In this document: one piece after another, positions 1-64,000 of the stretch | How the letters are laid out: the number at the start of each line of letters is the position of its first letter | How positions within the stretch are numbered: position 1 is the stretch's first letter | Assembly (NCBI RefSeq): GCF_012530535.1 | Contig: NZ_CP051299.1 | Coordinates: forward strand, 620,001 to 684,000 | Source: Microcella flavibacter | Lineage (GTDB): Bacteria; Actinomycetota; Actinomycetes; Actinomycetales; Microbacteriaceae | DNA: 64,000 nucleotides | Direction: 5' to 3' | Position numbers and translations under genes: made by a program | Notes under the pieces: generated by a model | The model's database searches: none | The model's input: only the letters and a program-made list of their open reading frames with translations | What the model was told of the DNA's origin: nothing

Positions 1-679
1 GCGCGCCGATGCGGGCCTCGACGTCGCGCACCTCGCGGGTCACGTCGCTCGCGCTGAGGCTGAGCTCCTCCGACTCGCCGAGCTTCTGCAGCGACTCGAT
101 CACCTCGGTGAGCTGCGCCGACGGGATGCGGAGCACGAGCTCGGCCCCGCCCCGGTCGCCCTGCCGCGGTGCGTACTCGTCGCGGCCGTCGACGCGGCCG
201 CCCGCGCGCTCCACGATCCGGGCCGCCTCGGCCGCGGCGTCCAGGGGCTCGTCGACGGTGACGTAGAGGCTGCCGGTGGTGATGACCTCGCGCCCCGAGC
301 CGGAGCCGTCGACGAGGTCGCCCGTCCCGTCCCCGACCTCCTCGCCGAGCCCGCCGCCGGCATCCCCGTCGCCGCCGCCGCCGCTCTCGGCGGTCGGTGC
401 CTCGATGCCGGGCTGGAACGTCTCGGCGGGCAGCGGCCCGCCGTCGATGCCGCCGAACCCGCCGCGCTCGTCGGCGGCCGAGTCGGCTGCGCTCGTGCAG
501 CCCGCGAGCAGGAGCAGCAGCGCGAGCGGAGCGGCGAGGGCGGCAGCGCGGGCGCCGCGGGCCCCGCGGGGTGTGCGGGCGGCGCTGGTGCGCCGCGCAC
601 CGTGTGAATCGCAGGTGGAGCGCGCCGCGCCGGGGGCGACGGTGCGGCGGGGCGTCGTGCGGGCGTCGTGTGCGGTCAT
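1..679 (-). CDS. DUF4349 domain lipoprotein (C-terminus beyond window)
   Basis: The gene enters from the left edge, so only the first 226 codons are visible. The protein has a long basic N-region, a run of Leu/Ala and a lipobox ending AGC at residues 60-62, so it should be lipid-anchored on the outer face of the membrane. A Gly/Asp-rich linker follows, then a segment typical of DUF4349 (VITTGSLYVTVDEP, then an AARIVERAGG helix and VLRIPSAQLTEVIESLQKLG). DUF4349 proteins are envelope proteins of unknown function. The ATG at 677-679 is preceded by TACGGT with a 6-base spacer, which suits a leaderless mRNA. The family assignment is fairly firm; the role is unknown. Confidence 0.82.
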   Translation of the reverse strand, partial: MTAHDARTTPRRTVAPGAARSTCDSHGARRTSAARTPRGARGARAAALAAPLALLLLLAGCTSAADSAADERGGFGGIDGGPLPAETFQPGIEAPTAESGGGGDGDAGGGLGEEVGDGTGDLVDGSGSGREVITTGSLYVTVDEPLDAAAEAARIVERAGGRVDGRDEYAPRQGDRGGAELVLRIPSAQLTEVIESLQKLGESEELSLSASDVTREVRDVEARIGA

Positions 680-685
680 GGGGCG

Positions 686-691
686 ACCGTA
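686..691 (-). promoter_or_regulatory. -10 element, leaderless promoter of DUF4349 gene
   Basis: Read on the minus strand the hexamer is TACGGT. It ends exactly 6 bases before the ATG, the spacing shared by a dozen genes in this window. Confidence 0.5.
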
Positions 692-892
692 CGGAGCGCT
701 CTCCGCGCGCCGCCACCCAACGTTTCGCGCAGAGACGTGTTCGTTATCTGATCGCTCGCCGACAGTGCACTGGGCGGATTCTGCAGACGAGCGGGCGAGG
801 GCTTCGGCGTCGGTACGGTCTGACCAGGCCCTGTTCGCGACGCATCCGGGGAGGGCCGACAACCTGCGCGACTAGGGGTGGACGCGAAGGAC

Positions 893-919
893 GGAGGGGC
901 CGGCTGAGCCGGCCCCTCC
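893..919. terminator. Perfect 12-bp hairpin, terminator-like
   Basis: GGAGGGGCCGGC, loop TGA, then the exact complement. No T-run follows, and the flanking genes point away on both sides, so it does not end a recognised gene. It may end an unannotated transcript or be a repeat remnant. Confidence 0.4.
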
Positions 920-1043
920 GTTGCGTTCCGCCTGCTGCGACGCGAGCCCGCGTTGCGAATCCTCGGGGCTGCCGGCTTTGCCGGCTGGCTCCCCGGCCCG
1001 CCTCCCGGACGCCGACGCCTCGCGTATTCCGTGCCGTCATCCT

Positions 1044-1112
1044 CGCGCCTTCCACTCTGCAGGACATGCTCGACGATTCGTCACCGAAGTCCTGCGCAGT
1101 GGAAGGAGCGCG
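1044..1112. repeat. Long imperfect inverted repeat
   Basis: The left arm (1044-1065, containing CCTTCCACT and CTGCAGGAC) pairs with the right arm (1089-1112, containing GTCCTGC and AGTGGAAGG). The loop is about 23 bases. It lies just upstream of the hydrolase gene. Confidence 0.5.
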
Positions 1113-1214
1113 AACACGAAACCGCCTCCGCCGGATCAGCGCCGGCGAGAGCGGGTCGGATCCGCACGCAGAACGCCGAGACACGTCATAGCCCCGCCCG
1201 CCATACTCGAGCCC

Positions 1215-2075
1215 ATGGGCATCCTCGATCGCTGGCTCCGGCCGGCCCCCGAGCTGCACGTCGCCGGCGACACGGCCGATCCCGAGCGCGCCGGCGAGGG
1301 CGTGCCCGTCACGCCGCCCGACGCGCCGGGCCCCGTCGTCGTCATGATCCACGGCATCGCGAGCTCGTCGGTCACGTTCCAGAACCTCGTGCCGCTGCTC
1401 TCGCCCACGCACCGCTGCATCACGATCGACCTCCTCGGCTTCGGCCGATCGCCGGCTCCCGCCGACGCCACGTACACCCTCGAGGAGCACACCGCGGCGG
1501 TCGAGGCCGCCATCCGCGCCCTGCGCCTGCGCGAGCCCTTCGTGCTCGTCGGGCACTCGCTCGGCAGCCTCATCGCCACCCGCTACGCCGCCACCCACCG
1601 GCGCGAGCTCGAGCGCCTCGTGCTCATCAGCCCGCCCCTCTACCTGCCGCCGAGCGTCATCGGGGATCAGCGCGACCGCGCCTCGATGGGCCTCTACTTC
1701 TCGCTCTACGAGTTCATGCGCGCCAACCGGCAGTTCACGACCGCGACCGCGGCGGCGCTCGCGCGCATCGCTCCCATCAAGAACGTGCTCGAGGTGACCG
1801 AGCGCAACTGGCAGGCCTTCGTGCTCTCGCTGCAGAACGCCATCGAGACGCAGACCACCATCGCCGACCTCGCGTCCGTGCCCGTCGCCGTCGACGTCGT
1901 CTACGGAACCCTCGACCCCTTCCTCGCGCCCGGGGGCCTCAAGATCGCCGAGCAGCTGCGGCACGTCACCACCACCCGGGTGAACGGCGTCGACCACATC
2001 GTGCGGCGCAAGCTTGCGCGCGCGGTGGCGGCCATCATCGACGCGGCCCCGGCCGCTCCGGCGCCGCCGGCCTGA
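1215..2075 (+). CDS. Alpha/beta hydrolase
   Basis: A 286-residue single-domain hydrolase. The oxyanion-hole HG is at residues 46-47, the nucleophile elbow GHSLG at 113-117 (Ser115), the acid Asp234 in GTLD and the base His261 in VDHI, so the catalytic triad is complete. There is no signal peptide, so it is probably cytoplasmic. The substrate cannot be told from sequence. The family includes esterases, C-C bond hydrolases such as MhpC/BphD, and lactonases. I chose the ATG at 1215 because the similarity begins there and CATACT lies 7 bases upstream. A longer reading frame extends upstream but looks noncoding. Confidence 0.85.
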   Translation: MGILDRWLRPAPELHVAGDTADPERAGEGVPVTPPDAPGPVVVMIHGIASSSVTFQNLVPLLSPTHRCITIDLLGFGRSPAPADATYTLEEHTAAVEAAIRALRLREPFVLVGHSLGSLIATRYAATHRRELERLVLISPPLYLPPSVIGDQRDRASMGLYFSLYEFMRANRQFTTATAAALARIAPIKNVLEVTERNWQAFVLSLQNAIETQTTIADLASVPVAVDVVYGTLDPFLAPGGLKIAEQLRHVTTTRVNGVDHIVRRKLARAVAAIIDAAPAAPAPPA

Positions 2076-2124
2076 GCCGCGCCGCCGCGCGCCGCATCCC
2101 GCGCCGCCGCGGCTTGCCCCGCGC

Positions 2125-2736
2125 TCAGCCCGCGAGCAACGCCCGCACCGCGGCGAGCGCCGACTCGGGCACGTGGTGCTCGTTCCCCTCGCGCACGTCG
2201 AGCCGCGCATCCGCCCCCGCCGCCCGCAGGGCGTCGAGCGTCTCGTGCACGCGCCCGAGCGGCACCCAGGGGTCGTCGTCGGCCGCCTCCATGTAGACGG
2301 TCTGGCCCTCCAGCGAGCGCGACGACGCGACGACGGTACCGGCGGGGCCGATGAAGCCGCCGGTGAGCAGGGCGACCGGCCCGCGGATCCCCGGGCGGGT
2401 GAGCAGGTGGTGCGCGAGCAGGCAGGCGCCCTGCGAGAAGCCGACGACCGCGATGCGCGAGGGCTCGGCGCCCCGCGCGACGGCCTCGGCGAGCAGCGCG
2501 TCGATGCGGTCGAGCCCCGCGTCGAGCTGCGGCTGGTTGGCCTCGTAGGGCTCCATGAACTGCGCCGGGTACCAGGTGGCGCCGGGCGCCTCGGGCAGCA
2601 TCCAGTGCAGCCCCGGGTCGTCGACGAGCGCCGCGATGCCGTGCATGAACACGGCGCCCTGTCCGCGACCGTGCACGCCGATGACGATGCGGCTGGCCTC
2701 CGCGGGGTCGGCTCCGTAGTGCAGCAGCTCGGTCAT
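2125..2736 (-). CDS. Alpha/beta hydrolase, phospholipase/carboxylesterase family (MhqD-like)
   Basis: A 203-residue cytoplasmic serine esterase of the phospholipase/carboxylesterase family. The nucleophile Ser101 lies in GFSQG (99-103), the acid is in the ADDDPWVP loop (about 153) and the base is in EHH (about 187). AAGGAG lies 5-6 bases before the ATG at 2736. The gene diverges from a VOC ring-cleaving dioxygenase. In Bacillus subtilis the homologous pair is mhqD and mhqO, induced by quinones and catechols, so a role in quinone or aromatic detoxification is a reasonable inference. General esterase activity is the safe statement. Confidence 0.85.
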   Translation of the reverse strand: MTELLHYGADPAEASRIVIGVHGRGQGAVFMHGIAALVDDPGLHWMLPEAPGATWYPAQFMEPYEANQPQLDAGLDRIDALLAEAVARGAEPSRIAVVGFSQGACLLAHHLLTRPGIRGPVALLTGGFIGPAGTVVASSRSLEGQTVYMEAADDDPWVPLGRVHETLDALRAAGADARLDVREGNEHHVPESALAAVRALLAG

Positions 2737-2787
2737 GGCGCTCCTTCCGGCGGGATGCGCGCGGGCCGCGCATCCGGCAATGTTCGC

Positions 2788-2852
2788 ATAGCGGCTATTT
2801 GTCCGTAAAGCGGCTGAAATCGGCTCGCGCCTATTGTGCATGCATTTGCATG
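2788..2852. promoter_or_regulatory. Divergent promoter region with two operator-like dyads
   Basis: The spacer holds ATAGC-G-GCTAT at 2788-2798 and CATGCA-TT-TGCATG at 2839-2852. The second lies just after a TATTGT -10-like element (2832-2837), where a repressor would cover the transcription start of the dioxygenase gene. Which regulator binds is unknown. Confidence 0.4.
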
Positions 2853-2915
2853 GATGTAGCGTCGGGCCCAGCGGCTCGAACCGCCTCGAACCGCCCGCGA
2901 TCAAAGGAGATCACC

Positions 2916-3866
2916 ATGGCCTTCATCCACGGCAGCCACCACATCACCCTCTGCGTCGGCACGGCGCAGGAGGACGTCGACTTCCACACCAAGACCCTCG
3001 GCATGCGCTTCATCAAGCGCACGGTGCTGTTCGACGGCGCCACGGCGATCTACCACCTCTACTACTCCAACGCGACGGGCGACCCCAGCTCGGTCGTCAC
3101 GACCTTCCCCTTCGCGCAGGCCGGCCTCTACGGCAAGCAGGGCACCAACCAGGCTCGCGAGGTGCTGCTCTCGGTGCCCGCCGGCTCGGGGGAGTACTGG
3201 CAGAAGCGCCTCACCGAGCACGGCATCGACGCCGTCCGCGCCGACGTCGCCGGCACCCACCGCGTCGTCTTCACGCACCCCTGCGGCCTCGAGTACTCGC
3301 TCGTCGAGGTCACGGGCGACCCGCGCGAGGGCTACACGAAGAACGGCGTGCCGGCCGAGTACGCGGTGCACGGCATCTACGGCGTGGGCATCCACGTGAC
3401 GACGCCCGACCGCACCGTCGAATTCGCCGACACGCTCTTCTTCAACCAGGCCGTCGGCGAGGAGGACGGCCGCATCACGCTGCGCCCGGGCGAGGCCCAG
3501 TACGGCAACACCATCGAGCTCATCCCCGACACGACGAGCGACCAGGGCACCTGGCACTTCGGCGCCGGCACCATCCACCACACCGCCTGGAACGCCGGCA
3601 CGCTCGAGAACCAGACCGAGGTCAAGTTCGACATCGAGGGCGCGGGCTACACCGACATCTCGGAGCTGAAGGACCGCAAGTACTTCAAGTCGGTCTACGT
3701 GCGCACCCCCGCGGGCGCGCTCTTCGAGATCGCCGTCACCCACGCCGAGGGCGGCTGGGACTGCGACGAGTCGCCGGAGGAGCTTGGCTCGAAGTTCCAG
3801 TTGCCGCCGCAGTTCGAAGACCGTCGCGACGAGATCCTCGACAGCCTGGAGCCCATCGAGGTCTAG
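2916..3866 (+). CDS. Ring-cleaving dioxygenase, VOC family (MhqO-like)
   Basis: A 316-residue protein with two glyoxalase/vicinal-oxygen-chelate modules, about residues 5-125 and 145-280. The first begins GSHHITL, supplying the usual metal-binding His, and the C-terminal module ends GALFEIA, supplying the Glu. It matches the full-length MhqO/LinE-like extradiol dioxygenase family, which opens hydroquinone or catechol rings with Fe(II) and O2. AAAGGAG at 2903-2909 supports the ATG at 2916. It diverges from a MhqD-like esterase, a context seen for quinone-stress genes. The exact substrate is not determinable. Confidence 0.87.
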   Translation: MAFIHGSHHITLCVGTAQEDVDFHTKTLGMRFIKRTVLFDGATAIYHLYYSNATGDPSSVVTTFPFAQAGLYGKQGTNQAREVLLSVPAGSGEYWQKRLTEHGIDAVRADVAGTHRVVFTHPCGLEYSLVEVTGDPREGYTKNGVPAEYAVHGIYGVGIHVTTPDRTVEFADTLFFNQAVGEEDGRITLRPGEAQYGNTIELIPDTTSDQGTWHFGAGTIHHTAWNAGTLENQTEVKFDIEGAGYTDISELKDRKYFKSVYVRTPAGALFEIAVTHAEGGWDCDESPEELGSKFQLPPQFEDRRDEILDSLEPIEV

Positions 3867-4016
3867 GTCGTCGACACGAGCACGGGCTCGGGTTCCGCGG
3901 GTGGTCGCGGGGCCCGGGCCCGTACCCCGTTCCGGCCCTTGTCAACCCCCTGATGCCGCTGCCCGGCCCTGCGTAGCGTTCGATCTCGTCAGCGATTCCC
4001 GATGAGAGGAGCACTC

Positions 4017-4502
4017 ATGAGTGCCAGCACGATGAACGCGCAGATCGAGGTCGACGCTCCCGTGAGCGTCGTCTACAACCAGTGGACCCAGTTCGAGGAC
4101 TTCCCCCACTTCATGGGCGCCGTCGAGAGCGTCACCCAGCTCGACGACACCCGTACCCGCTGGGTCACCAAGATCGGCGGGGTCGAGCGCGAGTTCGACG
4201 CCGTGATCACCGACCAGGTGCCCGACGAGCACATCGCCTGGGCGACCGAGGACGGCACCACGCACGTCGGCGAGGTCTCCTTCACGCCGGCAGGCGACGG
4301 CACCGCGATCACGCTGCGGATGGCCTGGCAGCCCGAGTCGTTCACCGAGAAGGCCGGCGCGGCATTGGGGCTCGACGAGCGCCAGGCCGAGTCCGACCTG
4401 AAGAAGTTCAAGGAGTTCATCGAGGAGCGCGGCGCGGCCACCGGCGGCTGGCGCGGCGAGGTGCACGGCGGCACGCCGGACAGCTCTACCCCCGCTCTCT
4501 AG
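4017..4502 (+). CDS. SRPBCC family protein
   Basis: A 161-residue single-domain protein of the SRPBCC (START/Bet v1) superfamily, polyketide cyclase/dehydrase-like subgroup. The opening strand QIEVDAPVSVVYNQWTQFEDFP is diagnostic, followed by WVTKIGG, a long curved sheet and a C-terminal helix LKKFKEFIEERG. These proteins bind a hydrophobic ligand in a deep cavity; most actinobacterial members are uncharacterised. GAGAGGAG ends 6 bases before the ATG at 4017, which I prefer to the in-frame ATG at 4002. The tail after the helix is Gly-rich and probably disordered. Confidence 0.85.
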   Translation: MSASTMNAQIEVDAPVSVVYNQWTQFEDFPHFMGAVESVTQLDDTRTRWVTKIGGVEREFDAVITDQVPDEHIAWATEDGTTHVGEVSFTPAGDGTAITLRMAWQPESFTEKAGAALGLDERQAESDLKKFKEFIEERGAATGGWRGEVHGGTPDSSTPAL

Positions 4503-4561
4503 AGCCCCCCTCCACGGGCCGCCCTCGCCACCCGGCGTCGGCGGCCCGTGGTGCGTCTGCG

Positions 4562-4567
4562 TAGGCT
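4562..4567 (+). promoter_or_regulatory. -10 element, leaderless promoter of aldo/keto reductase
   Basis: TAGGCT followed by a 6-base spacer and the ATG at 4574. No Shine-Dalgarno is possible in such a transcript. Confidence 0.55.
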
Positions 4568-4573
4568 GAAGGC

Positions 4574-5560
4574 ATGAAGACCTCCACCCTCGGCCGTACC
4601 GGCGCGACCGTCTCCTCCATCTCCCTCGGCACCTGGCAGCTCGGGGCCGACTGGGGCGATGTGAGCGAAGAGGATGCCCGCGCCGTGCTCGACGCCGCCG
4701 TCGAGTCGGGCGTCACCATGTTCGACACCGCCGACGTCTACGGCGACGGCCGCAGCGAGCAGCTGATCGGCCGCTACCTCGCCGACCGCAGCGATCTCGA
4801 CGTGCTCGTGGCCACCAAGATGGGCCGCCGCATGCCGCAGGAGGTCGAGAACTACTCCGCCGAGAACCTGCGCGCCTGGAACGACCGCAGCCGCGAGAAC
4901 CTCGGCGTCGACACGCTCGACCTCACGCAGCTGCACTGCCCTCCCACCGCGCTGTACTCGGTCGACCGCGTCTTCGACGACCTCGACGCCATGGTCGCCG
5001 AGGGCCGCATGCGCGCCTACGGCGTGAGCGTCGAGACGGTCGAGGAGGCGCTCGCCGCCATCGCCCGCCCGAACGTCGCGACCGTGCAGATCATCATCAA
5101 CGCCTTCCGCCTCAAGCCGCTCGACGCCGTGCTGCCCGCGGCGATCGGCGCGGGCGTCGGCATCATCGCCCGCGTGCCGCTCGCCTCGGGCCTGCTGAGC
5201 GGGCGGTACACGAGCGAGACGACTTTCGCCGAGAACGACCACCGCACCTACAACCGGCAGGGCGACGCCTTCGACGTCGGCGAGACCTTCTCGGGCGTCG
5301 ACTACGAGAAGGGCGTCGCCGCCGCGCAGGAGTTCTCGGCACTCGCCGCCGAGTACGACCTCGCCCCGGCGACCGCCGCGCTCGCCTGGCTCACCCAGCT
5401 GCCCGGCGTCAGCACGGTCATCCCCGGCGCCCGCTCGCCCGAGCAGGCCATCATGAACGCGGCGGCCGGCAGCGTCGAGCCGCTCGGCGCCGAGTTCCAC
5501 GCCCGTGTCGTCGACCTGTACGACCGCAGCTTCCGCGCTGCCATCCACGACCGCTGGTGA
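4574..5560 (+). CDS. Aldo/keto reductase
   Basis: A 328-residue NADPH-dependent oxidoreductase with a TIM-barrel fold. The catalytic tetrad is visible: Asp51 and Tyr56 (DTADVYGDGRSE), Lys82 (ATKMGRR) and His121 (QLHCP). The C-terminal cofactor segment (VIPGARSPEQ) is present. It resembles the YajO/Tas-like or AKR11-type branch that reduces carbonyls. The stop overlaps the GTG of the following MFS gene by 4 bases, so the two are co-transcribed, but no functional link is obvious. Confidence 0.88.
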   Translation: MKTSTLGRTGATVSSISLGTWQLGADWGDVSEEDARAVLDAAVESGVTMFDTADVYGDGRSEQLIGRYLADRSDLDVLVATKMGRRMPQEVENYSAENLRAWNDRSRENLGVDTLDLTQLHCPPTALYSVDRVFDDLDAMVAEGRMRAYGVSVETVEEALAAIARPNVATVQIIINAFRLKPLDAVLPAAIGAGVGIIARVPLASGLLSGRYTSETTFAENDHRTYNRQGDAFDVGETFSGVDYEKGVAAAQEFSALAAEYDLAPATAALAWLTQLPGVSTVIPGARSPEQAIMNAAAGSVEPLGAEFHARVVDLYDRSFRAAIHDRW

Positions 5561-6897
5561 GCGCGGGGTCGGCCGCGGCCGAGCCCCGCGGCCTCGGCCG
5601 CACCTTCGGCAACGTCTTCACCGCGAACCTCGTCTCGAGCCTCGGTGACGGCATCGCGCGCACAGCGAGCCCGCTGCTCGCGGCCCGGCTCACCGACGAC
5701 CCGGTGCTCATCGCGGGGCTCGGCGCGCTGGCGATGCTGCCCTGGCTGTTCTTCGCGCTGCCGTCGGGCATCCTCGTCGACCGCATGGACCGCCGCCGCG
5801 CCCTCGCCCTCGCGGCCGGCGTGCGCACAGTGCTCGCGGTCGGCCTCATCGCGCTCGTCGCGACCGACACCCTCACGATCGCCTGGCTGTACCTGCTGAT
5901 CTTCGTCTACGGCGCGTGCGAGACCCTCTACGACGGTGCCATCCGCGCGGTGGTGCCGAGCATCGTGCCGAAGGCGAAGCTCGCCCGCGCGAACAGCCGC
6001 ATCGAGGGCGCCGAGCTCGTCGTGCAGAACTTCGCCTCGGCGCCGCTGACCTCGCTGCTGTTCGCCTTCGCCGTGCTGGTGCCGCTCGGGATGCTCGCCG
6101 TCGCCTTCGGCCTCGCCGTGGTGCTCGCGGTGCTGCTGCCGCAGGCCGCCTCGGGGCGCCAGTTCCGCACCGCCCGCCAGGGCGCGCCGGCCGAGCCCGT
6201 GGTGCCGTTCCGCCAGCAGTTCCTCGACGGCTGGCGCTTCATCGTCGGCAACCGCATGCTGCGCACCCTCTGGATCTTCACGATCGCGACCGGACTGCTC
6301 TACGCGGCCGCCTCGGCGACCCTCGTGCTCTACGTGCTCGACGAGCTCGCGGTGCCCGAGGCGGGGTTCGGCGCGTTCCTGCTCGCGGGAGCCGCCGGCG
6401 GCGTGCTCGGCTCCGTCGCCGCCGCACGGCTGAGCGCCCGTTTCGGCCTCGGCCCGACGATGGCGGCGGTCAACCTGCTCGCCGGCGTCAGCACGATCCT
6501 CATCGGCGTCTGGCCCGAGGTGGGGCCGGCCTTCGCGCTGTTCGCGATCGAGTCGGGCGCGATCACCGTGTGGAACATCCTGATGATGAGCCTGCGCCAG
6601 GCGGTCATCCCCGGCTGGCTGCTCGGCCGAGTGCACGGCACCTGGCGCACGCTTCTCTGGGGCACCATGCCGCTCGGCTCGCTCCTGGGCGGCGGTCTCG
6701 CCCTGCTGGGCCTCGGCGTGCCGTGGATCATCGGCGGCGCGGGCATCACGCTGCTCGGCCTGATCTTCTACCGCTTCCTCATGTCGCTGCCCGACCCCGA
6801 GACGATCGACAACGGCGACGAGCCGCCCGCCGCGACGGGGGCGATCCCGCACCAGAACCCGCCCTCCGAGCCCCCGGGGCGGCCGGCGGTCGAGTAG
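5557..6897 (+). CDS. MFS transporter, EntS-like
   Basis: A 446-residue major facilitator with about 12 hydrophobic segments and the cytoplasmic loop DRMDRRRAL after TM2. The arrangement (SLGDGIARTASPLLAARLTDDPVLIAGL start, long central loop, NILMMSLRQAVIPGWLLGRVHGTWR) fits the enterobactin-exporter/macrolide-efflux type of MFS. It starts with GTG inside the stop of the preceding reductase gene (4-base overlap). A siderophore-interacting reductase lies 40 bases downstream, suggesting a siderophore-related role. No siderophore biosynthesis genes are in the window, so export of another amphiphile remains possible. Confidence 0.85.
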   Translation: MSAGSAAAEPRGLGRTFGNVFTANLVSSLGDGIARTASPLLAARLTDDPVLIAGLGALAMLPWLFFALPSGILVDRMDRRRALALAAGVRTVLAVGLIALVATDTLTIAWLYLLIFVYGACETLYDGAIRAVVPSIVPKAKLARANSRIEGAELVVQNFASAPLTSLLFAFAVLVPLGMLAVAFGLAVVLAVLLPQAASGRQFRTARQGAPAEPVVPFRQQFLDGWRFIVGNRMLRTLWIFTIATGLLYAAASATLVLYVLDELAVPEAGFGAFLLAGAAGGVLGSVAAARLSARFGLGPTMAAVNLLAGVSTILIGVWPEVGPAFALFAIESGAITVWNILMMSLRQAVIPGWLLGRVHGTWRTLLWGTMPLGSLLGGGLALLGLGVPWIIGGAGITLLGLIFYRFLMSLPDPETIDNGDEPPAATGAIPHQNPPSEPPGRPAVE

Positions 6898-6937
6898 GCG
6901 CGCGATCGTCGACGACGGGATGCGCGAGCATGGAGTC

Positions 6938-7738
6938 ATGACCTTCACCCTCGCGCGCCATCCCGCCGTCGTCGTCCCGCGCCGGGTGGCGCTCGCCGAG
7001 CGCACCGTGCTCGCCCCGGGCTTCGTGCGCCTGCGCCTGGTCGAGTCGTCGCCGGGGGAGCTCGCGGGCTTCGACGCGCCCGGATCCGGCGATCACTTCC
7101 GCATGGTCGTCGCCCTCGATGCGCAGGGCCAGCCGGCCGGTGCGTCGAGCACGTACACGGCCGTGGCCTGGCAGGTCGAGGCCGAGCCGCGCTGGGTCGA
7201 CCTCGACGTCGTGCTGCACGACGACCAGGATGACGCGGTGGGGGAGCCCGCGGCCGAGCCCCGCGCCGGCGTGGCCCGCTGGGCCGCCTCGGCCCCGATC
7301 GGCGCCCCCGCCGTCATCGCCGGGCCGAAGGGCTCCGTGCTCATGACCGGCCGGCCCGAGCGGGCTCTGCTGGCCGGCGACGACACCGCCGTGCCCGCCC
7401 TGCGCCGCTACCTCGGGATGCTCGGCGCGGGCACCCGCGGCGACCTGCTGCTCGAGACGCGCCACGACCCGCGGGCGCTGGGGCTCGAGGTTCCGGCGGG
7501 CGTCGAGCTCAGCATCCTGCCCCCGGTGCCGCACGATCCGGGCGCCGCGATCACGGCCGCCCTGACGGATCGGCCGCGCCCCCTGCCCGCCCCCGACGCC
7601 GACGCGGGCGCCGACGGCCACGACGTCTTCGTCTTCGTCTGCGCCGAGCAGTCGGTCGTCGCGCCGGCCCGGGCGATGCTCGCGCGCTGGGGCATCCCGG
7701 TCGAGCAGGCCGTGGTCAAGGGCTACTGGAAGCGGTAG
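6938..7738 (+). CDS. Siderophore-interacting protein (FAD-binding ferric reductase)
   Basis: A 266-residue protein with the N-terminal FAD-binding barrel (about 1-130) and the C-terminal SIP domain ending in the characteristic GYWKR. Family members (ViuB/YqjH type) reduce Fe(III)-siderophores in the cytoplasm using NAD(P)H. Position behind an EntS-like exporter supports iron metabolism. I favour the ATG at 6938 (MTFTLARH) over the ATG at 6920 because the conserved sequence starts there. GAGCAT ends 6 bases upstream, a weak match to the leaderless promoter pattern. Confidence 0.85.
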   Translation: MTFTLARHPAVVVPRRVALAERTVLAPGFVRLRLVESSPGELAGFDAPGSGDHFRMVVALDAQGQPAGASSTYTAVAWQVEAEPRWVDLDVVLHDDQDDAVGEPAAEPRAGVARWAASAPIGAPAVIAGPKGSVLMTGRPERALLAGDDTAVPALRRYLGMLGAGTRGDLLLETRHDPRALGLEVPAGVELSILPPVPHDPGAAITAALTDRPRPLPAPDADAGADGHDVFVFVCAEQSVVAPARAMLARWGIPVEQAVVKGYWKR

Positions 7739-7783
7739 CGTGCGCCTTGCTCGGCGGTCGATCGCCGGGAACGAGGAGTCGGC

Positions 7784-8113
7784 ATGACCGAGAGCGACGC
7801 GCCCTACCCGCCGAAGCCCGTGCTGGTGGCCTCCGAGAAGCCCGTCGCGCCGAGCGTGCGGCCGGCGGTGTGGCTCGCGGCCGTCGCCCTCGTCGCGATC
7901 GTCACCGGCGGCTACGTCGCGTCCGCCGCGGCAGGGATCGGGGCGATCGTCTTCGCGCTCGCGGCCCGTCGTGAGCTGCGGAGCAACAGCAGTCTCGCAG
8001 GAACGCTGCGCTCGCTCCTGGCGATGATCGTCGGCATCATCGCCGTGGGGCTCGGGCTCGTCTCCGTCGCGATCCCGTGGGCCTTCGTGGGATTCGCCTT
8101 CCTGAACGTGTAA
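7784..8113 (+). CDS. Small two-to-three-helix membrane protein
   Basis: A 109-residue protein with a 25-residue polar, Pro-rich N-terminus and two hydrophobic stretches, about residues 28-60 and 78-105, separated by a basic ARRELRSNSS segment. The layout resembles small DUF4190-type actinobacterial membrane proteins, but I do not recognise a specific family. AGGAG lies about 7 bases before the ATG. The gene stands between the siderophore reductase and a convergent reductase with no evident link to either. Confidence 0.7.
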   Translation: MTESDAPYPPKPVLVASEKPVAPSVRPAVWLAAVALVAIVTGGYVASAAAGIGAIVFALAARRELRSNSSLAGTLRSLLAMIVGIIAVGLGLVSVAIPWAFVGFAFLNV

Positions 8114-8160
8114 GCGCGGGCGCGGCGCGTCAGCGCTCCGGCCCGCCGACCCTCGGCCGA

Positions 8161-9006
8161 TCAGCCGTGGTCGTCGGGGTGCAGTCCGGTGCGCTCGCCG
8201 GTCTCGAGCGACGCGATCGCCACCATGTCGTCGGCGTCGAGCATCCAGTCGACGACGTCGGCGTTGGCGCGCACGCGCTCGAGCGAGGTGCTCTTGGGGA
8301 TGATCACGAGCCCCTGCTGCACGTGCCAGCGCAGCGCCACCTGGGCCGCGGTGCGCCCGTGCTTCTCGCCGATCGCGTCGAGCACCTCGCGGTCGCGCGA
8401 GCCGGCCTCGAGCACGCGGCCGCGGGCGAGGGGGCTCCAGCTCTCGGTGAGGGTGCCGTGGGCGGCGTCGGCGGCGCGGATCGCGTGCTGCGGCAGGTGC
8501 GGGTGCAGCTCGACCTGGTTGACGGCCGGGGCGACGCCCGTCTCGTCGACGATGCGGGCGAGGTGGTGGGGCTCGAAGTTGCTGACGCCGATCGAGCGCA
8601 CGACACCCTCCTCGCGCAGGGCGATCAGGGCGCGCCAGGCCTCGACGTAGCGATCCTGCGTCGGCGCCGGCCAGTGGATGAGGAACAGGTCGAGGTAGTC
8701 GAGCCCCGTCTTCGCCAGGCTCTCGTGGAACGCCCGCCGCGTCTCGTCGAGCCCGTGCCGGTCGTTCCACACCTTGCTCGTCACGAACAGCTGCTCGCGG
8801 TCGACGCCGCTCGCCCGCACGCCCTCGCCGACGCCCTCCTCGTTGAGGTACAGCGCGGCGGTGTCGATGTGCCGGTAGCCGGCCCCGATCGCGCCGTGCA
8901 CGAGCGCCGCCGTCTCGTCGGCGGGCACCTTGTACACGCCGAGACCGATCTGCGGGATGCTGCGGCCGTCGTTCATGGTCAGCAGGGGTGAGAAGGCACT
9001 GGTCAC
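8161..9006 (-). CDS. Aldo/keto reductase, 2,5-diketo-D-gluconate reductase type
   Basis: A 281-residue AKR5-type enzyme. The catalytic residues appear in YRHIDTAALYLNEEGVG (Asp, Tyr), VTSKVW (Lys) and LIHWPAP (His), and the NADPH loop is IIPKSTSLERV. Such enzymes reduce 2,5-diketogluconate, methylglyoxal or similar carbonyls. It begins with GTG at 9006, with GATACT 6 bases upstream; an internal ATG at 8976 would remove only 10 residues. A close paralogue lies at 27793-28635 in this window. Confidence 0.86.
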   Translation of the reverse strand: MTSAFSPLLTMNDGRSIPQIGLGVYKVPADETAALVHGAIGAGYRHIDTAALYLNEEGVGEGVRASGVDREQLFVTSKVWNDRHGLDETRRAFHESLAKTGLDYLDLFLIHWPAPTQDRYVEAWRALIALREEGVVRSIGVSNFEPHHLARIVDETGVAPAVNQVELHPHLPQHAIRAADAAHGTLTESWSPLARGRVLEAGSRDREVLDAIGEKHGRTAAQVALRWHVQQGLVIIPKSTSLERVRANADVVDWMLDADDMVAIASLETGERTGLHPDDHG

Positions 9007-9095
9007 CCCGCCAGTATCCCGGCATCCCCCGTCAATCGCGTGGGAGACCGCCCGGCCTCGGAGCGCTGCGCGCCGAGCTGCGCTTGGCTCGACCC

Positions 9096-9656
9096 ATGAC
9101 CCATCTCATGATCATCGTCGGCAGCACCCGTCCCGGCCGCGTCGGCCTCCCCGTCGCCGAGTGGGCGCGCGAGCACCTCGCGCGGCTCGACGGGGTGGAG
9201 ATCGACTTCGTCGACCTCGCCGAGCTGGCCCTGCCGTTCCTCGACGAGCCGGCCCACCCGGCGAAGCGCGCCTACACGAAGCCGCACACGATCGCGTGGA
9301 GCGAGCGCGTCGACGCTGCCGAGGGTTTCGTCTTCGTCACCCCCGAGTACAACCACTCGTACTCGCCGGTGCTGAAGAACGCCGTCGACTTCCTCTTCCA
9401 GGAGTGGAGCGCGAAGCCCGTCGGCTTCGTCAGCTACGGCGGGCTCTCGGGCGGCACGCGCGCCGTCGCCGCCTACGAGCCCGTGCTCACGACCGTCGGC
9501 CTCGTCAAGGTGCCGGCGAACGTCGAGATCGCGGGCGTCGGCGGGCAGGTCGCCGACGGGGTGTTCGCGGGCGACGAGAAGGCGGTCTCCGCGCTCACGG
9601 CCATGGGGGAGCAGCTCGTCGCCTACAGCGCGGCGCTCGCCGGCCTGCGCGGCTGA
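9096..9656 (+). CDS. NAD(P)H-dependent FMN reductase
   Basis: A 186-residue flavodoxin-fold reductase. The phosphate-binding loop GSTRPGR is at residues 9-15, the isoalloxazine-contacting PEYNHSYSPVLKNAVD motif is near 85-100, and SYGGLSGG follows. It matches the NADPH-dependent FMN reductase family that uses FMN to reduce quinones, azo compounds or chromate. It is cytoplasmic. It diverges from the aldo/keto reductase upstream, with 89 bases between starts. The substrate is undetermined. Confidence 0.87.
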   Translation: MTHLMIIVGSTRPGRVGLPVAEWAREHLARLDGVEIDFVDLAELALPFLDEPAHPAKRAYTKPHTIAWSERVDAAEGFVFVTPEYNHSYSPVLKNAVDFLFQEWSAKPVGFVSYGGLSGGTRAVAAYEPVLTTVGLVKVPANVEIAGVGGQVADGVFAGDEKAVSALTAMGEQLVAYSAALAGLRG

Positions 9657-9705
9657 GCCTGGCGCCCGCGAGGGGCCCGGCAGGGGCATCCCGTCGCCGT
9701 AGCGA

Positions 9706-10911
9706 TCAGCTGATCGTCGCGACCGGTTCGGTGTCGGCCTGCGGGCTCGCGTCGCGTCCGCGCAGATCGGGGTGGGCGCGCACGAACACGATCGGGATGA
9801 CCGTGCCGAGCAGCGCGAAGGCCGCACCCACGGCGAACCCGCCGGTGGCGCCGTACCCGTCGATGAGGAACCCGGCGGCGGCCGAGCCCAGGGCCGCGCC
9901 CACGAGCTGGCCCGTGCCGAGCCAGCCGTAGGCCTCCGCCGTCTCGCTGAACCGCACGCTCGCCGAGACGATCGCGAACATGACCGCGAGCGCCGGGGCG
10001 ATGCCGGCGCCGGCGATGAGCAGGGTGATCGCGAGGCCCCAGAAGTCGAGGAAGAAGGCGGCCGCCGCGGTGCCGACGAAGACGACCGCCATGCGGCGGG
10101 CGAGCGCCCACGGGCCGATCGGGATCTGCCCAAAGGCGAGACCGCCCGCGAGCGAGCCGATCGCCCAGATGGCGAGCACGATGCCCGCCTCGGCGCCTTC
10201 GTCGCGGAAGTTCGCCACGACCGCGGCCTCGATCGCGGCGCAGGCCCCGACGAGCAGGAACCCCACCACGGTCGCGAGCAGCACGGGCGGGCGGGAGAGC
10301 ACGACGCCGATCGAGCGGCGCGATCGCGGGATGCGCACCCGACCCACCTCGGGGGAGGCCAGGAACCACACCCCGCCGCCGATGAGGAAGGCGCCCGCGA
10401 GCATGATCGCGGCGACCGTCGAGACCTGCGTGGCGACGAAGGTCGTCATGACAGGGCCGGCGACCCAGATGATCTCCTGCGCGGAGGCGTCGAGGGAGAA
10501 GAGGGGAGTGAGCTGCTTCGAGGTGACCATCTTGGGGTAGATGGTGCGCACCGCGGGCTGGATGGGCGGGTTGGCGAGGCCGCCGATGAAGCCGACGATC
10601 ATGTAGGCCCACAGCGGCAGGGCGACGAAGGCGACGACGCCGAGGCTCGCGGCGCAGACGACGAGGGTGAGGGTGATGACCGGGCGCATGCCCCAGACGC
10701 CCATCCACCGGCTCGTCAGCGGGCCGGCGATCGCCTGGCCGATGCTCGTCGCGCCGAGCACGAGGCCGGCGGAGCCATAGGAGTCGAAGATCTGCTCGAT
10801 GTGCAGCAGGTACGCGAGCGAGATCATGCCCGAGGGGAAGCGCGCGGTCAGCTGTGCGCCGATGATGCGCGCGACGCCGCGAGTTCTCAACAGGTCGCCG
10901 TATCCGCTCAC
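9706..10911 (-). CDS. MFS transporter
   Basis: A 401-residue major facilitator with about 12 membrane segments. It has the features of the YbfB/SetA-like actinobacterial MFS group (SIGQAIAGPLTSRWMGVWGMRPV around TM2-3). The substrate is unknown. I chose the GTG at 10911 because TAGGCT lies 8 bases upstream and the sequence before it lacks coding character; a longer frame would start at 10974. It diverges from the ribonucleotide reductase operon, sharing a 262-base regulatory spacer. Confidence 0.83.
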   Translation of the reverse strand: MSGYGDLLRTRGVARIIGAQLTARFPSGMISLAYLLHIEQIFDSYGSAGLVLGATSIGQAIAGPLTSRWMGVWGMRPVITLTLVVCAASLGVVAFVALPLWAYMIVGFIGGLANPPIQPAVRTIYPKMVTSKQLTPLFSLDASAQEIIWVAGPVMTTFVATQVSTVAAIMLAGAFLIGGGVWFLASPEVGRVRIPRSRRSIGVVLSRPPVLLATVVGFLLVGACAAIEAAVVANFRDEGAEAGIVLAIWAIGSLAGGLAFGQIPIGPWALARRMAVVFVGTAAAAFFLDFWGLAITLLIAGAGIAPALAVMFAIVSASVRFSETAEAYGWLGTGQLVGAALGSAAAGFLIDGYGATGGFAVGAAFALLGTVIPIVFVRAHPDLRGRDASPQADTEPVATIS

Positions 10912-10919
10912 GGATCCAC

Positions 10920-10925
10920 AGCCTA
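10920..10925 (-). promoter_or_regulatory. -10 element of MFS gene
   Basis: TAGGCT on the minus strand, 8 bases before the chosen GTG. It decides the start at 10911. Confidence 0.45.
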
Positions 10926-11014
10926 GACCGGCGCGGAGGAGGGCCCGCGACCCCCGGATTCCCGGCGCTCTCACGGCCTCGACGGCGTGTCGGTGGTGGG
11001 TGCCAGCATGGGGA

Positions 11015-11036
11015 TAAGTCAGCGGACTTATGCACA
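11015..11036. promoter_or_regulatory. TAAGTC dyad overlapping a DnaA-box-like sequence
   Basis: TAAGTC-AGCG-GACTTA forms a dyad at 11015-11030, overlapping TTATGCACA at 11028-11036, one mismatch from the consensus DnaA box TTATCCACA. DnaA regulates nrdAB in Escherichia coli. Here it is only a suggestive match. Confidence 0.3.
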
Positions 11037-11052
11037 GCTGTGGACGACACGC

Positions 11053-11068
11053 CCACTACATCTAGTGG
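11053..11068 (+). promoter_or_regulatory. NrdR box 1 (candidate)
   Basis: CCACTACATCTAGTGG has perfect 6-base arms and resembles the NrdR consensus ACACTATATATAGTGT. It lies 33 bases upstream of a second copy, about three helical turns, the arrangement NrdR uses to repress ribonucleotide reductase operons. Confidence 0.65.
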
Positions 11069-11085
11069 TGTGTCAATCCCGCTGA

Positions 11086-11101
11086 CCCCGATATATAGTG
11101 G
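11086..11101 (+). promoter_or_regulatory. NrdR box 2 (candidate) overlapping -10
   Basis: CCCCGATATATAGTGG matches the right half and AT-rich core of the NrdR consensus. It contains the putative -10 TATAGT (11094-11099), which sits 17 bases after TGTCAA (11071-11076), so NrdR binding would block RNA polymerase. Confidence 0.6.
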
Positions 11102-11173
11102 CCAAGCCGCCGGGGGCGGACAACGGATTTCAGCACAGCACCGGGCCTGGAAGGGCGCGAGAGGAGAACGCAC

Positions 11174-13639
11174 GTGAGCATTACGGTCGTCAAGCGAGAC
11201 GGGTCGCGCGAGCCCTACGACGCCAACAAGATCAACCTGGCGATCGAGCACGCGGCCGTGGGTCTCGACCCCGACATCACGTGGGTCACGCAGATCGCGA
11301 GCGAGCTCGAGCTCACGCTGTTCGACGGCATCACGACGCAGCAGCTCGACGAGGCCGTCATCCAGGTCGCCCTGCAGAACATCAAGGACGACCCGGCGTT
11401 CGACATCGTCGCCGCGCGCCTCCTCCTCAAGACCATCTACAAGCGCGTGCTCGGCGACTACTCGACCCCGGCCGAGCTCAAGCAGCTGCACCGCGACCAC
11501 TTCTCCGCGTACATCCACCGCGGCGTGGACGAGCAGCTGCTCGATTCGCGGTTCCCGGCCCTGTTCGACCTCGACCGCCTCGCCGCGGCCCTCGAGCCGG
11601 CCCACGACGAGCTGCTGAAGTACATCGGCGTCGTCACGCTCAACAACCGCTACGGCATCAAGGCCCGCAACAACGAGCCCCTCGAGACCCCGCAGTACTT
11701 CTGGATGCGCGTGGCCATGGGCCTCTCGCTCAACGAGGCCGACGCCACGAGCCACGCCATCGCCTTCTACGAGAAGATGTCGAAGCTCGAGTACCTCGCG
11801 GCCGGCTCCACCCTCGTCAACGCGGGCACCAGCTACCCGCAGCTCTCGAACTGCTTCGTGATGGAGATGCAGGACGACATCGAGCACATCGCCAAGAGCG
11901 TGCGCGACGTCATGTGGCTCACCAAGGGCACCGGCGGCATCGGCCTCTCGGTCACCAAGCTGCGCGCCCAGGGCTCGCCCATCCGCTCGAACAACACCTC
12001 CTCCACCGGTCCGATCCCCTTCATGCACACGATCGACTCGGTGCTGCGCGCGGTCAGCCGCGGCGGCAAGAAGTTCGGCGCCCTGTGCTTCTACATGGAG
12101 AACTGGCACATGGACTTCCCGGAGTTCCTCGACCTGCGTCAGAACTCCGGCGACCCCTACCGCCGCACCCGCACCGCCAACACCGCGGTCTGGATCAGCG
12201 ACGAGTTCATGAAGCGCGTGCAGAACGACGAGGACTGGTACCTCTTCGACCCGCTCGAGGTCAGCGACCTCAACGAGCTCTACGGCAAGGAGTTCTCGAC
12301 CCGGTACGCCGAGTACGTGGCGATGGCCGAGCGCGGCGAGCTGAAGATGTTCAAGAAGCTCGGCGCCCGCGAGCAGTTCAAGCAGATCCTCATCTCGCTG
12401 CAGTCCACGAGCCACCCGTGGCTCACGTGGAAGGACACGATCAACAACCGCGCCATCAACAACAACACCGGCACGATCCACCTGTCGAACCTCTGCACCG
12501 AGATCTGCCTGCCGCAGGACCGCGACAACATCTCGGTCTGCAACCTGGCCTCGATCAACCTCTCGCGCCACATCGAGAACGGGCGCATCGACTTCGCGAA
12601 GATCGAGGAGAGCGCCCGCCTCGCGGTGCGCCAGCTCGACAACCTCATCGACATCACCGTGTCGAGCGTCGACGAGGCCGACCACGCCAACCAGAACAAC
12701 CGCGCCATCGGCCTGGGCGTCATGGGCTTCACCGACGTCGTCGAGAAGCTGGGCTTCTCGTACGAGTCGGAGGAGGCCTTCGACCTCATCGACGAGATCA
12801 TGGAGCACGTCTCCTACGCGGCGATCGACGAGTCGACCGAGCTGGCGAAGGAGCGCGGCTCGTACGCGAACTTCGAGGGCTCGCGCTGGTCGCAGGGCCT
12901 CGTGCCGCTCGACACGATCGACCTCACCGAGGCCGACCGCGGCCTCGAGGTGCAGGTCAACCGCACGACGCGCCTCGACTGGGACGCGCTGCGCGCCAAG
13001 GTCAAGGGCGGCATGCGCAACGCGACGCTCATGGCCATCGCGCCCACGGCGTCCATCGGTCTCGTCGCCGGCACCACGCCCGGCCTCGACCCGCAGTTCT
13101 CGCAGATCTTCAGCCGCTCCACGAGCTCGGGCAAGTTCCTCGAGGTCAACCGCAACCTCGTCGCGACCCTGCGCGAGCACGGCCTGTGGGAGCGCGTGCG
13201 CGAGAGCATCCTGCGCAGCCAGGGCGACATCCAGAACATCGCCGAGATCCCCGACGAGATCAAGGCCACGTACAAGACGAGCTTCCAGCTCTCGCCGTAC
13301 GCGTTCCTCGAGGTCGCCGCGCGCGCCCAGAAGTGGATCGACCAGGCCATCAGCCGCAACATGTACCTCGAGACGCGCGACGTCGACGAGATGGTCGACA
13401 TCTACACCGCCGCGTGGAAGAAGGGCGTGAAGACGACCTACTACCTGCACATGAAGCCGCGCCACACGGCCGAGCAGTCGACGGTCAAGGTCAACAAGGC
13501 CGAGGCCATCAATTCGGGCAACGCGAGCGGGCGCAAGGGCTTCGGCGCCGCGTCCTCCTCGGCTCCGGCCGCTGCTCCGGCTGCCGCCGCCCCCGCCCGC
13601 AAGGGCTTCGGCTTCGGCGGCGCGAAGGCGGGCAGCTGA
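11174..13639 (+). CDS. nrdA: Ribonucleoside-diphosphate reductase alpha subunit, lacking the C-terminal redox cysteines
   Basis: An 821-residue class I large subunit that makes deoxyribonucleotides. An ATP-cone occupies about residues 1-92. Active-site residues are visible: Cys227 (LSNCF), Asn439, Cys441 and Glu443 (SNLCTE), Cys456 (VCNLAS) and the radical-relay pair Tyr756-Tyr757 (TTYYLHM). After an Ala/Gly-rich linker the ORF stops with KAGS. The usual C-terminal CxxC-type tail that re-reduces the active site is absent here and appears instead in a 41-codon ORF overlapping the stop (TGATG) in the -1 frame. GTG start preceded by GAGAGGAG. Likely NrdR-regulated through two upstream boxes. Confidence 0.93.
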   Translation: MSITVVKRDGSREPYDANKINLAIEHAAVGLDPDITWVTQIASELELTLFDGITTQQLDEAVIQVALQNIKDDPAFDIVAARLLLKTIYKRVLGDYSTPAELKQLHRDHFSAYIHRGVDEQLLDSRFPALFDLDRLAAALEPAHDELLKYIGVVTLNNRYGIKARNNEPLETPQYFWMRVAMGLSLNEADATSHAIAFYEKMSKLEYLAAGSTLVNAGTSYPQLSNCFVMEMQDDIEHIAKSVRDVMWLTKGTGGIGLSVTKLRAQGSPIRSNNTSSTGPIPFMHTIDSVLRAVSRGGKKFGALCFYMENWHMDFPEFLDLRQNSGDPYRRTRTANTAVWISDEFMKRVQNDEDWYLFDPLEVSDLNELYGKEFSTRYAEYVAMAERGELKMFKKLGAREQFKQILISLQSTSHPWLTWKDTINNRAINNNTGTIHLSNLCTEICLPQDRDNISVCNLASINLSRHIENGRIDFAKIEESARLAVRQLDNLIDITVSSVDEADHANQNNRAIGLGVMGFTDVVEKLGFSYESEEAFDLIDEIMEHVSYAAIDESTELAKERGSYANFEGSRWSQGLVPLDTIDLTEADRGLEVQVNRTTRLDWDALRAKVKGGMRNATLMAIAPTASIGLVAGTTPGLDPQFSQIFSRSTSSGKFLEVNRNLVATLREHGLWERVRESILRSQGDIQNIAEIPDEIKATYKTSFQLSPYAFLEVAARAQKWIDQAISRNMYLETRDVDEMVDIYTAAWKKGVKTTYYLHMKPRHTAEQSTVKVNKAEAINSGNASGRKGFGAASSSAPAAAPAAAAPARKGFGFGGAKAGS

Positions 13640-13764
13640 TGTCGGGCACCGCGACGGCGCCCGTCGCCACGACGCCCGCCACCGAATACTTCGCCGCTGA
13701 GTCCTATTCCTACGTGGTCCCGATCGACCCGATGGACGAACTGCACTGCGAGAGCTGCCAGTAG
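13639..13764 (+). CDS. Detached redox tail of ribonucleotide reductase alpha (CESCQ peptide)
   Basis: A 41-codon ORF whose ATG shares one base with the nrdA stop (TGATG). It is Thr/Ala/Pro-rich at first and ends PMDELHCESCQ, which looks like the C-terminal cysteine pair of class I large subunits. It is in the -1 frame relative to nrdA. Three explanations fit: a separate peptide made by translational coupling, a C-terminal extension made by -1 frameshifting, or a frameshift or sequence error that split a fused gene. No canonical slippery heptamer is visible near the stop. The motif identity is well supported; the mechanism is open. Confidence 0.7.
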   Translation: MSGTATAPVATTPATEYFAAESYSYVVPIDPMDELHCESCQ

Positions 13765-13829
13765 GCCGTTCTCGCAGCATCCACCCCGATCATCTCCCGT
13801 ACGCAACTCATCACGAAAGGCTCGACACC

Positions 13830-14813
13830 ATGGGCATTCTCGGCACCGGCATCCAGGAGGGCCTCCTCCTCAAGCCCGTCACCTATCAGTGGGCGATGGA
13901 CCTCTACGACCAGGCTGTGGCCAACACCTGGTTCCCCAACGAGGTGCAGCTCGGCGAGGACATCGCCGACTTCAAGAAGATGACGGACGAAGAGCGTCAC
14001 GCCATCACGTTCCTCATGAGCTACTTCAACCCGAACGAGCTGCTCGTCAACAAGGCGCTCGCGTTCGGCGTCTACCCCTACGTCAAGGCTCCCGAGGCGC
14101 ACCTCTACCTCGCGAAGCAGATGTGGGAGGAGGCGAACCACTGCATGAGCTTCGAGTACGTGCTGGAGACCTTCCCGATCGACCGCGTGGCCGCGTACGA
14201 CAGCCACATCGACGTCCCCTCGATGGCGCGCAAGGAGGAGTTCGAGGTCAAGTTCATCAAGCGCATGACCGAGGACACCCTCGACATCACCACCACCGAG
14301 GGCAAGCAGGACTTCATCCGCAACCTCGTGGCGTACAACGTCATCCTCGAGGGCATCTGGTTCTACTCGGGCTTCATGGTGGCGCTGTCGTTCCGCCAGC
14401 GGAACCTGCTGCGCAACTTCGGCTCGCTCGTCGACTGGATCGTGCGCGACGAGTCGCTGCACCTGAAGTTCGGCATGAACCTCATCCTCACCGTGCTGGA
14501 GGAGAACGAAGACCTTCAGACGGAGGAGTTCGCCGCCGAGATCCGCCAGATGATCCTCGACGCGGTCGAGATGGAGTCGGCGTACAACCACGACCTGCTG
14601 CCCAACGGCATCCTCGGTCTGAACGCCAACTACATCAACCAGTACGTCAAGTACCTGGCCGACCGTCGCCTCGAGGAGCTCGGCTTCGAGCCCGAGTACA
14701 ACGTGTCGAACCCGGCGAAGTGGATGGCGACGGCGAACGACACGCTGCAGCTCGTCAACTTCTTCGAGTCGACGAACACCTCCTACGAGGTCAACGCCAA
14801 GACCTCGGCGTAG
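13830..14813 (+). CDS. nrdB: Ribonucleoside-diphosphate reductase beta subunit, class Ic-like (tyrosine-less R2)
   Basis: A 327-residue ferritin-like small subunit that generates the radical for NrdA. Metal ligands are Glu70, Glu101, His104, Glu174, Glu208 and His211; their spacings (31, 34 and 37) equal those of E. coli R2 (84/115, 204/238/241). The first ligand is Glu instead of Asp, and the radical-tyrosine position (His104 plus 4) is Phe108. Both substitutions are the signature of class Ic R2, first known from Chlamydia, which uses a Mn(IV)/Fe(III) cofactor instead of a tyrosyl radical. GAAAGG precedes the ATG. It is operonic with nrdA and its tail ORF. Confidence 0.93.
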   Translation: MGILGTGIQEGLLLKPVTYQWAMDLYDQAVANTWFPNEVQLGEDIADFKKMTDEERHAITFLMSYFNPNELLVNKALAFGVYPYVKAPEAHLYLAKQMWEEANHCMSFEYVLETFPIDRVAAYDSHIDVPSMARKEEFEVKFIKRMTEDTLDITTTEGKQDFIRNLVAYNVILEGIWFYSGFMVALSFRQRNLLRNFGSLVDWIVRDESLHLKFGMNLILTVLEENEDLQTEEFAAEIRQMILDAVEMESAYNHDLLPNGILGLNANYINQYVKYLADRRLEELGFEPEYNVSNPAKWMATANDTLQLVNFFESTNTSYEVNAKTSA

Positions 14814-14869
14814 TCGACCGTCTGAACCCCTGGCGCTCGCGCCCTTTCCCAACCCCCAGCCCGCGGCCC

Positions 14870-16657
14870 GTGCCCCACGCAGACCTCCTCCTCACCGGCG
14901 GAGTCGTCTACGCGGGGCCGGGCCGCGGTGCTGCTCCCGCGGGTTCTGCGGCGGAGGCGTCTGCGGGGGGCGACGTTCCGCAGGCGCTCGAGGTCGCCGT
15001 CGTCGACGGGCGCATCGTCGCCATCGGGGCCGACCTCGCTGACTGGCGCGGCCCCGGCACGGTCGTGCACGATCTCGCGGGCGGGATGCTGCATGCCGGC
15101 TTCGTTGACGCGCACATCCACCCCATCCAGGGCGGCCTCGAACGGCTCGGCTGCGACCTGAGTTCCGGCGCTACCGCGACCGACTACGGCCGGATCATCC
15201 AGCGCTACGCGACCTTGAACCCGCCGCGCGGCTGCGACGCCTCCCGCGCGTGGATCACCGGCGGCGGCTGGGCGATGAGCGCCTTCCCCGGCGGCACGCC
15301 GACCGCGGCCGTGCTCGACGAGATCGAGCCGATCCGGCCCGTGTTCCTCTACAACCGCGACCACCACGGCGCCTGGGCCAACTCGGCCGCCCTCGCGCTC
15401 GCCGGCATCACGGCCGAGACCCCCGACCCGGCCGACGGCCGCATCGAGCGCCTGCCCGACGGCCGCCCGAGCGGCACCCTGCACGAGGGCGCCGCGGCCC
15501 TCGTCGCCGCTGTCGCCCCCGCCGCGACGCCCGACGACGAGTACGCCGCCCTGCTCGAGGCGCAGCGCTACGCCCTCAGCCTCGGCATCACGGGATGGCA
15601 GGACGCGATCGTGGGCGACTACTTCGGCGCGAGCGACACGGCGCTCGTCTACCGCCGGGCGCTCGCCGAGGGGCGCCTCGCCGTCGACGTGGTGGGCGCC
15701 CTGTGGTGGGACAGGGCTCGCGGGGTCGAGCAGCTGCCCGAGCTTGTCGCGCGCCGCGAGCGGCACGCGGCCGAGCTCGGGCCCGACTCCCGCTTCAGGC
15801 TCAGCGCCGTCAAGATCATGGCCGACGGGGTGGTCGAGAACGGCACCGCGGCGATGCTCGACCCGTACCTCGGGGCGGTGGCCTCGGAGGAGCATCCCGC
15901 CGGCATCGCCTTCGTCGGCGGGCGGGCGCTCGTCGACGCGATCGTCGCCATCGACGCCGCCGGCTTCTCGGCGCACGTGCACGCCATCGGCGACCGCGCC
16001 GTGCGCGAGGCCCTCGAGGGGTTCGCCGCCGCCCGCGCCGCGAACGGCTGGGCGACGCCCGGGCGGCACTGCATCGCGCACCTGCAGGTCGTGCACCCCG
16101 ACGACGTGCCGCGGTTCGCCGAGCTCGGCGTCGTCGCCAACGCGCAGGCGCTGTGGGCGGCGAACGAGCCGCAGATGCGCGAGCTCACCGTGCCCGTGCT
16201 CGGCGCCGAGCGGGCGGCGCACCAGTACCCTTTCGCCTCGATCGCGCGGGCGATAGTGCCGTTCGCGGGCGCCGATGCGGGGCGGGATGCTCCGCCGGGG
16301 CTCGCCGCGGGCAGCGACTGGCCCGTCAGCACCCCCGACCCGTGGCAGGCCATCCACGTGGCGGTGAACCGGCAGCACCCGGAGAGCGACGCCGACTTCG
16401 ACCCCGAGCCCCTGCTGCCGCACGAGGCGCTCGCGGTCGCCGAGGCCCTCGACGCGTACACGGCCGGGTCGGCATGGCTCAACGGGCGGGGGCTCTCCGA
16501 CTCGGGGGTCGCGGCGCCGAGCGGCGTCATCGCCGTGGGCGCGGTGGCCGACCTGGCCGCGACCGACCGCGACCCCTTCGCGGGGCCGGCGGCGAGCATC
16601 CACTCGACCCGCACGGTGGCGACCTGGGTCGCGGGTCGCCGCGTCATCGGCGGATAG
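14870..16657 (+). CDS. Amidohydrolase, YtcJ-like
   Basis: A 595-residue member of the metal-dependent amidohydrolase superfamily, YtcJ/LAF3 subgroup (amidohydrolase_3). The metal-binding HxH is DAHIHP (His82, His84), a lysine in SAVKIMADG is the likely carboxylated ligand, followed by His in HVHAIGD and HLQVVHP and Asp in GSDWPV. N- and C-terminal strands form the composite beta-sandwich. The usual reaction is hydrolysis of an N-acyl or cyclic amide bond; the substrate is unknown. The GTG start at 14870 has no clear Shine-Dalgarno. The N-terminal sandwich carries a short Ala/Gly-rich insertion (about 18-38). Confidence 0.85.
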   Translation: MPHADLLLTGGVVYAGPGRGAAPAGSAAEASAGGDVPQALEVAVVDGRIVAIGADLADWRGPGTVVHDLAGGMLHAGFVDAHIHPIQGGLERLGCDLSSGATATDYGRIIQRYATLNPPRGCDASRAWITGGGWAMSAFPGGTPTAAVLDEIEPIRPVFLYNRDHHGAWANSAALALAGITAETPDPADGRIERLPDGRPSGTLHEGAAALVAAVAPAATPDDEYAALLEAQRYALSLGITGWQDAIVGDYFGASDTALVYRRALAEGRLAVDVVGALWWDRARGVEQLPELVARRERHAAELGPDSRFRLSAVKIMADGVVENGTAAMLDPYLGAVASEEHPAGIAFVGGRALVDAIVAIDAAGFSAHVHAIGDRAVREALEGFAAARAANGWATPGRHCIAHLQVVHPDDVPRFAELGVVANAQALWAANEPQMRELTVPVLGAERAAHQYPFASIARAIVPFAGADAGRDAPPGLAAGSDWPVSTPDPWQAIHVAVNRQHPESDADFDPEPLLPHEALAVAEALDAYTAGSAWLNGRGLSDSGVAAPSGVIAVGAVADLAATDRDPFAGPAASIHSTRTVATWVAGRRVIGG

Positions 16658-16808
16658 AAGGGACGCGTTTCTCATGTGACCACGTCGACGTCACCCGGGC
16701 CAGGACGATCAGGGCGACGGCGGCGCGTGCCGTCCGCTCACTGGCCGGAAACGCGAGCGCCGAAAGCTGCGATCTGCCGGCCGGACGCTCACCGAGCGCA
16801 ACTCGAGC

Positions 16809-18629
16809 TCAATCGAGGACGCGGTATAGAGAGATCGTCCCCTTGGTGTCAAGCAGCGAATCGGCGAGGTCGTCAGGTCCCAGAACGTAGTCGCGAGACT
16901 CCACGAGCTCCAGTCGATCGGCATACTCCTCTGCCCAATCGAGCACGCATGAGGAGTCGGTCAGGATCCAGCCCGTGCCCGACTGCTCCGCCGCCTCGAA
17001 GTCGAACTGCCCGTCGAGTCGAGACTGGACGATCGCAGCGACCGCCTCATACTCGTCGGGCCACGCCATCCCGAGGTGGTAGTAAGCGATGCGGGCGCTG
17101 CTGCTGACTTTCGTCGTGCGAGGGTCGATGCAGGGGTCAACGGCGATGAGCGCGTCCTCACGATCCTGCGCCGCCGACGCGAGATCGGCCTGCGCCCGCT
17201 CCCGCTCTGTGCTCGGATTCCAGACCGCTCTCAGGCGCTCGTCGGTGGCGTACGACCAGAAGTCCGGAGCTGTCGCGCCTGCGGCGATCAGGGTGACCCC
17301 AGCGAGCACGGTGACCGCTCGACGGTGGGTGCGCAGGCCGTCAGCCGCCTCCGACCGGCGAATCAGACGGGGCACGCGGCCGAGCATGCGCGAGAGCCCC
17401 AAAGCGATCGCCACGAGGGCCAGCAAGTAAGTGTTGATCCACAGGCGGTACGGCTCGGCGTTCGCGCCCCATAAGTCGTTCACGGAGACGAGGATCATCG
17501 TGAAGGCGAGCCCAGCACCGCCGCCGATGAGGGCCGATTGCCTGCGCCACAGCCCGTATACCGCGATCGCCAGCAGCCCGACGGCGGCGACCCCGGAGGC
17601 GGCGATGGTCCGCCAGAAGATGATGCCGAGGTCGACATTGGATGCGGTGCGGAAGGTGAGGAACGGATCTCCCGCCGCGACGCCGAGCATTGTGATGACG
17701 ATCTGGGGCGCCGCGAAGATGACGGCGATCGCGCCCACGAGTGCTAGGCGCCCCCGCGTGGTGACGGCTAGCGCCAGCAGGCCCGGCACGAAGGGAAGGA
17801 GCCCGAACATCAGCGTCGGGAGCTGCCCGGTCGCGGCAGACACGGCAGGTCCGAGGATGAAGACCAGGATGGTGGCGACGGCGGTCGCGACGAGCAGTGG
17901 CACGCTGCGCCGACGATGGATCTCGATCGCCGCCAGGATGCCGCCGATCGCGTAGATCGACGCGAGGAACGAATAGGTCTGGAAGTTCGCGAGCGAGCCG
18001 ATGGCGGCGGCGCTGGCCGCGGAGGTGATCCATCGGGCTCGCGGGCTCGCGGGGCGCAGCCACGCCATCGCGAGTGCCGCGAGGACGATCCCCCCGATGC
18101 ACAGGCCCGCGGCTTCGGCATTCAGCGAGAACAGCGCGAGGAATGGGCCCCACAGCACGGCGTGGGACTGCAGAGGGATCGACCAATCGCCCGGGAAGAA
18201 AACCCACGCGAAGTTGCCGACGAGAAAGGGAAGGGGGGCGAGCAACGCCATCCACGTCCGCCGCGAGATCACTGCCATGGCGATGCCCAGGACGAACACC
18301 ATGGCGAACTGCAAGGTCAGAGCGGTGCCGTTCCACGCCTGGACCGGGTGGAGATCAAACGTTCGAGCCACGAGACCGACAGCCGTGTAGTAGGCACGCG
18401 GGTAGGTGTTCGACCCGGTCTCGGTATCGGGCTCGAGGGCGTTTATCCGCCCGTCGGCGACGTTCGACACCATGCTGAGATAGCCGAGCTGGTCGTGTGC
18501 GAACCACACTCTCAGCGAGCCCAGACCGGTCGAGAGGATGGTCCAGGACTGGAGGAGCGTGTGGGAAACGCCCGCGATCGCCGCGAACATCGCGAGCTGC
18601 ACTCGGCGATTGCTCGTGAATGACCGCAT
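16809..18629 (-). CDS. Polytopic membrane protein, possibly GT-C-like
   Basis: A 606-residue protein with about 11-13 hydrophobic segments over residues 10-450 and a soluble C-terminal domain of about 150 residues containing EERAQADLASAAQDRED-like helices and two cysteines. An early extracytoplasmic loop carries WFAHDQLGYLSM and NTYPRAYYT, reminiscent of GT-C glycosyltransferases, but no family is recognised with certainty. Third positions are clearly less GC-rich than in neighbouring genes, hinting at recent acquisition. ATG at 18629 is preferred over a TTG at 18638 because TAGTCT (18638-18643) lies 8 bases upstream. Confidence 0.75.
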   Translation of the reverse strand: MRSFTSNRRVQLAMFAAIAGVSHTLLQSWTILSTGLGSLRVWFAHDQLGYLSMVSNVADGRINALEPDTETGSNTYPRAYYTAVGLVARTFDLHPVQAWNGTALTLQFAMVFVLGIAMAVISRRTWMALLAPLPFLVGNFAWVFFPGDWSIPLQSHAVLWGPFLALFSLNAEAAGLCIGGIVLAALAMAWLRPASPRARWITSAASAAAIGSLANFQTYSFLASIYAIGGILAAIEIHRRRSVPLLVATAVATILVFILGPAVSAATGQLPTLMFGLLPFVPGLLALAVTTRGRLALVGAIAVIFAAPQIVITMLGVAAGDPFLTFRTASNVDLGIIFWRTIAASGVAAVGLLAIAVYGLWRRQSALIGGGAGLAFTMILVSVNDLWGANAEPYRLWINTYLLALVAIALGLSRMLGRVPRLIRRSEAADGLRTHRRAVTVLAGVTLIAAGATAPDFWSYATDERLRAVWNPSTERERAQADLASAAQDREDALIAVDPCIDPRTTKVSSSARIAYYHLGMAWPDEYEAVAAIVQSRLDGQFDFEAAEQSGTGWILTDSSCVLDWAEEYADRLELVESRDYVLGPDDLADSLLDTKGTISLYRVLD

Positions 18630-18673
18630 GGTGGTCAAGACTACCGACCGTTCCGTTCGCGTCGGACCGGCGC

Positions 18674-21600
18674 CTATCCTTCGAGCGCCTTGCGGATGCG
18701 CGGCACCGAGATCGGCCCGTGCGCGCCGAGCGGCTGCGCGAAGAGCGAGATGCGCAGCTCCTCGAGCATCCAGCGGGCCGTGACGAGGCGGGCCGGGGCG
18801 TCGGAGGGCAGCGGAAGCGTGCCGCCCGCGCGGGTCAGCAGCTCGGTCGCCTGCTGCACCTCGGCGCCCGCGGTGCGGTCGCGGCCGACGTTCTCGGCGA
18901 GGCGCTCGACGCGGTGCGTGATGCCGCCGAGGTAGGTGACGAGGCGGGGGAGCCGCTCGAGGCCGGTGCGGCTGACGAAGCCGTCGAAGACGAGGGCGTT
19001 CAGCTGCTCGCGCGCGTCGGCGAGCGGCGCCATGAGCGCGAGCGAGGAGGCGCGGCCGATCGCGACGTCGGCCTCGCGGGCGGCGGCGAGGATGCGCGCC
19101 GTCGTGCCGACGACGCGGAACAGGCGGTCGGGCAGGCCAGCGTTGACGCGGTCGCGGAGGGCCTCGAAGGCGGCCCGGTCGAAAGGTATTCCTCCGGCGG
19201 CATCCAGTTCGGCATCGACCGCGGCCCGCAGCGCATCGTCGATGAGTGCCGCCGTCGAGCGGTACGGCGAGGCCGCGAGGGTGAGCTTCTCGGTGTGGGT
19301 GAGGTGCTGCTGGATGTACGACAGCGGCGAGGGCACGCCGAGCTGCACGAGTCGGCGCACGCCGGCGCGGTGGGCGCGCTCCTGGTCGGCGGCGGTGGCG
19401 TGCAGGCGCACCCCGACCGTCGACCCCTCGTCGACGAGGGCCGGGAAGGCCCGGATGGTGGTGTCGCCGCGGCGAGCATCCAGCAGGCGGGGGAGGGTGC
19501 CCGCCGGTCCGCCCGCGCCCGCCCCGATCTCGTCGGTCCAGGCGGTGAGGCCGCCGCGCTCGATCGGGCTCTTCGCGACGGCGGTGGCGACGCGGGCGAC
19601 CGAGTCGCGCGTGCGCTCCTTGAGCTTCGACTGCAGGGCGGTCAGGTCGGTGCCGCGCGCGAGCCGGCCGCCGCGGTCGTCGACCACGGCATAGCCCATC
19701 CGAAGGTGCGAGGGCAGGCGCGTGAGGTCGAAGTCGTCGGGCTCGACCGGCGTGAACGTCTGCCGGCGGATCTCACGCGCGAGGAACTCCGTGATCGACA
19801 GCTCGCGCAGGTCGGCGCCCTCGGGCACGGCGGCGAGCAGCTTATGCGCCCAGTCGTTCGCGGGCACGACGTTGCGGCGGATCGCCTTCGGCAGCGACTT
19901 CAGCAGCGCCGCGACGAGCTCGTGCCGCAGGCCGGGCACCAGCCAGTCGAAGCCGGCGGTGTCGAGGCGCGGCAGCAGCGGCAGGGGCACGGTGACGGTG
20001 ACGCCGTCGTCGGCCGCTCCGGGCTCGAAGCGGTAGCCGACGCTGAGCGTCTGATCGCCGAGCGTGAGGCGGGTCGGGTAGGCGCCCTCGTCGTGCTCGG
20101 GCAGCTGCTCGGGCTCCACGAGGTCGTCCCGGCTGAGGGTGAGCAGGTCGGGATGCTCCTGCCGGGCATCCCGCCACCACCGCTCGAAGCGGCGCACGTC
20201 GGTGACGTCCTGCGGGATGCGCGCATCGAAGAAGTCGACGATGCGCTCGTCGTCGAGCAGGATGTCGCGGCGCCGCGCGCGCTCCTCCAGCTGCTCGAGC
20301 TCGCGCCGCACCCGGCTGTTCTCTCGCAGGAACGCCGTGAGGCGCTTGTCCATGCGCGAGACGTCCCAGTCGCCCTCGACGAGCGCGTGGCGGATGAACA
20401 GGTGCCGCGCGTGGGCCGGATCGGTGCGCGAGAGCTGCACGCGGCGGCGCGGCACGATGGGCACGCCGAAGAGGGTGACGCGCTCGTCGGCGACGGCGGC
20501 GCCCTGGCGCTTCTCCCAGCGCGGTTCGCCGAATTGGCGCTTCACGAGGTCGCCCGCGAGCGGCTCGGCCCAGGCGGGGTCGATGACGGCGACGGTGCGC
20601 GCGAAGAGCCGGCTGGTCTCGACGAGCTCGGCGGCCATGACGGCGGTGGGCTGCTTCTTCGCGAGGCCCGAGCCGGGGAAGAGCACGAAGCGGCGTTGGC
20701 GGGCGCCGAGGTAGTCGCGCTTCTCGGCGTCCTTGATGCCGATGTGGCTGAGGAGGCCGGCGAGCAGCGAGCGGTGGATGGCGTCGGCGTCGGTCGAGGG
20801 GCCCCCGACGGTGAGCCGCAGCTGCTTCGCCTGCCTCGTCAGCTGGCGGTAGACGTCCTGCCACTCGCGGATGCGCAGGTAGTTGAGGTACTCGCCGCGC
20901 ACCTCCTTGCGGAACTGGTTGCCGCTGAGCTCCTTCTGCCGTTCCTGCAGGTGGTTCCAGAGGTTCAGCAGGGTGATGAAGTCGCTCGTGGGGTCGCGGA
21001 AGCGGTTGTGCAGAGCGTCCGCCTGCTCGCGCTTCTCGACGGGGCGCTCACGCGGATCCTGGATGGAGAGCCCCGCGACGATCGCCATGACCTCGCGCGC
21101 GACGCCGTGCTTGCCGGCCTCGACGACCATGCGGCCGTAGCGGGGGTCGAGCGGCAGCTGCGCGATGTCGCGGCCGACGCGGGTGATGCGGTTCTCACCG
21201 TCCTTCTGGGTCACGGCGTTGAGCTCGAGCAGCAGCTCGAGGCCGTCCTTGATGCCGCGCTTGTCGGGCGGCTGCAGGAACGGGAACCGCTCGATGTCGC
21301 CGAGCCCGAGCGAGATCATCTGCAGGATGACCGCCGCGAGGTTCGTGCGCAGGATCTCGGGGTCGGTGTACTCGGGCCGCTTCTCGTAGTCGAGCTGCGA
21401 GTACAGCCGGATGGCGATGCCGTCGCTCGTGCGCCCGGAGCGCCCCGAGCGCTGGTTGGCGCTCGCCTGCGAGATCGGCTCGATGGGCAGCCGCTGCACC
21501 TTCGCCCGCGCGGAGTACCGGCTGATGCGGGCGGTTCCGGTGTCGACGACGTAGCGGATGCCCGGCACGGTGAGGCTCGTCTCGGCGACGTTCGTCGCCA

Positions 21601-22567
21601 GCACGATGCGGCGCCGCACGCCGCCGGGGGCGCGCTCGAAGACCCGGTGCTGCTCGGCCGCGCTGAGCCGGCCGTAGAGCGGCAGCACCTCGGTGGCGGC
21701 GCCGCGGGCACCCTGGCGCTGCAGGTGCCCGCGCAGGGCATCCGCCGCGTCGCGGATCTCGTTCTCGCCGCTGAAGAAGACGAGCACATCGCCGTCGCCC
21801 TCGCGGCCGAGCTCGTCGACCGCGGCGATGACGCCCTCGATCATGTCGATCGCGTCGCCCGGGGTGGCGGGGCCGTCGGTGTCGGCGTCGTCGTCGGCGT
21901 CGGCGCTGCCGCCCGGGTCGACCACGTCGGGCACGAGCGGCCGGTACCGCACTTCGACGGGGAAGGTGCGCCCGCTGACCTCGATGATCGGCGCGGGGCG
22001 GCCGTCGGGCTCGGCGAAGTGCGCGGCGAAGCTCTCGGGGTCGATCGTCGCGCTCGTGATGACGACCTTGAGGTCGGGGCGACGGGGGAGGAGCTGCTTG
22101 AGGTAGCCGAGCAGGAAGTCGATGGTGAGGCTGCGCTCGTGCGCCTCGTCGATGATGATGGCGTCGTAGTTCTCGAGCTGCCGGTCGCCGCGGAGGGCGG
22201 CGAGCAGGATGCCGTCAGTCATGAGGGTGACGCGGGTGTCGCGGCCGACCTGGTCGGTGAAGCGCACCTTGTAGCCGACGAGCCCGCCGAGCCCGCTGCC
22301 GAGCTCCTCGGCGACGCGCTCGGCGATGGTGCGCGCGGCGATGCGGCGCGGCTGGGTGTGCGCGATGCGCTCGCGCCCGAGCTCGAGCAGGATCTTCGGC
22401 AGCTGCGTCGTCTTGCCCGACCCGGTCTCGCCCGCGACGATGACGACCTGGTGGTCGCGGATGGCGGCGGCGATGTCGTCGCGCCGCTGCGACACCGGCA
22501 GGTCAGGGGGGTACCTGATCTGCAGGGTCGGGATGCGCGGCGCGGGGCCGCTCTCGGGCGCAGTCAT
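18674..22567 (-). CDS. hrpA: ATP-dependent RNA helicase HrpA
   Basis: A 1297-residue DEAH-box helicase. Walker A GETGSGKTT is at residues 46-54, followed by TQPRRIAA, the DEAH motif (IIIDEAHERS), SAT (VITSATID) and motif VI (QRSGRSGRTSDG). HA2 and OB-fold segments come next, then the long C-terminal DUF3418 region typical of HrpA. It unwinds RNA and in E. coli helps rescue stalled ribosomes and process mRNA. The length matches the family. ATGs at 22573 and 22567 are both possible; TAGACT lies 3 and 9 bases upstream of them, so the second is preferred. Confidence 0.93.
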   Translation of the reverse strand: MTAPESGPAPRIPTLQIRYPPDLPVSQRRDDIAAAIRDHQVVIVAGETGSGKTTQLPKILLELGRERIAHTQPRRIAARTIAERVAEELGSGLGGLVGYKVRFTDQVGRDTRVTLMTDGILLAALRGDRQLENYDAIIIDEAHERSLTIDFLLGYLKQLLPRRPDLKVVITSATIDPESFAAHFAEPDGRPAPIIEVSGRTFPVEVRYRPLVPDVVDPGGSADADDDADTDGPATPGDAIDMIEGVIAAVDELGREGDGDVLVFFSGENEIRDAADALRGHLQRQGARGAATEVLPLYGRLSAAEQHRVFERAPGGVRRRIVLATNVAETSLTVPGIRYVVDTGTARISRYSARAKVQRLPIEPISQASANQRSGRSGRTSDGIAIRLYSQLDYEKRPEYTDPEILRTNLAAVILQMISLGLGDIERFPFLQPPDKRGIKDGLELLLELNAVTQKDGENRITRVGRDIAQLPLDPRYGRMVVEAGKHGVAREVMAIVAGLSIQDPRERPVEKREQADALHNRFRDPTSDFITLLNLWNHLQERQKELSGNQFRKEVRGEYLNYLRIREWQDVYRQLTRQAKQLRLTVGGPSTDADAIHRSLLAGLLSHIGIKDAEKRDYLGARQRRFVLFPGSGLAKKQPTAVMAAELVETSRLFARTVAVIDPAWAEPLAGDLVKRQFGEPRWEKRQGAAVADERVTLFGVPIVPRRRVQLSRTDPAHARHLFIRHALVEGDWDVSRMDKRLTAFLRENSRVRRELEQLEERARRRDILLDDERIVDFFDARIPQDVTDVRRFERWWRDARQEHPDLLTLSRDDLVEPEQLPEHDEGAYPTRLTLGDQTLSVGYRFEPGAADDGVTVTVPLPLLPRLDTAGFDWLVPGLRHELVAALLKSLPKAIRRNVVPANDWAHKLLAAVPEGADLRELSITEFLAREIRRQTFTPVEPDDFDLTRLPSHLRMGYAVVDDRGGRLARGTDLTALQSKLKERTRDSVARVATAVAKSPIERGGLTAWTDEIGAGAGGPAGTLPRLLDARRGDTTIRAFPALVDEGSTVGVRLHATAADQERAHRAGVRRLVQLGVPSPLSYIQQHLTHTEKLTLAASPYRSTAALIDDALRAAVDAELDAAGGIPFDRAAFEALRDRVNAGLPDRLFRVVGTTARILAAAREADVAIGRASSLALMAPLADAREQLNALVFDGFVSRTGLERLPRLVTYLGGITHRVERLAENVGRDRTAGAEVQQATELLTRAGGTLPLPSDAPARLVTARWMLEELRISLFAQPLGAHGPISVPRIRKALEG

Positions 22568-22952
22568 GAGCATTCCAGTCTACGCCGGGCTTCCCGGGGC
22601 GGCGGCCGGGCGGAGCCGCCCGCCCTTCGCCCGCCCCCCGCTCCGCCCAGTCCCGCCCGGCTCCGCTCGGTTGGCCCACTCCGGACGGGGCCACACTTTC
22701 CTCCTCGGCTATGTGCGCTCAAGGCTCCGGAGCCTTGAGCGCACATTCGCTGAGGGGAAACTCCCGCCCCAGAGCAGTGACCGGCGCTTCGCGTGGTGGG
22801 CGGAGTACCCGTCGCTTGCTCCGACTTCGCGACCGGCGCGTCTGGACGACGCCGTGCGCTCCTGACTCCTCCCCGCGGCGCATCGATACCCGCGGTCCAC
22901 CGATTCCGACCACCCCTCCCGACGGTCGCGGGCGCACGGGCAGACTCGCGCC
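22568..22952. other. 385-base spacer with palindromic repeat, no gene recognised
   Basis: This divergent spacer between hrpA and an HTH regulator is GC-rich and includes a CGGGCGG-AG-CCGCCCG hairpin at 22609-22624. Its main feature is a 36-base perfect palindrome at 22711-22746 followed by sequence shared with a second copy at 54000. No protein-coding gene is convincing. Confidence 0.55.
22711..22770. repeat. Dispersed palindromic repeat, copy 1
   Basis: Positions 22711-22746 form a perfect 36-base palindrome centred on CTCCGGAG, with arms reading ATGTGCGCTCAAGG. The following bases (TTCGCTGAGGGGAAA, then CCGCCCC) are shared with the copy at 54000-54059. Sharing beyond the palindrome argues for common descent, not chance. 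Confidence 0.75.
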
Positions 22953-23396
22953 ATGTCCCACGCCGCCGTCCTCGCGCTGCTCGGCAACCCCGTCCGCTGG
23001 CGCATCGTCGAGCTGCTCGCCAGCGGGCCCTCCACTGCGGGGGAGATCGCCGACGAGATCGGGTCGAGCTTCCGGATCGCCCGCGAGAGCGCATCGAGGC
23101 ACCTGCAGCTGCTCGCGCGGGCAGGGCTCATCGAGTGCGAGCGCGACGCGACCGCGCGGCTCTACCGGCTCAGCCCGCGGCTCATCGGCGCGCTGCAGGC
23201 GCTCGTCGACCGGCTCGTCGAACTGCGCGAACCCGCGCGGTACGACGACCTCGGCACCGAGGCCAGCGCCGGGCTCGAACCCGCGCCGCACCCCGACGAC
23301 CTCGACGACGAGGGCTGCTGGTGTATACGAAAGTCGCACGAACTGGCGCCGATATCGACGCGAGCGTCGCCAATGTATACATTGGGAGGGTGGTAG
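22953..23396 (+). CDS. ArsR-like winged-helix regulator
   Basis: A 147-residue protein whose first 90 residues form a winged helix: [16 protein letters not shown], then [10 protein letters not shown] and [27 protein letters not shown]. It is most like ArsR-family or helix-turn-helix domain 20 regulators, without obvious metal-binding cysteine motifs apart from a CWC near residue 121. The C-terminal 25 residues run into the promoter region of the next gene, and its stop lies 7 bases inside the chosen GntR start. CAGACT ends 6 bases before the ATG. The target is unknown; the adjacent methylcitrate genes are one possibility. Confidence 0.75.
23322..23329. promoter_or_regulatory. GTATAC half-site-like operator upstream of GntR gene
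   Basis: TGTATACG repeats the core of the 16-base palindrome 50 bases downstream and may be an auxiliary operator for the same regulator. Confidence 0.35.
23370..23385. promoter_or_regulatory. Operator palindrome over the GntR promoter
   Basis: CCAATGTATACATTGG is an exact 16-base palindrome with the TGTATACA core typical of FadR/FCD-type GntR operators. It contains the -10 element TACATT (23378-23383), which lies 6 bases before the GTG at 23390. Binding would shut off the regulator and the prp genes. Confidence 0.7.
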
Positions 23397-24154
23397 CGAG
23401 CGAGGGGACGATGCGCGAGACGAGCGCGCGCGCAACCGCCGGCGGCGGGGAGTTCGCCGCGCGCGCCGAGAGCTCCGCCGTGCGCGTCCACCGCGCGCTC
23501 CGCGCCGAGATCATCGAGGGCGTGCTGGCCCCCGGCGCATCCCTCACCGAGACCGAGCAGGCCGCCCGCCTCGGCGTCAGCCGCACCCCCGTGCGCGAAG
23601 CGCTCGCCCGGCTCGTCGCCGACGGCCTCGTGACCGAACGCGGACCCCGCACCCTCGTCGTCAGCAGCATCGACGCCGACGACGTCATCGCCCTCTTCAC
23701 CCTGCGGCGCGCGCTCGACGAGCAGTCCGCCCGCGTCGCCGCCGAGCACGCCGACGCGGCCCAGCGCAGCACCCTCCGCGCGCTCGCCGCCCGCTTCGCC
23801 GCCGTCGACCCCGCCGCCCTCGCCGCCGCAGACGACGACGGACGCCACGGCTACTACGCCCTCGTCGCCGAGTTCGACGCCGCCGTCGACGACGCCACCG
23901 CGCACAGCCCCTACCTCGCCGCCGCCACGGCGGGCGCCCGAGTGCACCTCGCCCGCGTGCGCCGCCTCGCCCGCGACGACGACGAGCGCCTCGCCGCCTC
24001 CGCCCGAGAGCACGCCGCCATCGCCGACGCCATCGCCGACGGCGACGCCGAACGGGCCGCCCACGCCACGCACCTGCACCTGCACCACGCCCTCACGAGC
24101 ATCCTCAGCCACCTCGGCCAAACCCGAACGAACGCGACGAAGGAGACCCCATGA
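23390..24154 (+). CDS. GntR family regulator (FCD type) of methylcitrate genes
   Basis: A 254-residue regulator. The winged helix ([50 protein letters not shown]) is the classic FadR-subfamily DNA-binding domain, followed by an all-helical FCD ligand domain with His residues near the end (HLHLHHAL). It overlaps prpD by 4 bases (ATGA), so it is the first gene of the prp operon and probably autoregulates and senses a propionate-derived acid. GTG at 23390 fits a leaderless start after TACATT; the ATG at 23411, with GAGGGG upstream, is an alternative that drops 7 residues. Confidence 0.87.
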
Positions 24155-25659
24155 AGACCCACCCCCTGCGCGTCTACAAGAGCACCGAAGAGCTGCCCGT
24201 CGCCGAGCAGCTCGCCGGCAAGCTTGCCGCGCTCGCCGCCGACACCGCGCGGCCCCTCGACGAGCGGGCCATCGACATGGTCATCAACCGCGTCATCGAC
24301 AACGCCAGCGTCGCCGCCGCGAGCATCCACCGTGCCCCCGTCATCGCCGCCCGCACGCAGGCCGAAGCCCACCCCTACCGGCCCGGCGCCACCGTCTTCG
24401 GCACCGCCGCCGACGCCCGGTACAGCCCCGAATGGGCCGCCTGGGCCAACGGCGTCGCCGTGCGCGAGCTCGACTACCACGACACCTTCCTCGCGGCCGA
24501 CTACTCGCACCCCGGCGACAACATCCCGCCCATCCTCGCGGTCGCCCAGCACGCGGGCCGCAGCGGCGCCGAGCTGCTGCGGGGCATCCTCACCGGCTAC
24601 GAGATCCAGATCGACCTCGTCAAGGCCATCTGCCTGCACGAGCACAAGATCGACCACGTCGCCCACCTCGGCCCCAGCGCCGCCGCCGGCATCGGCACCC
24701 TCCTCGGCCTCGACGAGGCGACCATCTTCCAGGCCATCGGCCAGGCCCTCCACACCACCACCGCCACGCGCCAGTCGCGCAAGGGCGAGATCTCGACCTG
24801 GAAGGCGCACGCCCCCGCCTTCGCCGGCAAGATGGCCGTCGAAGCGGTCGACCGGGCCATGCGCGGCCAGACCAGCCCCAGCCCCATCTACGAGGGCGAG
24901 GACGGCGTCATCGCCTGGATGCTCGGCGGCCCCGAGGCCCGCTACGAGGTGCCCCTGCCCGAGGCGGGCGAGCCGCTCGTCGCCATCCTCGACTCGTACA
25001 CGAAGGAGCACTCGGCCGAGTACCAGGCCCAGGCCTGGATCGACCTCGCCCGCCGCCTCGGCACGGCCCGCCCCGAGCTGCGCGACCCCGCGAACATCGC
25101 GAGCATCGTGCTGCACACCAGCCACCACACCCACTACGTCATCGGCTCGGGTGCGGGCGACCCGCAGAAGTACGACCCCACCGCCAGCCGCGAGACGCTC
25201 GACCACTCCATCCCGTACATCGTCGCCGTCGCGCTGCAGGACGGCGGCTGGCACCACGTCGACTCCTACGCGCCCGAACGCGCCGCCCGACCCGACACGG
25301 TCGCCCTGTGGCAGAAGATCACCACGACGGAGGACGCCGAGTGGACCCGCCGGTACCACTCGCTCGACATCGCCGAGAAGGCCTTCGGCGGCCGCATCGA
25401 GATCGAGCTCGTGACCGGCGAGCGGGTGGTCGACGAGATCGCCGTCGCCGACGCGCACCCCCTCGGCGCGCGGCCCTTCGGGCGAGCGGAGTACGTGGCG
25501 AAGTTCCGCATGCTCGCGGAGGGCATCCTGGCCGCGGAGGAGATCGAGCGGTTCCTCGACGTCGCCCAGCGCCTGCCCGAGCTCACCGCCGCCGAGCTCG
25601 GCGGCCTCACGATCACGCCGCCCACGGCCCTGCCCACGAGCGCGAAGGGGATCTTCTGA
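24151..25659 (+). CDS. prpD: 2-methylcitrate dehydratase (MmgE/PrpD family)
   Basis: A 502-residue MmgE/PrpD family enzyme that dehydrates 2-methylcitrate to 2-methyl-cis-aconitate in the methylcitrate cycle, cytoplasmic and cofactor-free. Recognisable segments are the [28 protein letters not shown] block near residue 110, [17 protein letters not shown] and [27 protein letters not shown]. The length fits PrpD. AGGAG lies 7-8 bases before the ATG. The start overlaps the GntR stop (ATGA) and the stop overlaps the prpB start (TGATG), so the genes are translationally coupled. Confidence 0.92.
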
Positions 25660-26555
25660 TGCTGTCCACCTCCACCACGCCCACCGAGCGGCGCCGCGCG
25701 TTCCGCGCCGGCCTCGCCAGCAGCACCCTGCAGATCCTGCCCGGGGCGTTCACGCCGCTGAGCGTGCGGCTCATCCAGGAGAAGGGCTTCCACGGCGCCT
25801 ACATCTCCGGCGCCGTCATGGCCGCCGAGCTGGGCCTGCCCGACATCGGCCTCACGACGCTCACCGAGGTCGCGCAGCGCGCCCACCAGATCAGCCGCAT
25901 GAGCGACCTGCCGACCCTCGTCGACGCCGACACCGGCTTCGGCGAGCCGATGAACGTCGCCCGCACCGTGCACGAGCTCGAAGATGCGGGCGTCGCCGGC
26001 CTGCACATCGAGGACCAGGTCAACCCGAAGCGCTGCGGCCACCTCGACGGCAAGCAGGTCGTCGACGGCCAGACCGCGGTGCAACGCATCAAGGCGGCGG
26101 TGGATGCGCGCCGCGACGACCAGCTCGTGATCATGGCGCGCACCGACATCCGCGGGGTCGAGGGCCTCACGGCCGCGACCGAGCGGGCCAAGGCGCTCGT
26201 CGACGCGGGCGCCGACGCGATCTTCCCCGAGGCCATGGGCACGCTCGAGGAGTTCGCGGCCATGCGCGCGGCCGTCGACGTGCCGATCCTCGCCAACATG
26301 ACCGAGTTCGGCAAGAGCCGGCTGTTCACGCACGCCGAGCTCGCCGACGTCGGCGTCGACCTCGTGATCCACCCCGTCTCGCTGCTGCGCATCGCCTTCG
26401 GCGCGATCGAGCGGGGGCTGGACGCCCTGCTCGAGACCGGAACGCTCGACGGCGAGGTCGAGGGCATGCAGACTCGAGGCAGGCTCTACGAGCTGCTCGA
26501 CTACGAGGCCTACAACTCGTTCGACTCGAGCATCTTCACCTACACCGGCCGCTAG
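25659..26555 (+). CDS. prpB: Methylisocitrate lyase
   Basis: A 298-residue isocitrate-lyase-superfamily enzyme that splits 2-methylisocitrate into pyruvate and succinate, ending the methylcitrate cycle. The metal-binding DADTGFGEP and the catalytic loop EDQVNPKRCGHLDGK, with its active-site Cys, are present, as are ARTDIRG and FPEAMGTLEEF. The length fits PrpB, not the longer AceA. It starts at an ATG overlapping the prpD stop by one base and is followed 50 bases later by prpC. Confidence 0.93.
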   Translation: MLSTSTTPTERRRAFRAGLASSTLQILPGAFTPLSVRLIQEKGFHGAYISGAVMAAELGLPDIGLTTLTEVAQRAHQISRMSDLPTLVDADTGFGEPMNVARTVHELEDAGVAGLHIEDQVNPKRCGHLDGKQVVDGQTAVQRIKAAVDARRDDQLVIMARTDIRGVEGLTAATERAKALVDAGADAIFPEAMGTLEEFAAMRAAVDVPILANMTEFGKSRLFTHAELADVGVDLVIHPVSLLRIAFGAIERGLDALLETGTLDGEVEGMQTRGRLYELLDYEAYNSFDSSIFTYTGR

Positions 26556-26605
26556 GCCCCCCGCACGCCCCCGAAGCCCGCACCGCCTCGCGAAGGAGCA
26601 CCCCC

Positions 26606-27733
26606 ATGACCGAAGAGATCCGCAAGGGCCTGGCCGGCGTCGTCGTCGACCGCACCGCCGTGTCGAAGGTGAACCCCGAGACCAACTCGCTGCTGTACCG
26701 CGGCTACCCCGTGCAGCAGCTCGCCGAGCGCTGCACCTTCGAGGAGGTCGCCTACCTGCTGTGGCACGGCGAGCTGCCGACCGATGCCCAGGCGCTCGAG
26801 TTCCAGGAGCTCGAGCGCTCGCTCCGGCCCCTCGACGGGACCGTCAAGGCCGCGATCGACGCGCTCCCGCTCGAGGCGCACCCGATGGACGTCGTGCGGA
26901 CGGCTGTGAGCGTGCTCGGAGCCCTCGACGGCACGCTGCAGACCGATCGCACGTGGATCGATCGCGACCTCACGCAGGAGCGCAGCATCCGCCTGTTCGC
27001 CCAGCTGCCGGCGATCGTCGCCTACGCCCAGCGGCGCCTGCGCGGCGAGCACCCCGTCGAGCCCCGTGACGACCTCGCGTACTCGGCGAACTTCCTGCAC
27101 ATGACCTTCGGCGAGGTGCCCGAGAAGGTCGTCGTCGACGCCTTCGACGTGTCGATGATCCTGTACGCCGAGCACTCCTTCAACGCCTCGACCTTCACCG
27201 CGCGGGTCATCGCCTCGACGCTGAGCGACGTCTACTCGGCCGTCACGGGCGCGATCGGCGCCCTCAAGGGCCCCCTGCACGGCGGCGCGAACGAGGCCGT
27301 GCAGCACGTCTTCGAGGAGGTCGGCGAGGCCGCGGGTGCGCAGGCGTGGCTGGATGCCGCGCTCGCCGACAAGCGCAAGATCATGGGCTTCGGGCACCGC
27401 GTCTACAAGAACGGCGATTCGCGGGTGCCCACGATGAAGCAGGCGCTCGGCACCCTCGTCGAGCACTACGACCGGCCCGAGGTGCTCGCGCTGTACGAGG
27501 CGCTCGAGCAGGCGATGGAGTCGGCGAAGAGCATCAAGCCGAACCTCGACTACCCCTCCGGCCCGGCGTACAACCTCATGGGGTTCGACACCGAGATCTT
27601 CACGCCGCTGTTCATCGCCGCGCGCATCACGGGCTGGACGGCGCACGTCATGGAGCAGCTCGCCGCCAACGCGCTCATCCGCCCGCTGAGCCTCTACGAC
27701 GGGCCCGAGGAGCGCGAGGTGCCGCGCGCCTGA
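26606..27733 (+). CDS. prpC: 2-methylcitrate synthase
   Basis: A 375-residue short-type citrate synthase that condenses propionyl-CoA with oxaloacetate. Catalytic His residues are in LHGGANEAV and GFGHRVYKNGDSR, and the Asp is in NLDYPSG. The placement after prpD-prpB identifies it as the methylcitrate enzyme and not the housekeeping citrate synthase. GAAGGAG precedes the ATG. With prpD and prpB it completes the cycle-specific steps of propionyl-CoA oxidation; the hydration to methylisocitrate must come from an aconitase elsewhere. Confidence 0.92.
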   Translation: MTEEIRKGLAGVVVDRTAVSKVNPETNSLLYRGYPVQQLAERCTFEEVAYLLWHGELPTDAQALEFQELERSLRPLDGTVKAAIDALPLEAHPMDVVRTAVSVLGALDGTLQTDRTWIDRDLTQERSIRLFAQLPAIVAYAQRRLRGEHPVEPRDDLAYSANFLHMTFGEVPEKVVVDAFDVSMILYAEHSFNASTFTARVIASTLSDVYSAVTGAIGALKGPLHGGANEAVQHVFEEVGEAAGAQAWLDAALADKRKIMGFGHRVYKNGDSRVPTMKQALGTLVEHYDRPEVLALYEALEQAMESAKSIKPNLDYPSGPAYNLMGFDTEIFTPLFIAARITGWTAHVMEQLAANALIRPLSLYDGPEEREVPRA

Positions 27734-27792
27734 GCGCGGCATCCTGATCGTCGCCTGAATGCGCGCCGAGGGTGCGGGGGCAGGATGGAGTC

Positions 27793-28635
27793 ATGACTGA
27801 CCCGATCCCCACCCCGCACCTGACCCTCAACGACGGCCGCACCATCCCGCAGCTCGGGCTCGGCGTGTTCCTCGTCGACCCCGACGAGGCGGAGCGCATC
27901 GTCACCGACGCCCTCGAGGCGGGCTACCGCCACATCGACACGGCGATGATCTACAAGAACGAGGAGGGCGTCGGCCGCGCCATCGCGAAGTCGGGCGTGC
28001 CGCGCGAGGAGCTGTTCATCACCACCAAGCTCTGGAACAGCGACCAGGGAACCGACTCGGCCCGCGCCGCCCTCGACCTCTCGCTGCAGAAGCTGCAGCT
28101 CGACTACGTCGACCTCTACCTGATCCACTGGCCCTCGCCCAAGTACGGCAAGCACGTCGAGTCGTGGCAGACGCTCGTCGAGCTGCGCGAGTCCGGCAAG
28201 GCCCGCTCGATCGGCGTCTCGAACTTCATGCAGCAGCACCTCGAGGACATCGACGCGGCGACCGGCGTCGTGCCCGTCGTCAACCAGATCGAGCTGCACC
28301 CGGCGTTCCAGCAGCGCGCGCTGCGGGCCTTCCAGGAGCCGCGCGGCACCCTCACCGAGTCGTGGGGCCCCCTCGGCCAGGGCAAGTACGAGCTCGCCGA
28401 GCTGCCCGGCCTCGCCGAGATCGCCGAGCGCCACGGCAAGAGCGTGCAGCAGGTCGCCATCCGCTGGCACCTGCAGGAGGGCCTCATCGTGTTCCCGAAG
28501 ACGACGAAGAAGGAGCGCATGGTGCAGAACGCCGACGTCTTCGACTTCGAGCTCTCGGCCGAGGAGATGGCGACGATCGCCGCCGCCGACAAGGATCTGC
28601 GGGTCGGCGCGCACCCGGACAACACCGACTTCTAG
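27793..28635 (+). CDS. Aldo/keto reductase, 2,5-diketo-D-gluconate reductase type
   Basis: A 280-residue AKR5-type reductase and a clear paralogue of the enzyme at 8161-9006. Catalytic Asp and Tyr lie in YRHIDTAMIYKNEEGVG, Lys in TTKLWNS and His in LIHWPSP; the NADPH-binding loop is VFPKTTKKERM. Substrates of the family are small carbonyls. CAGGAT ends 6 bases before the ATG, a weak leaderless-type promoter; a GTG at 27772 would add 7 poorly conserved residues. It converges on the metallo-hydrolase gene with only 12 bases between stops. Confidence 0.88.
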   Translation: MTDPIPTPHLTLNDGRTIPQLGLGVFLVDPDEAERIVTDALEAGYRHIDTAMIYKNEEGVGRAIAKSGVPREELFITTKLWNSDQGTDSARAALDLSLQKLQLDYVDLYLIHWPSPKYGKHVESWQTLVELRESGKARSIGVSNFMQQHLEDIDAATGVVPVVNQIELHPAFQQRALRAFQEPRGTLTESWGPLGQGKYELAELPGLAEIAERHGKSVQQVAIRWHLQEGLIVFPKTTKKERMVQNADVFDFELSAEEMATIAAADKDLRVGAHPDNTDF

Positions 28636-28647
28636 GGGGTCGGGCGG

Positions 28648-29520
28648 CTACAGCGCGAGCTCGACGCGCTCGCCGAGGGGCGTCGCCGCGAGGAGCGGCC
28701 CGCCGGCGGGCGACTCGAGGCCGGCGAACTCGCGCTCCACGGCGGCGCGATCCTCGCTGAAGTGCTGCCACTGGTCCACGTGCAGCGCCACGACGCGGTG
28801 CGCGCCGAGGGCTTCGGCAGCCGCGCGGGCGTCGGCGGCGGTGAGCGTGAGGGCGGCGTCGATGGCGTCGACGCGGGCGGCTCCGGCGAACAGGAGCGCA
28901 GCATCCACGCGCCCGTGACGGGCGGCGATGCCCTCGACGACCGCGACGGAGGAGTTGTCGCCCGAGATGTAGACCGTGGGATGCCCGGGCGCCTCGAGCA
29001 GGAACCCGCAGACCGGCCCGAGCCGGCTCTGCAGCTCCTCCGGCCCGTGCTGGGCGGGCAGCGCGTGCAGCCGCGCGCCGGCCGGAGCCCGCCCCGCCAC
29101 CTCGGAGCCGACGAGCGCGGCGTCGTCGAGCTCGACCACCTCGTCGTCGGCGGCGCCGATGACGCGCGCCGCCGCGGCGACCGCGCCGCCCTCGCCGTCG
29201 GCGTGCGCGAGCGCGGCCGCGCCGGCGGGCGTCGTGACGACGAGCGCCAGGCTCAGCGCGAGCGCGCGCCCCGACTCGTCGAGGTTGTCGGGGTGGTGGT
29301 GGTGCGAGACGAGGGCGAGGTCGAGCCGGCCGAGATCGGCGGCGGCGATCGCCGGGCCGGCCGTCTTGACGAGCGCGTCGTCGCCCTCGCCGTAGGAGCG
29401 CGGGGCGTCGAAGGTCGGGTCGGTGACGATGCGCAGCCCGCCCCACTCGAGCACCGCGGTGGGGCCGCCGATGACGGTGACGGCGAGGGCGGGCGGGGTG
29501 GTCGTGGAGGCGTCGCTCAT
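28648..29520 (-). CDS. MBL-fold metallo-hydrolase, UlaG-like
   Basis: A 290-residue metallo-beta-lactamase-fold hydrolase. The N-terminal VTVIGGPTAVLEWGGLRIVTDPTFDAP and the metal-binding VSHHHHPDNLDESG are typical of the UlaG-like branch; later segments are YISGDNSSV and HRVVALHVDQWQHF. It probably binds two metal ions and hydrolyses a phosphodiester or lactone; the substrate is unknown. The ATG at 29520 has TACGGT 6 bases upstream, and that element overlaps the start codon of the divergent gene. The in-frame ATG at 29538 would lie inside the neighbour. Confidence 0.86.
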   Translation of the reverse strand: MSDASTTTPPALAVTVIGGPTAVLEWGGLRIVTDPTFDAPRSYGEGDDALVKTAGPAIAAADLGRLDLALVSHHHHPDNLDESGRALALSLALVVTTPAGAAALAHADGEGGAVAAAARVIGAADDEVVELDDAALVGSEVAGRAPAGARLHALPAQHGPEELQSRLGPVCGFLLEAPGHPTVYISGDNSSVAVVEGIAARHGRVDAALLFAGAARVDAIDAALTLTAADARAAAEALGAHRVVALHVDQWQHFSEDRAAVEREFAGLESPAGGPLLAATPLGERVELAL

Positions 29521-29525
29521 AGGCT
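29520..29525 (+). promoter_or_regulatory. -10 element of DUF255 gene, overlapping divergent start codon
   Basis: TAGGCT, then 6 bases, then the ATG at 29532. Its first T is the first base of the minus-strand ATG of the metallo-hydrolase. Confidence 0.6.
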
Positions 29526-29526
29526 G

Positions 29527-29532
29527 ACCGTA
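29527..29532 (-). promoter_or_regulatory. -10 element of metallo-hydrolase gene, overlapping divergent start codon
   Basis: TACGGT on the minus strand, 6 bases before the ATG at 29520. Its upstream base is the A of the plus-strand ATG at 29532. Confidence 0.6.
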
Positions 29533-31409
29533 TGGCATCCAGGCTCGAGAACGCCGTCAGCCCGTACCTGCACTCGCACGCCGGCAACCCCGTCGACTGG
29601 TGGCCGTGGGGCGAGGAGGCCTTCGCCGAGGCGCGTCGGCGCGACGCTCCGGTCATGGTGTCGATCGGCTACGCGACGTGCCACTGGTGCCACGTCATGG
29701 CCCGCGAGACCTTCGCCGATGCGGCGGTGGGGCAGTGGCTCGCCGAGCGGGTCGTCAGCGTCAAGGTCGATCGGGAGGAGCATCCCGAGGTCGACGCCGC
29801 CTACATGGCCGCCGCCGGCGCCTTCACCGAGCAGCTCGGGTGGCCGCTCACCGTCTTCGTCACGCCCGAGGGGCGGGCCTTCTACGCCGCCACGTACCTG
29901 CCGCCGCAGCCCGTGCAGGGCATGCCGTCCTTCCGCGACGTCGTCGACGCGGTCGTCACGGCCTGGCACGAGCGGCGCGACGAGGTGCTGCAGAGCGCCG
30001 CCGGCCTGCAGGATGCCCTGCGCGCCGCCGGCGCCCGCCCCACGAGCCCGTTGCCGCCCGCCGATGAGCTCACCGCCGCCCTCGCCCGCGCCACCGCCGA
30101 GCTCGCCGGCCACGAGGACGCCGCGCACGGCGGGTTCGGAGGGGCGCCGAAGTTCCCCGTCGCCCCCGCCCTGCTCATGCTGCACGGCCGCGGGCTCGAG
30201 GGCGATGCCGGGGCCGCCGCGCTCGCCGCCCGCACCCTCGCCGCGATCGCCGCGAGCGACCTGCGCGATCCCGTCGAGGGCGGCTTCTTCCGCTACGCGA
30301 CCCGCCGCGACTGGAGCGAGCCGCACTACGAGCGCATGCTCAACGACAACGCGCTGCTGCTCGAGCTCGCCGCGCGCCTCGGCGACCGCGCGACCGCGGC
30401 GGGCGTCGTCGAGTTTCTGCGCGACGTCATGCGCGTCGAGGGCGGCTTCGCCTCGGGGCAGGACAGCGAGAGCCTCATCGACGGCGAGCGGAACGAGGGC
30501 GGCTACTACGCGCTCGACGCGGAGGGGCGGACGGCGCAGCCGGCTCCGCCCCTCGACGAGAAGGTGCTCACGGCGTGGAACGGGCTCGCGGTCGGGGCGC
30601 TCGCCGTCGCCTCGCGCCTGCTCGACGAGCCGGGGTGGGCGGCGCTCGCCGCGGAGGTCGCCGATGAGCTCGTCGCCGCGCACGTGCGGCACGACGACGC
30701 GGGCGCGCTGCGGCTGGTGCGGGCGAGCCGCGCGGGGCGGGCATCCACCGCCGCGGCGACCCTCGAGGACACGGGGGATCTCGCCGTCGGGCTGCTCGAG
30801 CTCGCGATCACCACCGGGGACGAGCGGTACGCCGTCACCGCCCGCGCGATCGTCGACGCCTGCCTCGATGCGGGCGAGGCGGTCGGCTCACCCGCGGCGC
30901 TGCCGGGCGGCGGCGACCCCGTGCTCGCCGCGCAGGGCCTCGCGACGATCGACGACGTCAACGAGGGCTCGGCGCCGAGCGGATCGGCCGCGATCGCGCG
31001 CGCCGCCCTGCTGCTGCACCGCCTCACCGCCGTCGACCGCTACCGCGCGGTCGCCGAGGCGCTCGTCGCCGCGCAGCTGCCCGCCGCGCTCGAGCGGCCC
31101 ATCGCCTTCGGCTCGACGCTGCAGCTCGCCTCGGCGCTCGCAGCGCCGTCGCGGCAGCTCGTCGTCGTGGCGCCGGACGGCGCGGGCGCGGACGGCCCGC
31201 TGGTCGCCCACGCGCGGGCTCAGCAGGGCGACGGGATGCTCGCCCTCGCCCTCCCGCACGCCCGGGCCGCGGCGTGGGCGGCCGCGGGGTTCGAGCTGCT
31301 CGAGGGCCGCGCGCCGGTCGAGGGCCGCACGGCCGCGTACCCCTGCACCGACTTCGTCTGCCGGCTGCCCGTCACGAGCGTCGAGCGGCTGCAGACGGCG
31401 GGCGGGTGA
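29532..31409 (+). CDS. Thioredoxin-fold DUF255 protein (YyaL/SPATA20 family)
   Basis: A 625-residue protein of the YyaL family. Residues 1-170 are a thioredoxin-like DUF255 domain with CHWCH (Cys50, Cys53) preceded by VSIGYATC, and [12 protein letters not shown] follows. The remainder is an (alpha/alpha)6 glycosidase-like barrel containing [25 protein letters not shown] and FASGQDSES. The family is widespread but its substrate is unknown; a redox or sugar-related role has been proposed. It diverges from the metallo-hydrolase with 11 bases between start codons and ends in a strong terminator shared with the convergent GH18 gene. Confidence 0.9.
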
Positions 31410-31412
31410 GGC

Positions 31413-31449
31413 GCGGGGCATCCCGATCGTGCGATCCGGGATGCCCCGC
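31413..31449. terminator. Bidirectional terminator between DUF255 and GH18 genes
   Basis: GCGGGGCATCCCGATC pairs with GATCCGGGATGCCCCGC around a GTGC loop, with one bulged base. It lies between two convergent stops and can serve both strands. Confidence 0.75.
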
Positions 31450-31454
31450 AGCGG

Positions 31455-33083
31455 TCACTCCTCGTCCGCGGGCTCCTCCTCCGTGCGGTCGGCGATCGTG
31501 CCGGTCGCCTCCCACTCGGCCGCGAGCTCCTCGACCTCGTCGAGCGGCACGGGCGACCACGGCGAGCTGTCGGGATCGGCGGCGTAGGCCTCGGGGCTGT
31601 CGCCCTGGTTCCACCACTTCGACTCGTAGGGGATGCCGTCGAAGAGGATGCGCTGACCCTTGTCGTAGACGTCGATGCCCTGCCACTCGGGGTAGACGCC
31701 CTCGGGCAGCGTCACGGCCTCCTGCGGCTTCTCGCCCTCGAGCACGGGGCCGATGAGCGTCCACGGCACCTCCCACTCGTTGAGCACGGGGTTGTCGGGC
31801 AGCTCGCCGCGGGTCCACCACTTGGCCTCGTAGACGTTGCGGTACCAGACCACCTTGCTGCCGGCGAGGTACGCGTTGTCCTCGTCCCAGATCGGGTACG
31901 GGCTGGTCTCCGGGTCGTCGATGAAGTCGGCGGGGTCGCGCGGCTCGGGGGTCGTGACGAGGCCGGCGACGTCGTCGAGTCGACCGGTGAACCCCTCCGA
32001 GAGCAGGTCGGCGAACCGCAGGTCGCCCTGCGGCACGCCCGAGCAGGCGTCGCTCACGCGGCTGAGGTCGACGTAGTTCGGCCCGCACTGCACGTCGCGG
32101 TTGAGCGACCAGACCGACATGCGGCCGATGCCCTGCTCCACCGCCCAGGCGTTGAGCTCCTCGGCATCCTTCGTCGTGAAGACCTCGTCGACGACGTCGT
32201 TCTGGCCGAGCATCGGCGTCGCGCCGATCTTGCGCCACAGCGTCGCCGAGCCGAGCTCGATGTCGGCGAGCTCGTAGATGATGCCGAGCTGGCGGTGCGT
32301 GGCCTGCAGGGCGCGGATCGAGGCGTCGGCCATCGACTCGCCCTCCTCCTTCGCCTCGCCGTAGTTCATCGTCATGACGTTGACGCCCGCGACGTCGACG
32401 CCCGCCTCGATCATCTGCTGCACGAAGGTCGTGCCGTCCTCGGTGAGGCCCGAGGGGATGACCGGCAGGGTGAGCCACACGGCGAGGTCGTCGCCGGCCT
32501 CGCGGCGGCGCTCCTGCAGCGTGGCGATCGCCTCGGCGCGGCGCTGGCCGGCGACCGCGTCGGTGAGGTTCTCGCCCTCGATGTCGAGGTCGATCGTCGA
32601 CACGTCGTAGCGCTCGAGCACCTGGTCGTAGGCGCGGACGAGCTCGGCCGGGTTGGTGCACACGGTCGCGAGCTCGTCGTTCAGCAGGCCGCCGAACGAG
32701 ATCGACAGGTCCGCTCCGAGCTGCTCGACCCGCGCGAGGCGCCGGTCGAGATCGAGCTCGGCCGCGGCCTCGTCGAGGTCGTAGGCGGTGCCCCAGGTGG
32801 GCGTGCACGGCTCGTCGGGGTCGGCGACGATGAACGAGAGCACGATGTCGCGCGCCGCGGTCTCCTCGACGTCCTCGAAGGCGAACACGGGGGTCGCGGT
32901 CGCGTCGACGTAGCCGGCGAACCACGGGTCCTGGTTCTCGAGCGTGGATGCTCCCGCCCAGTTCTGCATGGAGATGAAGCCCCAGAAGCCGATCGCGGTG
33001 GCGAGAAGCATGGCGAGCAGCAGCCGCCAGGGGGAGAGGCGGCGTCCGTCGCGCCAGAGGATGCTGGTGGCGGCGGCGCGCAT
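31455..33083 (-). CDS. Membrane-anchored GH18 family protein with two chitin-binding-like repeats
   Basis: A 542-residue protein. An N-terminal membrane anchor (about residues 20-40) precedes a glycoside hydrolase 18-like barrel with SISFGG (127-132) and the catalytic pattern IDLDIEG (Asp165, Asp167, Glu169). Two C-terminal copies of a CBM5/12-like module follow, with YEAKWWTRGELP and YESKWWNQGDSP. The C-terminus is acidic. GH18 enzymes cleave beta-1,4-linked GlcNAc polymers. The gene overlaps the stop of a processive GT2 synthase by one base (TGATG), so it probably trims or edits the polymer that the synthase makes. Confidence 0.86.
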   Translation of the reverse strand: MRAAATSILWRDGRRLSPWRLLLAMLLATAIGFWGFISMQNWAGASTLENQDPWFAGYVDATATPVFAFEDVEETAARDIVLSFIVADPDEPCTPTWGTAYDLDEAAAELDLDRRLARVEQLGADLSISFGGLLNDELATVCTNPAELVRAYDQVLERYDVSTIDLDIEGENLTDAVAGQRRAEAIATLQERRREAGDDLAVWLTLPVIPSGLTEDGTTFVQQMIEAGVDVAGVNVMTMNYGEAKEEGESMADASIRALQATHRQLGIIYELADIELGSATLWRKIGATPMLGQNDVVDEVFTTKDAEELNAWAVEQGIGRMSVWSLNRDVQCGPNYVDLSRVSDACSGVPQGDLRFADLLSEGFTGRLDDVAGLVTTPEPRDPADFIDDPETSPYPIWDEDNAYLAGSKVVWYRNVYEAKWWTRGELPDNPVLNEWEVPWTLIGPVLEGEKPQEAVTLPEGVYPEWQGIDVYDKGQRILFDGIPYESKWWNQGDSPEAYAADPDSSPWSPVPLDEVEELAAEWEATGTIADRTEEEPADEE

Positions 33084-35389
33084 CAGGAGGCCTTCCGCTC
33101 GGTCGAGCCGGCGAGCGCCGGAGCGGGGCTGTCGGCGGCGTGGTCGTGGATCGCCCCGTGGTAGAGCACGGTGCGCCAGTCGGCGGCGGCCTCGACGGCG
33201 GCGGTCGCGGGAGCGCCCGCGCCGCTCTTCGGCTTGGCGTACAGCCAGTTGGTGAGGCCGTAGAAGATGTCGACGAGCGAGCTGCCGACGCCGATGTAGG
33301 CGATGACGGCGGCGAGCGCGAGGATCGCGTTGAAGCCCGCGAAGGCCGCGTTGCCCCAGTTCTCGGCCTGCACGTCGCGCCAGAGCGTGAACACCGAGAA
33401 GGCGATGATCAGGTACGGCGCCAGCACGTAGAGCAGCGGCGTCGTGGTGCGGTTGCGCACCTTCGGAGTGCGGGCGAACGGGATCTTCTTCGAGGTGATG
33501 GCCTGCTCGATCGACTTGATCACGCCGGCGAGGTTCACCGGCAGCAGGATGAGGTTGAAGCCGTAGATGCGCAGCACGTCGCTGGCCTTGTAGCCGGCGT
33601 AGCGCAGGTCGCTCGCCATGGCGATGAAGTACGGCAGGGCCGCGAGCAGCACCATGGGGCTGAGCAGGCGGCTGTCGTACGGGTACGCGAGCAGGAAGAC
33701 GAGGCCGAAGCTGGCCCAGGCGATCGAGCTCATGTAGTTCATGCGCAGCAGGATCTCGGTCTTGGTCACGCGCTCGCCGCGGGCCTTGCGCTCGCGGATC
33801 TGCCGGAAGTACTTGGGCAGGATGAGCAGGCCGCCGTTGGCCCAGCGGCGGCGCTGGATGACGAGCGAGCCGAAGTCGGGCGGCGTCGCCGAGTAGCTGA
33901 GGCGCTCGGGGTAGTTGACGAGGCTCCAGCCGTGGGTGCCGAGGTCGATGCTCGACTCGGTGTCCTCGATGACGGTGCGGTCCTGCACGTAGCGCTTGAT
34001 CGTGAAGCCGCCGCTCGTCTCGATCTGCACGATGTCGTCGAGGGCGCGCTTGCGGATGACGGCGTTCGCGCCGACCCAGAAGGTGGCGTTGTGGTGCGAG
34101 AACCCCTGGTGGAGGATGTGCTGGATGTCGGTCGTGGCGGCCGCGAGGCGCTCGATGCGGGTGCTCGCGCCGCGGTACGAGGAGTACGGCGTCTGCGTCA
34201 CGGCGACGCGCGCGTTCTCGGGCTGCTCCATCGAGTGCACGAGGCGCAGGCAGTAGTCGCGCAGCAGCATCGAGTCGGCGTCGAGCGTCAGCAGGTAGTC
34301 GCTGTCGGGGATGACGAGGTCGGCCGGCTGCCCGAACGAGACGGCGCGCAGCACGGTGCCGTCGGGGGTCTCGTCGTAGGCGTAGGAGCCGCCCATGAGA
34401 CCGATGTACGCGTTGAGGTTCATCGCCTTGTTGGCCTCGTGCGAGAGCCCGGCGTACTGCTTGCGCTCGAAGACGTCGACCTCGGCGGTGAAGGTCCAGG
34501 CGAGGCGGCGCATGAGGTGCACGGCGTGGGCAGCGCTCAGCGCGTAGCCCTCCTCGTTCGCGCTCTCCAGGGCGTCGGCGGTGATGGCGAGCTCGTGCCG
34601 CAGCCCGCCGAGCACCTGCTCGACGAAGAAGACGTCGACGTGATCGGAGACGGTGTGCTGCGCGATCCGCTGGTCGACCCAGCGCACGGCCCACCGGAAG
34701 TGGCCGATGACCTCGGCCGTCTCGGCGTCGTCGAGGTCGTCGGTGCCGGCGACCTCGCGCTGCAGCAGGGCATCCCGGAACCGCGCGCCCGGCAGGTGGA
34801 GCGCGTCGGTGATCGCGCCGGAGAGGGCGCGGGTGGCGTCGAGGCGCTCGGCGACGGCGGCGTCGGTGGGGTGGGGCGGGTCGTCGACGAGGAGGACGAT
34901 GCGCAGGTTGGGGTACTCCTGCAGCGCGGCCGACCAGAGGGTCGTCGCGACCACGTCGGGCTCCTCGGCGTACGACGGCACGAGCACCGTCATGGAGGTG
35001 GAGCGGTCGGCGAAGTGGCGGTCGAGCTCGGCGCGGGGCGTGCGCACGTGGGCGCGGAACCGCTGCAGCGCCCCGTGGCGCGCCACGAGGTACATGAGGG
35101 CGGAGAAGGTCAGGAAGGTGACGACGACCACGTACGAGATCGCCTGCGTGGTGAAGGCGAAGCTCTGGGTGCCGTTGTTGAGGAACTCGGCGATGACCGT
35201 GTAGACGACGTAGAGCACCCAGAACGCCACGGTCGCGACGATGGCGACGCGGGCGAGCGCGATGCGGCGGTCGCTCGGGCGCGGGTGCACGATCGGCAGC
35301 GGCTCGGTGCGCTTCTCGGCGCCCCACTGGCGCTTGCGGGTGCTGGGGAGGGTTTTCGGGCGCGCCGGAACGGCGGGTGATGAGGGCAT
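33083..35389 (-). CDS. Processive family 2 glycosyltransferase (cellulose/chitin/hyaluronan synthase-like)
   Basis: A 768-residue membrane glycosyltransferase. Two N-terminal membrane segments (about 45-100) precede the catalytic domain with VLVPSYAEE, VLLVDDPP, LTLDADSM (substrate/metal Asp), VIEDTES (catalytic Asp) and QRRRWANGG (the QxxRW motif of processive enzymes). Several C-terminal membrane segments form the export channel. It should polymerise a nucleotide sugar and push the chain outward. AAGGA lies 7 bases before the ATG at 35389. The coupled GH18 with chitin-binding-like modules points to a GlcNAc-containing polymer, by inference only. Confidence 0.88.
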   Translation of the reverse strand: MPSSPAVPARPKTLPSTRKRQWGAEKRTEPLPIVHPRPSDRRIALARVAIVATVAFWVLYVVYTVIAEFLNNGTQSFAFTTQAISYVVVVTFLTFSALMYLVARHGALQRFRAHVRTPRAELDRHFADRSTSMTVLVPSYAEEPDVVATTLWSAALQEYPNLRIVLLVDDPPHPTDAAVAERLDATRALSGAITDALHLPGARFRDALLQREVAGTDDLDDAETAEVIGHFRWAVRWVDQRIAQHTVSDHVDVFFVEQVLGGLRHELAITADALESANEEGYALSAAHAVHLMRRLAWTFTAEVDVFERKQYAGLSHEANKAMNLNAYIGLMGGSYAYDETPDGTVLRAVSFGQPADLVIPDSDYLLTLDADSMLLRDYCLRLVHSMEQPENARVAVTQTPYSSYRGASTRIERLAAATTDIQHILHQGFSHHNATFWVGANAVIRKRALDDIVQIETSGGFTIKRYVQDRTVIEDTESSIDLGTHGWSLVNYPERLSYSATPPDFGSLVIQRRRWANGGLLILPKYFRQIRERKARGERVTKTEILLRMNYMSSIAWASFGLVFLLAYPYDSRLLSPMVLLAALPYFIAMASDLRYAGYKASDVLRIYGFNLILLPVNLAGVIKSIEQAITSKKIPFARTPKVRNRTTTPLLYVLAPYLIIAFSVFTLWRDVQAENWGNAAFAGFNAILALAAVIAYIGVGSSLVDIFYGLTNWLYAKPKSGAGAPATAAVEAAADWRTVLYHGAIHDHAADSPAPALAGSTERKAS

Positions 35390-35474
35390 GGGGAGTGTCC
35401 TTCTCGTCGCGGCCTCATCGCATTTCGGGTGGCGATGAGAAGTCGGGTGGCAGACCACGACTCCAGAACAGTAC

Positions 35475-35489
35475 TCCTCACCGTGAGGA
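35475..35489. promoter_or_regulatory. Operator-like dyad upstream of GT2-GH18 operon
   Basis: TCCTCAC-C-GTGAGGA is a perfect dyad with 7-base arms, about 90 bases before the GT2 start, well placed for a regulator of the polysaccharide operon. Confidence 0.4.
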
Positions 35490-35506
35490 TTTCGCGAACC
35501 CTAAAC

Positions 35507-35524
35507 GGGGTACAAATTGTCCCC
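35507..35524. promoter_or_regulatory. Second dyad upstream of GT2-GH18 operon
   Basis: GGGGTACAAATTGTCCCC has an ACAA-A-TTGT core flanked by G and C runs. It may be an operator or the terminator of the CoA-binding gene that ends at 35563. Confidence 0.4.
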
Positions 35525-35562
35525 ACTATGGCTGACACGGCGTGCCAGATAGTGAAAACGGT

Positions 35563-36147
35563 TCAGCGCACCTGCTTCTTCGCGCTGATGACCCCCGTGT
35601 CGAATCCCATGAGGTGCAGGCCGCCGTGGAACCGGGCGTGCTCGACCTTGATGCAGCGGTCCATGACGACCGTGAGGCCCTGCGATTCGCCGTACCGCGC
35701 AGCCTCCTCGTTCCAGATGCCGAGCTGCACCCAGACGGTCGAGGCGCCGATCGCGAGCACGTCGTCGATGACGGAGGGGATGTCGCTCGCCTTGCGGAAC
35801 ACGTCGACGATGTCGGGCACCTCGGGCAGCGAGGCGAGGTCGGGGTAGGCCTTCTGGCCGAGGATCTCGGTGGCGTTCGGGTTGACGAAGTACACCCGGT
35901 AGTCGCTCGACTGCTGCAGGTAGGTGCCGACGAAGTACGAGCTGCGCGCCGGGTTCGGCGAGGCGCCGACGATCGCGATGCTGCCGGCACGGCGCAGGAT
36001 GCCCAGCCGCTCCTTCGCGGAGGGCCCCACCCAGGTGCGCTGCGACTTCAGCAGCTTCGCCAGGGGCGAGCTCGACGGGATCGCGCAGGTCAGCCCGTTG
36101 GCGAGGGTGACGGTCTCGGTGCTGCTGCCGGGGGCTGTCGCGCTCAT
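35563..36147 (-). CDS. CoA-binding protein (YccU-like)
   Basis: A 194-residue protein with a CoA_binding Rossmann domain: SIAIVGASPNPARSSYFVGTYLQ, VYFVNPNATEILGQKAYPDLASLP, and VWVQLGIWNEEAARYGE followed by VVMDRCIKVEHARF. Family members bind CoA or acyl-CoA; their function is not settled. Its ATG overlaps the metY stop by 4 bases (ATGA), and pairing with O-acetylhomoserine sulfhydrylase is a recurring arrangement in bacteria, which suggests a role in sulfur-amino-acid or acyl-homoserine metabolism. Confidence 0.87.
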   Translation of the reverse strand: MSATAPGSSTETVTLANGLTCAIPSSSPLAKLLKSQRTWVGPSAKERLGILRRAGSIAIVGASPNPARSSYFVGTYLQQSSDYRVYFVNPNATEILGQKAYPDLASLPEVPDIVDVFRKASDIPSVIDDVLAIGASTVWVQLGIWNEEAARYGESQGLTVVMDRCIKVEHARFHGGLHLMGFDTGVISAKKQVR

Positions 36148-37445
36148 GCCGCCGCCGCCTTCTGCGCCGCATCCAGCGCCTGATCGAGGTCGTGGATGAT
36201 GTCCTCGACGTCCTCGATGCCCACCGAGAGCCGCACGAGCCCCGGGCCGATCCCCGAGTCGAGCAGCTGCTGCTCGGTCAGCTGGGCATGGGTCGTCGAG
36301 CCCGGATGGATGATGAGGGTCTTCGCGTCGCCGATGTTGGCGAGGTGGCTCGCGAGCTGCACGTTCTCGATGAGGGCCTCGCCCGCGGCGCGGCCGCCGA
36401 CGACGTCGAAGCTGAACACCGAGCTCGGCCCGATCGGCAGGTACTGCTGCGCGCGCTCGTGATGGCGGTGCGAGGGCAGCCCCGCCCAGCGCACGGCCTC
36501 GACGCGCGAGTCGGCGTCGAGCCACTCGGCGACGACGCGGGCGTTGTCGACGTGGGCCTGCATGCGGTACGGCAGGGTCTCGACGCCCTGCGCGAGCAGG
36601 AAGGCCGAGTGCGGGGCGAGCGCCGGGCCGATGTCTCGCAGCTGCTCGGCGCGCAGGCGGGTGAGGAACGAGTACTCGCCGAAGTTGCCGTACCAGGTGA
36701 GCCCGCCGTAGTGCGGCACGGTCTGCTCGAACAGCGGGAAGTTGTGGTTCGACCAGTCGAAGCGACCCGACTCGACGACGACGCCGCCGAGGGTCGTGCC
36801 GTGCCCGCCGAGGAACTTGGTGGCCGAGTGCACGACGATGTCGGCGCCCCACTCGATCGGGCGGCACAGGTAGGGGGTGGCGACGGTCGAGTCGATGACG
36901 AGCGGCAGGTCGGCCGCGTGCGCGACGTCGGCGAGCCCGGCGATGTCGGCGATGTCGCCGGAGGGGTTGGCGATCGTCTCGGCGAAGACGAGCTTGGTGC
37001 GGCCGGGGATGATCGAGGCGGCGTAGTCGGCCGGGTCGTCGCTCGCGACGAAGGTCGTCTCGACGCCGAAGCGGCGCAGCGTCACGTCGAGCTGCGTGAT
37101 CGAGCCGCCGTACAGGTTAGAGGAGGCGACGATGTGGTCGCCGGCGCCCGCGAGCGAGGCGAAGGTGACGAACTGCGCGCTGAGCCCGCTCGAGGTGGCG
37201 ACGGCGCCGAGCCCGCCCTCGAGGCTCGCGATGCGCTCCTCGAAGCTCGCGACGGTCGGGTTCGACAGGCGGCTGTAGACGTTGCCGTACTTCTGCAGCG
37301 CGAACCGCGCAGCGGCGTCCTGCGCGTCGTCGAAGACGAAGGCGCTCGACTGGTAGATCGGCAGGGCGCGCGCGCCCGTCGCCGAGTCGGGAACGTTGCC
37401 CGCGTGCAGTGCGCGCGTGCGGAATCCGTAGTCGCGGTCGGCCAT
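36144..37445 (-). CDS. metY: O-acetylhomoserine aminocarboxypropyltransferase
   Basis: A 433-residue PLP enzyme of the Cys/Met metabolism family, making homocysteine from O-acetylhomoserine and sulfide. The PLP lysine lies in [16 protein letters not shown]; other family marks are TRALHAGN near the start, [23 protein letters not shown] and [14 protein letters not shown] at the end. The length (over 420) and the insertion around [15 protein letters not shown] separate MetY from cystathionine gamma-synthase. TAGCCT lies 6 bases before the ATG, so no riboswitch leader can exist. It is coupled to a CoA-binding gene. Confidence 0.9.
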
Positions 37446-37451
37446 GCCGCC

Positions 37452-37457
37452 AGGCTA
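37452..37457 (-). promoter_or_regulatory. -10 element, leaderless promoter of metY
   Basis: TAGCCT on the minus strand with a 6-base spacer to the ATG at 37445. Confidence 0.55.
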
Positions 37458-37579
37458 GGGCGCGCCGCCGATCGCGGGCCGTGCATCCCGTCACAAACCG
37501 TAAAGGGCGCGGGATGCCGCGCTCGCGCGCCCCGTCCGGATCCGTCGCGCGGGGGAGGCGCCGCCGCGCCGCCCGCTCC

Positions 37580-37585
37580 TACCCT
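37580..37585 (+). promoter_or_regulatory. -10 element, leaderless promoter of DUF418 gene
   Basis: TACCCT with a 6-base spacer to the ATG at 37592. Confidence 0.55.
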
Positions 37586-37591
37586 GGTCGC

Positions 37592-38848
37592 ATGACCGAT
37601 GCCGCCGCGACCCACCCCCGGCCGAACCCCGAGCCCTCCCCGCGGCCCGAGCGCCGCCCCTCCGCTCCGACCCCGCGCTCGGCGCGCGCGCTCGCGCCGG
37701 ACGTCGCGCGCGGCCTCGTGCTGCTCGGCATCGCGCTCGCGAACGTGCCCTTCTGGCTGTACGGCGTCGAGCAGGGCATCCTCTTCAAGCCGCTCGGTGA
37801 CACCGCCGACCAGGTGACGAACGCGGTCGTCGCGCTGCTCGCCGACAATCGCTCGTACCCGCTGTTCGCCCTGCTGTACGGCTACGGGATCACGCAGATC
37901 CTGCTGCGCGAGCAGGCGGCCGGATCGCCGTGGCCCGCCGTGCGCGGGCTGCTCGTGCGCCGCAACCTCTGGGTGCTCGCCTTCGGCGCCGTGCACGGCG
38001 TGCTGCTGTTCTTCGGCGACGTGCTCGGCACCTACGGGCTGCTCGGGCTGCTGCTCGTGCTGCTCGTCCGGGCCTCCGGCCGCTGGCTGGCGATCATCGG
38101 CTGGGTCAGCTTCGGGATGCTCGTGCTCTTCTCCGCCGTCGAGGGTGCGGCGAGCCTCATCGCCGAGATGACCCCCGGCGCCCCGCTCACCGGCCTGAGC
38201 GCCGGCGCCGACACCTACCTCGCCGCGACCGGGCTGCGCGCGCTGGAGTGGGGCGCGAACGTGCTCGGCACGGCCTTCGGCGGATTCGTGCTGATGCTGC
38301 CGACGATGGTGCTCGGCGTGTGGGCCGCCCGGTACCGGGTGCTCGAGAACCCCGAGCCGCATCGGCGCCGGCTGGCGATGATCGCGGGTCTGGGCATCCC
38401 GCTCTCGCTGCTCGGAGCCCTGCCGGCCGCGCTCGTACTGCTCGGCGTGCTCGAGGGCGGCATCCTGCTCGACCCGCTCTTCGCGCTGCTGCACGGCGGC
38501 ACCGGGCCGATCGGCGCGGTGGCCTACCTGGCGCTCATCGCCCTCGTCGTCGAGCGGGTGCGGGCGCCGGGTGCGCGGCCCGGCCCGATCAGCCGCGGCT
38601 TCGCGGCCCTCGGCAAGCGCTCGCTGACCGGCTACCTGCTGCAGTCGGTGATCTTCATCCTCGTGTTCCCGGCGTACGCGCTGGGCCTCGGCGGCATCGT
38701 CGGCGCCGCCGAGGCGACCCAGGTGGCCGTGCTCGCGTGGCTCGCCTCGCTCGTGCTCGCGATCGCGCTCGAGGCGGTCGACAAGCCGGGGCCCGCCGAG
38801 GCGCTGCTGCGCCGGCTCGTCTACGGGCGGCGCCGCCCCGCCGCCTGA
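37592..38848 (+). CDS. DUF418 domain membrane protein
   Basis: A 418-residue polytopic membrane protein with 8-10 hydrophobic segments and a Pro-rich cytoplasmic N-terminus. The DUF418 pattern is clear: ARGLVLLGIALANVPFW, RSYPLFALLYGYGITQ, RRNLWVLAFGAVHGVLLFFGDVLGTYGLLGLLL and, near the end, FAALGKRSLTGYLLQSVIFILVF. The family is related to acyltransferase-3-like membrane proteins; function is unproven. The start is set by TACCCT 6 bases upstream. It converges on pmt with 16 bases between stops. Confidence 0.85.
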   Translation: MTDAAATHPRPNPEPSPRPERRPSAPTPRSARALAPDVARGLVLLGIALANVPFWLYGVEQGILFKPLGDTADQVTNAVVALLADNRSYPLFALLYGYGITQILLREQAAGSPWPAVRGLLVRRNLWVLAFGAVHGVLLFFGDVLGTYGLLGLLLVLLVRASGRWLAIIGWVSFGMLVLFSAVEGAASLIAEMTPGAPLTGLSAGADTYLAATGLRALEWGANVLGTAFGGFVLMLPTMVLGVWAARYRVLENPEPHRRRLAMIAGLGIPLSLLGALPAALVLLGVLEGGILLDPLFALLHGGTGPIGAVAYLALIALVVERVRAPGARPGPISRGFAALGKRSLTGYLLQSVIFILVFPAYALGLGGIVGAAEATQVAVLAWLASLVLAIALEAVDKPGPAEALLRRLVYGRRRPAA

Positions 38849-38864
38849 GCCGCGGGGCCGCCGC

Positions 38865-40493
38865 TCAGACCCAGCCGGGCAGCCAGTAGTGCGCGCGCAG
38901 GAAGGGCAGCGGCACGGGCAGCCCCGTCCACAGCGGCATGAAGTACGCGCTGACCGCGACGAGGGCGATGACCGCCACGGTCACGACGGCGATACCGGTG
39001 CGGCGCCGGTACGGCTCGTCGTCGGCGTGGCCGAGCACCGCGCGCAGCACCATGACGAACGCGAGCACGAGGAACGGCGTGAGCACGACCGTGTAGAAGA
39101 AGAACATCGTGCGCTCGGGGTAGAGCAGCCACGGCAGCCAGCCCGCGGCGATGGCGGTGAGCACGAGGGCGATCGGCCATCCGCCGCCGAAGCGGGTGAG
39201 CAGCCGGGCTCCCGCGTCGCGGTCGCCCCGGGCGGCGAGCACCGCCGCGACGACGAGCACCGCGAGCAGCACGAGCACGGCGACGACGGAGCCCCACCAC
39301 AGCAGCGGGTTCGGAATGCCCGTGAGCGCCCGCGCCGTTCCGTCGCCGAGCTCCTCGTAGTGCATGTAGGTCGGGCGCAGCAGCAGGGGCCAGCCCGCGG
39401 CGGGCGCCTCGTAGGCGTGATCGCTCGTGACGCCGACGTGGTACCGGTAGACGGCCGCCTGGTAGTGCCAGAGGTTCTGCAGGGCGTCGGGGACGATCGA
39501 CAGGATGCCCTCCGCCCGCCGCCCCTCGCCCTCGGCCACCCAGTTCCGGTCGTAGCCGCCGCTCGTGGCGAACCAGCCCCACCAGGTGAGAAGGTGCGCG
39601 GCGAGCGCCGTCGGCACGAGCAGCAGGAACGAGATCGGCGCCTGCCGGAACGCCGTGCCGCTCGCCCACAGCGCGACGCCCGCGCGACGCCGGTCGACGA
39701 CGTCGGCCACGACGGTGAGCACGCCGACCGCGGCGAGCACGTAGAGCGCGCTCCACTTGACGCCGACGGCGAGCCCGAGCGTCGCCCCCGCGGCGAGCAG
39801 CCACGGCCGCGCCCACAGCGCGGGGCCCCAGTCGGTGGCGCGCCCCTCGGCACGGCGGCGCGCGAGCCACGCCGCGAGCCGCCGCCGCGAGCCCTCGCGG
39901 TCGAGCGCGACGAACAGCAGGGCCAGCACGACGAGGGCGGCGAGCACGCCATCGAGCAGGGCGACGCGGCTCATGACGATGGCGTTGCCGTCGAGCGCGA
40001 CGAGGCCGCCGGCGATGACCGTGAGCGGCAGCGATCCGAGAAGTCGGTGCGCAAGCAGCATGACGAGGCCGACGACCACGATGCCCGTGACGGCGGTGCC
40101 GAGCCGCCAGCCGGCCGGATCCGCGGGGCCCAGGGCGAGCATCCCGAGCGCGATCACCCACTTGCCGAGCGGCGGGTGCGCCACGAAGGCGGGCTCGGCG
40201 GGCGGGGTGCCGGGGCGGCCCGCCTCGAAGGCCGCGTCGGCGCCTTCCGGCCACTGCGACTCGTAGCCGTTCGTGAGCAGGCCGAGGGCGTCCTTGACGT
40301 AGTAGGTCTCGTCGAAGACGAGCACGTCGGGCTCGCCGAGGCCGATCAGCCGGGTGGCCGCGGCGAGGCCGAGCACGGCGGCCGGCAGGGCCGCGCGCAC
40401 GAGGCGCTGCCGGCGAGGGGATGCTCCCGCCCACGCCGCGTCGAGCCGCGAGCCGCGCCGCTCGCGCACGGCGGGTTCGGCGGCGGTGCTCAC
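38865..40493 (-). CDS. pmt: Dolichyl-phosphate-mannose-protein mannosyltransferase (PMT family)
   Basis: A 542-residue GT39 family membrane enzyme that O-mannosylates secreted proteins using polyprenyl-phosphomannose. The catalytic DE is at Asp61-Glu62 (VFDETYYVKDA) in the first extracytoplasmic loop, followed by AHPPLGKW, VALDGNAIVMSRVALLDG and YPERTMFFFYTVVLTPF. About 10-12 membrane segments are visible. It is divergent from rsmI, as in Mycobacterium tuberculosis (Rv1002c-Rv1003), which supports the assignment. GTG start with TAGCAT 6 bases upstream. Confidence 0.9.
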   Translation of the reverse strand: MSTAAEPAVRERRGSRLDAAWAGASPRRQRLVRAALPAAVLGLAAATRLIGLGEPDVLVFDETYYVKDALGLLTNGYESQWPEGADAAFEAGRPGTPPAEPAFVAHPPLGKWVIALGMLALGPADPAGWRLGTAVTGIVVVGLVMLLAHRLLGSLPLTVIAGGLVALDGNAIVMSRVALLDGVLAALVVLALLFVALDREGSRRRLAAWLARRRAEGRATDWGPALWARPWLLAAGATLGLAVGVKWSALYVLAAVGVLTVVADVVDRRRAGVALWASGTAFRQAPISFLLLVPTALAAHLLTWWGWFATSGGYDRNWVAEGEGRRAEGILSIVPDALQNLWHYQAAVYRYHVGVTSDHAYEAPAAGWPLLLRPTYMHYEELGDGTARALTGIPNPLLWWGSVVAVLVLLAVLVVAAVLAARGDRDAGARLLTRFGGGWPIALVLTAIAAGWLPWLLYPERTMFFFYTVVLTPFLVLAFVMVLRAVLGHADDEPYRRRTGIAVVTVAVIALVAVSAYFMPLWTGLPVPLPFLRAHYWLPGWV

Positions 40494-40499
40494 CCGGTC

Positions 40500-40505
40500 A
40501 TGCTA
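40500..40505 (-). promoter_or_regulatory. -10 element, leaderless promoter of pmt
   Basis: TAGCAT on the minus strand with a 6-base spacer to the GTG at 40493. Confidence 0.55.
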
Positions 40506-40552
40506 TTCGCCGGGCATCCGGCCGCCCCCGGCGCGGGTGGGAGGATGGCCGC

Positions 40553-41368
40553 ATGATCGTGCTCGCCGCCACCCCCATCGGCAACCTCGGCGATGCGAGC
40601 CGCCGCCTCGTCGAGACGCTCGAGAACGCCGAGCTCGTCGTCGCGGAGGACACCCGCACCACCGCGCACCTGCTGCGCGCGCTCGGCATCGAGAACCGCC
40701 CGCGCCTGCTGGCCCTGCACGAGCACAACGAGCGCGCCCGCTCGGCCGAGCTCGTCGAGCTGGCGCGCGAGACCGACGTCGTCGTGCTCACCGATGCCGG
40801 CATGCCGGGCATCAGCGACCCGGGCTACATCCTCGTCGAGGCCGCGATCGCCGCCGACGTCACCGTCACCGCGCTGCCCGGCCCGAGCGCCGTGCTCACC
40901 GCGCTCGTGCTCAGCGGGCTGCCGACCGACCGCTTCGCCTTCGAGGGGTTCCTGCCGCGCAAGGGCCGTCTCGGGCACCTGCGGGGGCTCGCGCGGGAGC
41001 CGCGCACGCTCGTCTTCTTCGAGGCGCCGCACCGCATCGCCACGGCGCTCGCCGACCTGGCCGAGGCCTTCGGGCCCGAGCGCCGGGCCGCCGTCTGCCG
41101 CGAGCTGACGAAGAAGTTCGAGGAGGTCGCGCGCGGCACCCTCGCCGAGCTCGCCGAGCGCTACGCCGAGGGCGCGCGCGGCGAGATCGTCGTCGTCGTC
41201 GAGGGCGCGCCGGCCCGGGCGATCGACCTGCCGACCGCCGTCATCGAGGTGCAGGGGCGCGTCGCCGGCGGCGAGCGGCTGAAGGATGCGGCCTCGGCCG
41301 TCGCCGAGGCCACCGGGCTCGGCAAGCGCGAGCTCTACGAGGCCGCGCTCAGCCGCACGAGTCGCTGA
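40553..41368 (+). CDS. rsmI: 16S rRNA (cytidine(1402)-2'-O)-methyltransferase
   Basis: A 271-residue SAM-dependent methyltransferase of the tetrapyrrole-methylase fold that 2'-O-methylates C1402 of 16S rRNA. Signature segments are LAATPIGNLGDASRRLVETL at the start, VVLTDAGMPGISDPG, ALPGPSAVLTALVLSGLPTDRFAFEGFLPRK and FFEAPHRIATAL. The divergent arrangement with pmt is conserved in actinobacteria. GAGGAT ends 6 bases before the ATG. The last 20 bases overlap the end of a convergent lipoprotein gene. Confidence 0.93.
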   Translation: MIVLAATPIGNLGDASRRLVETLENAELVVAEDTRTTAHLLRALGIENRPRLLALHEHNERARSAELVELARETDVVVLTDAGMPGISDPGYILVEAAIAADVTVTALPGPSAVLTALVLSGLPTDRFAFEGFLPRKGRLGHLRGLAREPRTLVFFEAPHRIATALADLAEAFGPERRAAVCRELTKKFEEVARGTLAELAERYAEGARGEIVVVVEGAPARAIDLPTAVIEVQGRVAGGERLKDAASAVAEATGLGKRELYEAALSRTSR

Positions 41369-41822
41369 CGGTCAGCCCGACCGGCGCGGGAAGCGCGCGG
41401 CCGTCGGTCGTGATGCGCACGCCGTCGAGTACGCCGTCGGCCCCGCCGGTGCGCTCGATCGCGATGGTCACGAAGCCGGCCTCGCCCGGCGCGAGCTCGA
41501 TGCCGTCCAGGTCGACGGGCGCCGCCGGGCTCGAGGCGCGATCGCCGCCGAAGACGACGGACTCGCCCCCGTCGATGGTCTCGACCTCGGCCGCGGCGAA
41601 CCAGCGGTCGATCACCTCGGCGCCCTCGAGCCCGTTCGCCTCGATGCCCTCGATCGAGATGGGGTCGCCGCTGCTGTTGACGACGCCGAGGCCGATGCTG
41701 CCGACGGTGCCGACCACGCAGCCGTCGAGGCCCGTGTCGGCATCGAACTCGGAACCGCTGCACCCCGCGAGCGCGAGCAGCAGCACGGGCAGGGCGGCGA
41801 GCGTCGGCAGGGGCATCCTCAC
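41349..41822 (-). CDS. Small lipoprotein, function unknown
   Basis: A 157-residue protein with a signal peptide and lipobox LALAGC (Cys about residue 21), so it is probably anchored outside the membrane. The mature part is acidic and beta-rich, with two or three further Cys (DGCVVG, DSCG) that may form a disulfide. No family recognised. GTG at 41822 has TACCGT 7 bases upstream; the ATG at 41816 is two codons later. The C-terminus overlaps the rsmI end by 20 bases on the opposite strand. Confidence 0.78.
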   Translation of the reverse strand: MRMPLPTLAALPVLLLALAGCSGSEFDADTGLDGCVVGTVGSIGLGVVNSSGDPISIEGIEANGLEGAEVIDRWFAAAEVETIDGGESVVFGGDRASSPAAPVDLDGIELAPGEAGFVTIAIERTGGADGVLDGVRITTDGRALPAPVGLTVSDSCG

Positions 41823-41829
41823 CCCCTCG

Positions 41830-41835
41830 ACGGTA
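41830..41835 (-). promoter_or_regulatory. -10 element of lipoprotein gene
   Basis: TACCGT on the minus strand with a 7-base spacer to the GTG at 41822. Confidence 0.45.
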
Positions 41836-41871
41836 CGCGCCCCGCCGCCGTCACGCCCACCACCGCGCCCG

Positions 41872-41877
41872 TAGACT
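41872..41877 (+). promoter_or_regulatory. -10 element of metG
   Basis: TAGACT with an 8-base spacer to the ATG at 41886. Confidence 0.5.
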
Positions 41878-41885
41878 GGGGAGTT

Positions 41886-43478
41886 ATGGCCTCCGGCGAC
41901 TCCTTCTCGATCACCACCCCGATCTTCTACGTCAACGACGCGCCCCACATCGGGCACGCCTACACCGAGGTGGCCGCCGATGTGCTCGCCCGCTGGAACC
42001 GGCAGAGCGGGCGCGACACCTGGTCGCTCACGGGCACCGACGAGCACGGTCAGAAGATCCTGCGCACCGCCGTCGCGAACGGCGTCACCCCGAAGGAGTG
42101 GGCCGACAAGCTCGTGGCCGAGGCGTGGATCCCGCTGCTGCAGACCATCGACATCGCCAACGACGACTTCATCCGCACCACCGAGCAGCGCCACGAGAGC
42201 GTCGTGCAGGGGCTGCTGCAGAAGCTCTACGACGAGGGGTTCATCTACGACGGCGAGTACGAGGGCTACTACTGCGTCGGCTGCGAGGAGTACAAGCAGC
42301 AGGGCGACCTCGTCGAGGGCGCGGGCGAGTTCGCCGGCCAGCTGGTGTGCCCCATCCACGGCCGCCCGGTCGAGGTGCTGAAGGAGAAGAACTACTTCTT
42401 CCGCATGAGCCAGTTCCAGCAGCGCCTGCTCGACCTATACGAGGCTCAGCCCGACTTCATCCAGCCCGACAGCGTGCGCAACGAGATCGTCTCGTTCGTG
42501 CGCCGCGGCCTCGACGACCTCTCGATCTCGCGTCAGAGCTTCGACTGGGGCGTGCGCGTGCCGTGGGACGACAGCCACGTCGTCTACGTCTGGTTCGACG
42601 CGCTCATCAACTACATCTCGGCCCTCGGCTACGACCCGTCAGCGCCCGCGGAGGCCTTCGAGCGCTTCTGGCCCTCGAACCACATCGTCGGCAAGGACAT
42701 CGCGCGCTTCCACGCCGTCATCTGGCCCGCCATGCTCATGGCGGCTGAGCTGCCGACGCCGCGCCGCGTCTTCGCGCACGGCTGGCTGCTCGTCGGCGGC
42801 GAGAAGATGTCGAAGTCGAAGCTCACGGGCATCGCGCCCGCGCAGATCACCGACGTCTTCGGCTCCGACGCGTTCCGCTACTACTTCCTGCGCGCGATCA
42901 GCTTCGGCCAGGACGGCTCGTTCTCGTGGGAGGACCTCTCCGCCCGCTACCAGGCCGAGCTCGCCAACGGCTTCGGCAACCTCGCCTCGCGCGTCATCGC
43001 GATGACGGCGAAGTACTGCGACGGCGTCGTGCCCGAATCCGGCCCGGTCACCGACGCCGAGCTCGCCGTGCAGGCGACGGTTCGGGATGCCCTCCGCGAC
43101 GCCTCGGCTGCGATGGAGCGCTTCGCCATCCACGAGGCCATCGCCGCGGTCTGGCGCATCGTCGAGCACCTCAACGGCTACCTCACCGGGCAGGAGCCCT
43201 GGAAGGTCGCGAAGGACGAGGCGCAGGCGGACCGCCTGCGCACCATCCTGAACACGGCGCTCGAGGGGCTGCGGGCGCTCGCCGTGCTGCTGTCGCCCGT
43301 GCTGCCGAAGGCCGCCCAGAAGCTCTGGACGGCGCTCGGCGTCGAGGACTCGCTCGGCGCGCTGGGGGAGCAGGGCATCCCGACCGCGGCCGACTGGGGT
43401 CAGCTGCCCGCGGGCACGCGGACGGTGGCGCTCGAGCCGCTGTTCCCGCGCATCGAGCAGGAGCCGACCGGCGCCTGA
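41886..43478 (+). CDS. metG: Methionyl-tRNA synthetase
   Basis: A 530-residue class I synthetase charging tRNA-Met. HIGH is at residues 21-24 (APHIGHAY) and KMSKS lies in GGEKMSKSKLTG. A zinc-knuckle-type segment (CVGCEEYKQQG followed by VCPIHGRP) sits in the CP domain. The C-terminus ends after the anticodon-binding helices, without the tRNA-binding EMAP domain found in longer MetRS. Located between rsmI and tatD as in other actinobacteria. Transcription probably starts at or within two bases of the ATG. Confidence 0.95.
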   Translation: MASGDSFSITTPIFYVNDAPHIGHAYTEVAADVLARWNRQSGRDTWSLTGTDEHGQKILRTAVANGVTPKEWADKLVAEAWIPLLQTIDIANDDFIRTTEQRHESVVQGLLQKLYDEGFIYDGEYEGYYCVGCEEYKQQGDLVEGAGEFAGQLVCPIHGRPVEVLKEKNYFFRMSQFQQRLLDLYEAQPDFIQPDSVRNEIVSFVRRGLDDLSISRQSFDWGVRVPWDDSHVVYVWFDALINYISALGYDPSAPAEAFERFWPSNHIVGKDIARFHAVIWPAMLMAAELPTPRRVFAHGWLLVGGEKMSKSKLTGIAPAQITDVFGSDAFRYYFLRAISFGQDGSFSWEDLSARYQAELANGFGNLASRVIAMTAKYCDGVVPESGPVTDAELAVQATVRDALRDASAAMERFAIHEAIAAVWRIVEHLNGYLTGQEPWKVAKDEAQADRLRTILNTALEGLRALAVLLSPVLPKAAQKLWTALGVEDSLGALGEQGIPTAADWGQLPAGTRTVALEPLFPRIEQEPTGA

Positions 43479-43564
43479 GCCGGGCGCGCAGGCCCCGCCC
43501 GTAGACTCGACGGATCGTCGCGCGCGGACTCGCGGGCGCGGCGTCGAGGCAGAGGGAGCCCCCC

Positions 43565-44614
43565 ATGACCGACTCGCTCGACCCCCATGTGCGCCACCGC
43601 TCGACGATGGACGGCTCGAGCCGCGACCTGAGCTATCCGCCGAGCCCCGAGGCGCTCGTCGTGCCCGTGTACGACAACCACACGCACCTCGAGATCGCCG
43701 ACGGCGAGAACCCCATGCACTACCGCGAGCACCTCGACCGCGCGTCCGCCGTCGGCGTGCGCGGCGTCGTGCAGGTCGGCACCGATGTGCTCACGAGCCG
43801 CTGGTCGGCCGCGATCGCGGCGCGCGAGCCGCGGGTGCTCGCCGCCGTCGCCATCCACCCCAACGAGGCCCCCGCGCTGGCGCGATCCGGCGAGCTGGAT
43901 GCCGCGCTCGCCGTCATCGACGAGCTGGCCGCGCAGCCCCGCGTCGTCGCCATCGGCGAGACCGGGCTCGACTACTTCCGCACCGAGGGCGAGTCGGATC
44001 GCCGCGCGCAGCTCGACGCCTTCGAGGCCCACATCGCCCTCGCCAAGAAGCACGGGCTCGCGCTGCAGATCCACGATCGCGACGCCCACGACGACGTCGT
44101 CGCGACGCTCAAGCGGGTCGGCGCGCCCGAGCGCACCGTCTTCCACTGCTTCTCGGGCGACATCGAGCTGGCGAGCCTCTGCGCCGAGAACGGCTGGTTC
44201 GCCTCCTTCGCCGGGACGGTCACCTTCAAGAGCGCGCGCAACCTGCGCGAGGCGCTCGAGATCCTGCCGCGCGCCCTGCTGCTCGTCGAGACCGACGCCC
44301 CCTACCTGACGCCGCACCCGTTCCGCGGTCGGCCGAACTCGCCGTACCTGCTGCCGCACACGCTGCGGGCCATGGCCGACGAGCTCGGCACCGACGTGTC
44401 GATGCTCGCCGCCCAGATCAGCTCGAACACCGAGCTCGTCTACGGCACCTGGGATGCGAACCCGGTCACCTCGCCCGGCGACCCCTGGGCCGACCGCCCC
44501 GACGCCGAGCACCCGGCGCCCGAGGAGGTTCCCGGCGACCCGCACGACCTGCAGCCGCAGCACGAGACCCCCGACGGCCCGAGCGGCCCGGGCGTCTCGC
44601 ACCCGGGGGCCTGA
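43565..44614 (+). CDS. tatD: TatD family metal-dependent deoxyribonuclease
   Basis: A 349-residue TIM-barrel hydrolase. Metal ligands and active-site residues are visible: DNHTHLEIADG, IHPNEAP, IGETGLDYF, QIHDRDAHDD, FHCFSGD and VETDAPYLTP. TatD proteins are 3'-5' exonucleases linked to DNA repair and RNA quality control. About 40 residues beyond the barrel form an acidic, Pro-rich tail not usual for the family. A good GAGGGAG precedes the ATG, and TAGACT (43502-43507) may start a leader of about 50 bases. The next gene, rsmA, begins immediately at its stop codon. Confidence 0.92.
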   Translation: MTDSLDPHVRHRSTMDGSSRDLSYPPSPEALVVPVYDNHTHLEIADGENPMHYREHLDRASAVGVRGVVQVGTDVLTSRWSAAIAAREPRVLAAVAIHPNEAPALARSGELDAALAVIDELAAQPRVVAIGETGLDYFRTEGESDRRAQLDAFEAHIALAKKHGLALQIHDRDAHDDVVATLKRVGAPERTVFHCFSGDIELASLCAENGWFASFAGTVTFKSARNLREALEILPRALLLVETDAPYLTPHPFRGRPNSPYLLPHTLRAMADELGTDVSMLAAQISSNTELVYGTWDANPVTSPGDPWADRPDAEHPAPEEVPGDPHDLQPQHETPDGPSGPGVSHPGA

Positions 44615-45544
44615 GTGGCGGCGCTGCTCGGCCCCGCCGAGGTGCGCGACCTCGCCGCGCTGCTCGGTGTGACGCCGACGAAGAAGCTCGGCCAGAACTT
44701 CGTGCACGACGGCAACACGGTGCGGCGCATCGTTCAGGCGGCGCAGCTGCCCGCGGGCGCGACCGTGCTCGAGGTGGGGCCCGGGCTCGGCTCGCTCACC
44801 CTCGGGCTGCTCGAGGCCGGGCATCCCGTCGTCGCCGTCGAGATCGACAAGCGCCTCGCCGCCCAGCTGCCCCTCACCGTCGAGGCGATGCAGCCGGGCG
44901 CGCCGCTCACGGTCGTGACCGCCGACGCGATGAAGGTGGATGCTCTGCCCGCGGCACCGTCCGCGCTCGTGGCGAACCTGCCGTACAACATCTCGGTGCC
45001 CGTGCTGCTGCACCTGCTCGCGACGTTCCCGAGCATCGAGCGCACCCTCGTCATGGTGCAGGCCGAGGTCGGCCAGCGCCTCGCCGCCCTGCCCGGCTCG
45101 AAGATCTACGGCAGCCCCTCGGTCAAGGCCGCCTGGTACGGGCAGTGGAGGCTCTCGGGGCTCGTCAGCCGGCAGGTGTTCTGGCCGGTGCCGAACGTCG
45201 ACAGCGTGCTCGTCGGCATGGCCGGCCGCACCGCGCCTCCCGGCACCGAGGCCGAGCGCCAGCGCCTCTTCGCCCTCGTCGACGCGGCCTTCGGGCAGCG
45301 CCGCAAGATGCTGCGGCAGTCGCTCAGCGCGCTGTTCGGCTCCTCCGGGGCGGCGAGCGCGGCGCTCGAGGCCGCGGGGCTCGACCCCACGGCGCGGGGG
45401 GAGGAGCTCGTCATGCCGCAGTTCCTCGCGCTCGCGCGGGTCGCCGAGTTCGCGCCGGGTTCAGTTGCTGAGGCTGCTGCAGCGGTTGGCCCGGCCGGGT
45501 CGGGTGCCTCGGCCGATGCGCCCGGCGACTGCGCCGACGCCTGA
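44615..45544 (+). CDS. rsmA: 16S rRNA dimethyladenosine transferase
   Basis: A 309-residue SAM-dependent methyltransferase that dimethylates A1518 and A1519 of 16S r[19 protein letters not shown], the SAM motif [19 protein letters not shown] and the catalytic [12 protein letters not shown] are present. It starts with GTG directly after the tatD stop. In mycobacteria a resuscitation-promoting factor gene (rpfB) lies between tatD and rsmA; it is missing here. The C-terminal 40 residues are a low-complexity Ala/Gly tail. Confidence 0.94.
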
Positions 45545-45556
45545 GCCGGGCATCCC

Positions 45557-46534
45557 GTGCCCGCATCGCGCCGCTTCTTCGTGCCCCTGCCGCTCATCGC
45601 GGTCGGGGCGGTCGCCGGCGGCGCGCTCGGGATGCTCGTCCCCGAGCTCGGCGCCACCCCCGACGCCGTCGTGCTCGCCGTCGTCGCGCTGGCCGCGCTG
45701 ATCGTGCTGCTGCCCGTGCCGCTGGTCTCGTTCGGCCGGGCGGTGCTCGAGCGGGAGCTGCTGCTCGCCGTGCTCGGCCACGCCCTCGTCGTCGCCCCGC
45801 TGCTCGTGTTCGTGCTGAGCCGGGTCGTCGTCACCGACCCCGACCTGCAGTTCGGCCTCATCCTCGCGCTGCTCGCGCCCGCGGTCGGCGTCGTCGTCGA
45901 GATCGCCCGCCGGGCGGGGGCGGCGGCCGAGCAGCTCGCCGCGCTCGCGCCGCTCGTGCTGCTGTCGCAGGCCGTGACGCTGCCCGGTCTCATGGCGCTG
46001 CTCGGGGCGCGCGACGGCATCCTCACGATCGAGGCGCCGCTCTTCCCGCTGTTCGTCGGCGCGGGCATCCTGCTGCCGGTTCTCGTCGCCTTCCTGCTGC
46101 AGCGCGGCGGGGTGCGCCGGCCGCGACTCGCGACCGCCGTGCGCCGCGGGGGAGCGGCCGCCGTGCCCGCGACCGCGCTCGCCGCCCTCGTCGTCGCCGC
46201 CGTGCTCGTGCCGCGCTCGCTCGAGCGCCTGCCCCTGCTGCAGGAGGTCGCGCCGCTCTTCGGCGTCTACCTCATCCTCATGGCGCCGATCGGCATCCTC
46301 GTCGGCACCGCGGCGGGCCTGCGCATCGGGCAGGTGCGTGCGGTCGCGTTCAGCGGCGGCGCCCGCACGGGGCTGCTCGTGCTGCCGATCGCGCTCGCGT
46401 TCCCCGCCGACTTCTCGCTCGTGCCGCTCGTCGTCGTCACGTGGATGGCGGTCGAGTCGATCGGCCTCACGGTCTACCGCTTCGTCATCCCCTCGGTGAC
46501 CCAGCAGTCGAAGGGGCCGCTGGCGCAGGACTAG
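45557..46534 (+). CDS. ACR3/bile-acid symporter-fold transporter
   Basis: A 325-residue protein with about 9-10 membrane segments. FSGGARTGLLVLPIALAFP near residue 270 matches the conserved cross-over helix of the BASS/ACR3 superfamily, and FGLILALLAPAVGVVVEIARRAG matches the first inverted-repeat unit. It may export arsenite or import an organic anion; no arsR or arsC neighbour is seen, so the substrate is open. GTG start 12 bases after rsmA, so it probably belongs to the same transcript. It overlaps the convergent rlmC stop by 4 bases. Confidence 0.75.
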   Translation: MPASRRFFVPLPLIAVGAVAGGALGMLVPELGATPDAVVLAVVALAALIVLLPVPLVSFGRAVLERELLLAVLGHALVVAPLLVFVLSRVVVTDPDLQFGLILALLAPAVGVVVEIARRAGAAAEQLAALAPLVLLSQAVTLPGLMALLGARDGILTIEAPLFPLFVGAGILLPVLVAFLLQRGGVRRPRLATAVRRGGAAAVPATALAALVVAAVLVPRSLERLPLLQEVAPLFGVYLILMAPIGILVGTAAGLRIGQVRAVAFSGGARTGLLVLPIALAFPADFSLVPLVVVTWMAVESIGLTVYRFVIPSVTQQSKGPLAQD

Positions 46535-47655
46535 CGGCGCTCGAGCAGCACCATCACCTCGGCGTGCGTCGACTGCGGGAACATGTCGAACAGCCGCGCC
46601 TCGCGCACGCGGTACGCGGGCATGAGCTCCAGGTCGCGGGCGAGGGTCGTCGCGTTGCAGCTCGAGTAGACGATGGTCGGGATGCCCGAGGATTCGAGCC
46701 CGGTCGCGAGGGCCTCCCCGAGGCCGCGCCGCGGCGGGTTGACGATCACGAGGTCGGGCAGGGAGCCGGGAAGCCCGCCGGCGAGCGCCGCCGTCGCGTC
46801 GCCGACGACGAACGAGAGCCCGGGCATCCCCGCCCCCGCCAGGCGCGCGCTCTCGACGGCGTCCGCGCTCAGCTCGAGCCCCGTGACGGTGCGCCCGGGT
46901 GCCGCGACGTGCAGCGCGAAGCCGCCGACCCCGCAGTACAGGTCCCAGACGGAGGACGGACTGACACGCTCGACCCACTCCCGCCCCTGCCGGTACAGCT
47001 CGCCGGCGATGGCGGTGTTGGTCTGCACGAAGCTCTGCGGTCGCACCTGCAGGGTCGCGTCGCCGACGCGCATGGGCAGGGTCGACTGCTCGGTCAGCAC
47101 GACCTCCTCGGCGCCCTCGACGACGGCCTTGTGGTCGGGGTGCAGGTTGGCGGTGACCACGACGGCGCGGGGGAGCGCCTGCTGCAGCGACGGCAGGGCG
47201 CGGCGCAGGGCATCCAGTCGCGCGCGCGAGCGCAGCACGAACCGCACCATCAGGCCCCCGTCGGCCGCCTCGGTGACGATGAGGTACTTGAGCTCGCCCC
47301 GCCGCGCCGGCACGTCGTAGGGCTCGAGCCCGGCCGCCGTGATCGTGGCGATGAGGGGCGCGAACGCGGCGCGGATGCCCGGCGCGATGATGCCGCAGTG
47401 CCGCAGGTCGACGCCCCGCCCGCGGCCGTCGAGCACGCCGAGGGTCGGCTGCGCCGCGGTTCCGCCGACGACCATCTTCGCCTTGGCGCGGAACCCCGAC
47501 TCGGCGCTCGCCGCGGCCGGCGACCAGACGGCGTCGGGATGCCCGGCGAGCAGCGCGCGCACGCTGCGCTGCTTCTCGGCCAGCTGCGCGGCGTACGGCA
47601 CGCCCATGAGGGTGCACGAGCGGCACAGACCGGCATCGAAGTAGGAGCACTGCAT
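46531..47655 (-). CDS. rlmC: 23S rRNA (uracil(747)-C5)-methyltransferase
   Basis: A 374-residue RumB/TrmA-type RNA methyltransferase. N-terminal cysteines in MQCSYFDAGLCRSCTLMG belong to the Fe-S cluster motif of RlmC. SAM-binding DLYCGVGGFALH, NPPRRGLGEAL and the catalytic Cys in YSSCNATTLARDL follow. It methylates U747 of 23S rRNA. TAGCCT lies 9 bases before the ATG. It diverges from a TetR regulator, with 65 bases between starts. Confidence 0.92.
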   Translation of the reverse strand: MQCSYFDAGLCRSCTLMGVPYAAQLAEKQRSVRALLAGHPDAVWSPAAASAESGFRAKAKMVVGGTAAQPTLGVLDGRGRGVDLRHCGIIAPGIRAAFAPLIATITAAGLEPYDVPARRGELKYLIVTEAADGGLMVRFVLRSRARLDALRRALPSLQQALPRAVVVTANLHPDHKAVVEGAEEVVLTEQSTLPMRVGDATLQVRPQSFVQTNTAIAGELYRQGREWVERVSPSSVWDLYCGVGGFALHVAAPGRTVTGLELSADAVESARLAGAGMPGLSFVVGDATAALAGGLPGSLPDLVIVNPPRRGLGEALATGLESSGIPTIVYSSCNATTLARDLELMPAYRVREARLFDMFPQSTHAEVMVLLERR

Positions 47656-47696
47656 AGCCCGCTCAGGCTAGCCGCCGCCACACTCAGCGAAATCTC

Positions 47697-47725
47697 TGCA
47701 TCGGTGCATATTATGCATTGGTGCA
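47697..47725. promoter_or_regulatory. Nested operator of TetR regulator, overlapping its -10
   Basis: TGCATA-T-TATGCA (47705-47717) is a perfect dyad centred at 47711, nested in outer TGCA pairs at 47697-47700 and 47722-47725 with the same centre. It contains the -10 TATTAT (47709-47714), 6 bases before the GTG at 47721. Autorepression is the natural reading. Confidence 0.65.
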
Positions 47726-48407
47726 AGAAATCCTGACCCCGACCCGGCCGACCGCCGCGGCCGACGCCGCCGCCAGCACGCCCGCCGCCCCCGGTCTGCG
47801 CGAGCGCAACCGCCGCGAGACCTGGGCCGCCCTCTACGAGGCCGCCGCCACCCTCGCCGAGCAGCACGGCCCCGGCGCCGTGACCGTCGACGACATCGCC
47901 GCGCGCGCCGGGGTCTCGAAGCGCACCTTCTTCAACTACTTCGCCACGAAGGAGGACGCGATCCTCGGGTTCCGCGAGCCGCGGCTCAGCCCCGAGTCGA
48001 TCGAGGCCTTCCGCGCCAGCCCCGCGCCCGCCGTCGACCGCACGGTCGCGCTCATCATGGCGGCCATCCACGGCTCGACCGACGCCCCCAACACCCGCGG
48101 GCGCCGCACCGCGCTCGTGCGCAAGCACCCCGAGCTGCGCGGGCGCCTCGACGCGCTCGCCTCGCAGCTCGAGTCTCTCGTCGCGCCCCTCGTGTCCGAG
48201 CACTTCGGCGTCGAGCATGTGCCGCTCGACGCCCCCGCTCCGCGCAGCCCCGAGCAGCGCCGCGCGACCGCGGCGTTCATGCTCGCCGGCACGGTCGTGC
48301 GCTTCGCCTACAAGACCGACCTGGCGGGCATGGCGGCCGGCGCCGAGCATCCCGCCCTCGTCGACGCCCTCGACACCTTCCGCGACCTCCTGAGAGCCGA
48401 TTCATGA
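47721..48407 (+). CDS. TetR family regulator
   Basis: A 228-residue regulator. The TetR DNA-binding domain is clear: WAALYEAAATLAEQHGPGAVTVDDIAARAGVSKRTFFNYFATKEDAIL (about 30-80). The rest is the helical ligand/dimerisation domain. It overlaps a DHA2 efflux gene by 4 bases (ATGA), so it is most likely a local repressor of drug efflux. GTG at 47721 is supported by TATTAT 6 bases upstream; a TTG at 47718 is less likely. Confidence 0.88.
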   Translation: MQEILTPTRPTAAADAAASTPAAPGLRERNRRETWAALYEAAATLAEQHGPGAVTVDDIAARAGVSKRTFFNYFATKEDAILGFREPRLSPESIEAFRASPAPAVDRTVALIMAAIHGSTDAPNTRGRRTALVRKHPELRGRLDALASQLESLVAPLVSEHFGVEHVPLDAPAPRSPEQRRATAAFMLAGTVVRFAYKTDLAGMAAGAEHPALVDALDTFRDLLRADS

Positions 48408-50113
48408 CCCGCACCGACCCCGCGACCGCCCCTGCCCCGACCGCCGACGCCCACGCCCGCCGCACCCTGCTGCTGCTCTTCATCACGCTCATGGTCGTGA
48501 TGCTGCTCGCCTCGCTGAGCCAGATGGTGCTCTCGAGCGCCCTGCCGACCCTCGTCGGCGAGCTCGGCGGCGCCGAGCACCTCGCCTGGGTCATCACCGC
48601 CTACCTGCTGGCCTCGACCATCACGATGCCGGTCTACGGCAAGGTCAGCGACATGCTCGGCCGCAAGCCGCTGCTCATCGTCGCCGTGCTGCTGTTCGTC
48701 GCCGGCTCGATCCTCGGCGGCCTCGCCACCGACATGACGACGCTCATCCTCGCCCGCGGCGTGCAGGGCCTCGGCGGCGGCGGGCTCATGGTGCTCTCGC
48801 AGGCCGCGATCGCCGACGTCGTGCCGGCGCGCGAGCGCGGCAAGTACATGGGCGTCATGGGCGGCGTGTTCGCGCTGTCCTCCGTCGCGGGGCCGCTGCT
48901 GGGCGGCTTCTTCACAGAGGGACCGGGATGGCGCTGGACGTTCTGGATGAACGTGCCGCTGGGCATCCTCGCCATCGTCGCGATCATCGTGCTCATGCGC
49001 CTGCCGCGCCCCGACCGCGCCTCGACGCCGCGTATCGACGCGCTCGGCATGGCCCTGCTCGCCATCGCGACGACCGGCGTCGTGCTCATCGGCACCTGGG
49101 CCGGGTCGACCTACGCCTGGGCCTCGCCGCAGATCCTCGGCCTCGCGCTCGGCACGATCGTCGCCGGAACCCTCTTCGTGCTCGTCGAGCGCCGGGCGGC
49201 CGAGCCGGTGATCCCGCTGCACCTGTTCCGTTCGCGCGACTTCGTACTCGCGACCGTCGCCGCGCTGCTCGTCAGCGTCGCCATGTTCGGCGCGATCGGC
49301 TACCTGCCGACGTACTTCCAGATGGCCGCCGGCGCGACCGCGACCGAGGCGGGCCTGCTGATGATCCCGATGATGGGAGCGCTGCTGCTCACCTCGATGA
49401 TCACCGGCGCCGTCGTCTCGCGCACCGGGCGCTACAAGCTCATGCCCATCCTTGGCACCGTCGTGCTCGCGATCGGCCTGGGCCTGCTCGGCACCGTCAC
49501 CGTCGCCACCCCGGTCGCCCTCATCGGCGTCTACATCGGCGTGATCGGCGTCGGGCTCGGCACGAGCATGCAGATCATGACGCTCATCGTGCAGAACGCG
49601 TTCTCGCACCGCGAGGTCGGCACGGCCACCGCCGCGCACACCTTCTTCCGGCAGGTGGGCGGCAGTCTCGGCTCGGCCGTCGTGGGCTCGGTCTTCGCCG
49701 CGCGCCTCGCCGGCCTGTTCGCCGAGCGACTGCCCGAGGAGGCCGGCGCCGCCGGATCGACCGGCTCGCTCACCCCGCAGCTCGTGCAGTCGCTGCCCGA
49801 CGCGCTGCGGGTGCCGATCGTCGAGTCGTACAACGAGGCGCTCATCCCGATCTTCCTCGTCATGGTGCCCATCGCGCTGCTGTCGGTCGTCGTCATGCTC
49901 TTCATCCGCGAGGTGCCGCTCGCCACGACGATCGAGCGCGGCATCCCCGCCGAGTCGCTCGCCGAGGGGCAGCTGCAGCAGCCGGCCGAGTCCTCGGCCG
50001 ACGATGCGGTTCGGGATGCCCCTGCCGAGCCCGCGCGCGCGACCGAGCTCATCGGCGGAGGCCGGCGGCTCGCCCCCGGCACCGACCCCGCCGACGCGCC
50101 CCGCCGCCGCTGA
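48404..50113 (+). CDS. MFS multidrug transporter, DHA2/EmrB-QacA type
   Basis: A 569-residue transporter with about 14 membrane segments. Motif A appears as GKVSDMLGRKPLL and motif C-like residues as GVFALSSVAGPLLGGFF, with WRWTFWMNVPLGILA typical of the DHA2 family. It should expel lipophilic toxic compounds using the proton gradient. The soluble C-terminal tail of about 55 residues is rich in Ala, Glu and Pro. It is coupled to the upstream TetR gene and probably controlled by the nested operator at 47697-47725. Confidence 0.9.
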   Translation: MTRTDPATAPAPTADAHARRTLLLLFITLMVVMLLASLSQMVLSSALPTLVGELGGAEHLAWVITAYLLASTITMPVYGKVSDMLGRKPLLIVAVLLFVAGSILGGLATDMTTLILARGVQGLGGGGLMVLSQAAIADVVPARERGKYMGVMGGVFALSSVAGPLLGGFFTEGPGWRWTFWMNVPLGILAIVAIIVLMRLPRPDRASTPRIDALGMALLAIATTGVVLIGTWAGSTYAWASPQILGLALGTIVAGTLFVLVERRAAEPVIPLHLFRSRDFVLATVAALLVSVAMFGAIGYLPTYFQMAAGATATEAGLLMIPMMGALLLTSMITGAVVSRTGRYKLMPILGTVVLAIGLGLLGTVTVATPVALIGVYIGVIGVGLGTSMQIMTLIVQNAFSHREVGTATAAHTFFRQVGGSLGSAVVGSVFAARLAGLFAERLPEEAGAAGSTGSLTPQLVQSLPDALRVPIVESYNEALIPIFLVMVPIALLSVVVMLFIREVPLATTIERGIPAESLAEGQLQQPAESSADDAVRDAPAEPARATELIGGGRRLAPGTDPADAPRRR

Positions 50114-50159
50114 GCGGAGCCGCTGACGCGGCCGCGCGCCGCATGTCGGCCCGCCCCGC

Positions 50160-50249
50160 GTGTCCGTCTGGCGCGGTCGATCCGCGAAAGGACGGCGGGT
50201 CGCGGGCGACTCGCCGACCGGAGCGCCAGGAACCGCGCAGGACGGACAC
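50160..50249. repeat. 90-base structured inverted-repeat element A
   Basis: Outer arms at 50160-50177 and 50232-50249 (GTGTCCGTC and GACGGACAC at the ends, two mismatches within 18) enclose 54 bases that contain an inner hairpin, CGGCGGGTCGC paired with GCGACTCGCCG. It lies downstream of the MFS gene. Its size and architecture match the element at 53860-53948. Confidence 0.65.
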
Positions 50250-50303
50250 TGCGCGGAGTGGGACCGCTGCGGGAGCACGCCGAACCCACGGCGGGCGTGC
50301 GCA

Positions 50304-50309
50304 TAGGGT
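50304..50309 (+). promoter_or_regulatory. -10 element, leaderless promoter of ispE
   Basis: TAGGGT with a 6-base spacer to the ATG at 50316. Confidence 0.55.
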
Positions 50310-50315
50310 GGGGGC

Positions 50316-51254
50316 ATGACCGCGGCGGCTCCTCCGATCCGAGTGGTGCACGTCACGGCACCGGGCAAGATCAACGTGTTCATGAAGGTCGGCGCCCTGC
50401 TGGAGGACGGGTACCACGACGTCGCCACCGCGTATCAGGCGCTGAGCATCCTGGAGCATGTTCGCGCCCGACCCGCCGATGACTTCTCGGTCTCGTTCAG
50501 CGGCCCCATCGACACCAGCGGCCTCGCGGTCGACGGCTCGAACCTCGCGATCCGCGCGGCGCGCCTGCTCGCTCGCGTCGCCGACTACCGCGGTGGCGTG
50601 CACCTCGACATCGAGAAGCACGTGCCCATCGCGGGCGGCATGGGCGGCGGCTCGGCCGACGCCGCCGCGACCCTCGTCGCCTGCGACCACCTGTGGGGCA
50701 CCAACCTCGGCCGCGACGAGCTGCTGAGCCTCGCCGCCGAGCTCGGGGCCGACGTGCCCTTCGCGCTCATGGGCGGCACCGCCGTCGGCACGGGCCGCGG
50801 CGACCGCCTCTCGCCCGCGCTCGCGCAGGGCACGTTCCACTGGGTGCTCGTGCTCGCCGACGTCGGGCTCTCGACGCCGCAGGTCTACAGCGAGCTCGAT
50901 GAGCACCGCGAGCGCCACGTGCACGACATCGCACCCGCCGTCGAGGCGCCGACCGTCGACGTCGAGGTGCTGCAGGCGCTGCGCGCGGGGGATCCGCACC
51001 AGCTCGCCGAGTACCTGCACAACGATCTGCAGGCGCCCGCGCTGCACCTCGAGCCGAGCCTCTCGCGCACCATCGAGGAGGGCGAGCGGGCGGGAGCCCT
51101 TTCCGGCATCGTCTCGGGCTCTGGCCCGACGGTGGCGTTCCTCGCCGCCGACGCCGACGCGGCGCTCGAGCTGCAGGTGGCGCTGAGCGCCGGCCGTCAC
51201 CGCGTCATCCGGGCGACGGGCCCGGTTCACGGAGCGCGGGTCGTCTCCGGCTGA
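50316..51254 (+). CDS. ispE: 4-diphosphocytidyl-2-C-methyl-D-erythritol kinase
   Basis: A 312-residue GHMP kinase of the MEP isoprenoid pathway. [13 protein letters not shown] at the start, the ATP loop [20 protein letters not shown] and the C-terminal GSGPTVAFL are all present. It phosphorylates CDP-methylerythritol. In mycobacteria it follows rsmA directly; here about 4.8 kb with a transporter, rlmC and a TetR/MFS pair intervene. Its last 28 bases overlap the end of convergent lspA. Confidence 0.93.
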
Positions 51255-51880
51255 TCGCTCGCGGGCTCGGGGCGTCTCGGGTTGACCGCGAGCAGGCTCA
51301 GCAGCGCGACGCTGATAGCGCCGGCGACGATGAAGATGTCCGTCACGTTGCCGATGAAGAGACCGCCGTAGTCGATGAAGTCGACGATCTCGCCGCGCGC
51401 GAAGCCCGGCTGGCGGAACAGCCGGTCGCCCAGGTGGCTGATCGCGCCGCCGAACAGCGAACCGAGTGCGATCGACCACCGCACGCTCGAGACGCGCGAG
51501 ACGAAGACGGCGATCGCGATGACGGCGATCGCGGCGACGGCGGTGATGATCCAGGTGTAGTCGCCGCCGATGCCGAACGCGGCGCCGGGGTTGTAGACGA
51601 GGCGCCACTCGATGACGTCGCCGATGACGGGGTAGCCGACTCCGGGTTCCAGCTCGGTCTCCGCCCAGAATTTCGTGCCCTGGTCGAGCACGATGACGCC
51701 GAAGGCGAGCAGCAGCGTCCAGGGCAGCACCCGGCGGATGCGGCGACGGACGGCGGGGTTCGCGAGCGAGGTGCGAGCATCCCCCACCTCGGTCGGCGCT
51801 GTCTGGGTCGGCGCCGCGGCGGAGGCCTCGGCGTCGGTCGCGGGCACGGCGGAGTCGTCGGGGCGTTCGGCGGCGGGCAT
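51227..51880 (-). CDS. lspA: Lipoprotein signal peptidase
   Basis: A 217-residue aspartic protease of the membrane that cleaves prolipoproteins. Four hydrophobic segments, [18 protein letters not shown], and the catalytic Asp residues in [10 protein letters not shown] and GNVTDIFIV fit LspA, with a polar N-terminal extension of about 50 residues. ATG at 51880 has CAGAAT 7 bases upstream and GGGAGG near it; an ATG at 51889 would add three residues. The C-terminus overlaps ispE by 28 bases on the opposite strand. Confidence 0.9.
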
Positions 51881-51900
51881 GCCTCCCATTCTGCCCTGGC

Positions 51901-51906
51901 TAGGCT
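51901..51906 (+). promoter_or_regulatory. -10 element, leaderless promoter of ABC-F gene
   Basis: TAGGCT with a 6-base spacer to the GTG at 51913. Confidence 0.55.
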
Positions 51907-51912
51907 CGTGCG

Positions 51913-53805
51913 GTGGCCCATCTGCTGGGGGCGGAAGCCCTCCACCTCGAGTTCCCGACCCGCGTCGTCTTCGACGGGGTCTCCGTCGGCGTCGACGAGG
52001 GCGACCGCATCGGCATCGTCGGCCGCAACGGCGACGGCAAGTCGACGCTCATGCGCCTGCTGGCGGGCACCATGCAGCCCGACGACGGTCGCGTCACGCG
52101 GCGCCGCGGGGTCACGCTCGGGATGCTCGACCAGACCGACGCGCTCGACACGGGTCTGACCGTGCGCCAGTCGGTGGTGGGCGATCGTCCCGAGCACGAG
52201 TGGGCCGGCGACGGCCGGGTGCGGGATGTCCTCGCCGGGCTCATCGCCGACCTGCCCGGCGACGCGATCGTGGACGACCTCTCCGGAGGCCAGCGTCGCC
52301 GCGTCGCCCTCGCCAAGCTGCTCGTCGGCGACTGGCACATCGTCGCCCTCGACGAGCCCACCAACCACCTCGACATCTCGGGAGTCGCCTGGCTCGCCGA
52401 CCACCTGAAGCGCCGCTGGCCGGCGGGGCAGGGCGCGCTGCTGGTCGTGACCCACGACCGGTGGTTCCTGGACGAGGTCTCGAGCCTCACCTGGGAGGTG
52501 CACGACGGCATCGTCGAGCCCTTCGAGGGCGGCTACGCGGCCTACGTGCTGCAGCGCATGGAGCGCGACCGCCAGGCCTCGACGATCGAGGCGAAGCGCC
52601 AGAACCTGATGAAGAAGGAGCTCGCCTGGCTGCGCCGCGGAGCACCCGCGCGCACGGCGAAGCCGAAGTTCCGCATCGACGCGGCCAACGAGCTCATCGC
52701 CGACGTGCCGCCGCTGCGCAACACGGTGGCGCTGTCGCAGATGGCGACGGCGCGCCTCGGCAAGGACGTCGTCGACCTGCTCGACGTCGGCGTCAGCTAC
52801 GGCGACGACGTCGTGCTCGCCGACATCGAGTGGCGCATCGCCCCCGGCGAGCGCACCGGCATCCTCGGCGTGAACGGCGCGGGCAAGTCGACCCTGCTGG
52901 GCCTCATCGACGGCAGCGTGCAGCCGACCACGGGCCGGGTGAAGTTCGGCAAGACGGTGCGCATCGCGACCCTCGACCAGCAGCTGGGCGACCTCAGCGC
53001 CGTCATCGACGAGCGGGTCAGCGCGGTCATCGCGGCGAAGAAGACCACCTACGTCACCGACGGCAAGGAGCTCACGCCCGGGCAGCTGCTCGAGCGCCTG
53101 GGCTTCACGACGGCGCAGCTGTCGACGCCGGTGCGCAACCTCTCTGGCGGGCAGAAGCGCCGCCTGCAGCTGCTGCTCATCCTGCTCGACGAGCCGAACG
53201 TGCTCATCCTCGACGAGCCCACCAACGACATGGACACCGACATGCTCGCCGCCATCGAGGATCTGCTCGACGGCTGGCCGGGCACCCTCATCGTCGTGTC
53301 GCACGACCGGTACCTGCTCGAGCGGGTCACCGACCAGCAGTACGCGATCCTGCCCGGTGCGGACGGCGCGCGCCGGCTGCGGCACCTGCCGGGCGGGGTC
53401 GACGAGTACCTGCGGCTGCAGAAGGCCGAGACGCGGTCGGGGCAGGATGCCGGGCGCGCGACGGTCGCGTCGGTGACGTCGGGCGGGGCTGCGGGTGCGG
53501 GTTCCGAGGGTTCCGGCGGCGCCGCGGGCGCGGCCGGGTCGGGCGGGACGGGGTCGGGGTCGGCCGGGAGCGCGCCCGCGCTCTCCGGCGCCGAGCGCCG
53601 CACGGCCGAGAAGGAGCTCGCCGCCGCCGACCGCAAGATGGCGAAGCTGCAGGGTCAGGTGGCGGCGCTGCACGCGCGCCTCGCCGAGCACGACGCGAAC
53701 GACTACACCGGCATCGGCGCGCTGCACGAGGAGGTGCGGGTGCTCGAGGCGCAGCTCTCCGAGCTGGAGGAGCGCTGGCTCGAGCTCTCGGAGCGGCTCG
53801 CGTAG
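51913..53805 (+). CDS. ABC-F family ATPase
   Basis: A 630-residue protein with two ABC domains and no membrane segment. Domain 1 has GRNGDGKST, LSGGQRRRVALAKLL and LDEPTNHLD; domain 2 has GVNGAGKST, LSGGQKRRLQLLL and LDEPTND. A linker with MKKELAWLRRGAPARTAK lies between them, and a C-terminal coiled coil follows a Gly/Ala/Ser-rich linker of about 45 residues. ABC-F proteins act on the ribosome, in translation or antibiotic protection; the Uup-like C-terminal coiled coil is the closest match. GTG start with TAGGCT 6 bases upstream. Confidence 0.91.
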   Translation: MAHLLGAEALHLEFPTRVVFDGVSVGVDEGDRIGIVGRNGDGKSTLMRLLAGTMQPDDGRVTRRRGVTLGMLDQTDALDTGLTVRQSVVGDRPEHEWAGDGRVRDVLAGLIADLPGDAIVDDLSGGQRRRVALAKLLVGDWHIVALDEPTNHLDISGVAWLADHLKRRWPAGQGALLVVTHDRWFLDEVSSLTWEVHDGIVEPFEGGYAAYVLQRMERDRQASTIEAKRQNLMKKELAWLRRGAPARTAKPKFRIDAANELIADVPPLRNTVALSQMATARLGKDVVDLLDVGVSYGDDVVLADIEWRIAPGERTGILGVNGAGKSTLLGLIDGSVQPTTGRVKFGKTVRIATLDQQLGDLSAVIDERVSAVIAAKKTTYVTDGKELTPGQLLERLGFTTAQLSTPVRNLSGGQKRRLQLLLILLDEPNVLILDEPTNDMDTDMLAAIEDLLDGWPGTLIVVSHDRYLLERVTDQQYAILPGADGARRLRHLPGGVDEYLRLQKAETRSGQDAGRATVASVTSGGAAGAGSEGSGGAAGAAGSGGTGSGSAGSAPALSGAERRTAEKELAAADRKMAKLQGQVAALHARLAEHDANDYTGIGALHEEVRVLEAQLSELEERWLELSERLA

Positions 53806-53859
53806 GGCATCCCGCCCCGCCTCGCACCCCACGTGCCTCGGCGCCGGCGCGGCCGAGCC

Positions 53860-53948
53860 GTGTCCGCGATCAGGACGGCCGCGGCGCGTCGTGATGGTTT
53901 ACGGGGCGACACGCCGTGGTCGACCCCTCGAGTCCTGATCGCGGGCAC
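53860..53948. repeat. 90-base structured inverted-repeat element B
   Basis: Outer arms at 53860-53876 and 53932-53948 contain CCGCGATCAGGAC and its exact complement, 17 bases with one mismatch. The 55-base interior has its own hairpin (GGGGCGAC with GTCGACCCC). Like element A it begins GTGTCCG, has the same size and lies downstream of a gene end. Confidence 0.65.
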
Positions 53949-53963
53949 GCGCGGGCCGGGCTA

Positions 53964-53983
53964 CCGACCCCTGCCGGGGTCGG
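53964..53983 (+). terminator. Hairpin downstream of ABC-F gene
   Basis: CCGACCCC, loop TGCC, GGGGTCGG. A perfect 8-bp stem, without a T-run, about 160 bases after the ABC-F stop. Confidence 0.45.
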
Positions 53984-53999
53984 GAAACCCTGACGGGTT

Positions 54000-54059
54000 G
54001 TGTGCGCGCAAAGCTCCGGAGCCTTGACGGCACACATTCGGAGAGGAAAGCCGCGCCCC
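54000..54059. repeat. Dispersed palindromic repeat, copy 2
   Basis: GTGTGCGCGCAAAGCTCCGG and the following inverted arm match copy 1 at 22711 with a few changes, and similarity continues after the palindrome (ATTCGGAGAGGAAAG, CGCCCC). The palindrome is degraded here: left and right arms differ at several positions. Confidence 0.7.
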
Positions 54060-54172
54060 GTCGTGCGGACGGTGCGGCCGACACGCCGACGCCGGGCGTC
54101 GACTCGCCGCGTTCCAGACCCGCGCGTCCGAACGAGCGAACGCGACGCGGCCCGACGAGCGAACCGGCCCGC

Positions 54173-54198
54173 GGGCGTCGGGCGTCGGGCGTCGGGCG
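54173..54198. repeat. 7-base tandem repeat
   Basis: GGGCGTC occurs three times in a row, plus a partial fourth, just beyond the stop of the hypothetical gene that ends at 54207. Confidence 0.7.
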
Positions 54199-54206
54199 AA
54201 CGACCT

Positions 54207-54641
54207 CTACCGGCTCGCGCCGATCACCAGGTCGACCCGCCAGCCCTTCTTCGTCTCGACGACCTTCACCGGGATGCGCGGCTTGTCGCCGCGGCCGTCG
54301 AGGCGGCGGATGGCCTCGTCGTAGACGCCCTCGAGCCCGCGCGGCACGACGCCGACCACGCCCGAGACGCGGCGCCCGGCGAACACCCGCACCTCGATGG
54401 GGGCGTCGACGCCCTCCTGCTCGATCGTGCGCGCCGGGGTGGCCGTCGTGAGCAGCTCCGGGTCCTCACCGGCGAGCTCCGCGATCTCGTCCTGGTGCGG
54501 GGTCGCGTCCGCGAGGCGCATCGTCAGGTCGCGCTTCTTCGGCAGCAGGTCGTAGTCGTAGCCGTCGAGCGAGTCGGTGCCGCGATCGTCCTTCGGCAGC
54601 GTGAGGTCGCCGTACTCGGGCTTCTTGCGGAACAGGGCCAT
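54207..54641 (-). CDS. Conserved-looking hypothetical protein
   Basis: A 144-residue soluble protein beginning MALFRKKPEYGDLTLP. The N-terminal half is polar and acidic; residues about 85-144 look like a compact alpha/beta domain (IEVRVFAGRRVSGVVGVVPRG, then GVYDEAIRRLDG and IPVKVVETKKGWRVDLVIG). I do not recognise a family. The coding bias is normal for the window. The ATG at 54641 is preferred over an upstream in-frame start because GAGGAT ends 6 bases before it and the extension looks noncoding. Confidence 0.72.
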   Translation of the reverse strand: MALFRKKPEYGDLTLPKDDRGTDSLDGYDYDLLPKKRDLTMRLADATPHQDEIAELAGEDPELLTTATPARTIEQEGVDAPIEVRVFAGRRVSGVVGVVPRGLEGVYDEAIRRLDGRGDKPRIPVKVVETKKGWRVDLVIGASR

Positions 54642-54763
54642 GCCCCGATCCTCGCAGACGCGGGCGGGCGGCGGCGAGGGCCGCAGCATCCACCCGCCAC
54701 AGCGGCAGCGGCGTTACCAGCAGCGTCAGCGACCGCGACGCCGACGAGCGACGGGATGCCCCG

Positions 54764-55801
54764 CTACAGCCCCTGCGCCGCGTCGTGCTCGGCGACCGCC
54801 GCCCGCAGCCGCGGCACGACCTCGCTGCCGTACAGGTCGAGGAACCGCGCCTGGTCATCACCCGGAGCGTGGAAGACGAGGTGCCGGAACCCCATGCGCA
54901 CGTACTCCATGACGCGCTCGACGTGCTCGTCGGCGTCGGTCGAGACGATCCAGCGCGAGGCGGCGCGCTCGAGCGGAAGCTGGTCGGCGAGGCGCTCCAT
55001 CTCGCGCGGATCCTCGACGCCCATCTTCTCGTCGGGGCTGAGCGCGAGGGCGGCCCAGTTGCGGGTGTCCTCCATGGCGCGCTGGCGGTCGGTGTCGAAC
55101 GAGACCTTCATCTCGATGAGGGTGTCGACCGTGCCCGGAACGCGCTCACCCTTCTCCAGGCCCTCCTGGAAGGCGGGCAGCAGGTTGTCCGTGTAGAGCG
55201 AGGGCGCCTTGCCCGAGGTGGTGATCCAGCCGTCGGCGATGCGCCCGCCGAGGCGCGTGGCGGCGGGGCCGGAGGCGCCGATGTAGATCGGCACCTTGAC
55301 CTCGGGGCGGTCGTAGATGGTGACGGCGTCGGTGCGGTAGTACTCGCCCTCGTGGGTCACGCGCTCCTCCTGCCAGAGGCGCTCGATGAGCAGCACGGCC
55401 TCCTTGAGGCGGGCGAAGCGCTCCTTGATGTCGGGCCACTCGAAGCCGAGGGGCGCCTCGTTGAGCGACTCGCCGGTGCCGACGCCGAGGATGACGCGGC
55501 CGGGGAACATCTGCCCGAGCGTGCCGAAGGCCTGCGCGACCATCGCCGGGTGGTGGCGGAACGTCGGGGTCAGCACCGAGGTGCCCATGACGATGCGCTC
55601 CGTCTTCGCGCCGAGCGCGCCGAGCCAGGCGATCGCCGCCGGCGCGTGCCCGTCGGTGTGCTTCCACGGCTGCAGGTGGTCCGAGATGAACACCGACTCG
55701 AAGCCGGCCTGCTCGGCGAGCACTCCGTAGTCGAGCAGCCGCTGCGGCGCGAACTGCTCGCTCGACGCCTTGTACCCGATGCGGAACGGCAACCTCGTCA
55801 T
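54764..55801 (-). CDS. fgd: F420-dependent glucose-6-phosphate dehydrogenase
   Basis: A 345-residue luciferase-like (LLM) enzyme that oxidises glucose-6-phosphate with coenzyme F420. It shares many blocks with mycobacterial FGD1: GYKASSEQFAP at the start, SDHLQPWKH, HAPAAIAWLGA, MGTSVLTPTFRHHPA, GVGTGESLNE, KERFARLKEAV, GEYYRTD, TSGKAPSLY, ERAASRWIVSTD and HLVFHAPGDDQ. It supplies reduced F420 to other oxidoreductases, so the organism must make F420. GAGGAG lies 7 bases before the ATG. Confidence 0.93.
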   Translation of the reverse strand: MTRLPFRIGYKASSEQFAPQRLLDYGVLAEQAGFESVFISDHLQPWKHTDGHAPAAIAWLGALGAKTERIVMGTSVLTPTFRHHPAMVAQAFGTLGQMFPGRVILGVGTGESLNEAPLGFEWPDIKERFARLKEAVLLIERLWQEERVTHEGEYYRTDAVTIYDRPEVKVPIYIGASGPAATRLGGRIADGWITTSGKAPSLYTDNLLPAFQEGLEKGERVPGTVDTLIEMKVSFDTDRQRAMEDTRNWAALALSPDEKMGVEDPREMERLADQLPLERAASRWIVSTDADEHVERVMEYVRMGFRHLVFHAPGDDQARFLDLYGSEVVPRLRAAVAEHDAAQGL

Positions 55802-55971
55802 GCTTCTCCTCGTACGTCCTGGCCGGGCGCGCGCCCGTCTCTGCAGACTACGGGGATGCCCCGCGGCGCTGCGTGCGAATCCGCGCAGAGGGCAGCGCGA
55901 CCGTGGTAGGCATGACGGCGGGCGACGGCGCCGGGATGCTCGGCGCGGGCCCAACGCGAGGGGAGCATCCA

Positions 55972-56763
55972 GTGCACGCATCGGGCCGTACCGCGCTCAT
56001 CACCGGCGGGGCCTCAGGGCTCGGCCGCGCAACCGCCGAGCGGATGCTGGCCGCGGGCAGCTCGGTCGTCATCGCCGACCTGCCCGGCTCGCCGGGCGCG
56101 GCGCTCGCCGAGGCCTGGAACGCCGAGCACGGGCCGGATCGCGCCCGCTTCGCGCCCACCGACGTCACCGACGAGGCTCAGGTGCAGGCCGCGGTCGACG
56201 CCGCGAGCGAGCTGGGCCGCCTCGACGTGCTCGTCGCCTGCGCCGGCATCGTGCGCGGGGCGCGGGTCGTCGGGCGCTCGGGGCCGTTCCCGCTCGACGT
56301 GTGGCGGCAGGTCGTCGACATCAACCTCACCGGCACCTTCACGGCGGTGAGCCTCGCGGCGGCGCGCATGGCCGAGCAGGGCGCGGGGGACGGAGAAGAA
56401 GCGAACGAGGAGAACGGCGTCATCGTCATGACCGCCTCCGTCGCCGCCTTCGACGGGCAGGTCGGGCAGGCCGCGTACTCGGCGTCGAAGGGCGGCGTGG
56501 TCGGGCTCGTGCTGCCGCTCGCGCGCGACCTGGCGCAGCACCGCATCCGGGTGATGGCGATCGCGCCGAGCCTGTTCCGCACGCCGATGGCCAAGGCCCT
56601 GCCCGAGGAGGCGCTCGCCTCGCTCGAGGAGCAGACGCTGCACCCGCACCGGCTCGGCCGGCCCGAGGAGTACGCGGCGCTCGTGCAGCACATCGTCGAG
56701 AACCCGATGCTCAACGGCGAGACCATCCGGCTCGACGGCGCCGTGCGCATGGCGCCGCGGTAG
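55972..56763 (+). CDS. SDR family oxidoreductase
   Basis: A 263-residue short-chain dehydrogenase. The NAD(P)-binding TGGASGLG, DLPGSPG (acidic residue favouring NAD), CAGIVRG and active-site YSASKGG are present, with the catalytic Ser in VIVMTASVAAF. It resembles the HSD10/3-hydroxyacyl-CoA dehydrogenase type 2 branch, with an unusual short Gly/Glu-rich insertion (GAGDGEEANEENG) before the Ser strand. I chose GTG at 55972, after GAGGGGAG, where the conserved sequence begins; an ATG at 55912 would add 20 residues without similarity. Confidence 0.85.
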   Translation: MHASGRTALITGGASGLGRATAERMLAAGSSVVIADLPGSPGAALAEAWNAEHGPDRARFAPTDVTDEAQVQAAVDAASELGRLDVLVACAGIVRGARVVGRSGPFPLDVWRQVVDINLTGTFTAVSLAAARMAEQGAGDGEEANEENGVIVMTASVAAFDGQVGQAAYSASKGGVVGLVLPLARDLAQHRIRVMAIAPSLFRTPMAKALPEEALASLEEQTLHPHRLGRPEEYAALVQHIVENPMLNGETIRLDGAVRMAPR

Positions 56764-56783
56764 GCCACCGCCGCTGGCTCGCG

Positions 56784-56831
56784 GTCCGCCCCGCACGCCG
56801 TCCGCCCCGCACGCCGTCCGCCCCACACGCC
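56784..56831. repeat. 16-base tandem repeat, three copies
   Basis: GTCCGCCCCGCACGCC is repeated three times head to tail; the third copy has one G-to-A change. It occupies the spacer between the SDR gene and the DUF3592-type gene. Confidence 0.85.
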
Positions 56832-56856
56832 GCCCGCCTGCAGCGCCCCCGCGCCC

Positions 56857-56862
56857 TACGAT
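56857..56862 (+). promoter_or_regulatory. -10 element, leaderless promoter of small membrane protein gene
   Basis: TACGAT with a 6-base spacer to the ATG at 56869. Confidence 0.55.
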
Positions 56863-56868
56863 GAACCC

Positions 56869-57270
56869 ATGACCGAGCCGCTCGACGCCATCGCCCTCGC
56901 GGCGGAGGTCATCGCCTGGCTCACCGTGCCCATCGGCGTCGTGCTGCTCGCGATCGGCTACGGCCGTCGCGCCTGGGCGAACCGCTACCGCAGCGCGAAG
57001 GCCGTCATCACGAACGTCGACGACCGCGACGCGAAGCTGCGCTGGTTCGGCGAGGAGGGCGACGTGCACGAGACGGCCTCGCCGCTGACGGGCCCGATCC
57101 CGGCGGTGGGGGATGCCCGCACCGTGTGGATCCACCCCGCGCGCCCCGGCAGCGCGCGACTCGACACCCCCGTGCACGACGGTCGCGCACTGCTGCTGCT
57201 CGGCTGGATCCTGACGGGCGTCGGCGTGATCGGCATCCTCGTCTCGAATCTGATGCCGTTCTTCGAGTGA
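56869..57270 (+). CDS. DUF3592-like two-helix membrane protein
   Basis: A 133-residue protein with a membrane segment near residues 15-35 and another near 108-130. Between them is a soluble domain with TNVDDRDAKLRWFGEEGDVHETASPLTGPIPAVGDARTVWIHPARPGSARLD, the arrangement of DUF3592 proteins (two helices flanking a beta-rich extracytoplasmic domain). Function is unknown. TACGAT 6 bases upstream decides the start. It converges on a MarR gene with 19 bases between stops. Confidence 0.75.
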   Translation: MTEPLDAIALAAEVIAWLTVPIGVVLLAIGYGRRAWANRYRSAKAVITNVDDRDAKLRWFGEEGDVHETASPLTGPIPAVGDARTVWIHPARPGSARLDTPVHDGRALLLLGWILTGVGVIGILVSNLMPFFE

Positions 57271-57289
57271 GCTGCGGCGGGATGCTCCG

Positions 57290-57793
57290 CTAGACGGTTC
57301 CGTCGAAGTCGGCGCCGAGCGTGCGCAGCAGTGCGGCGAGCTTCTCCTGCTCGGCCCGCCCGAGGCCGCTGAGTAAGCGCGCCTCGGCGACGACGAGCTC
57401 GTCGATGGCGCGGTCGACCCGCTCGGTGCCCTGCGCGGTCATGCGCACGATGATGCCGCGGCCGTCGTTGGGGTCGGTGCGGCGCTCGACGAGGCCGCGG
57501 GTGGCGAGCCGGTCGATGCGGTTCGTCATGGTGCCGCTCGACACCATGGTCTGGCGCAGCAGCGAGGTGGGGCTCAGCTCGTAGGGGGTGCCGGCGCGGC
57601 GCAGGGCGGCGAGCACGTCGAACTCCCACGACTCGAGCCCGCTGACGGCGAAAGCGGCCTTGCGCGCGCGGTCGAGGTGGCGGGCGATGCGTCCGAGCCG
57701 CGAGAGCACGTGCAGCGGAGCGAAGTCGAGGTCGGGCCGCTCGCGCTGCCAGGCGTCGACGATGCGGTCGACGTCATCCGCGGGGGCGGTCAT
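57290..57793 (-). CDS. MarR family regulator
   Basis: A 167-residue regulator. The winged helix is LESWEFDVLAALRRAGTPYELSPTSLLRQTMVSSGTMTNRIDRLATRGLVERRTDPNDGRGIIVRMT, with the DPNDGR wing typical of MarR, and helices at both ends form the dimer interface. The target is not evident from neighbours; the adjacent DUF3592 gene is convergent. GATAAT lies 6 bases before the ATG at 57793, fitting a leaderless start. Confidence 0.9.
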   Translation of the reverse strand: MTAPADDVDRIVDAWQRERPDLDFAPLHVLSRLGRIARHLDRARKAAFAVSGLESWEFDVLAALRRAGTPYELSPTSLLRQTMVSSGTMTNRIDRLATRGLVERRTDPNDGRGIIVRMTAQGTERVDRAIDELVVAEARLLSGLGRAEQEKLAALLRTLGADFDGTV

Positions 57794-57872
57794 GGCTCCA
57801 TTATCGGTGCGGCGGTGGCCCGGGATGCGCCGGGTGCCGTCTGGCAGACTTGAGCGGCGCCGCAGGGCGCGT

Positions 57873-57944
57873 TCCGCCTTGGTGTAACGGCAGCACGACA
57901 GCCTTTGGAGCTGTTAGGACCAGGTTCGAATCCTGGAGGCGGAG
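57873..57944 (+). tRNA. tRNA-Gln (anticodon TTG)
   Basis: A complete cloverleaf of 72 bases. Acceptor arms TCCGCCT and AGGCGGA, anticodon stem ACAGC/GCTGT with loop CTTTGGA (anticodon TTG, reading CAA and by wobble CAG), T-arm CCAGG-TTCGAAT-CCTGG. The discriminator is G and no CCA is encoded. Confidence 0.95.
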
Positions 57945-57970
57945 CGGCGGCCGTCGGTCGCGAACGGCGC

Positions 57971-58366
57971 TCAGTCGCGGGCGGGCCGCATGCCGCTCGA
58001 GCCGAGCACGCGCTCGACCGCGAGCTCGAGCACGACCCGCTCGGGGTTCGGTCGTGGCTGCCGGTACCGCGCGGCGTAGAGCTCGACGGCGAGAGCGACC
58101 CGCTCCGGGTCGTCGCTCACGACGCCGGGCCCCTCGAAGCTGATCCAGCGCGCCCCGTCCACGCTGCTGAGGGATGCCCGGCCCGACCGCTGCGCATTGA
58201 CGAACTTCTGCGAGCCGCCGCTGCCGATGACGCGCACGACGCCGTCGCGGTAGGTCATGCCGACGGGCACCGAGTGGATGCGGCCGTCGCGCCCGAGGGT
58301 GGAGAGCGTCGCGAGGTGCCGCTCGGTGAGGAACTCGAGCGCGGCATCCGTCAGCGGCGTGTCCAA
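57971..58366 (-). CDS. PPOX-class (F420-dependent type) oxidoreductase
   Basis: A 131-residue split-beta-barrel flavin/deazaflavin-binding protein. It opens LTDAALEFLTERHLATLSTLGRDGRIHSVPVGMTYRDGVVRVIGSGGSQKFVN, typical of the PPOX-class F420-dependent enzymes common in actinobacteria. The presence of fgd 2 kb away fits use of F420, but FMN cannot be excluded. The start is uncertain: a TTG at 58366 gives the best N-terminus and no ATG or GTG is well placed. Possible reactions include quinone or biliverdin reduction. Confidence 0.8.
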   Translation of the reverse strand: MDTPLTDAALEFLTERHLATLSTLGRDGRIHSVPVGMTYRDGVVRVIGSGGSQKFVNAQRSGRASLSSVDGARWISFEGPGVVSDDPERVALAVELYAARYRQPRPNPERVVLELAVERVLGSSGMRPARD

Positions 58367-58672
58367 AGCGAAGTAGTTCCGATCTGCTGATGAGAGGTTT
58401 CAGCCGCGAGATTACGCCGTCGCGCGAGCGGATGCCTGTCGGCGGGGTGCTCAACTTCGAAGGTCGCGATTCCGCCCGGCGCGAGTGAGCGTGCCGGACA
58501 TCCACGAAGCGGGCGGACGGAGCGACGCCCCTGGACTGGATCGCGGATTGGCGCGAAGCGCAGGAGACTGCACCAGTCCTCGTTCGCGTCACTACGAACG
58601 CGGTGCTCGGGGACGCGCTGCTCCAAATGGCACGTTGGGCCTCTTCGGAATGCGGGCCCGTCTGCGGACTAG
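58367..58672. other. 306-base spacer of lower GC, no gene recognised
   Basis: Base composition drops relative to the flanks. A CGTTCG/CGAACG inverted pair (8-base loop) lies near 58583-58602. Short frames exist on both strands but lack coding character. It could be decayed sequence at the border of an acquired patch that continues through the lipoprotein gene. Confidence 0.4.
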
Positions 58673-59161
58673 TCAGCCGTCGCGACCGAGACGCACGGTC
58701 ATCGTCGTCTCGAGGGCGGTGACTTCGTAGCTGATCTCATCCCCCTCGAGGGTGAACGTCTTCGTGGGGCTCGGCGACGCCAGGATTGCCGTGGACGTTT
58801 TCTCGACGTCGTTCGCGGAGTCCCAAGCGTGGTCGCCGGGCTCGGTAGGGGGCACATAGGTTCCAGCCCAGTACAGAGACTTCGTGTCTCCGCCATCGCT
58901 GACCCAGTAGACCTCGATCGAGTCCGCGGTGATCGTCGCAGTCTGATAGCTGTCCTCTGCATTGCTGTTCGTCTGCATCCACTCACCTACGAGATCGGCG
59001 GGTGCCGGAGCCTCTGTCTCCTCGACGGGCACGTCGGCGGGTGCGCCGCTCGATGCAGCCCTGCCATCGGTGTTGGAGGTCGACGGAGAGGAGCACGCGG
59101 ATAGCGCTATCGCCAAGGCGAGCACTGCGAAGGTCGAGAGGGAAGTGCGGGCGAGCTTCAC
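58673..59161 (-). CDS. Small lipoprotein, function unknown
   Basis: A 162-residue protein with a signal peptide ending in a lipobox (ALSAC, about residue 23), a Ser/Thr/Pro-rich linker and a beta-rich domain of about 110 residues (GEWMQTNSN, SIEVYWVSDGGDTKSLYWAGTYV, ISYEVTALETTMTVRL). Similar small envelope lipoproteins occur across actinobacteria, but I know no function. GTG at 59161 is preferred because CGGAG lies 5 bases upstream; ATG at 59179 would add 6 residues. Third-position GC is lower than in most neighbours. Confidence 0.78.
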   Translation of the reverse strand: MKLARTSLSTFAVLALAIALSACSSPSTSNTDGRAASSGAPADVPVEETEAPAPADLVGEWMQTNSNAEDSYQTATITADSIEVYWVSDGGDTKSLYWAGTYVPPTEPGDHAWDSANDVEKTSTAILASPSPTKTFTLEGDEISYEVTALETTMTVRLGRDG

Positions 59162-59485
59162 GTGTACTCCGATGATCATTCCTGAGTGAATCTTTATCAG
59201 GGTACTGGGAGTGAGCGCGTTCCCGTGCCCCCACTTCGGGCGCCTGGCCCGTATGCAGCGTGCCGGATCCTGTTAGCGGAGGTGGTCGCTGCGGGCGTGT
59301 TGGATTCGCTGGTCCTGGACGGATCCGGTGGCAGCGCGACGCCCCATCCGAGCATCCGGCCCCACGGGCCTCGGTTCACCGCCATGATGTCTCTCAGCGG
59401 TTCATCGGCGCCCGCACAACGGGCTCCGCCGTGCCGCACGTCATCCAGGGCCCCACACCGGCCCCGACCGATCGGAGCGTCGCCC
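59162..59485. other. 324-base divergent spacer upstream of sdaA, nothing recognised
   Basis: It separates the lipoprotein and sdaA starts. A frame open in phase with sdaA covers it but lacks conserved sequence. I found no riboswitch fold that I could support. Confidence 0.4.
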
Positions 59486-60895
59486 GTGAGCCTGCCCCTG
59501 AGTCTGCGCGTGCCGCTCGCCGACCGCGCCTTCATCTCCGTGCTCGACCTGTTCAAGCCCGGCATCGGGCCCAGCAGCTCGCACACCGTCGGCCCGCTGC
59601 GCGCCGCCGCGGCCTTCGCCGCCGGGCTGTCCGACCCGGCCGCCGTCACCAGCATCGAGTGCACCCTCTTCGGCTCGCTCGGCTCCACCGGCGTCGGCCA
59701 CGGAACCCCCGATGCCGTGCTCGCCGGCCTCGCCGGCCACCGCGCCGAGACCGTCACCCGCGACGACGTCGAGCGGGCCCGCGCGGCGGCCGATGCCGGC
59801 GCCCTGCCTCTCGACGGCCGGCACCCCATCGCGCTGACGAACGACTGGCTGCGCTTCGCCCCGCGCGAGATCAAGCCGCGCCACCCGAACGCCCTCACGC
59901 TCGTCGCGCGCGACGCCGACGGGCACGAGCTCGCGAGCGAGACCTACTACTCGATCGGCGGAGGCTTCGTCGAGCGCGAGGGCGACGTCGTCGCACCCGG
60001 CTCGGGCGTCGTCGTGCCGCACCGCTTCGACCACGCCGACGAGCTGCTGGCGCTGTGCCGCGAGACGGGGCTGAGCATCTCCGGCATCGCGCGCGAGAAC
60101 GAGGCCGCGGTGCGCACCCCCGCCGACACGGATGCCGCTCTCGACCAGATCTGGGCCGCGATGTCGGCGTGCCTCGACGCGGGGCTGTCGAGCAGCGGCG
60201 TGCTGCCCGGGGGCCTGCGTGTTCCGCGGAGGGCTGCGGCCATGGCCGAGCGCTTGCGGAGCATCCAGGAGGCCAACGAGCGCGACTGCACCCTGGAGTG
60301 GCTGCAGGCCTACGCGATCGCCGTCAACGAGGAGAACGCGGCGGGCGGGCGGGTCGTCACGGCGCCGACGAACGGGGCGGCCGGCATCATCCCGGCCGTA
60401 CTGCGGCACGCTCTCGACGTCATCCCGCGCCACCAGCTGCCGGGCGGGGATGAGGCCGAGGCGGCGCGGCAGTTCCTGCTCGTGGCGGGGGTCGTCGGCG
60501 CGCTCATCAAGTCGAACGCGAGCATCTCGGGCGCCGAGGCCGGCTGCCAGGGCGAGGTCGGTTCCGCCGCGTCCATGGCGGCCGCGGGCTTCGCGCACCT
60601 GCTCGGCGGCAGCACCGAGCAGGTCGAGAACGCCGCCGAGATCGCCATGGAGCACTCGCTCGGCCTCACCTGCGACCCCGTCGCCGGCCTCGTGCAGCTG
60701 CCCTGCATCGAGCGCAACGCCATCGGCGCGGGCAAGGCCGTCGCGGCCGCGCGCATGGCCATGCACGGCGACGGCACGCACCTCATCTCGCTCGACACCG
60801 TCATCCGCACCATGCGCCAGACGGGGGAGGACATGTCGCGCAAGTACAAGGAGACCAGCGAGGGCGGGCTCGCCGTGAACTACGTGGAGTGCTGA
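59486..60895 (+). CDS. sdaA: L-serine ammonia-lyase
   Basis: A 469-residue fused (beta plus alpha) iron-sulfur L-serine dehydratase that turns serine into pyruvate and ammonia. The N-terminal domain has [24 protein letters not shown]; the catalytic domain has the cluster cysteines in [21 protein letters not shown] and [19 protein letters not shown]. Length and layout match the single-chain enzyme of actinobacteria. GTG at 59486 has CGGAG about 8 bases upstream. Its stop overlaps the next start by one base (TGATG). Confidence 0.93.
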
Positions 60896-61323
60896 TGGAG
60901 CCCCGGGAAGTGCAACCCGAGACCATCGTCGTGCGGCAGCGCATCGCCGCGACTCGTGCCGAGGCGATGGCCGTGGCCGCGGATCTCGCGCGGCTGCCCG
61001 AGTGGGCATCCGGCTTCGCGACCTCGGCGCGGCCCGACCCCGCCGAGACCGACGTGTGGCTCGTCGACGCGCCGTTCGGCACCGTGCGGGCGCGGTTCCA
61101 GGTCGACGTCGAGCGGGGCATCCTCGATCACGACGTCACCATGCCCGACGGCGGGATCGTGCACAACCGCCTGCGTATCGAGGCCGCGGGCGACGCGAGC
61201 GAGGCCGTCTTCACGCTCGTGCGCCGCCCCGGCATGACCGACGCCGAGCTCGCCGCCGACGAGGCCGCCGTGCGGGCCGACCTGTCACGCCTCGCCGCGC
61301 TGTGCGCCAGGATGGACGCATGA
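60895..61323 (+). CDS. SRPBCC-like small protein
   Basis: A 142-residue protein whose pattern ([35 protein letters not shown], then [24 protein letters not shown] and a final helix) resembles a SRPBCC ligand-binding fold, though weakly. It is squeezed between sdaA (1-base overlap) and glmU (4-base overlap), so it is translated from the same mRNA. No specific function can be assigned. Confidence 0.72.
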
Positions 61324-62771
61324 CCGACCCCCGTCTCGCCGTCATCGTGCTCGCCGCCGGCCAGGGCACCCGCATGAAGTCGCGCCTGCCGAAGGTGCTG
61401 CACCCGCTCGCCGGCGTGCCCCTCATCGGCCACGTGCTCGCCACCGCCCGCGCCCTCGAGCCCGCGCACGTCGTCGCCGTCGTGCGGCACGAGCGCGACA
61501 CCGTCGCGGCCGCCATCCTCGACCTCGACGCCGAGGCGCTCATCGCCGATCAGGACTCCGTGCCGGGCACCGGCCGAGCCGTCGAAGCGGCGCTGGATGC
61601 TCTGCCCGCCGATTTCGAGGGCGACGTGCTCGTCGTCTCGGGCGACGTGCCGCTGCTCGATGCGCAGACGCTCGCGCACCTCGTCGCCGAGCACCGCAGC
61701 CGGAGCGCCGCCGCCACCGTGCTCAGCGCCGTGCTCGACGACGCCACCGGCTACGGCCGCATCGTGCGCGCCGAGGACGGCGGCCTCGACCGCATCGTCG
61801 AGCAGAAGGACGCCACCGACGCCGAGCGCGCCCTCACCGAGATCAACTCGGGCACCTACGTATTCACCGCGGCGCCGCTGCGCAGCTCGCTCGCGCTCGT
61901 CTCGACCGACAACGCCGCGCAGGAGAAGTACCTCACCGACGTCATCGGCCTGCTGCGCGGCGACGGCCACGGCGTCGCCGCCCTGCCCGCCGGCCAGAGC
62001 TGGCTCGTCGCCGGCATCAACGACCGCGTGCAGCTGAGCGACGCCGCCCTGCGCCTCAACGCCATGATCGTGCGCGGCTGGCAGCTCGCCGGCGTCACCA
62101 TCAGCGACCCGGCGAGCGTCTGGATCGACCGCACCGTCACCCTCGAGGCCGACAGCGAGATCCTGCCCGGAACCCAGTTGAAGGGCGCGACCTCGGTGGC
62201 CTCCGGCGCCGTCGTCGGCCCCGACACGACCCTCGTCGACACCGAGGTGGGGGAGGGCGCCCGCGTGAGCCGCACCGACGCGACGCTCGCCGTCGTGGGG
62301 GCGGGAGCATCCGTCGGCCCCTTCGCCTACCTGCGCCCCGGCACCGTCATCGGCGAGAAGGGCAAGGTCGGCACCTTCGTCGAGACGAAGAACACGACCC
62401 TCGGCGCCGGCAGCAAGGTGCCGCACCTCTCGTACATCGGCGACACCACCGTCGGCGAGGGCTCGAACATCGGCGCGGGCACCATCACGGCCAACTACGA
62501 CGGCGTCAACAAGCACACGACCGTCGTCGGATCGCACGTGCGCACCGGCTCGCACAACGTCTTCGTCGCCCCCGTTAGGATTGGCGACGGCGCGTACTCC
62601 GGAGCCGGCACCGTCATCCGCAAGAACGTCGCGGCGGGCGAGCTGGCGCTGAACGTGGCCCCGCAGCGCAACCTCGCGGGCTGGGTGGCGACGAACCGGC
62701 CGGGCACGGCAGCGGCCGAGGCCGCCGCCGCCGCGACGCAGCACGAAGCGAACGAGACGCCCGCGCCGTAA
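61320..62771 (+). CDS. glmU: Bifunctional UDP-GlcNAc pyrophosphorylase / GlcN-1-P acetyltransferase
   Basis: A 483-residue enzyme making UDP-GlcNAc for peptidoglycan. The uridyltransferase domain starts [25 protein letters not shown], with SGDVPLLD and GYGRIVR; the left-handed beta-helix acetyltransferase domain has [44 protein letters not shown] and NVAPQRN. It overlaps the previous gene by 4 bases (ATGA) and is followed by prs, a pairing conserved in actinobacteria. Confidence 0.95.
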
Positions 62772-62833
62772 GGCCGGCACGACAACCGGAACACCACACC
62801 AGCGTCGCCGCGGCGACAGGGAGCAGGGCATCC

Positions 62834-63811
62834 ATGGCCAGCATCAAGATCACCGGCCAGAAGAAGCTCGTGCTCGTCACGGGCCGCGCCCACCCCGAGC
62901 TCGCGCACCAGATCGCCGCCGAGCTCGAGACCGACGTCGTGCACACCGACGCCCGCACCTTCGCCAACGGCGAGATCTACGCGCGCTACGACGAGAGCGT
63001 GCGCGGCTGCGACGCCTTCGTCATCCAGTCCCACGCCCGGCCCATCAACGAGGCGCTCATGGAGCAGCTCATCATGGTGGATGCCCTCAAGCGGGCCTCG
63101 GCGAAGCGCATCACCGTCGTGGCCCCGTTCTACCCCTACTCGCGGCAGGACAAGAAGGGGCGGGGTCGCGAGCCGATCTCCGCCCGCCTCGTCGCCGACC
63201 TGTTCAAGGCCGCCGGCGCCGACCGCATTATGAGCGTCGACCTGCACGCCGCGCAGATCCAGGGATTCTTCGACGGCCCCGTCGACCACCTGTTCGCCAT
63301 GCCGGTGCTGCTCGAGCACTTCCGCGAGCAGCTCGACGCCTCGACGCTCACCGTCGTCTCGCCCGACATGGGCCGCGTGCGCGTCGCCGACATCTGGAGC
63401 GACAAGCTCGGCGCCCCGCTCGCCATCATCCACAAGCGCCGCGACCCGCTCGTGCCGAACCAGGTCTCGGTGCACGAGATCGTCGGCGACGTCTCGGGCC
63501 GCGTCTGCCTGCTCGTCGACGACATGATCGACACCGGCCGCACCATCGTCAAGGCCGCCGAGGCGCTCAAGAAGGCCGGAGCCATCGGCGTCGTCGTCGC
63601 TGCCACCCACGCCATCTTCAGCGACCCGGCCTTCGACATCCTGCAGGCCGAGGCGATCGACCGCGTCGTCGTCACCGACACCCTGCCGGTGCCCGACGAC
63701 AAGCGCTGGGATCGCCTCACCGTCCTCCCCATCGCCCCGCTGATCGCCCGCGCGATCCACGAGGTCTTCGACGACGGCTCGGTGACGAGCATGTTCGATG
63801 GTGCGGCTTGA
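62834..63811 (+). CDS. prs: Ribose-phosphate pyrophosphokinase
   Basis: A 325-residue PRPP synthetase supplying nucleotide, His and Trp synthesis. It has GRAHPELAHQIA and FANGEIYARYDESVRG at the N-terminus, the flexible loop YPYSRQDKKGRGREPISARL, the catalytic SVDLHAAQIQGFFDGPVDHL and the PRPP-binding LLVDDMIDTGRTIVKAAEAL. GGGAGCAGGG lies before the ATG. It is in the same direction and 62 bases after glmU. Confidence 0.95.
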   Translation: MASIKITGQKKLVLVTGRAHPELAHQIAAELETDVVHTDARTFANGEIYARYDESVRGCDAFVIQSHARPINEALMEQLIMVDALKRASAKRITVVAPFYPYSRQDKKGRGREPISARLVADLFKAAGADRIMSVDLHAAQIQGFFDGPVDHLFAMPVLLEHFREQLDASTLTVVSPDMGRVRVADIWSDKLGAPLAIIHKRRDPLVPNQVSVHEIVGDVSGRVCLLVDDMIDTGRTIVKAAEALKKAGAIGVVVAATHAIFSDPAFDILQAEAIDRVVVTDTLPVPDDKRWDRLTVLPIAPLIARAIHEVFDDGSVTSMFDGAA

Positions 63812-63886
63812 GGGCAGCGCGCCGATTGGCGCTTCGTGATGCCTCGACGCACGTTGCGCTCGCGTGACGGAGGGCCGACACGGCGG

Positions 63887-63922
63887 AGCCCCCTGACCGG
63901 CGCTGCGACCGGTCAGGGGGCT
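63887..63922. terminator. Strong bidirectional terminator after prs
   Basis: AGCCCCCTGACCGG, an 8-base loop, then its exact 14-base complement, followed by CTTT on the plus strand. It lies between prs and a convergent gene. Confidence 0.88.
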
Positions 63923-63938
63923 CTTTCCGCGCTATCGC

Positions 63939-64000
63939 CTAGAGGGCGGCGAGGAGATCCTCGATCTCGGCGATCTCCGCTGTCTGGTCGGCGATGATCT
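63939..64000 (-). CDS. DUF305-type protein, C-terminal end only
   Basis: Only the last 20 codons lie in the window, reading IIADQTAEIAEIEDLLAAL before a TAG stop. This ending is typical of DUF305 (ferritin-like) secreted or membrane-anchored proteins, which often have a QTAEI-type final helix. The assignment rests on this short tail alone. Confidence 0.55.
   Translation of the reverse strand, partial: IIADQTAEIAEIEDLLAAL

Follow-up and report, generated by a model that had tools for sequence, protein, structure and literature searches.

A separately encoded redox tail, predicted to act in trans, accompanies class I ribonucleotide reductase in Microbacteriaceae

Ribonucleotide reductase (RNR), which supplies the precursors of DNA, is an essential enzyme, and descriptions of it place the cysteine-bearing redox tail, by which it is recharged, within the catalytic chain. 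In the window analysed here, a stretch of 64,000 nucleotides from the single-contig, 2.62-Mb genome of Microcella flavibacter (Microbacteriaceae, a family found in soil and water), the tail is encoded by a short open reading frame (ORF) of its own, which sits between nrdA and nrdB. The explanation that best accounts for the sequence comparisons, and which we regard as very probably correct, is that this ORF specifies a free, separately translated redox tail of a class I RNR that acts in trans. The observations on which this reading is built are the separate ORF itself, its single origin from a fused tail, the synonymous variation in the codons of its conserved core, its co-occurrence with NrdA, the existence of extra copies in the chromosome and of copies in phages and plasmids, and the NrdR-type boxes that accompany stand-alone copies.

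The nrdA locus of the window

The nrdA gene has a GTG start and 821 codons, and its product carries the ATP-cone, lgN and lgC domains (PF03477, PF00317 and PF02867, all over cut-off, with NF005101; Pfam/NCBIfam). The partner gene expected of a class I NrdA is present at 13830-14813, and its product is a class I R2 by the same libraries. The closest solved relative of the NrdA core by sequence is PDB 5im3 (E 2.1e-196), an NrdA presumably from P. aeruginosa which, to our knowledge, is not a split enzyme. The cysteines of SNCF, NLCTEI and VCNLAS in the window NrdA align with cysteines of 5im3, and we take these active-site cysteines to be the counterparts of E. coli C225, C439 and C462. The C-terminal cysteine pair is absent from the chain, which finishes ...RKGFGFGGAKAGS (with GGAKAGS at the very end), and is found on the next ORF.

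The earlier note had described a mini-ORF that starts within the nrdA stop (TGATG) and has an end that looks like the missing redox tail, and the coordinates (13637-13641 for the overlap, 13639-13764 for the ORF) bear this out. The stop codon TGA occupies 13637-13639 and the tail ATG 13639-13641, with a single base in common. The tail ORF has 41 codons, with DPMDELHCESCQ as its last residues, ends with VPIDPMDELHCESCQ at 13764, and is followed by the nrdB start at 13830 after a gap of 65 nt (Table 1).

Table 1. Features of the nrdA locus, in window coordinates
Feature	Position	Strand	Basis or remark
NrdR-type box 1 (CCACTACATCTAGTGG)	11053..11068	.	5' of nrdA; box type as described in the available text of PMC9110341 and PMC12051234
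NrdR-type box 2 (CCCCGATATATAGTGG)	11086..11101	.	5' of nrdA; its start is 33 bp after the start of box 1
nrdA, catalytic subunit of class I RNR, lacking the redox tail	11174..13639	+	ORF, Pfam/NCBIfam, 5im3 match
Ala/Pro-rich linker and C-terminal GFG motif of NrdA	13560..13636	+	read from sequence
TGATG stop/start overlap	13637..13641	+	read from sequence
Separate redox-tail ORF, 41 aa, MSGTATAPVATTPATEYFAAESYSYVVPIDPMDELHCESCQ	13639..13764	+	ORF and tail motif
Conserved tail core DPMDELHCESCQ and stop	13726..13764	+	degenerate core pattern (genome position 633726-633764)
CESC redox pair (predicted) of tail ORF	13747-13758	+	within core
nrdB, radical-generating subunit	13830..14813	+	ORF, Pfam/NCBIfam

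The 41-aa tail ORF has no family match in Pfam/NCBIfam at the limits used. A known family for the peptide was considered and rejected, since Pfam, NCBIfam and PHROGs give only weak matches, below their cut-offs or at an E-value of at least 0.035; a redoxin of the thioredoxin, glutaredoxin or NrdH type was rejected as well, the tail having no such domain match in these three collections. A second RNR that would excuse the loss of the tail was also rejected: PF02867 identifies a single RNR large subunit in the window genome, and among 11 genomes examined it occurs once in eight and twice in three (G099, G161 and G212, all of one genus).

Conservation, origin and reading frame of the separate tail

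In the genus, NrdA was matched in 24 of 26 genomes, and nrdA is split from its tail at every one of the 24 loci whose 3' end can be read. The family sample comprised 199 genomes, of which 193 had an RNR match, typed by E-value as NrdA in 91 and as NrdE in 102. Genus and family together furnished 110 NrdA loci, a number that leaves out NrdA pieces without a 3' end (G047, G125, and the second pieces of G064, G079 and G148); two of these loci are cut at a contig end, so that 108 are readable. A separate tail ORF lies 3' of nrdA in 102 of the 108, and [RK][RKG]GFG occurs within the final 35 aa of 101 of the 102 split NrdAs. In one of the six exceptions (L118, genome G034) the tail is in place and the NrdA frame runs on, which is perhaps an assembly slip in a MAG. 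The remaining five (L092, L095, L101, L105 and L124) are true gaps, with no degenerate tail and no tail in any frame within the 300 nt examined; in L101 and L105 nrdB starts about 10 nt after the nrdA stop.

The tail motif fixes D-P-M, both cysteines and the final glutamine, and the constancy of these letters is therefore built in. Four of the six loci missed by a narrower motif (L102, L119, L123 and L127) nevertheless keep all of them on inspection, and letters that are free or half free in the motif are also conserved (D after M in 101 of 102 tails, S in 101, L in 98). The N-terminal part of the tail varies in length and sequence. Codon choice varies synonymously: proline is written CCG in 71 tails, CCC in 27, CCA in 3 and CCT in 1, and serine AGC in 62, TCC in 28, TCG in 10 and AGT in 1. 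The tail ORF thus exceeds chance, as is established by its presence in 102 of 108 loci and by the synonymous codon variation of the fixed residues. The possibility that it is a relic of a lost tail was rejected on its conservation and on its co-occurrence with NrdA.

A mutation or sequencing error in the Microcella strain had been a third option in the earlier note. Nothing speaks for it in this strain, although single errors may occur, because a MAG (L118) has a running-on NrdA frame at this place. The relatives refute it: the comparison of NrdAs across Microbacteriaceae, in which 102 of 108 readable loci have a separate tail and several of the split loci come from one-contig genomes, shows that the strain is no lone exception, and conservation over genus and family leaves error as the cause of the split with a negligible probability.

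The separate tail has a single origin from a fused tail. Among outgroup NrdAs at 68-76% identity to the window NrdA, an in-frame fused tail is present in all 33 whose end can be read (L053-L068 and L129-L147, minus L135 and L144, both truncated by the contig end), examples being ...ACPVDPMERLQCESCQ, ACPVDPQERLQCESCQ and similar ends. When the range is 64-76%, the count is 33 of 34; the exception, L148 (G652), lies outside the family at 64% identity, has an NrdA end without tail and no adjoining nrdB, and gave no tail by the motif tried in two 19.9-kb stretches around its NrdA. More distant NrdAs in the class and phylum have fused CxxCQ or CxxCD ends. In 34 fused proteins (the 33 and L069) the linker and tail that follow the VKVNK end of the core span 50-219 residues, with a median of 76. 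A FastTree phylogeny was built from 144 NrdA cores, with the genus thinned to six rows; 80 rows were split with a tail, seven were split with the tail not found (including the cut-off L116 and the frame case L118), 56 were counted as fused (L135 and L144 by default), and L148 was left unlabelled. All 87 split rows fall into a single clade, and only one fused-to-split change is needed on this tree.

The frame relation between nrdA and the tail is not constant: among 102 operons the tail frame is +2 in 87, 0 behind a stop in 10 and +1 in 5, and the NrdA stop codons are TGA in 67, TAA in 26 and TAG in 9. Programmed frameshifting or stop read-through could in principle extend a fraction of the NrdA molecules by the tail, and a -1 frameshift had been another option in the earlier note. 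The ten operons in which the tail lies in the NrdA frame behind a stop would suit such a mechanism, as would the tail frame of the Microcella window, which is open far upstream; yet a programmed frameshift gene is expected to have a constant frame relation, and here three frames and three stop codons are used, a tail start can lie as far as 61 nt behind the stop, many extra copies stand alone away from nrdA, and in a viral record the tail precedes nrdA. Frameshifting and read-through were rejected on the frame variation and the separate copies, and we consider either of them very unlikely.

Tail starts were assigned as the first ATG or GTG counted from four bases before the nrdA stop, which gives tails of 21-57 aa. 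By this rule 79 of the 102 starts are at -1 or +2, and two follow the stop at distances of 60 and 61 nt. Of the 102 starts, 75 have an SD-like 4-mer in front of them, compared with 12, 15, 31 and 44 in controls shifted 45, 60, 90 and 120 nt upstream. The start positions and the SD-like 4-mers fit translational coupling and not a fused product. The suggestion of a free tail made by translational coupling, also contained in the earlier note, is supported and extended by this comparison of sequences, from which expression of the tail is predicted.

Copies away from nrdA and their upstream boxes

A degenerate core pattern, with up to two mismatches, was run on G000 (the window genome), on G084 and on the six genomes whose operon lacks a normal tail. 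All eight have a tail copy away from nrdAB, that of G040 with one mismatch, and the core pattern read backwards gave no matches in the same eight genomes. The second tail gene of the window genome, at G000:C1:2330208-2330246, encodes 27 aa (MDNDNETIGGYAVPVDPMDMLQCESCQ). Each of the five genomes without an operon tail has a tail copy elsewhere; in four of these five (one of them, G200, 88% complete) NrdA is the only PF02867 match, and G161 has two. With one mismatch allowed, a tail copy is found in 94 of the 199 family genomes: in 91 of 91 genomes with NrdA, versus 1 of 102 with NrdE only (G164, whose tail has one mismatch) and 2 of 6 without an RNR match (Fisher p 1.7e-55, with genomes treated as independent of kinship). 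In genera g53 and g69 tails are confined to the NrdA species. At least two copies are present in 81 of the 91 NrdA genomes, and at least one in all 26 genomes of the genus. If a stand-alone copy is defined as one with no nrdA or nrdB in the flanking DNA examined, which was at least 1.5 kb on each side for most, then 104 of the 188 cellular copies examined stand alone. The tail constitutes an independent gene.

According to the available portions of PMC9110341 and PMC12051234, NrdR boxes are bound best when they are about three helix turns apart. Two palindromes with a spacing of 33 bp (at 11053 and 11086) precede nrdA in the window and are consistent with NrdR boxes, and an nrdR gene was found in the window genome. 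A scan for the box pair (TATATAG and A-x-AT-x-T at 31-33 bp) in unique 260-nt stretches detected it 5' of 43 of 48 nrdA genes of the split clade and 5' of 71 of 97 stand-alone cellular tail copies, at 32-33 bp centre to centre, which is the upstream arrangement at about three helix turns that marks an NrdR regulon. The pair was found at none of 70 operon tail copies and none of 110 viral tail copies, and in 6 of 1374 background stretches, some of which are possibly nrdA promoters; the 26 of 97 stand-alone copies without it include L179. When a weight matrix trained on 69 nrdA promoters was applied and each copy was compared with its own controls, 30 of 36 and 49 of 67 stand-alone copies, in two sets, scored above the highest own control, and no viral copy did so; five strong sites among the operon-locus controls are presumably nrdA promoters. 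These promoter patterns point to probable control of the stand-alone copies by NrdR. Neither the extra copies behind NrdR-type boxes nor the phage and plasmid copies had been foreseen in the earlier note.

The exact tail pattern occurs in at least 120 IMG/VR viral contigs; among the matches listed, 115 have no related nrdA or nrdB in the flanking DNA examined, two are near nrdA/nrdB-type genes, one adjoins nrdB and two are at an edge. At least 120 matching stretches were also found in genome_contigs, where those listed comprise 68 stand-alone copies, 51 operon copies and one at an edge, mostly from Microbacteriaceae or unplaced MAGs, with a few MAGs labelled Acidobacteria or Cellulomonadaceae. 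By tblastn the tail was found in Clavibacter phages CN1A and CMP1, Pontimonas phage phiPsal1 and Pseudanabaena phage Pan2, and because the E-values are 0.02-0.2, the phage tails are identified by the motif and not by the E-value. The tail is unannotated in three of these four phages and a hypothetical protein in the fourth. Nineteen plasmid records carry it (Clavibacter 15, Leifsonia 3, Gryllotalpicola 1), and one RefSeq plasmid copy is labelled 'subunit beta'. Forty-three mobile records were tested for PF02867 (38 of the 120 viral contigs, picked by length, the four phages and one plasmid), and it is absent in 42 of them, some of the viral contigs possibly being fragments; the exception is a viral record (G932) with the order tail, nrdA, nrdB, whose NrdA is likewise without a tail. 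Viral tails of the DPQE kind were found in no contig with the one pattern tried.

The extra copies and their spread in phages and plasmids suggest that a loose peptide of about 25 aa serves RNR, and copies on phages and plasmids probably work in favour of the host enzyme. Host metabolism is often subverted by phages, and such copies might on that account act against the host enzyme as a decoy or competitor; but the core and both cysteines are kept, by the search motif and in the translations examined, and one viral record has the tail, nrdA and nrdB together, so that an antagonistic role appears improbable.

Proposed mechanism, known systems and meaning

On the preferred reading of a free redox tail acting in trans, a stop codon in the ancestor of the NrdA clade would have cut the tail from its linker, and the tail would have gained its own start. 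Because fused tails are already carried on flexible linkers, cutting the linker would turn a tethered reaction into a bimolecular one; work on yeast Rnr1 is said to indicate that the tail acts across the dimer. The peptide would dock on NrdA via the conserved segment Y-x-VP-x-DPMD-x-L, which precedes CxxCQ and is likely to be the docking part, its CxxC pair would reduce the active-site disulfide left after each turnover, and thioredoxin or a similar protein would re-reduce it. The operon copy would be produced by translational coupling with nrdA, and the second copy, which in most cases has tandem NrdR-type boxes of its own, would add peptide when dNTPs are low, additional copies and NrdR control together giving a higher peptide concentration when dNTPs are scarce. 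Phages would gain by adding their own peptide, and phage and plasmid copies would support the host enzyme.

Some observations weigh against this explanation: conservation is slight in the N-terminal half of the peptide, 26 of the 97 stand-alone copies and all 110 viral copies are without the box pair, the NrdE-only genome G164 has a tail, and the NrdA of L148 (G652) has none. The free peptide might mainly act as a factor in assembly, regulate NrdA or serve as a leader for nrdB rather than reduce the active site, given that the operon copy directly precedes nrdB and that the redox activity of the peptide is a prediction. We judge such other roles to be quite unlikely, since the core has its orthologue in the fused redox tail and retains the two cysteines, more than half of the cellular copies examined (104 of 188) have no nrdA or nrdB nearby, and the accompanying NrdA has lost its own tail.

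The closest precedent for a separate tail is NrdJa/NrdJb of Pseudomonas aeruginosa, a split class II RNR in which NrdJb is needed in vivo and the dithiol-exchange C-terminal cysteines are on a separate polypeptide from the same operon (PMC4520616, in its available text). The Microcella enzyme likewise has its predicted redox cysteines on a separately encoded polypeptide; its catalytic chain, however, is not of the B12-dependent class II type. NrdJa/NrdJb is class II and B12-dependent, with an NrdJb of 229 residues, whereas Microcella has a class I NrdA with NrdB, and the available text of PMC4520616 describes no stand-alone, NrdR-box or phage-borne copies. The fused-tail NrdAs of other Actinomycetes (L053-L068, L129-L147) are the same enzyme, at 68-76% identity to the window NrdA, and have an orthologous tail core, CP-x-DP...C-[ED]-[SA]-CQ, but carry the tail on a linker in one chain; where the fused tails have the cysteine of ACP/VCP, most free tails examined have V. 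A class I nrdA in pieces is represented by nrdA-a/nrdA-b of Aeromonas phage Aeh1, but in the available part of PMC3653736 most split phage RNR genes are interrupted by introns, inteins or endonuclease genes, and no detached tail is described. A separately encoded redox part is thus known in class II (PMC4520616, available text), and the class I case appears new within the open-licence literature searched, which leaves most subscription journals outside and in which no report of a free class I tail, or of free-standing or phage-borne tails, was found.

As a control, viral contigs were scanned for an E. coli-type tail end. Thirteen of 20 matches are open frames of 203-786 codons, as NrdA would give, and the other seven, in contigs of 261-268 kb, are a short ORF ending DGCESGACKI, with NrdA not found in the stretch examined around it. 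At E 0.01 this ORF has relatives in 48 phage records (Erwinia 39, Klebsiella 5, Dickeya 2, Stenotrophomonas 1, Raoultella 1), and among the 30 listed the annotation is hypothetical.

A broader proposal, which we hold about equally likely to stand or to fall, is that class I RNR has in this peptide, 21-57 aa long, a diffusible and gene-dosed redox cofactor through which turnover is set under NrdR control, that its gene serves phages and plasmids by raising dNTP supply, and that the jumbo phages provide a second case. If this is true, cells would set RNR turnover by making more peptide under NrdR control, phages and plasmids without an RNR catalytic gene would carry a minimal gene that raises the host dNTP supply, and the unlinked 54-aa ORF of jumbo phages of Erwinia, Dickeya and others would be an independent instance. 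The copies carried by phages would rank as auxiliary metabolic genes of very small size. In a natural free-tail enzyme, tail docking, thiol exchange and re-reduction would be measurable separately, and such an enzyme raises the question of how the family lives with a bimolecular step in its supply of DNA precursors.

The NrdA end and possible exceptions to pairing

All but one of the 102 split NrdAs (101) have a GFG motif upstream of the stop codon, and 33/34 of the fused ones show something similar; the GFG motif may be a docking site.

One NrdA from outside the Microbacteriaceae (64% identical; L148, from outgroup genome G652) has a chain end that lacks the tail, and in this genome the tail was absent, by the motif tried, from the two 19.9-kb stretches around NrdA (L487 and L488), nor was nrdB found when it was looked for beside NrdA. 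Separately, a genome with only the NrdE-type reductase (G164) carries a tail with one mismatch (L200; G164:C18:26839-26877).

Insertions in the tail linker and in a phage nrdA

In three loci (L007, L011 and L023) a palindromic sequence (around GAGATCGCATCGCGATCTC) is inserted in the variable linker of the mini-ORF with the reading frame preserved, which can be likened to a small repeat element within a coding region; the peptide of L474 has a similar start. The viral nrdA of G932 (L290) has an apparent insert of about 700 nt near query residue 510, through which the frame stays open, and which is possibly an intein.

Tails on phages and a plasmid

The extra Cys typical of fused tails (CP before x-DP) is retained in some phage tails (L244, L278, L295, L323, L354 and L481), and may point to hosts outside the Microbacteriaceae. 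On a Leifsonia sp. ZF2019 plasmid (L484), the tail peptide WP_223361114.1 bears the RefSeq name “ribonucleotide-diphosphate reductase subunit beta”. This name is probably wrong and borrowed from the gene that adjoins the tail in operons.

Coordinates of the NrdA motif and of free tail ORFs in jumbo phages
Feature	Location	Source
GFG motif upstream of NrdA stop	13540-13625	window
Free 54-aa ORF ending DGCESGACKI	L503:6513-6677	jumbo phage
Free 54-aa ORF ending DGCESGACKI	20808-20972	Erwinia phage pEa_SNUABM_35

Free ORFs with the DGCESGACKI end also occur in jumbo phages L491, L495, L498, L499, L501 and L505. This end is that of the E. coli NrdA-type tail, and the 54-aa jumbo-phage ORF, which is separate from NrdA, is possibly an independent second instance of a free ribonucleotide reductase tail.
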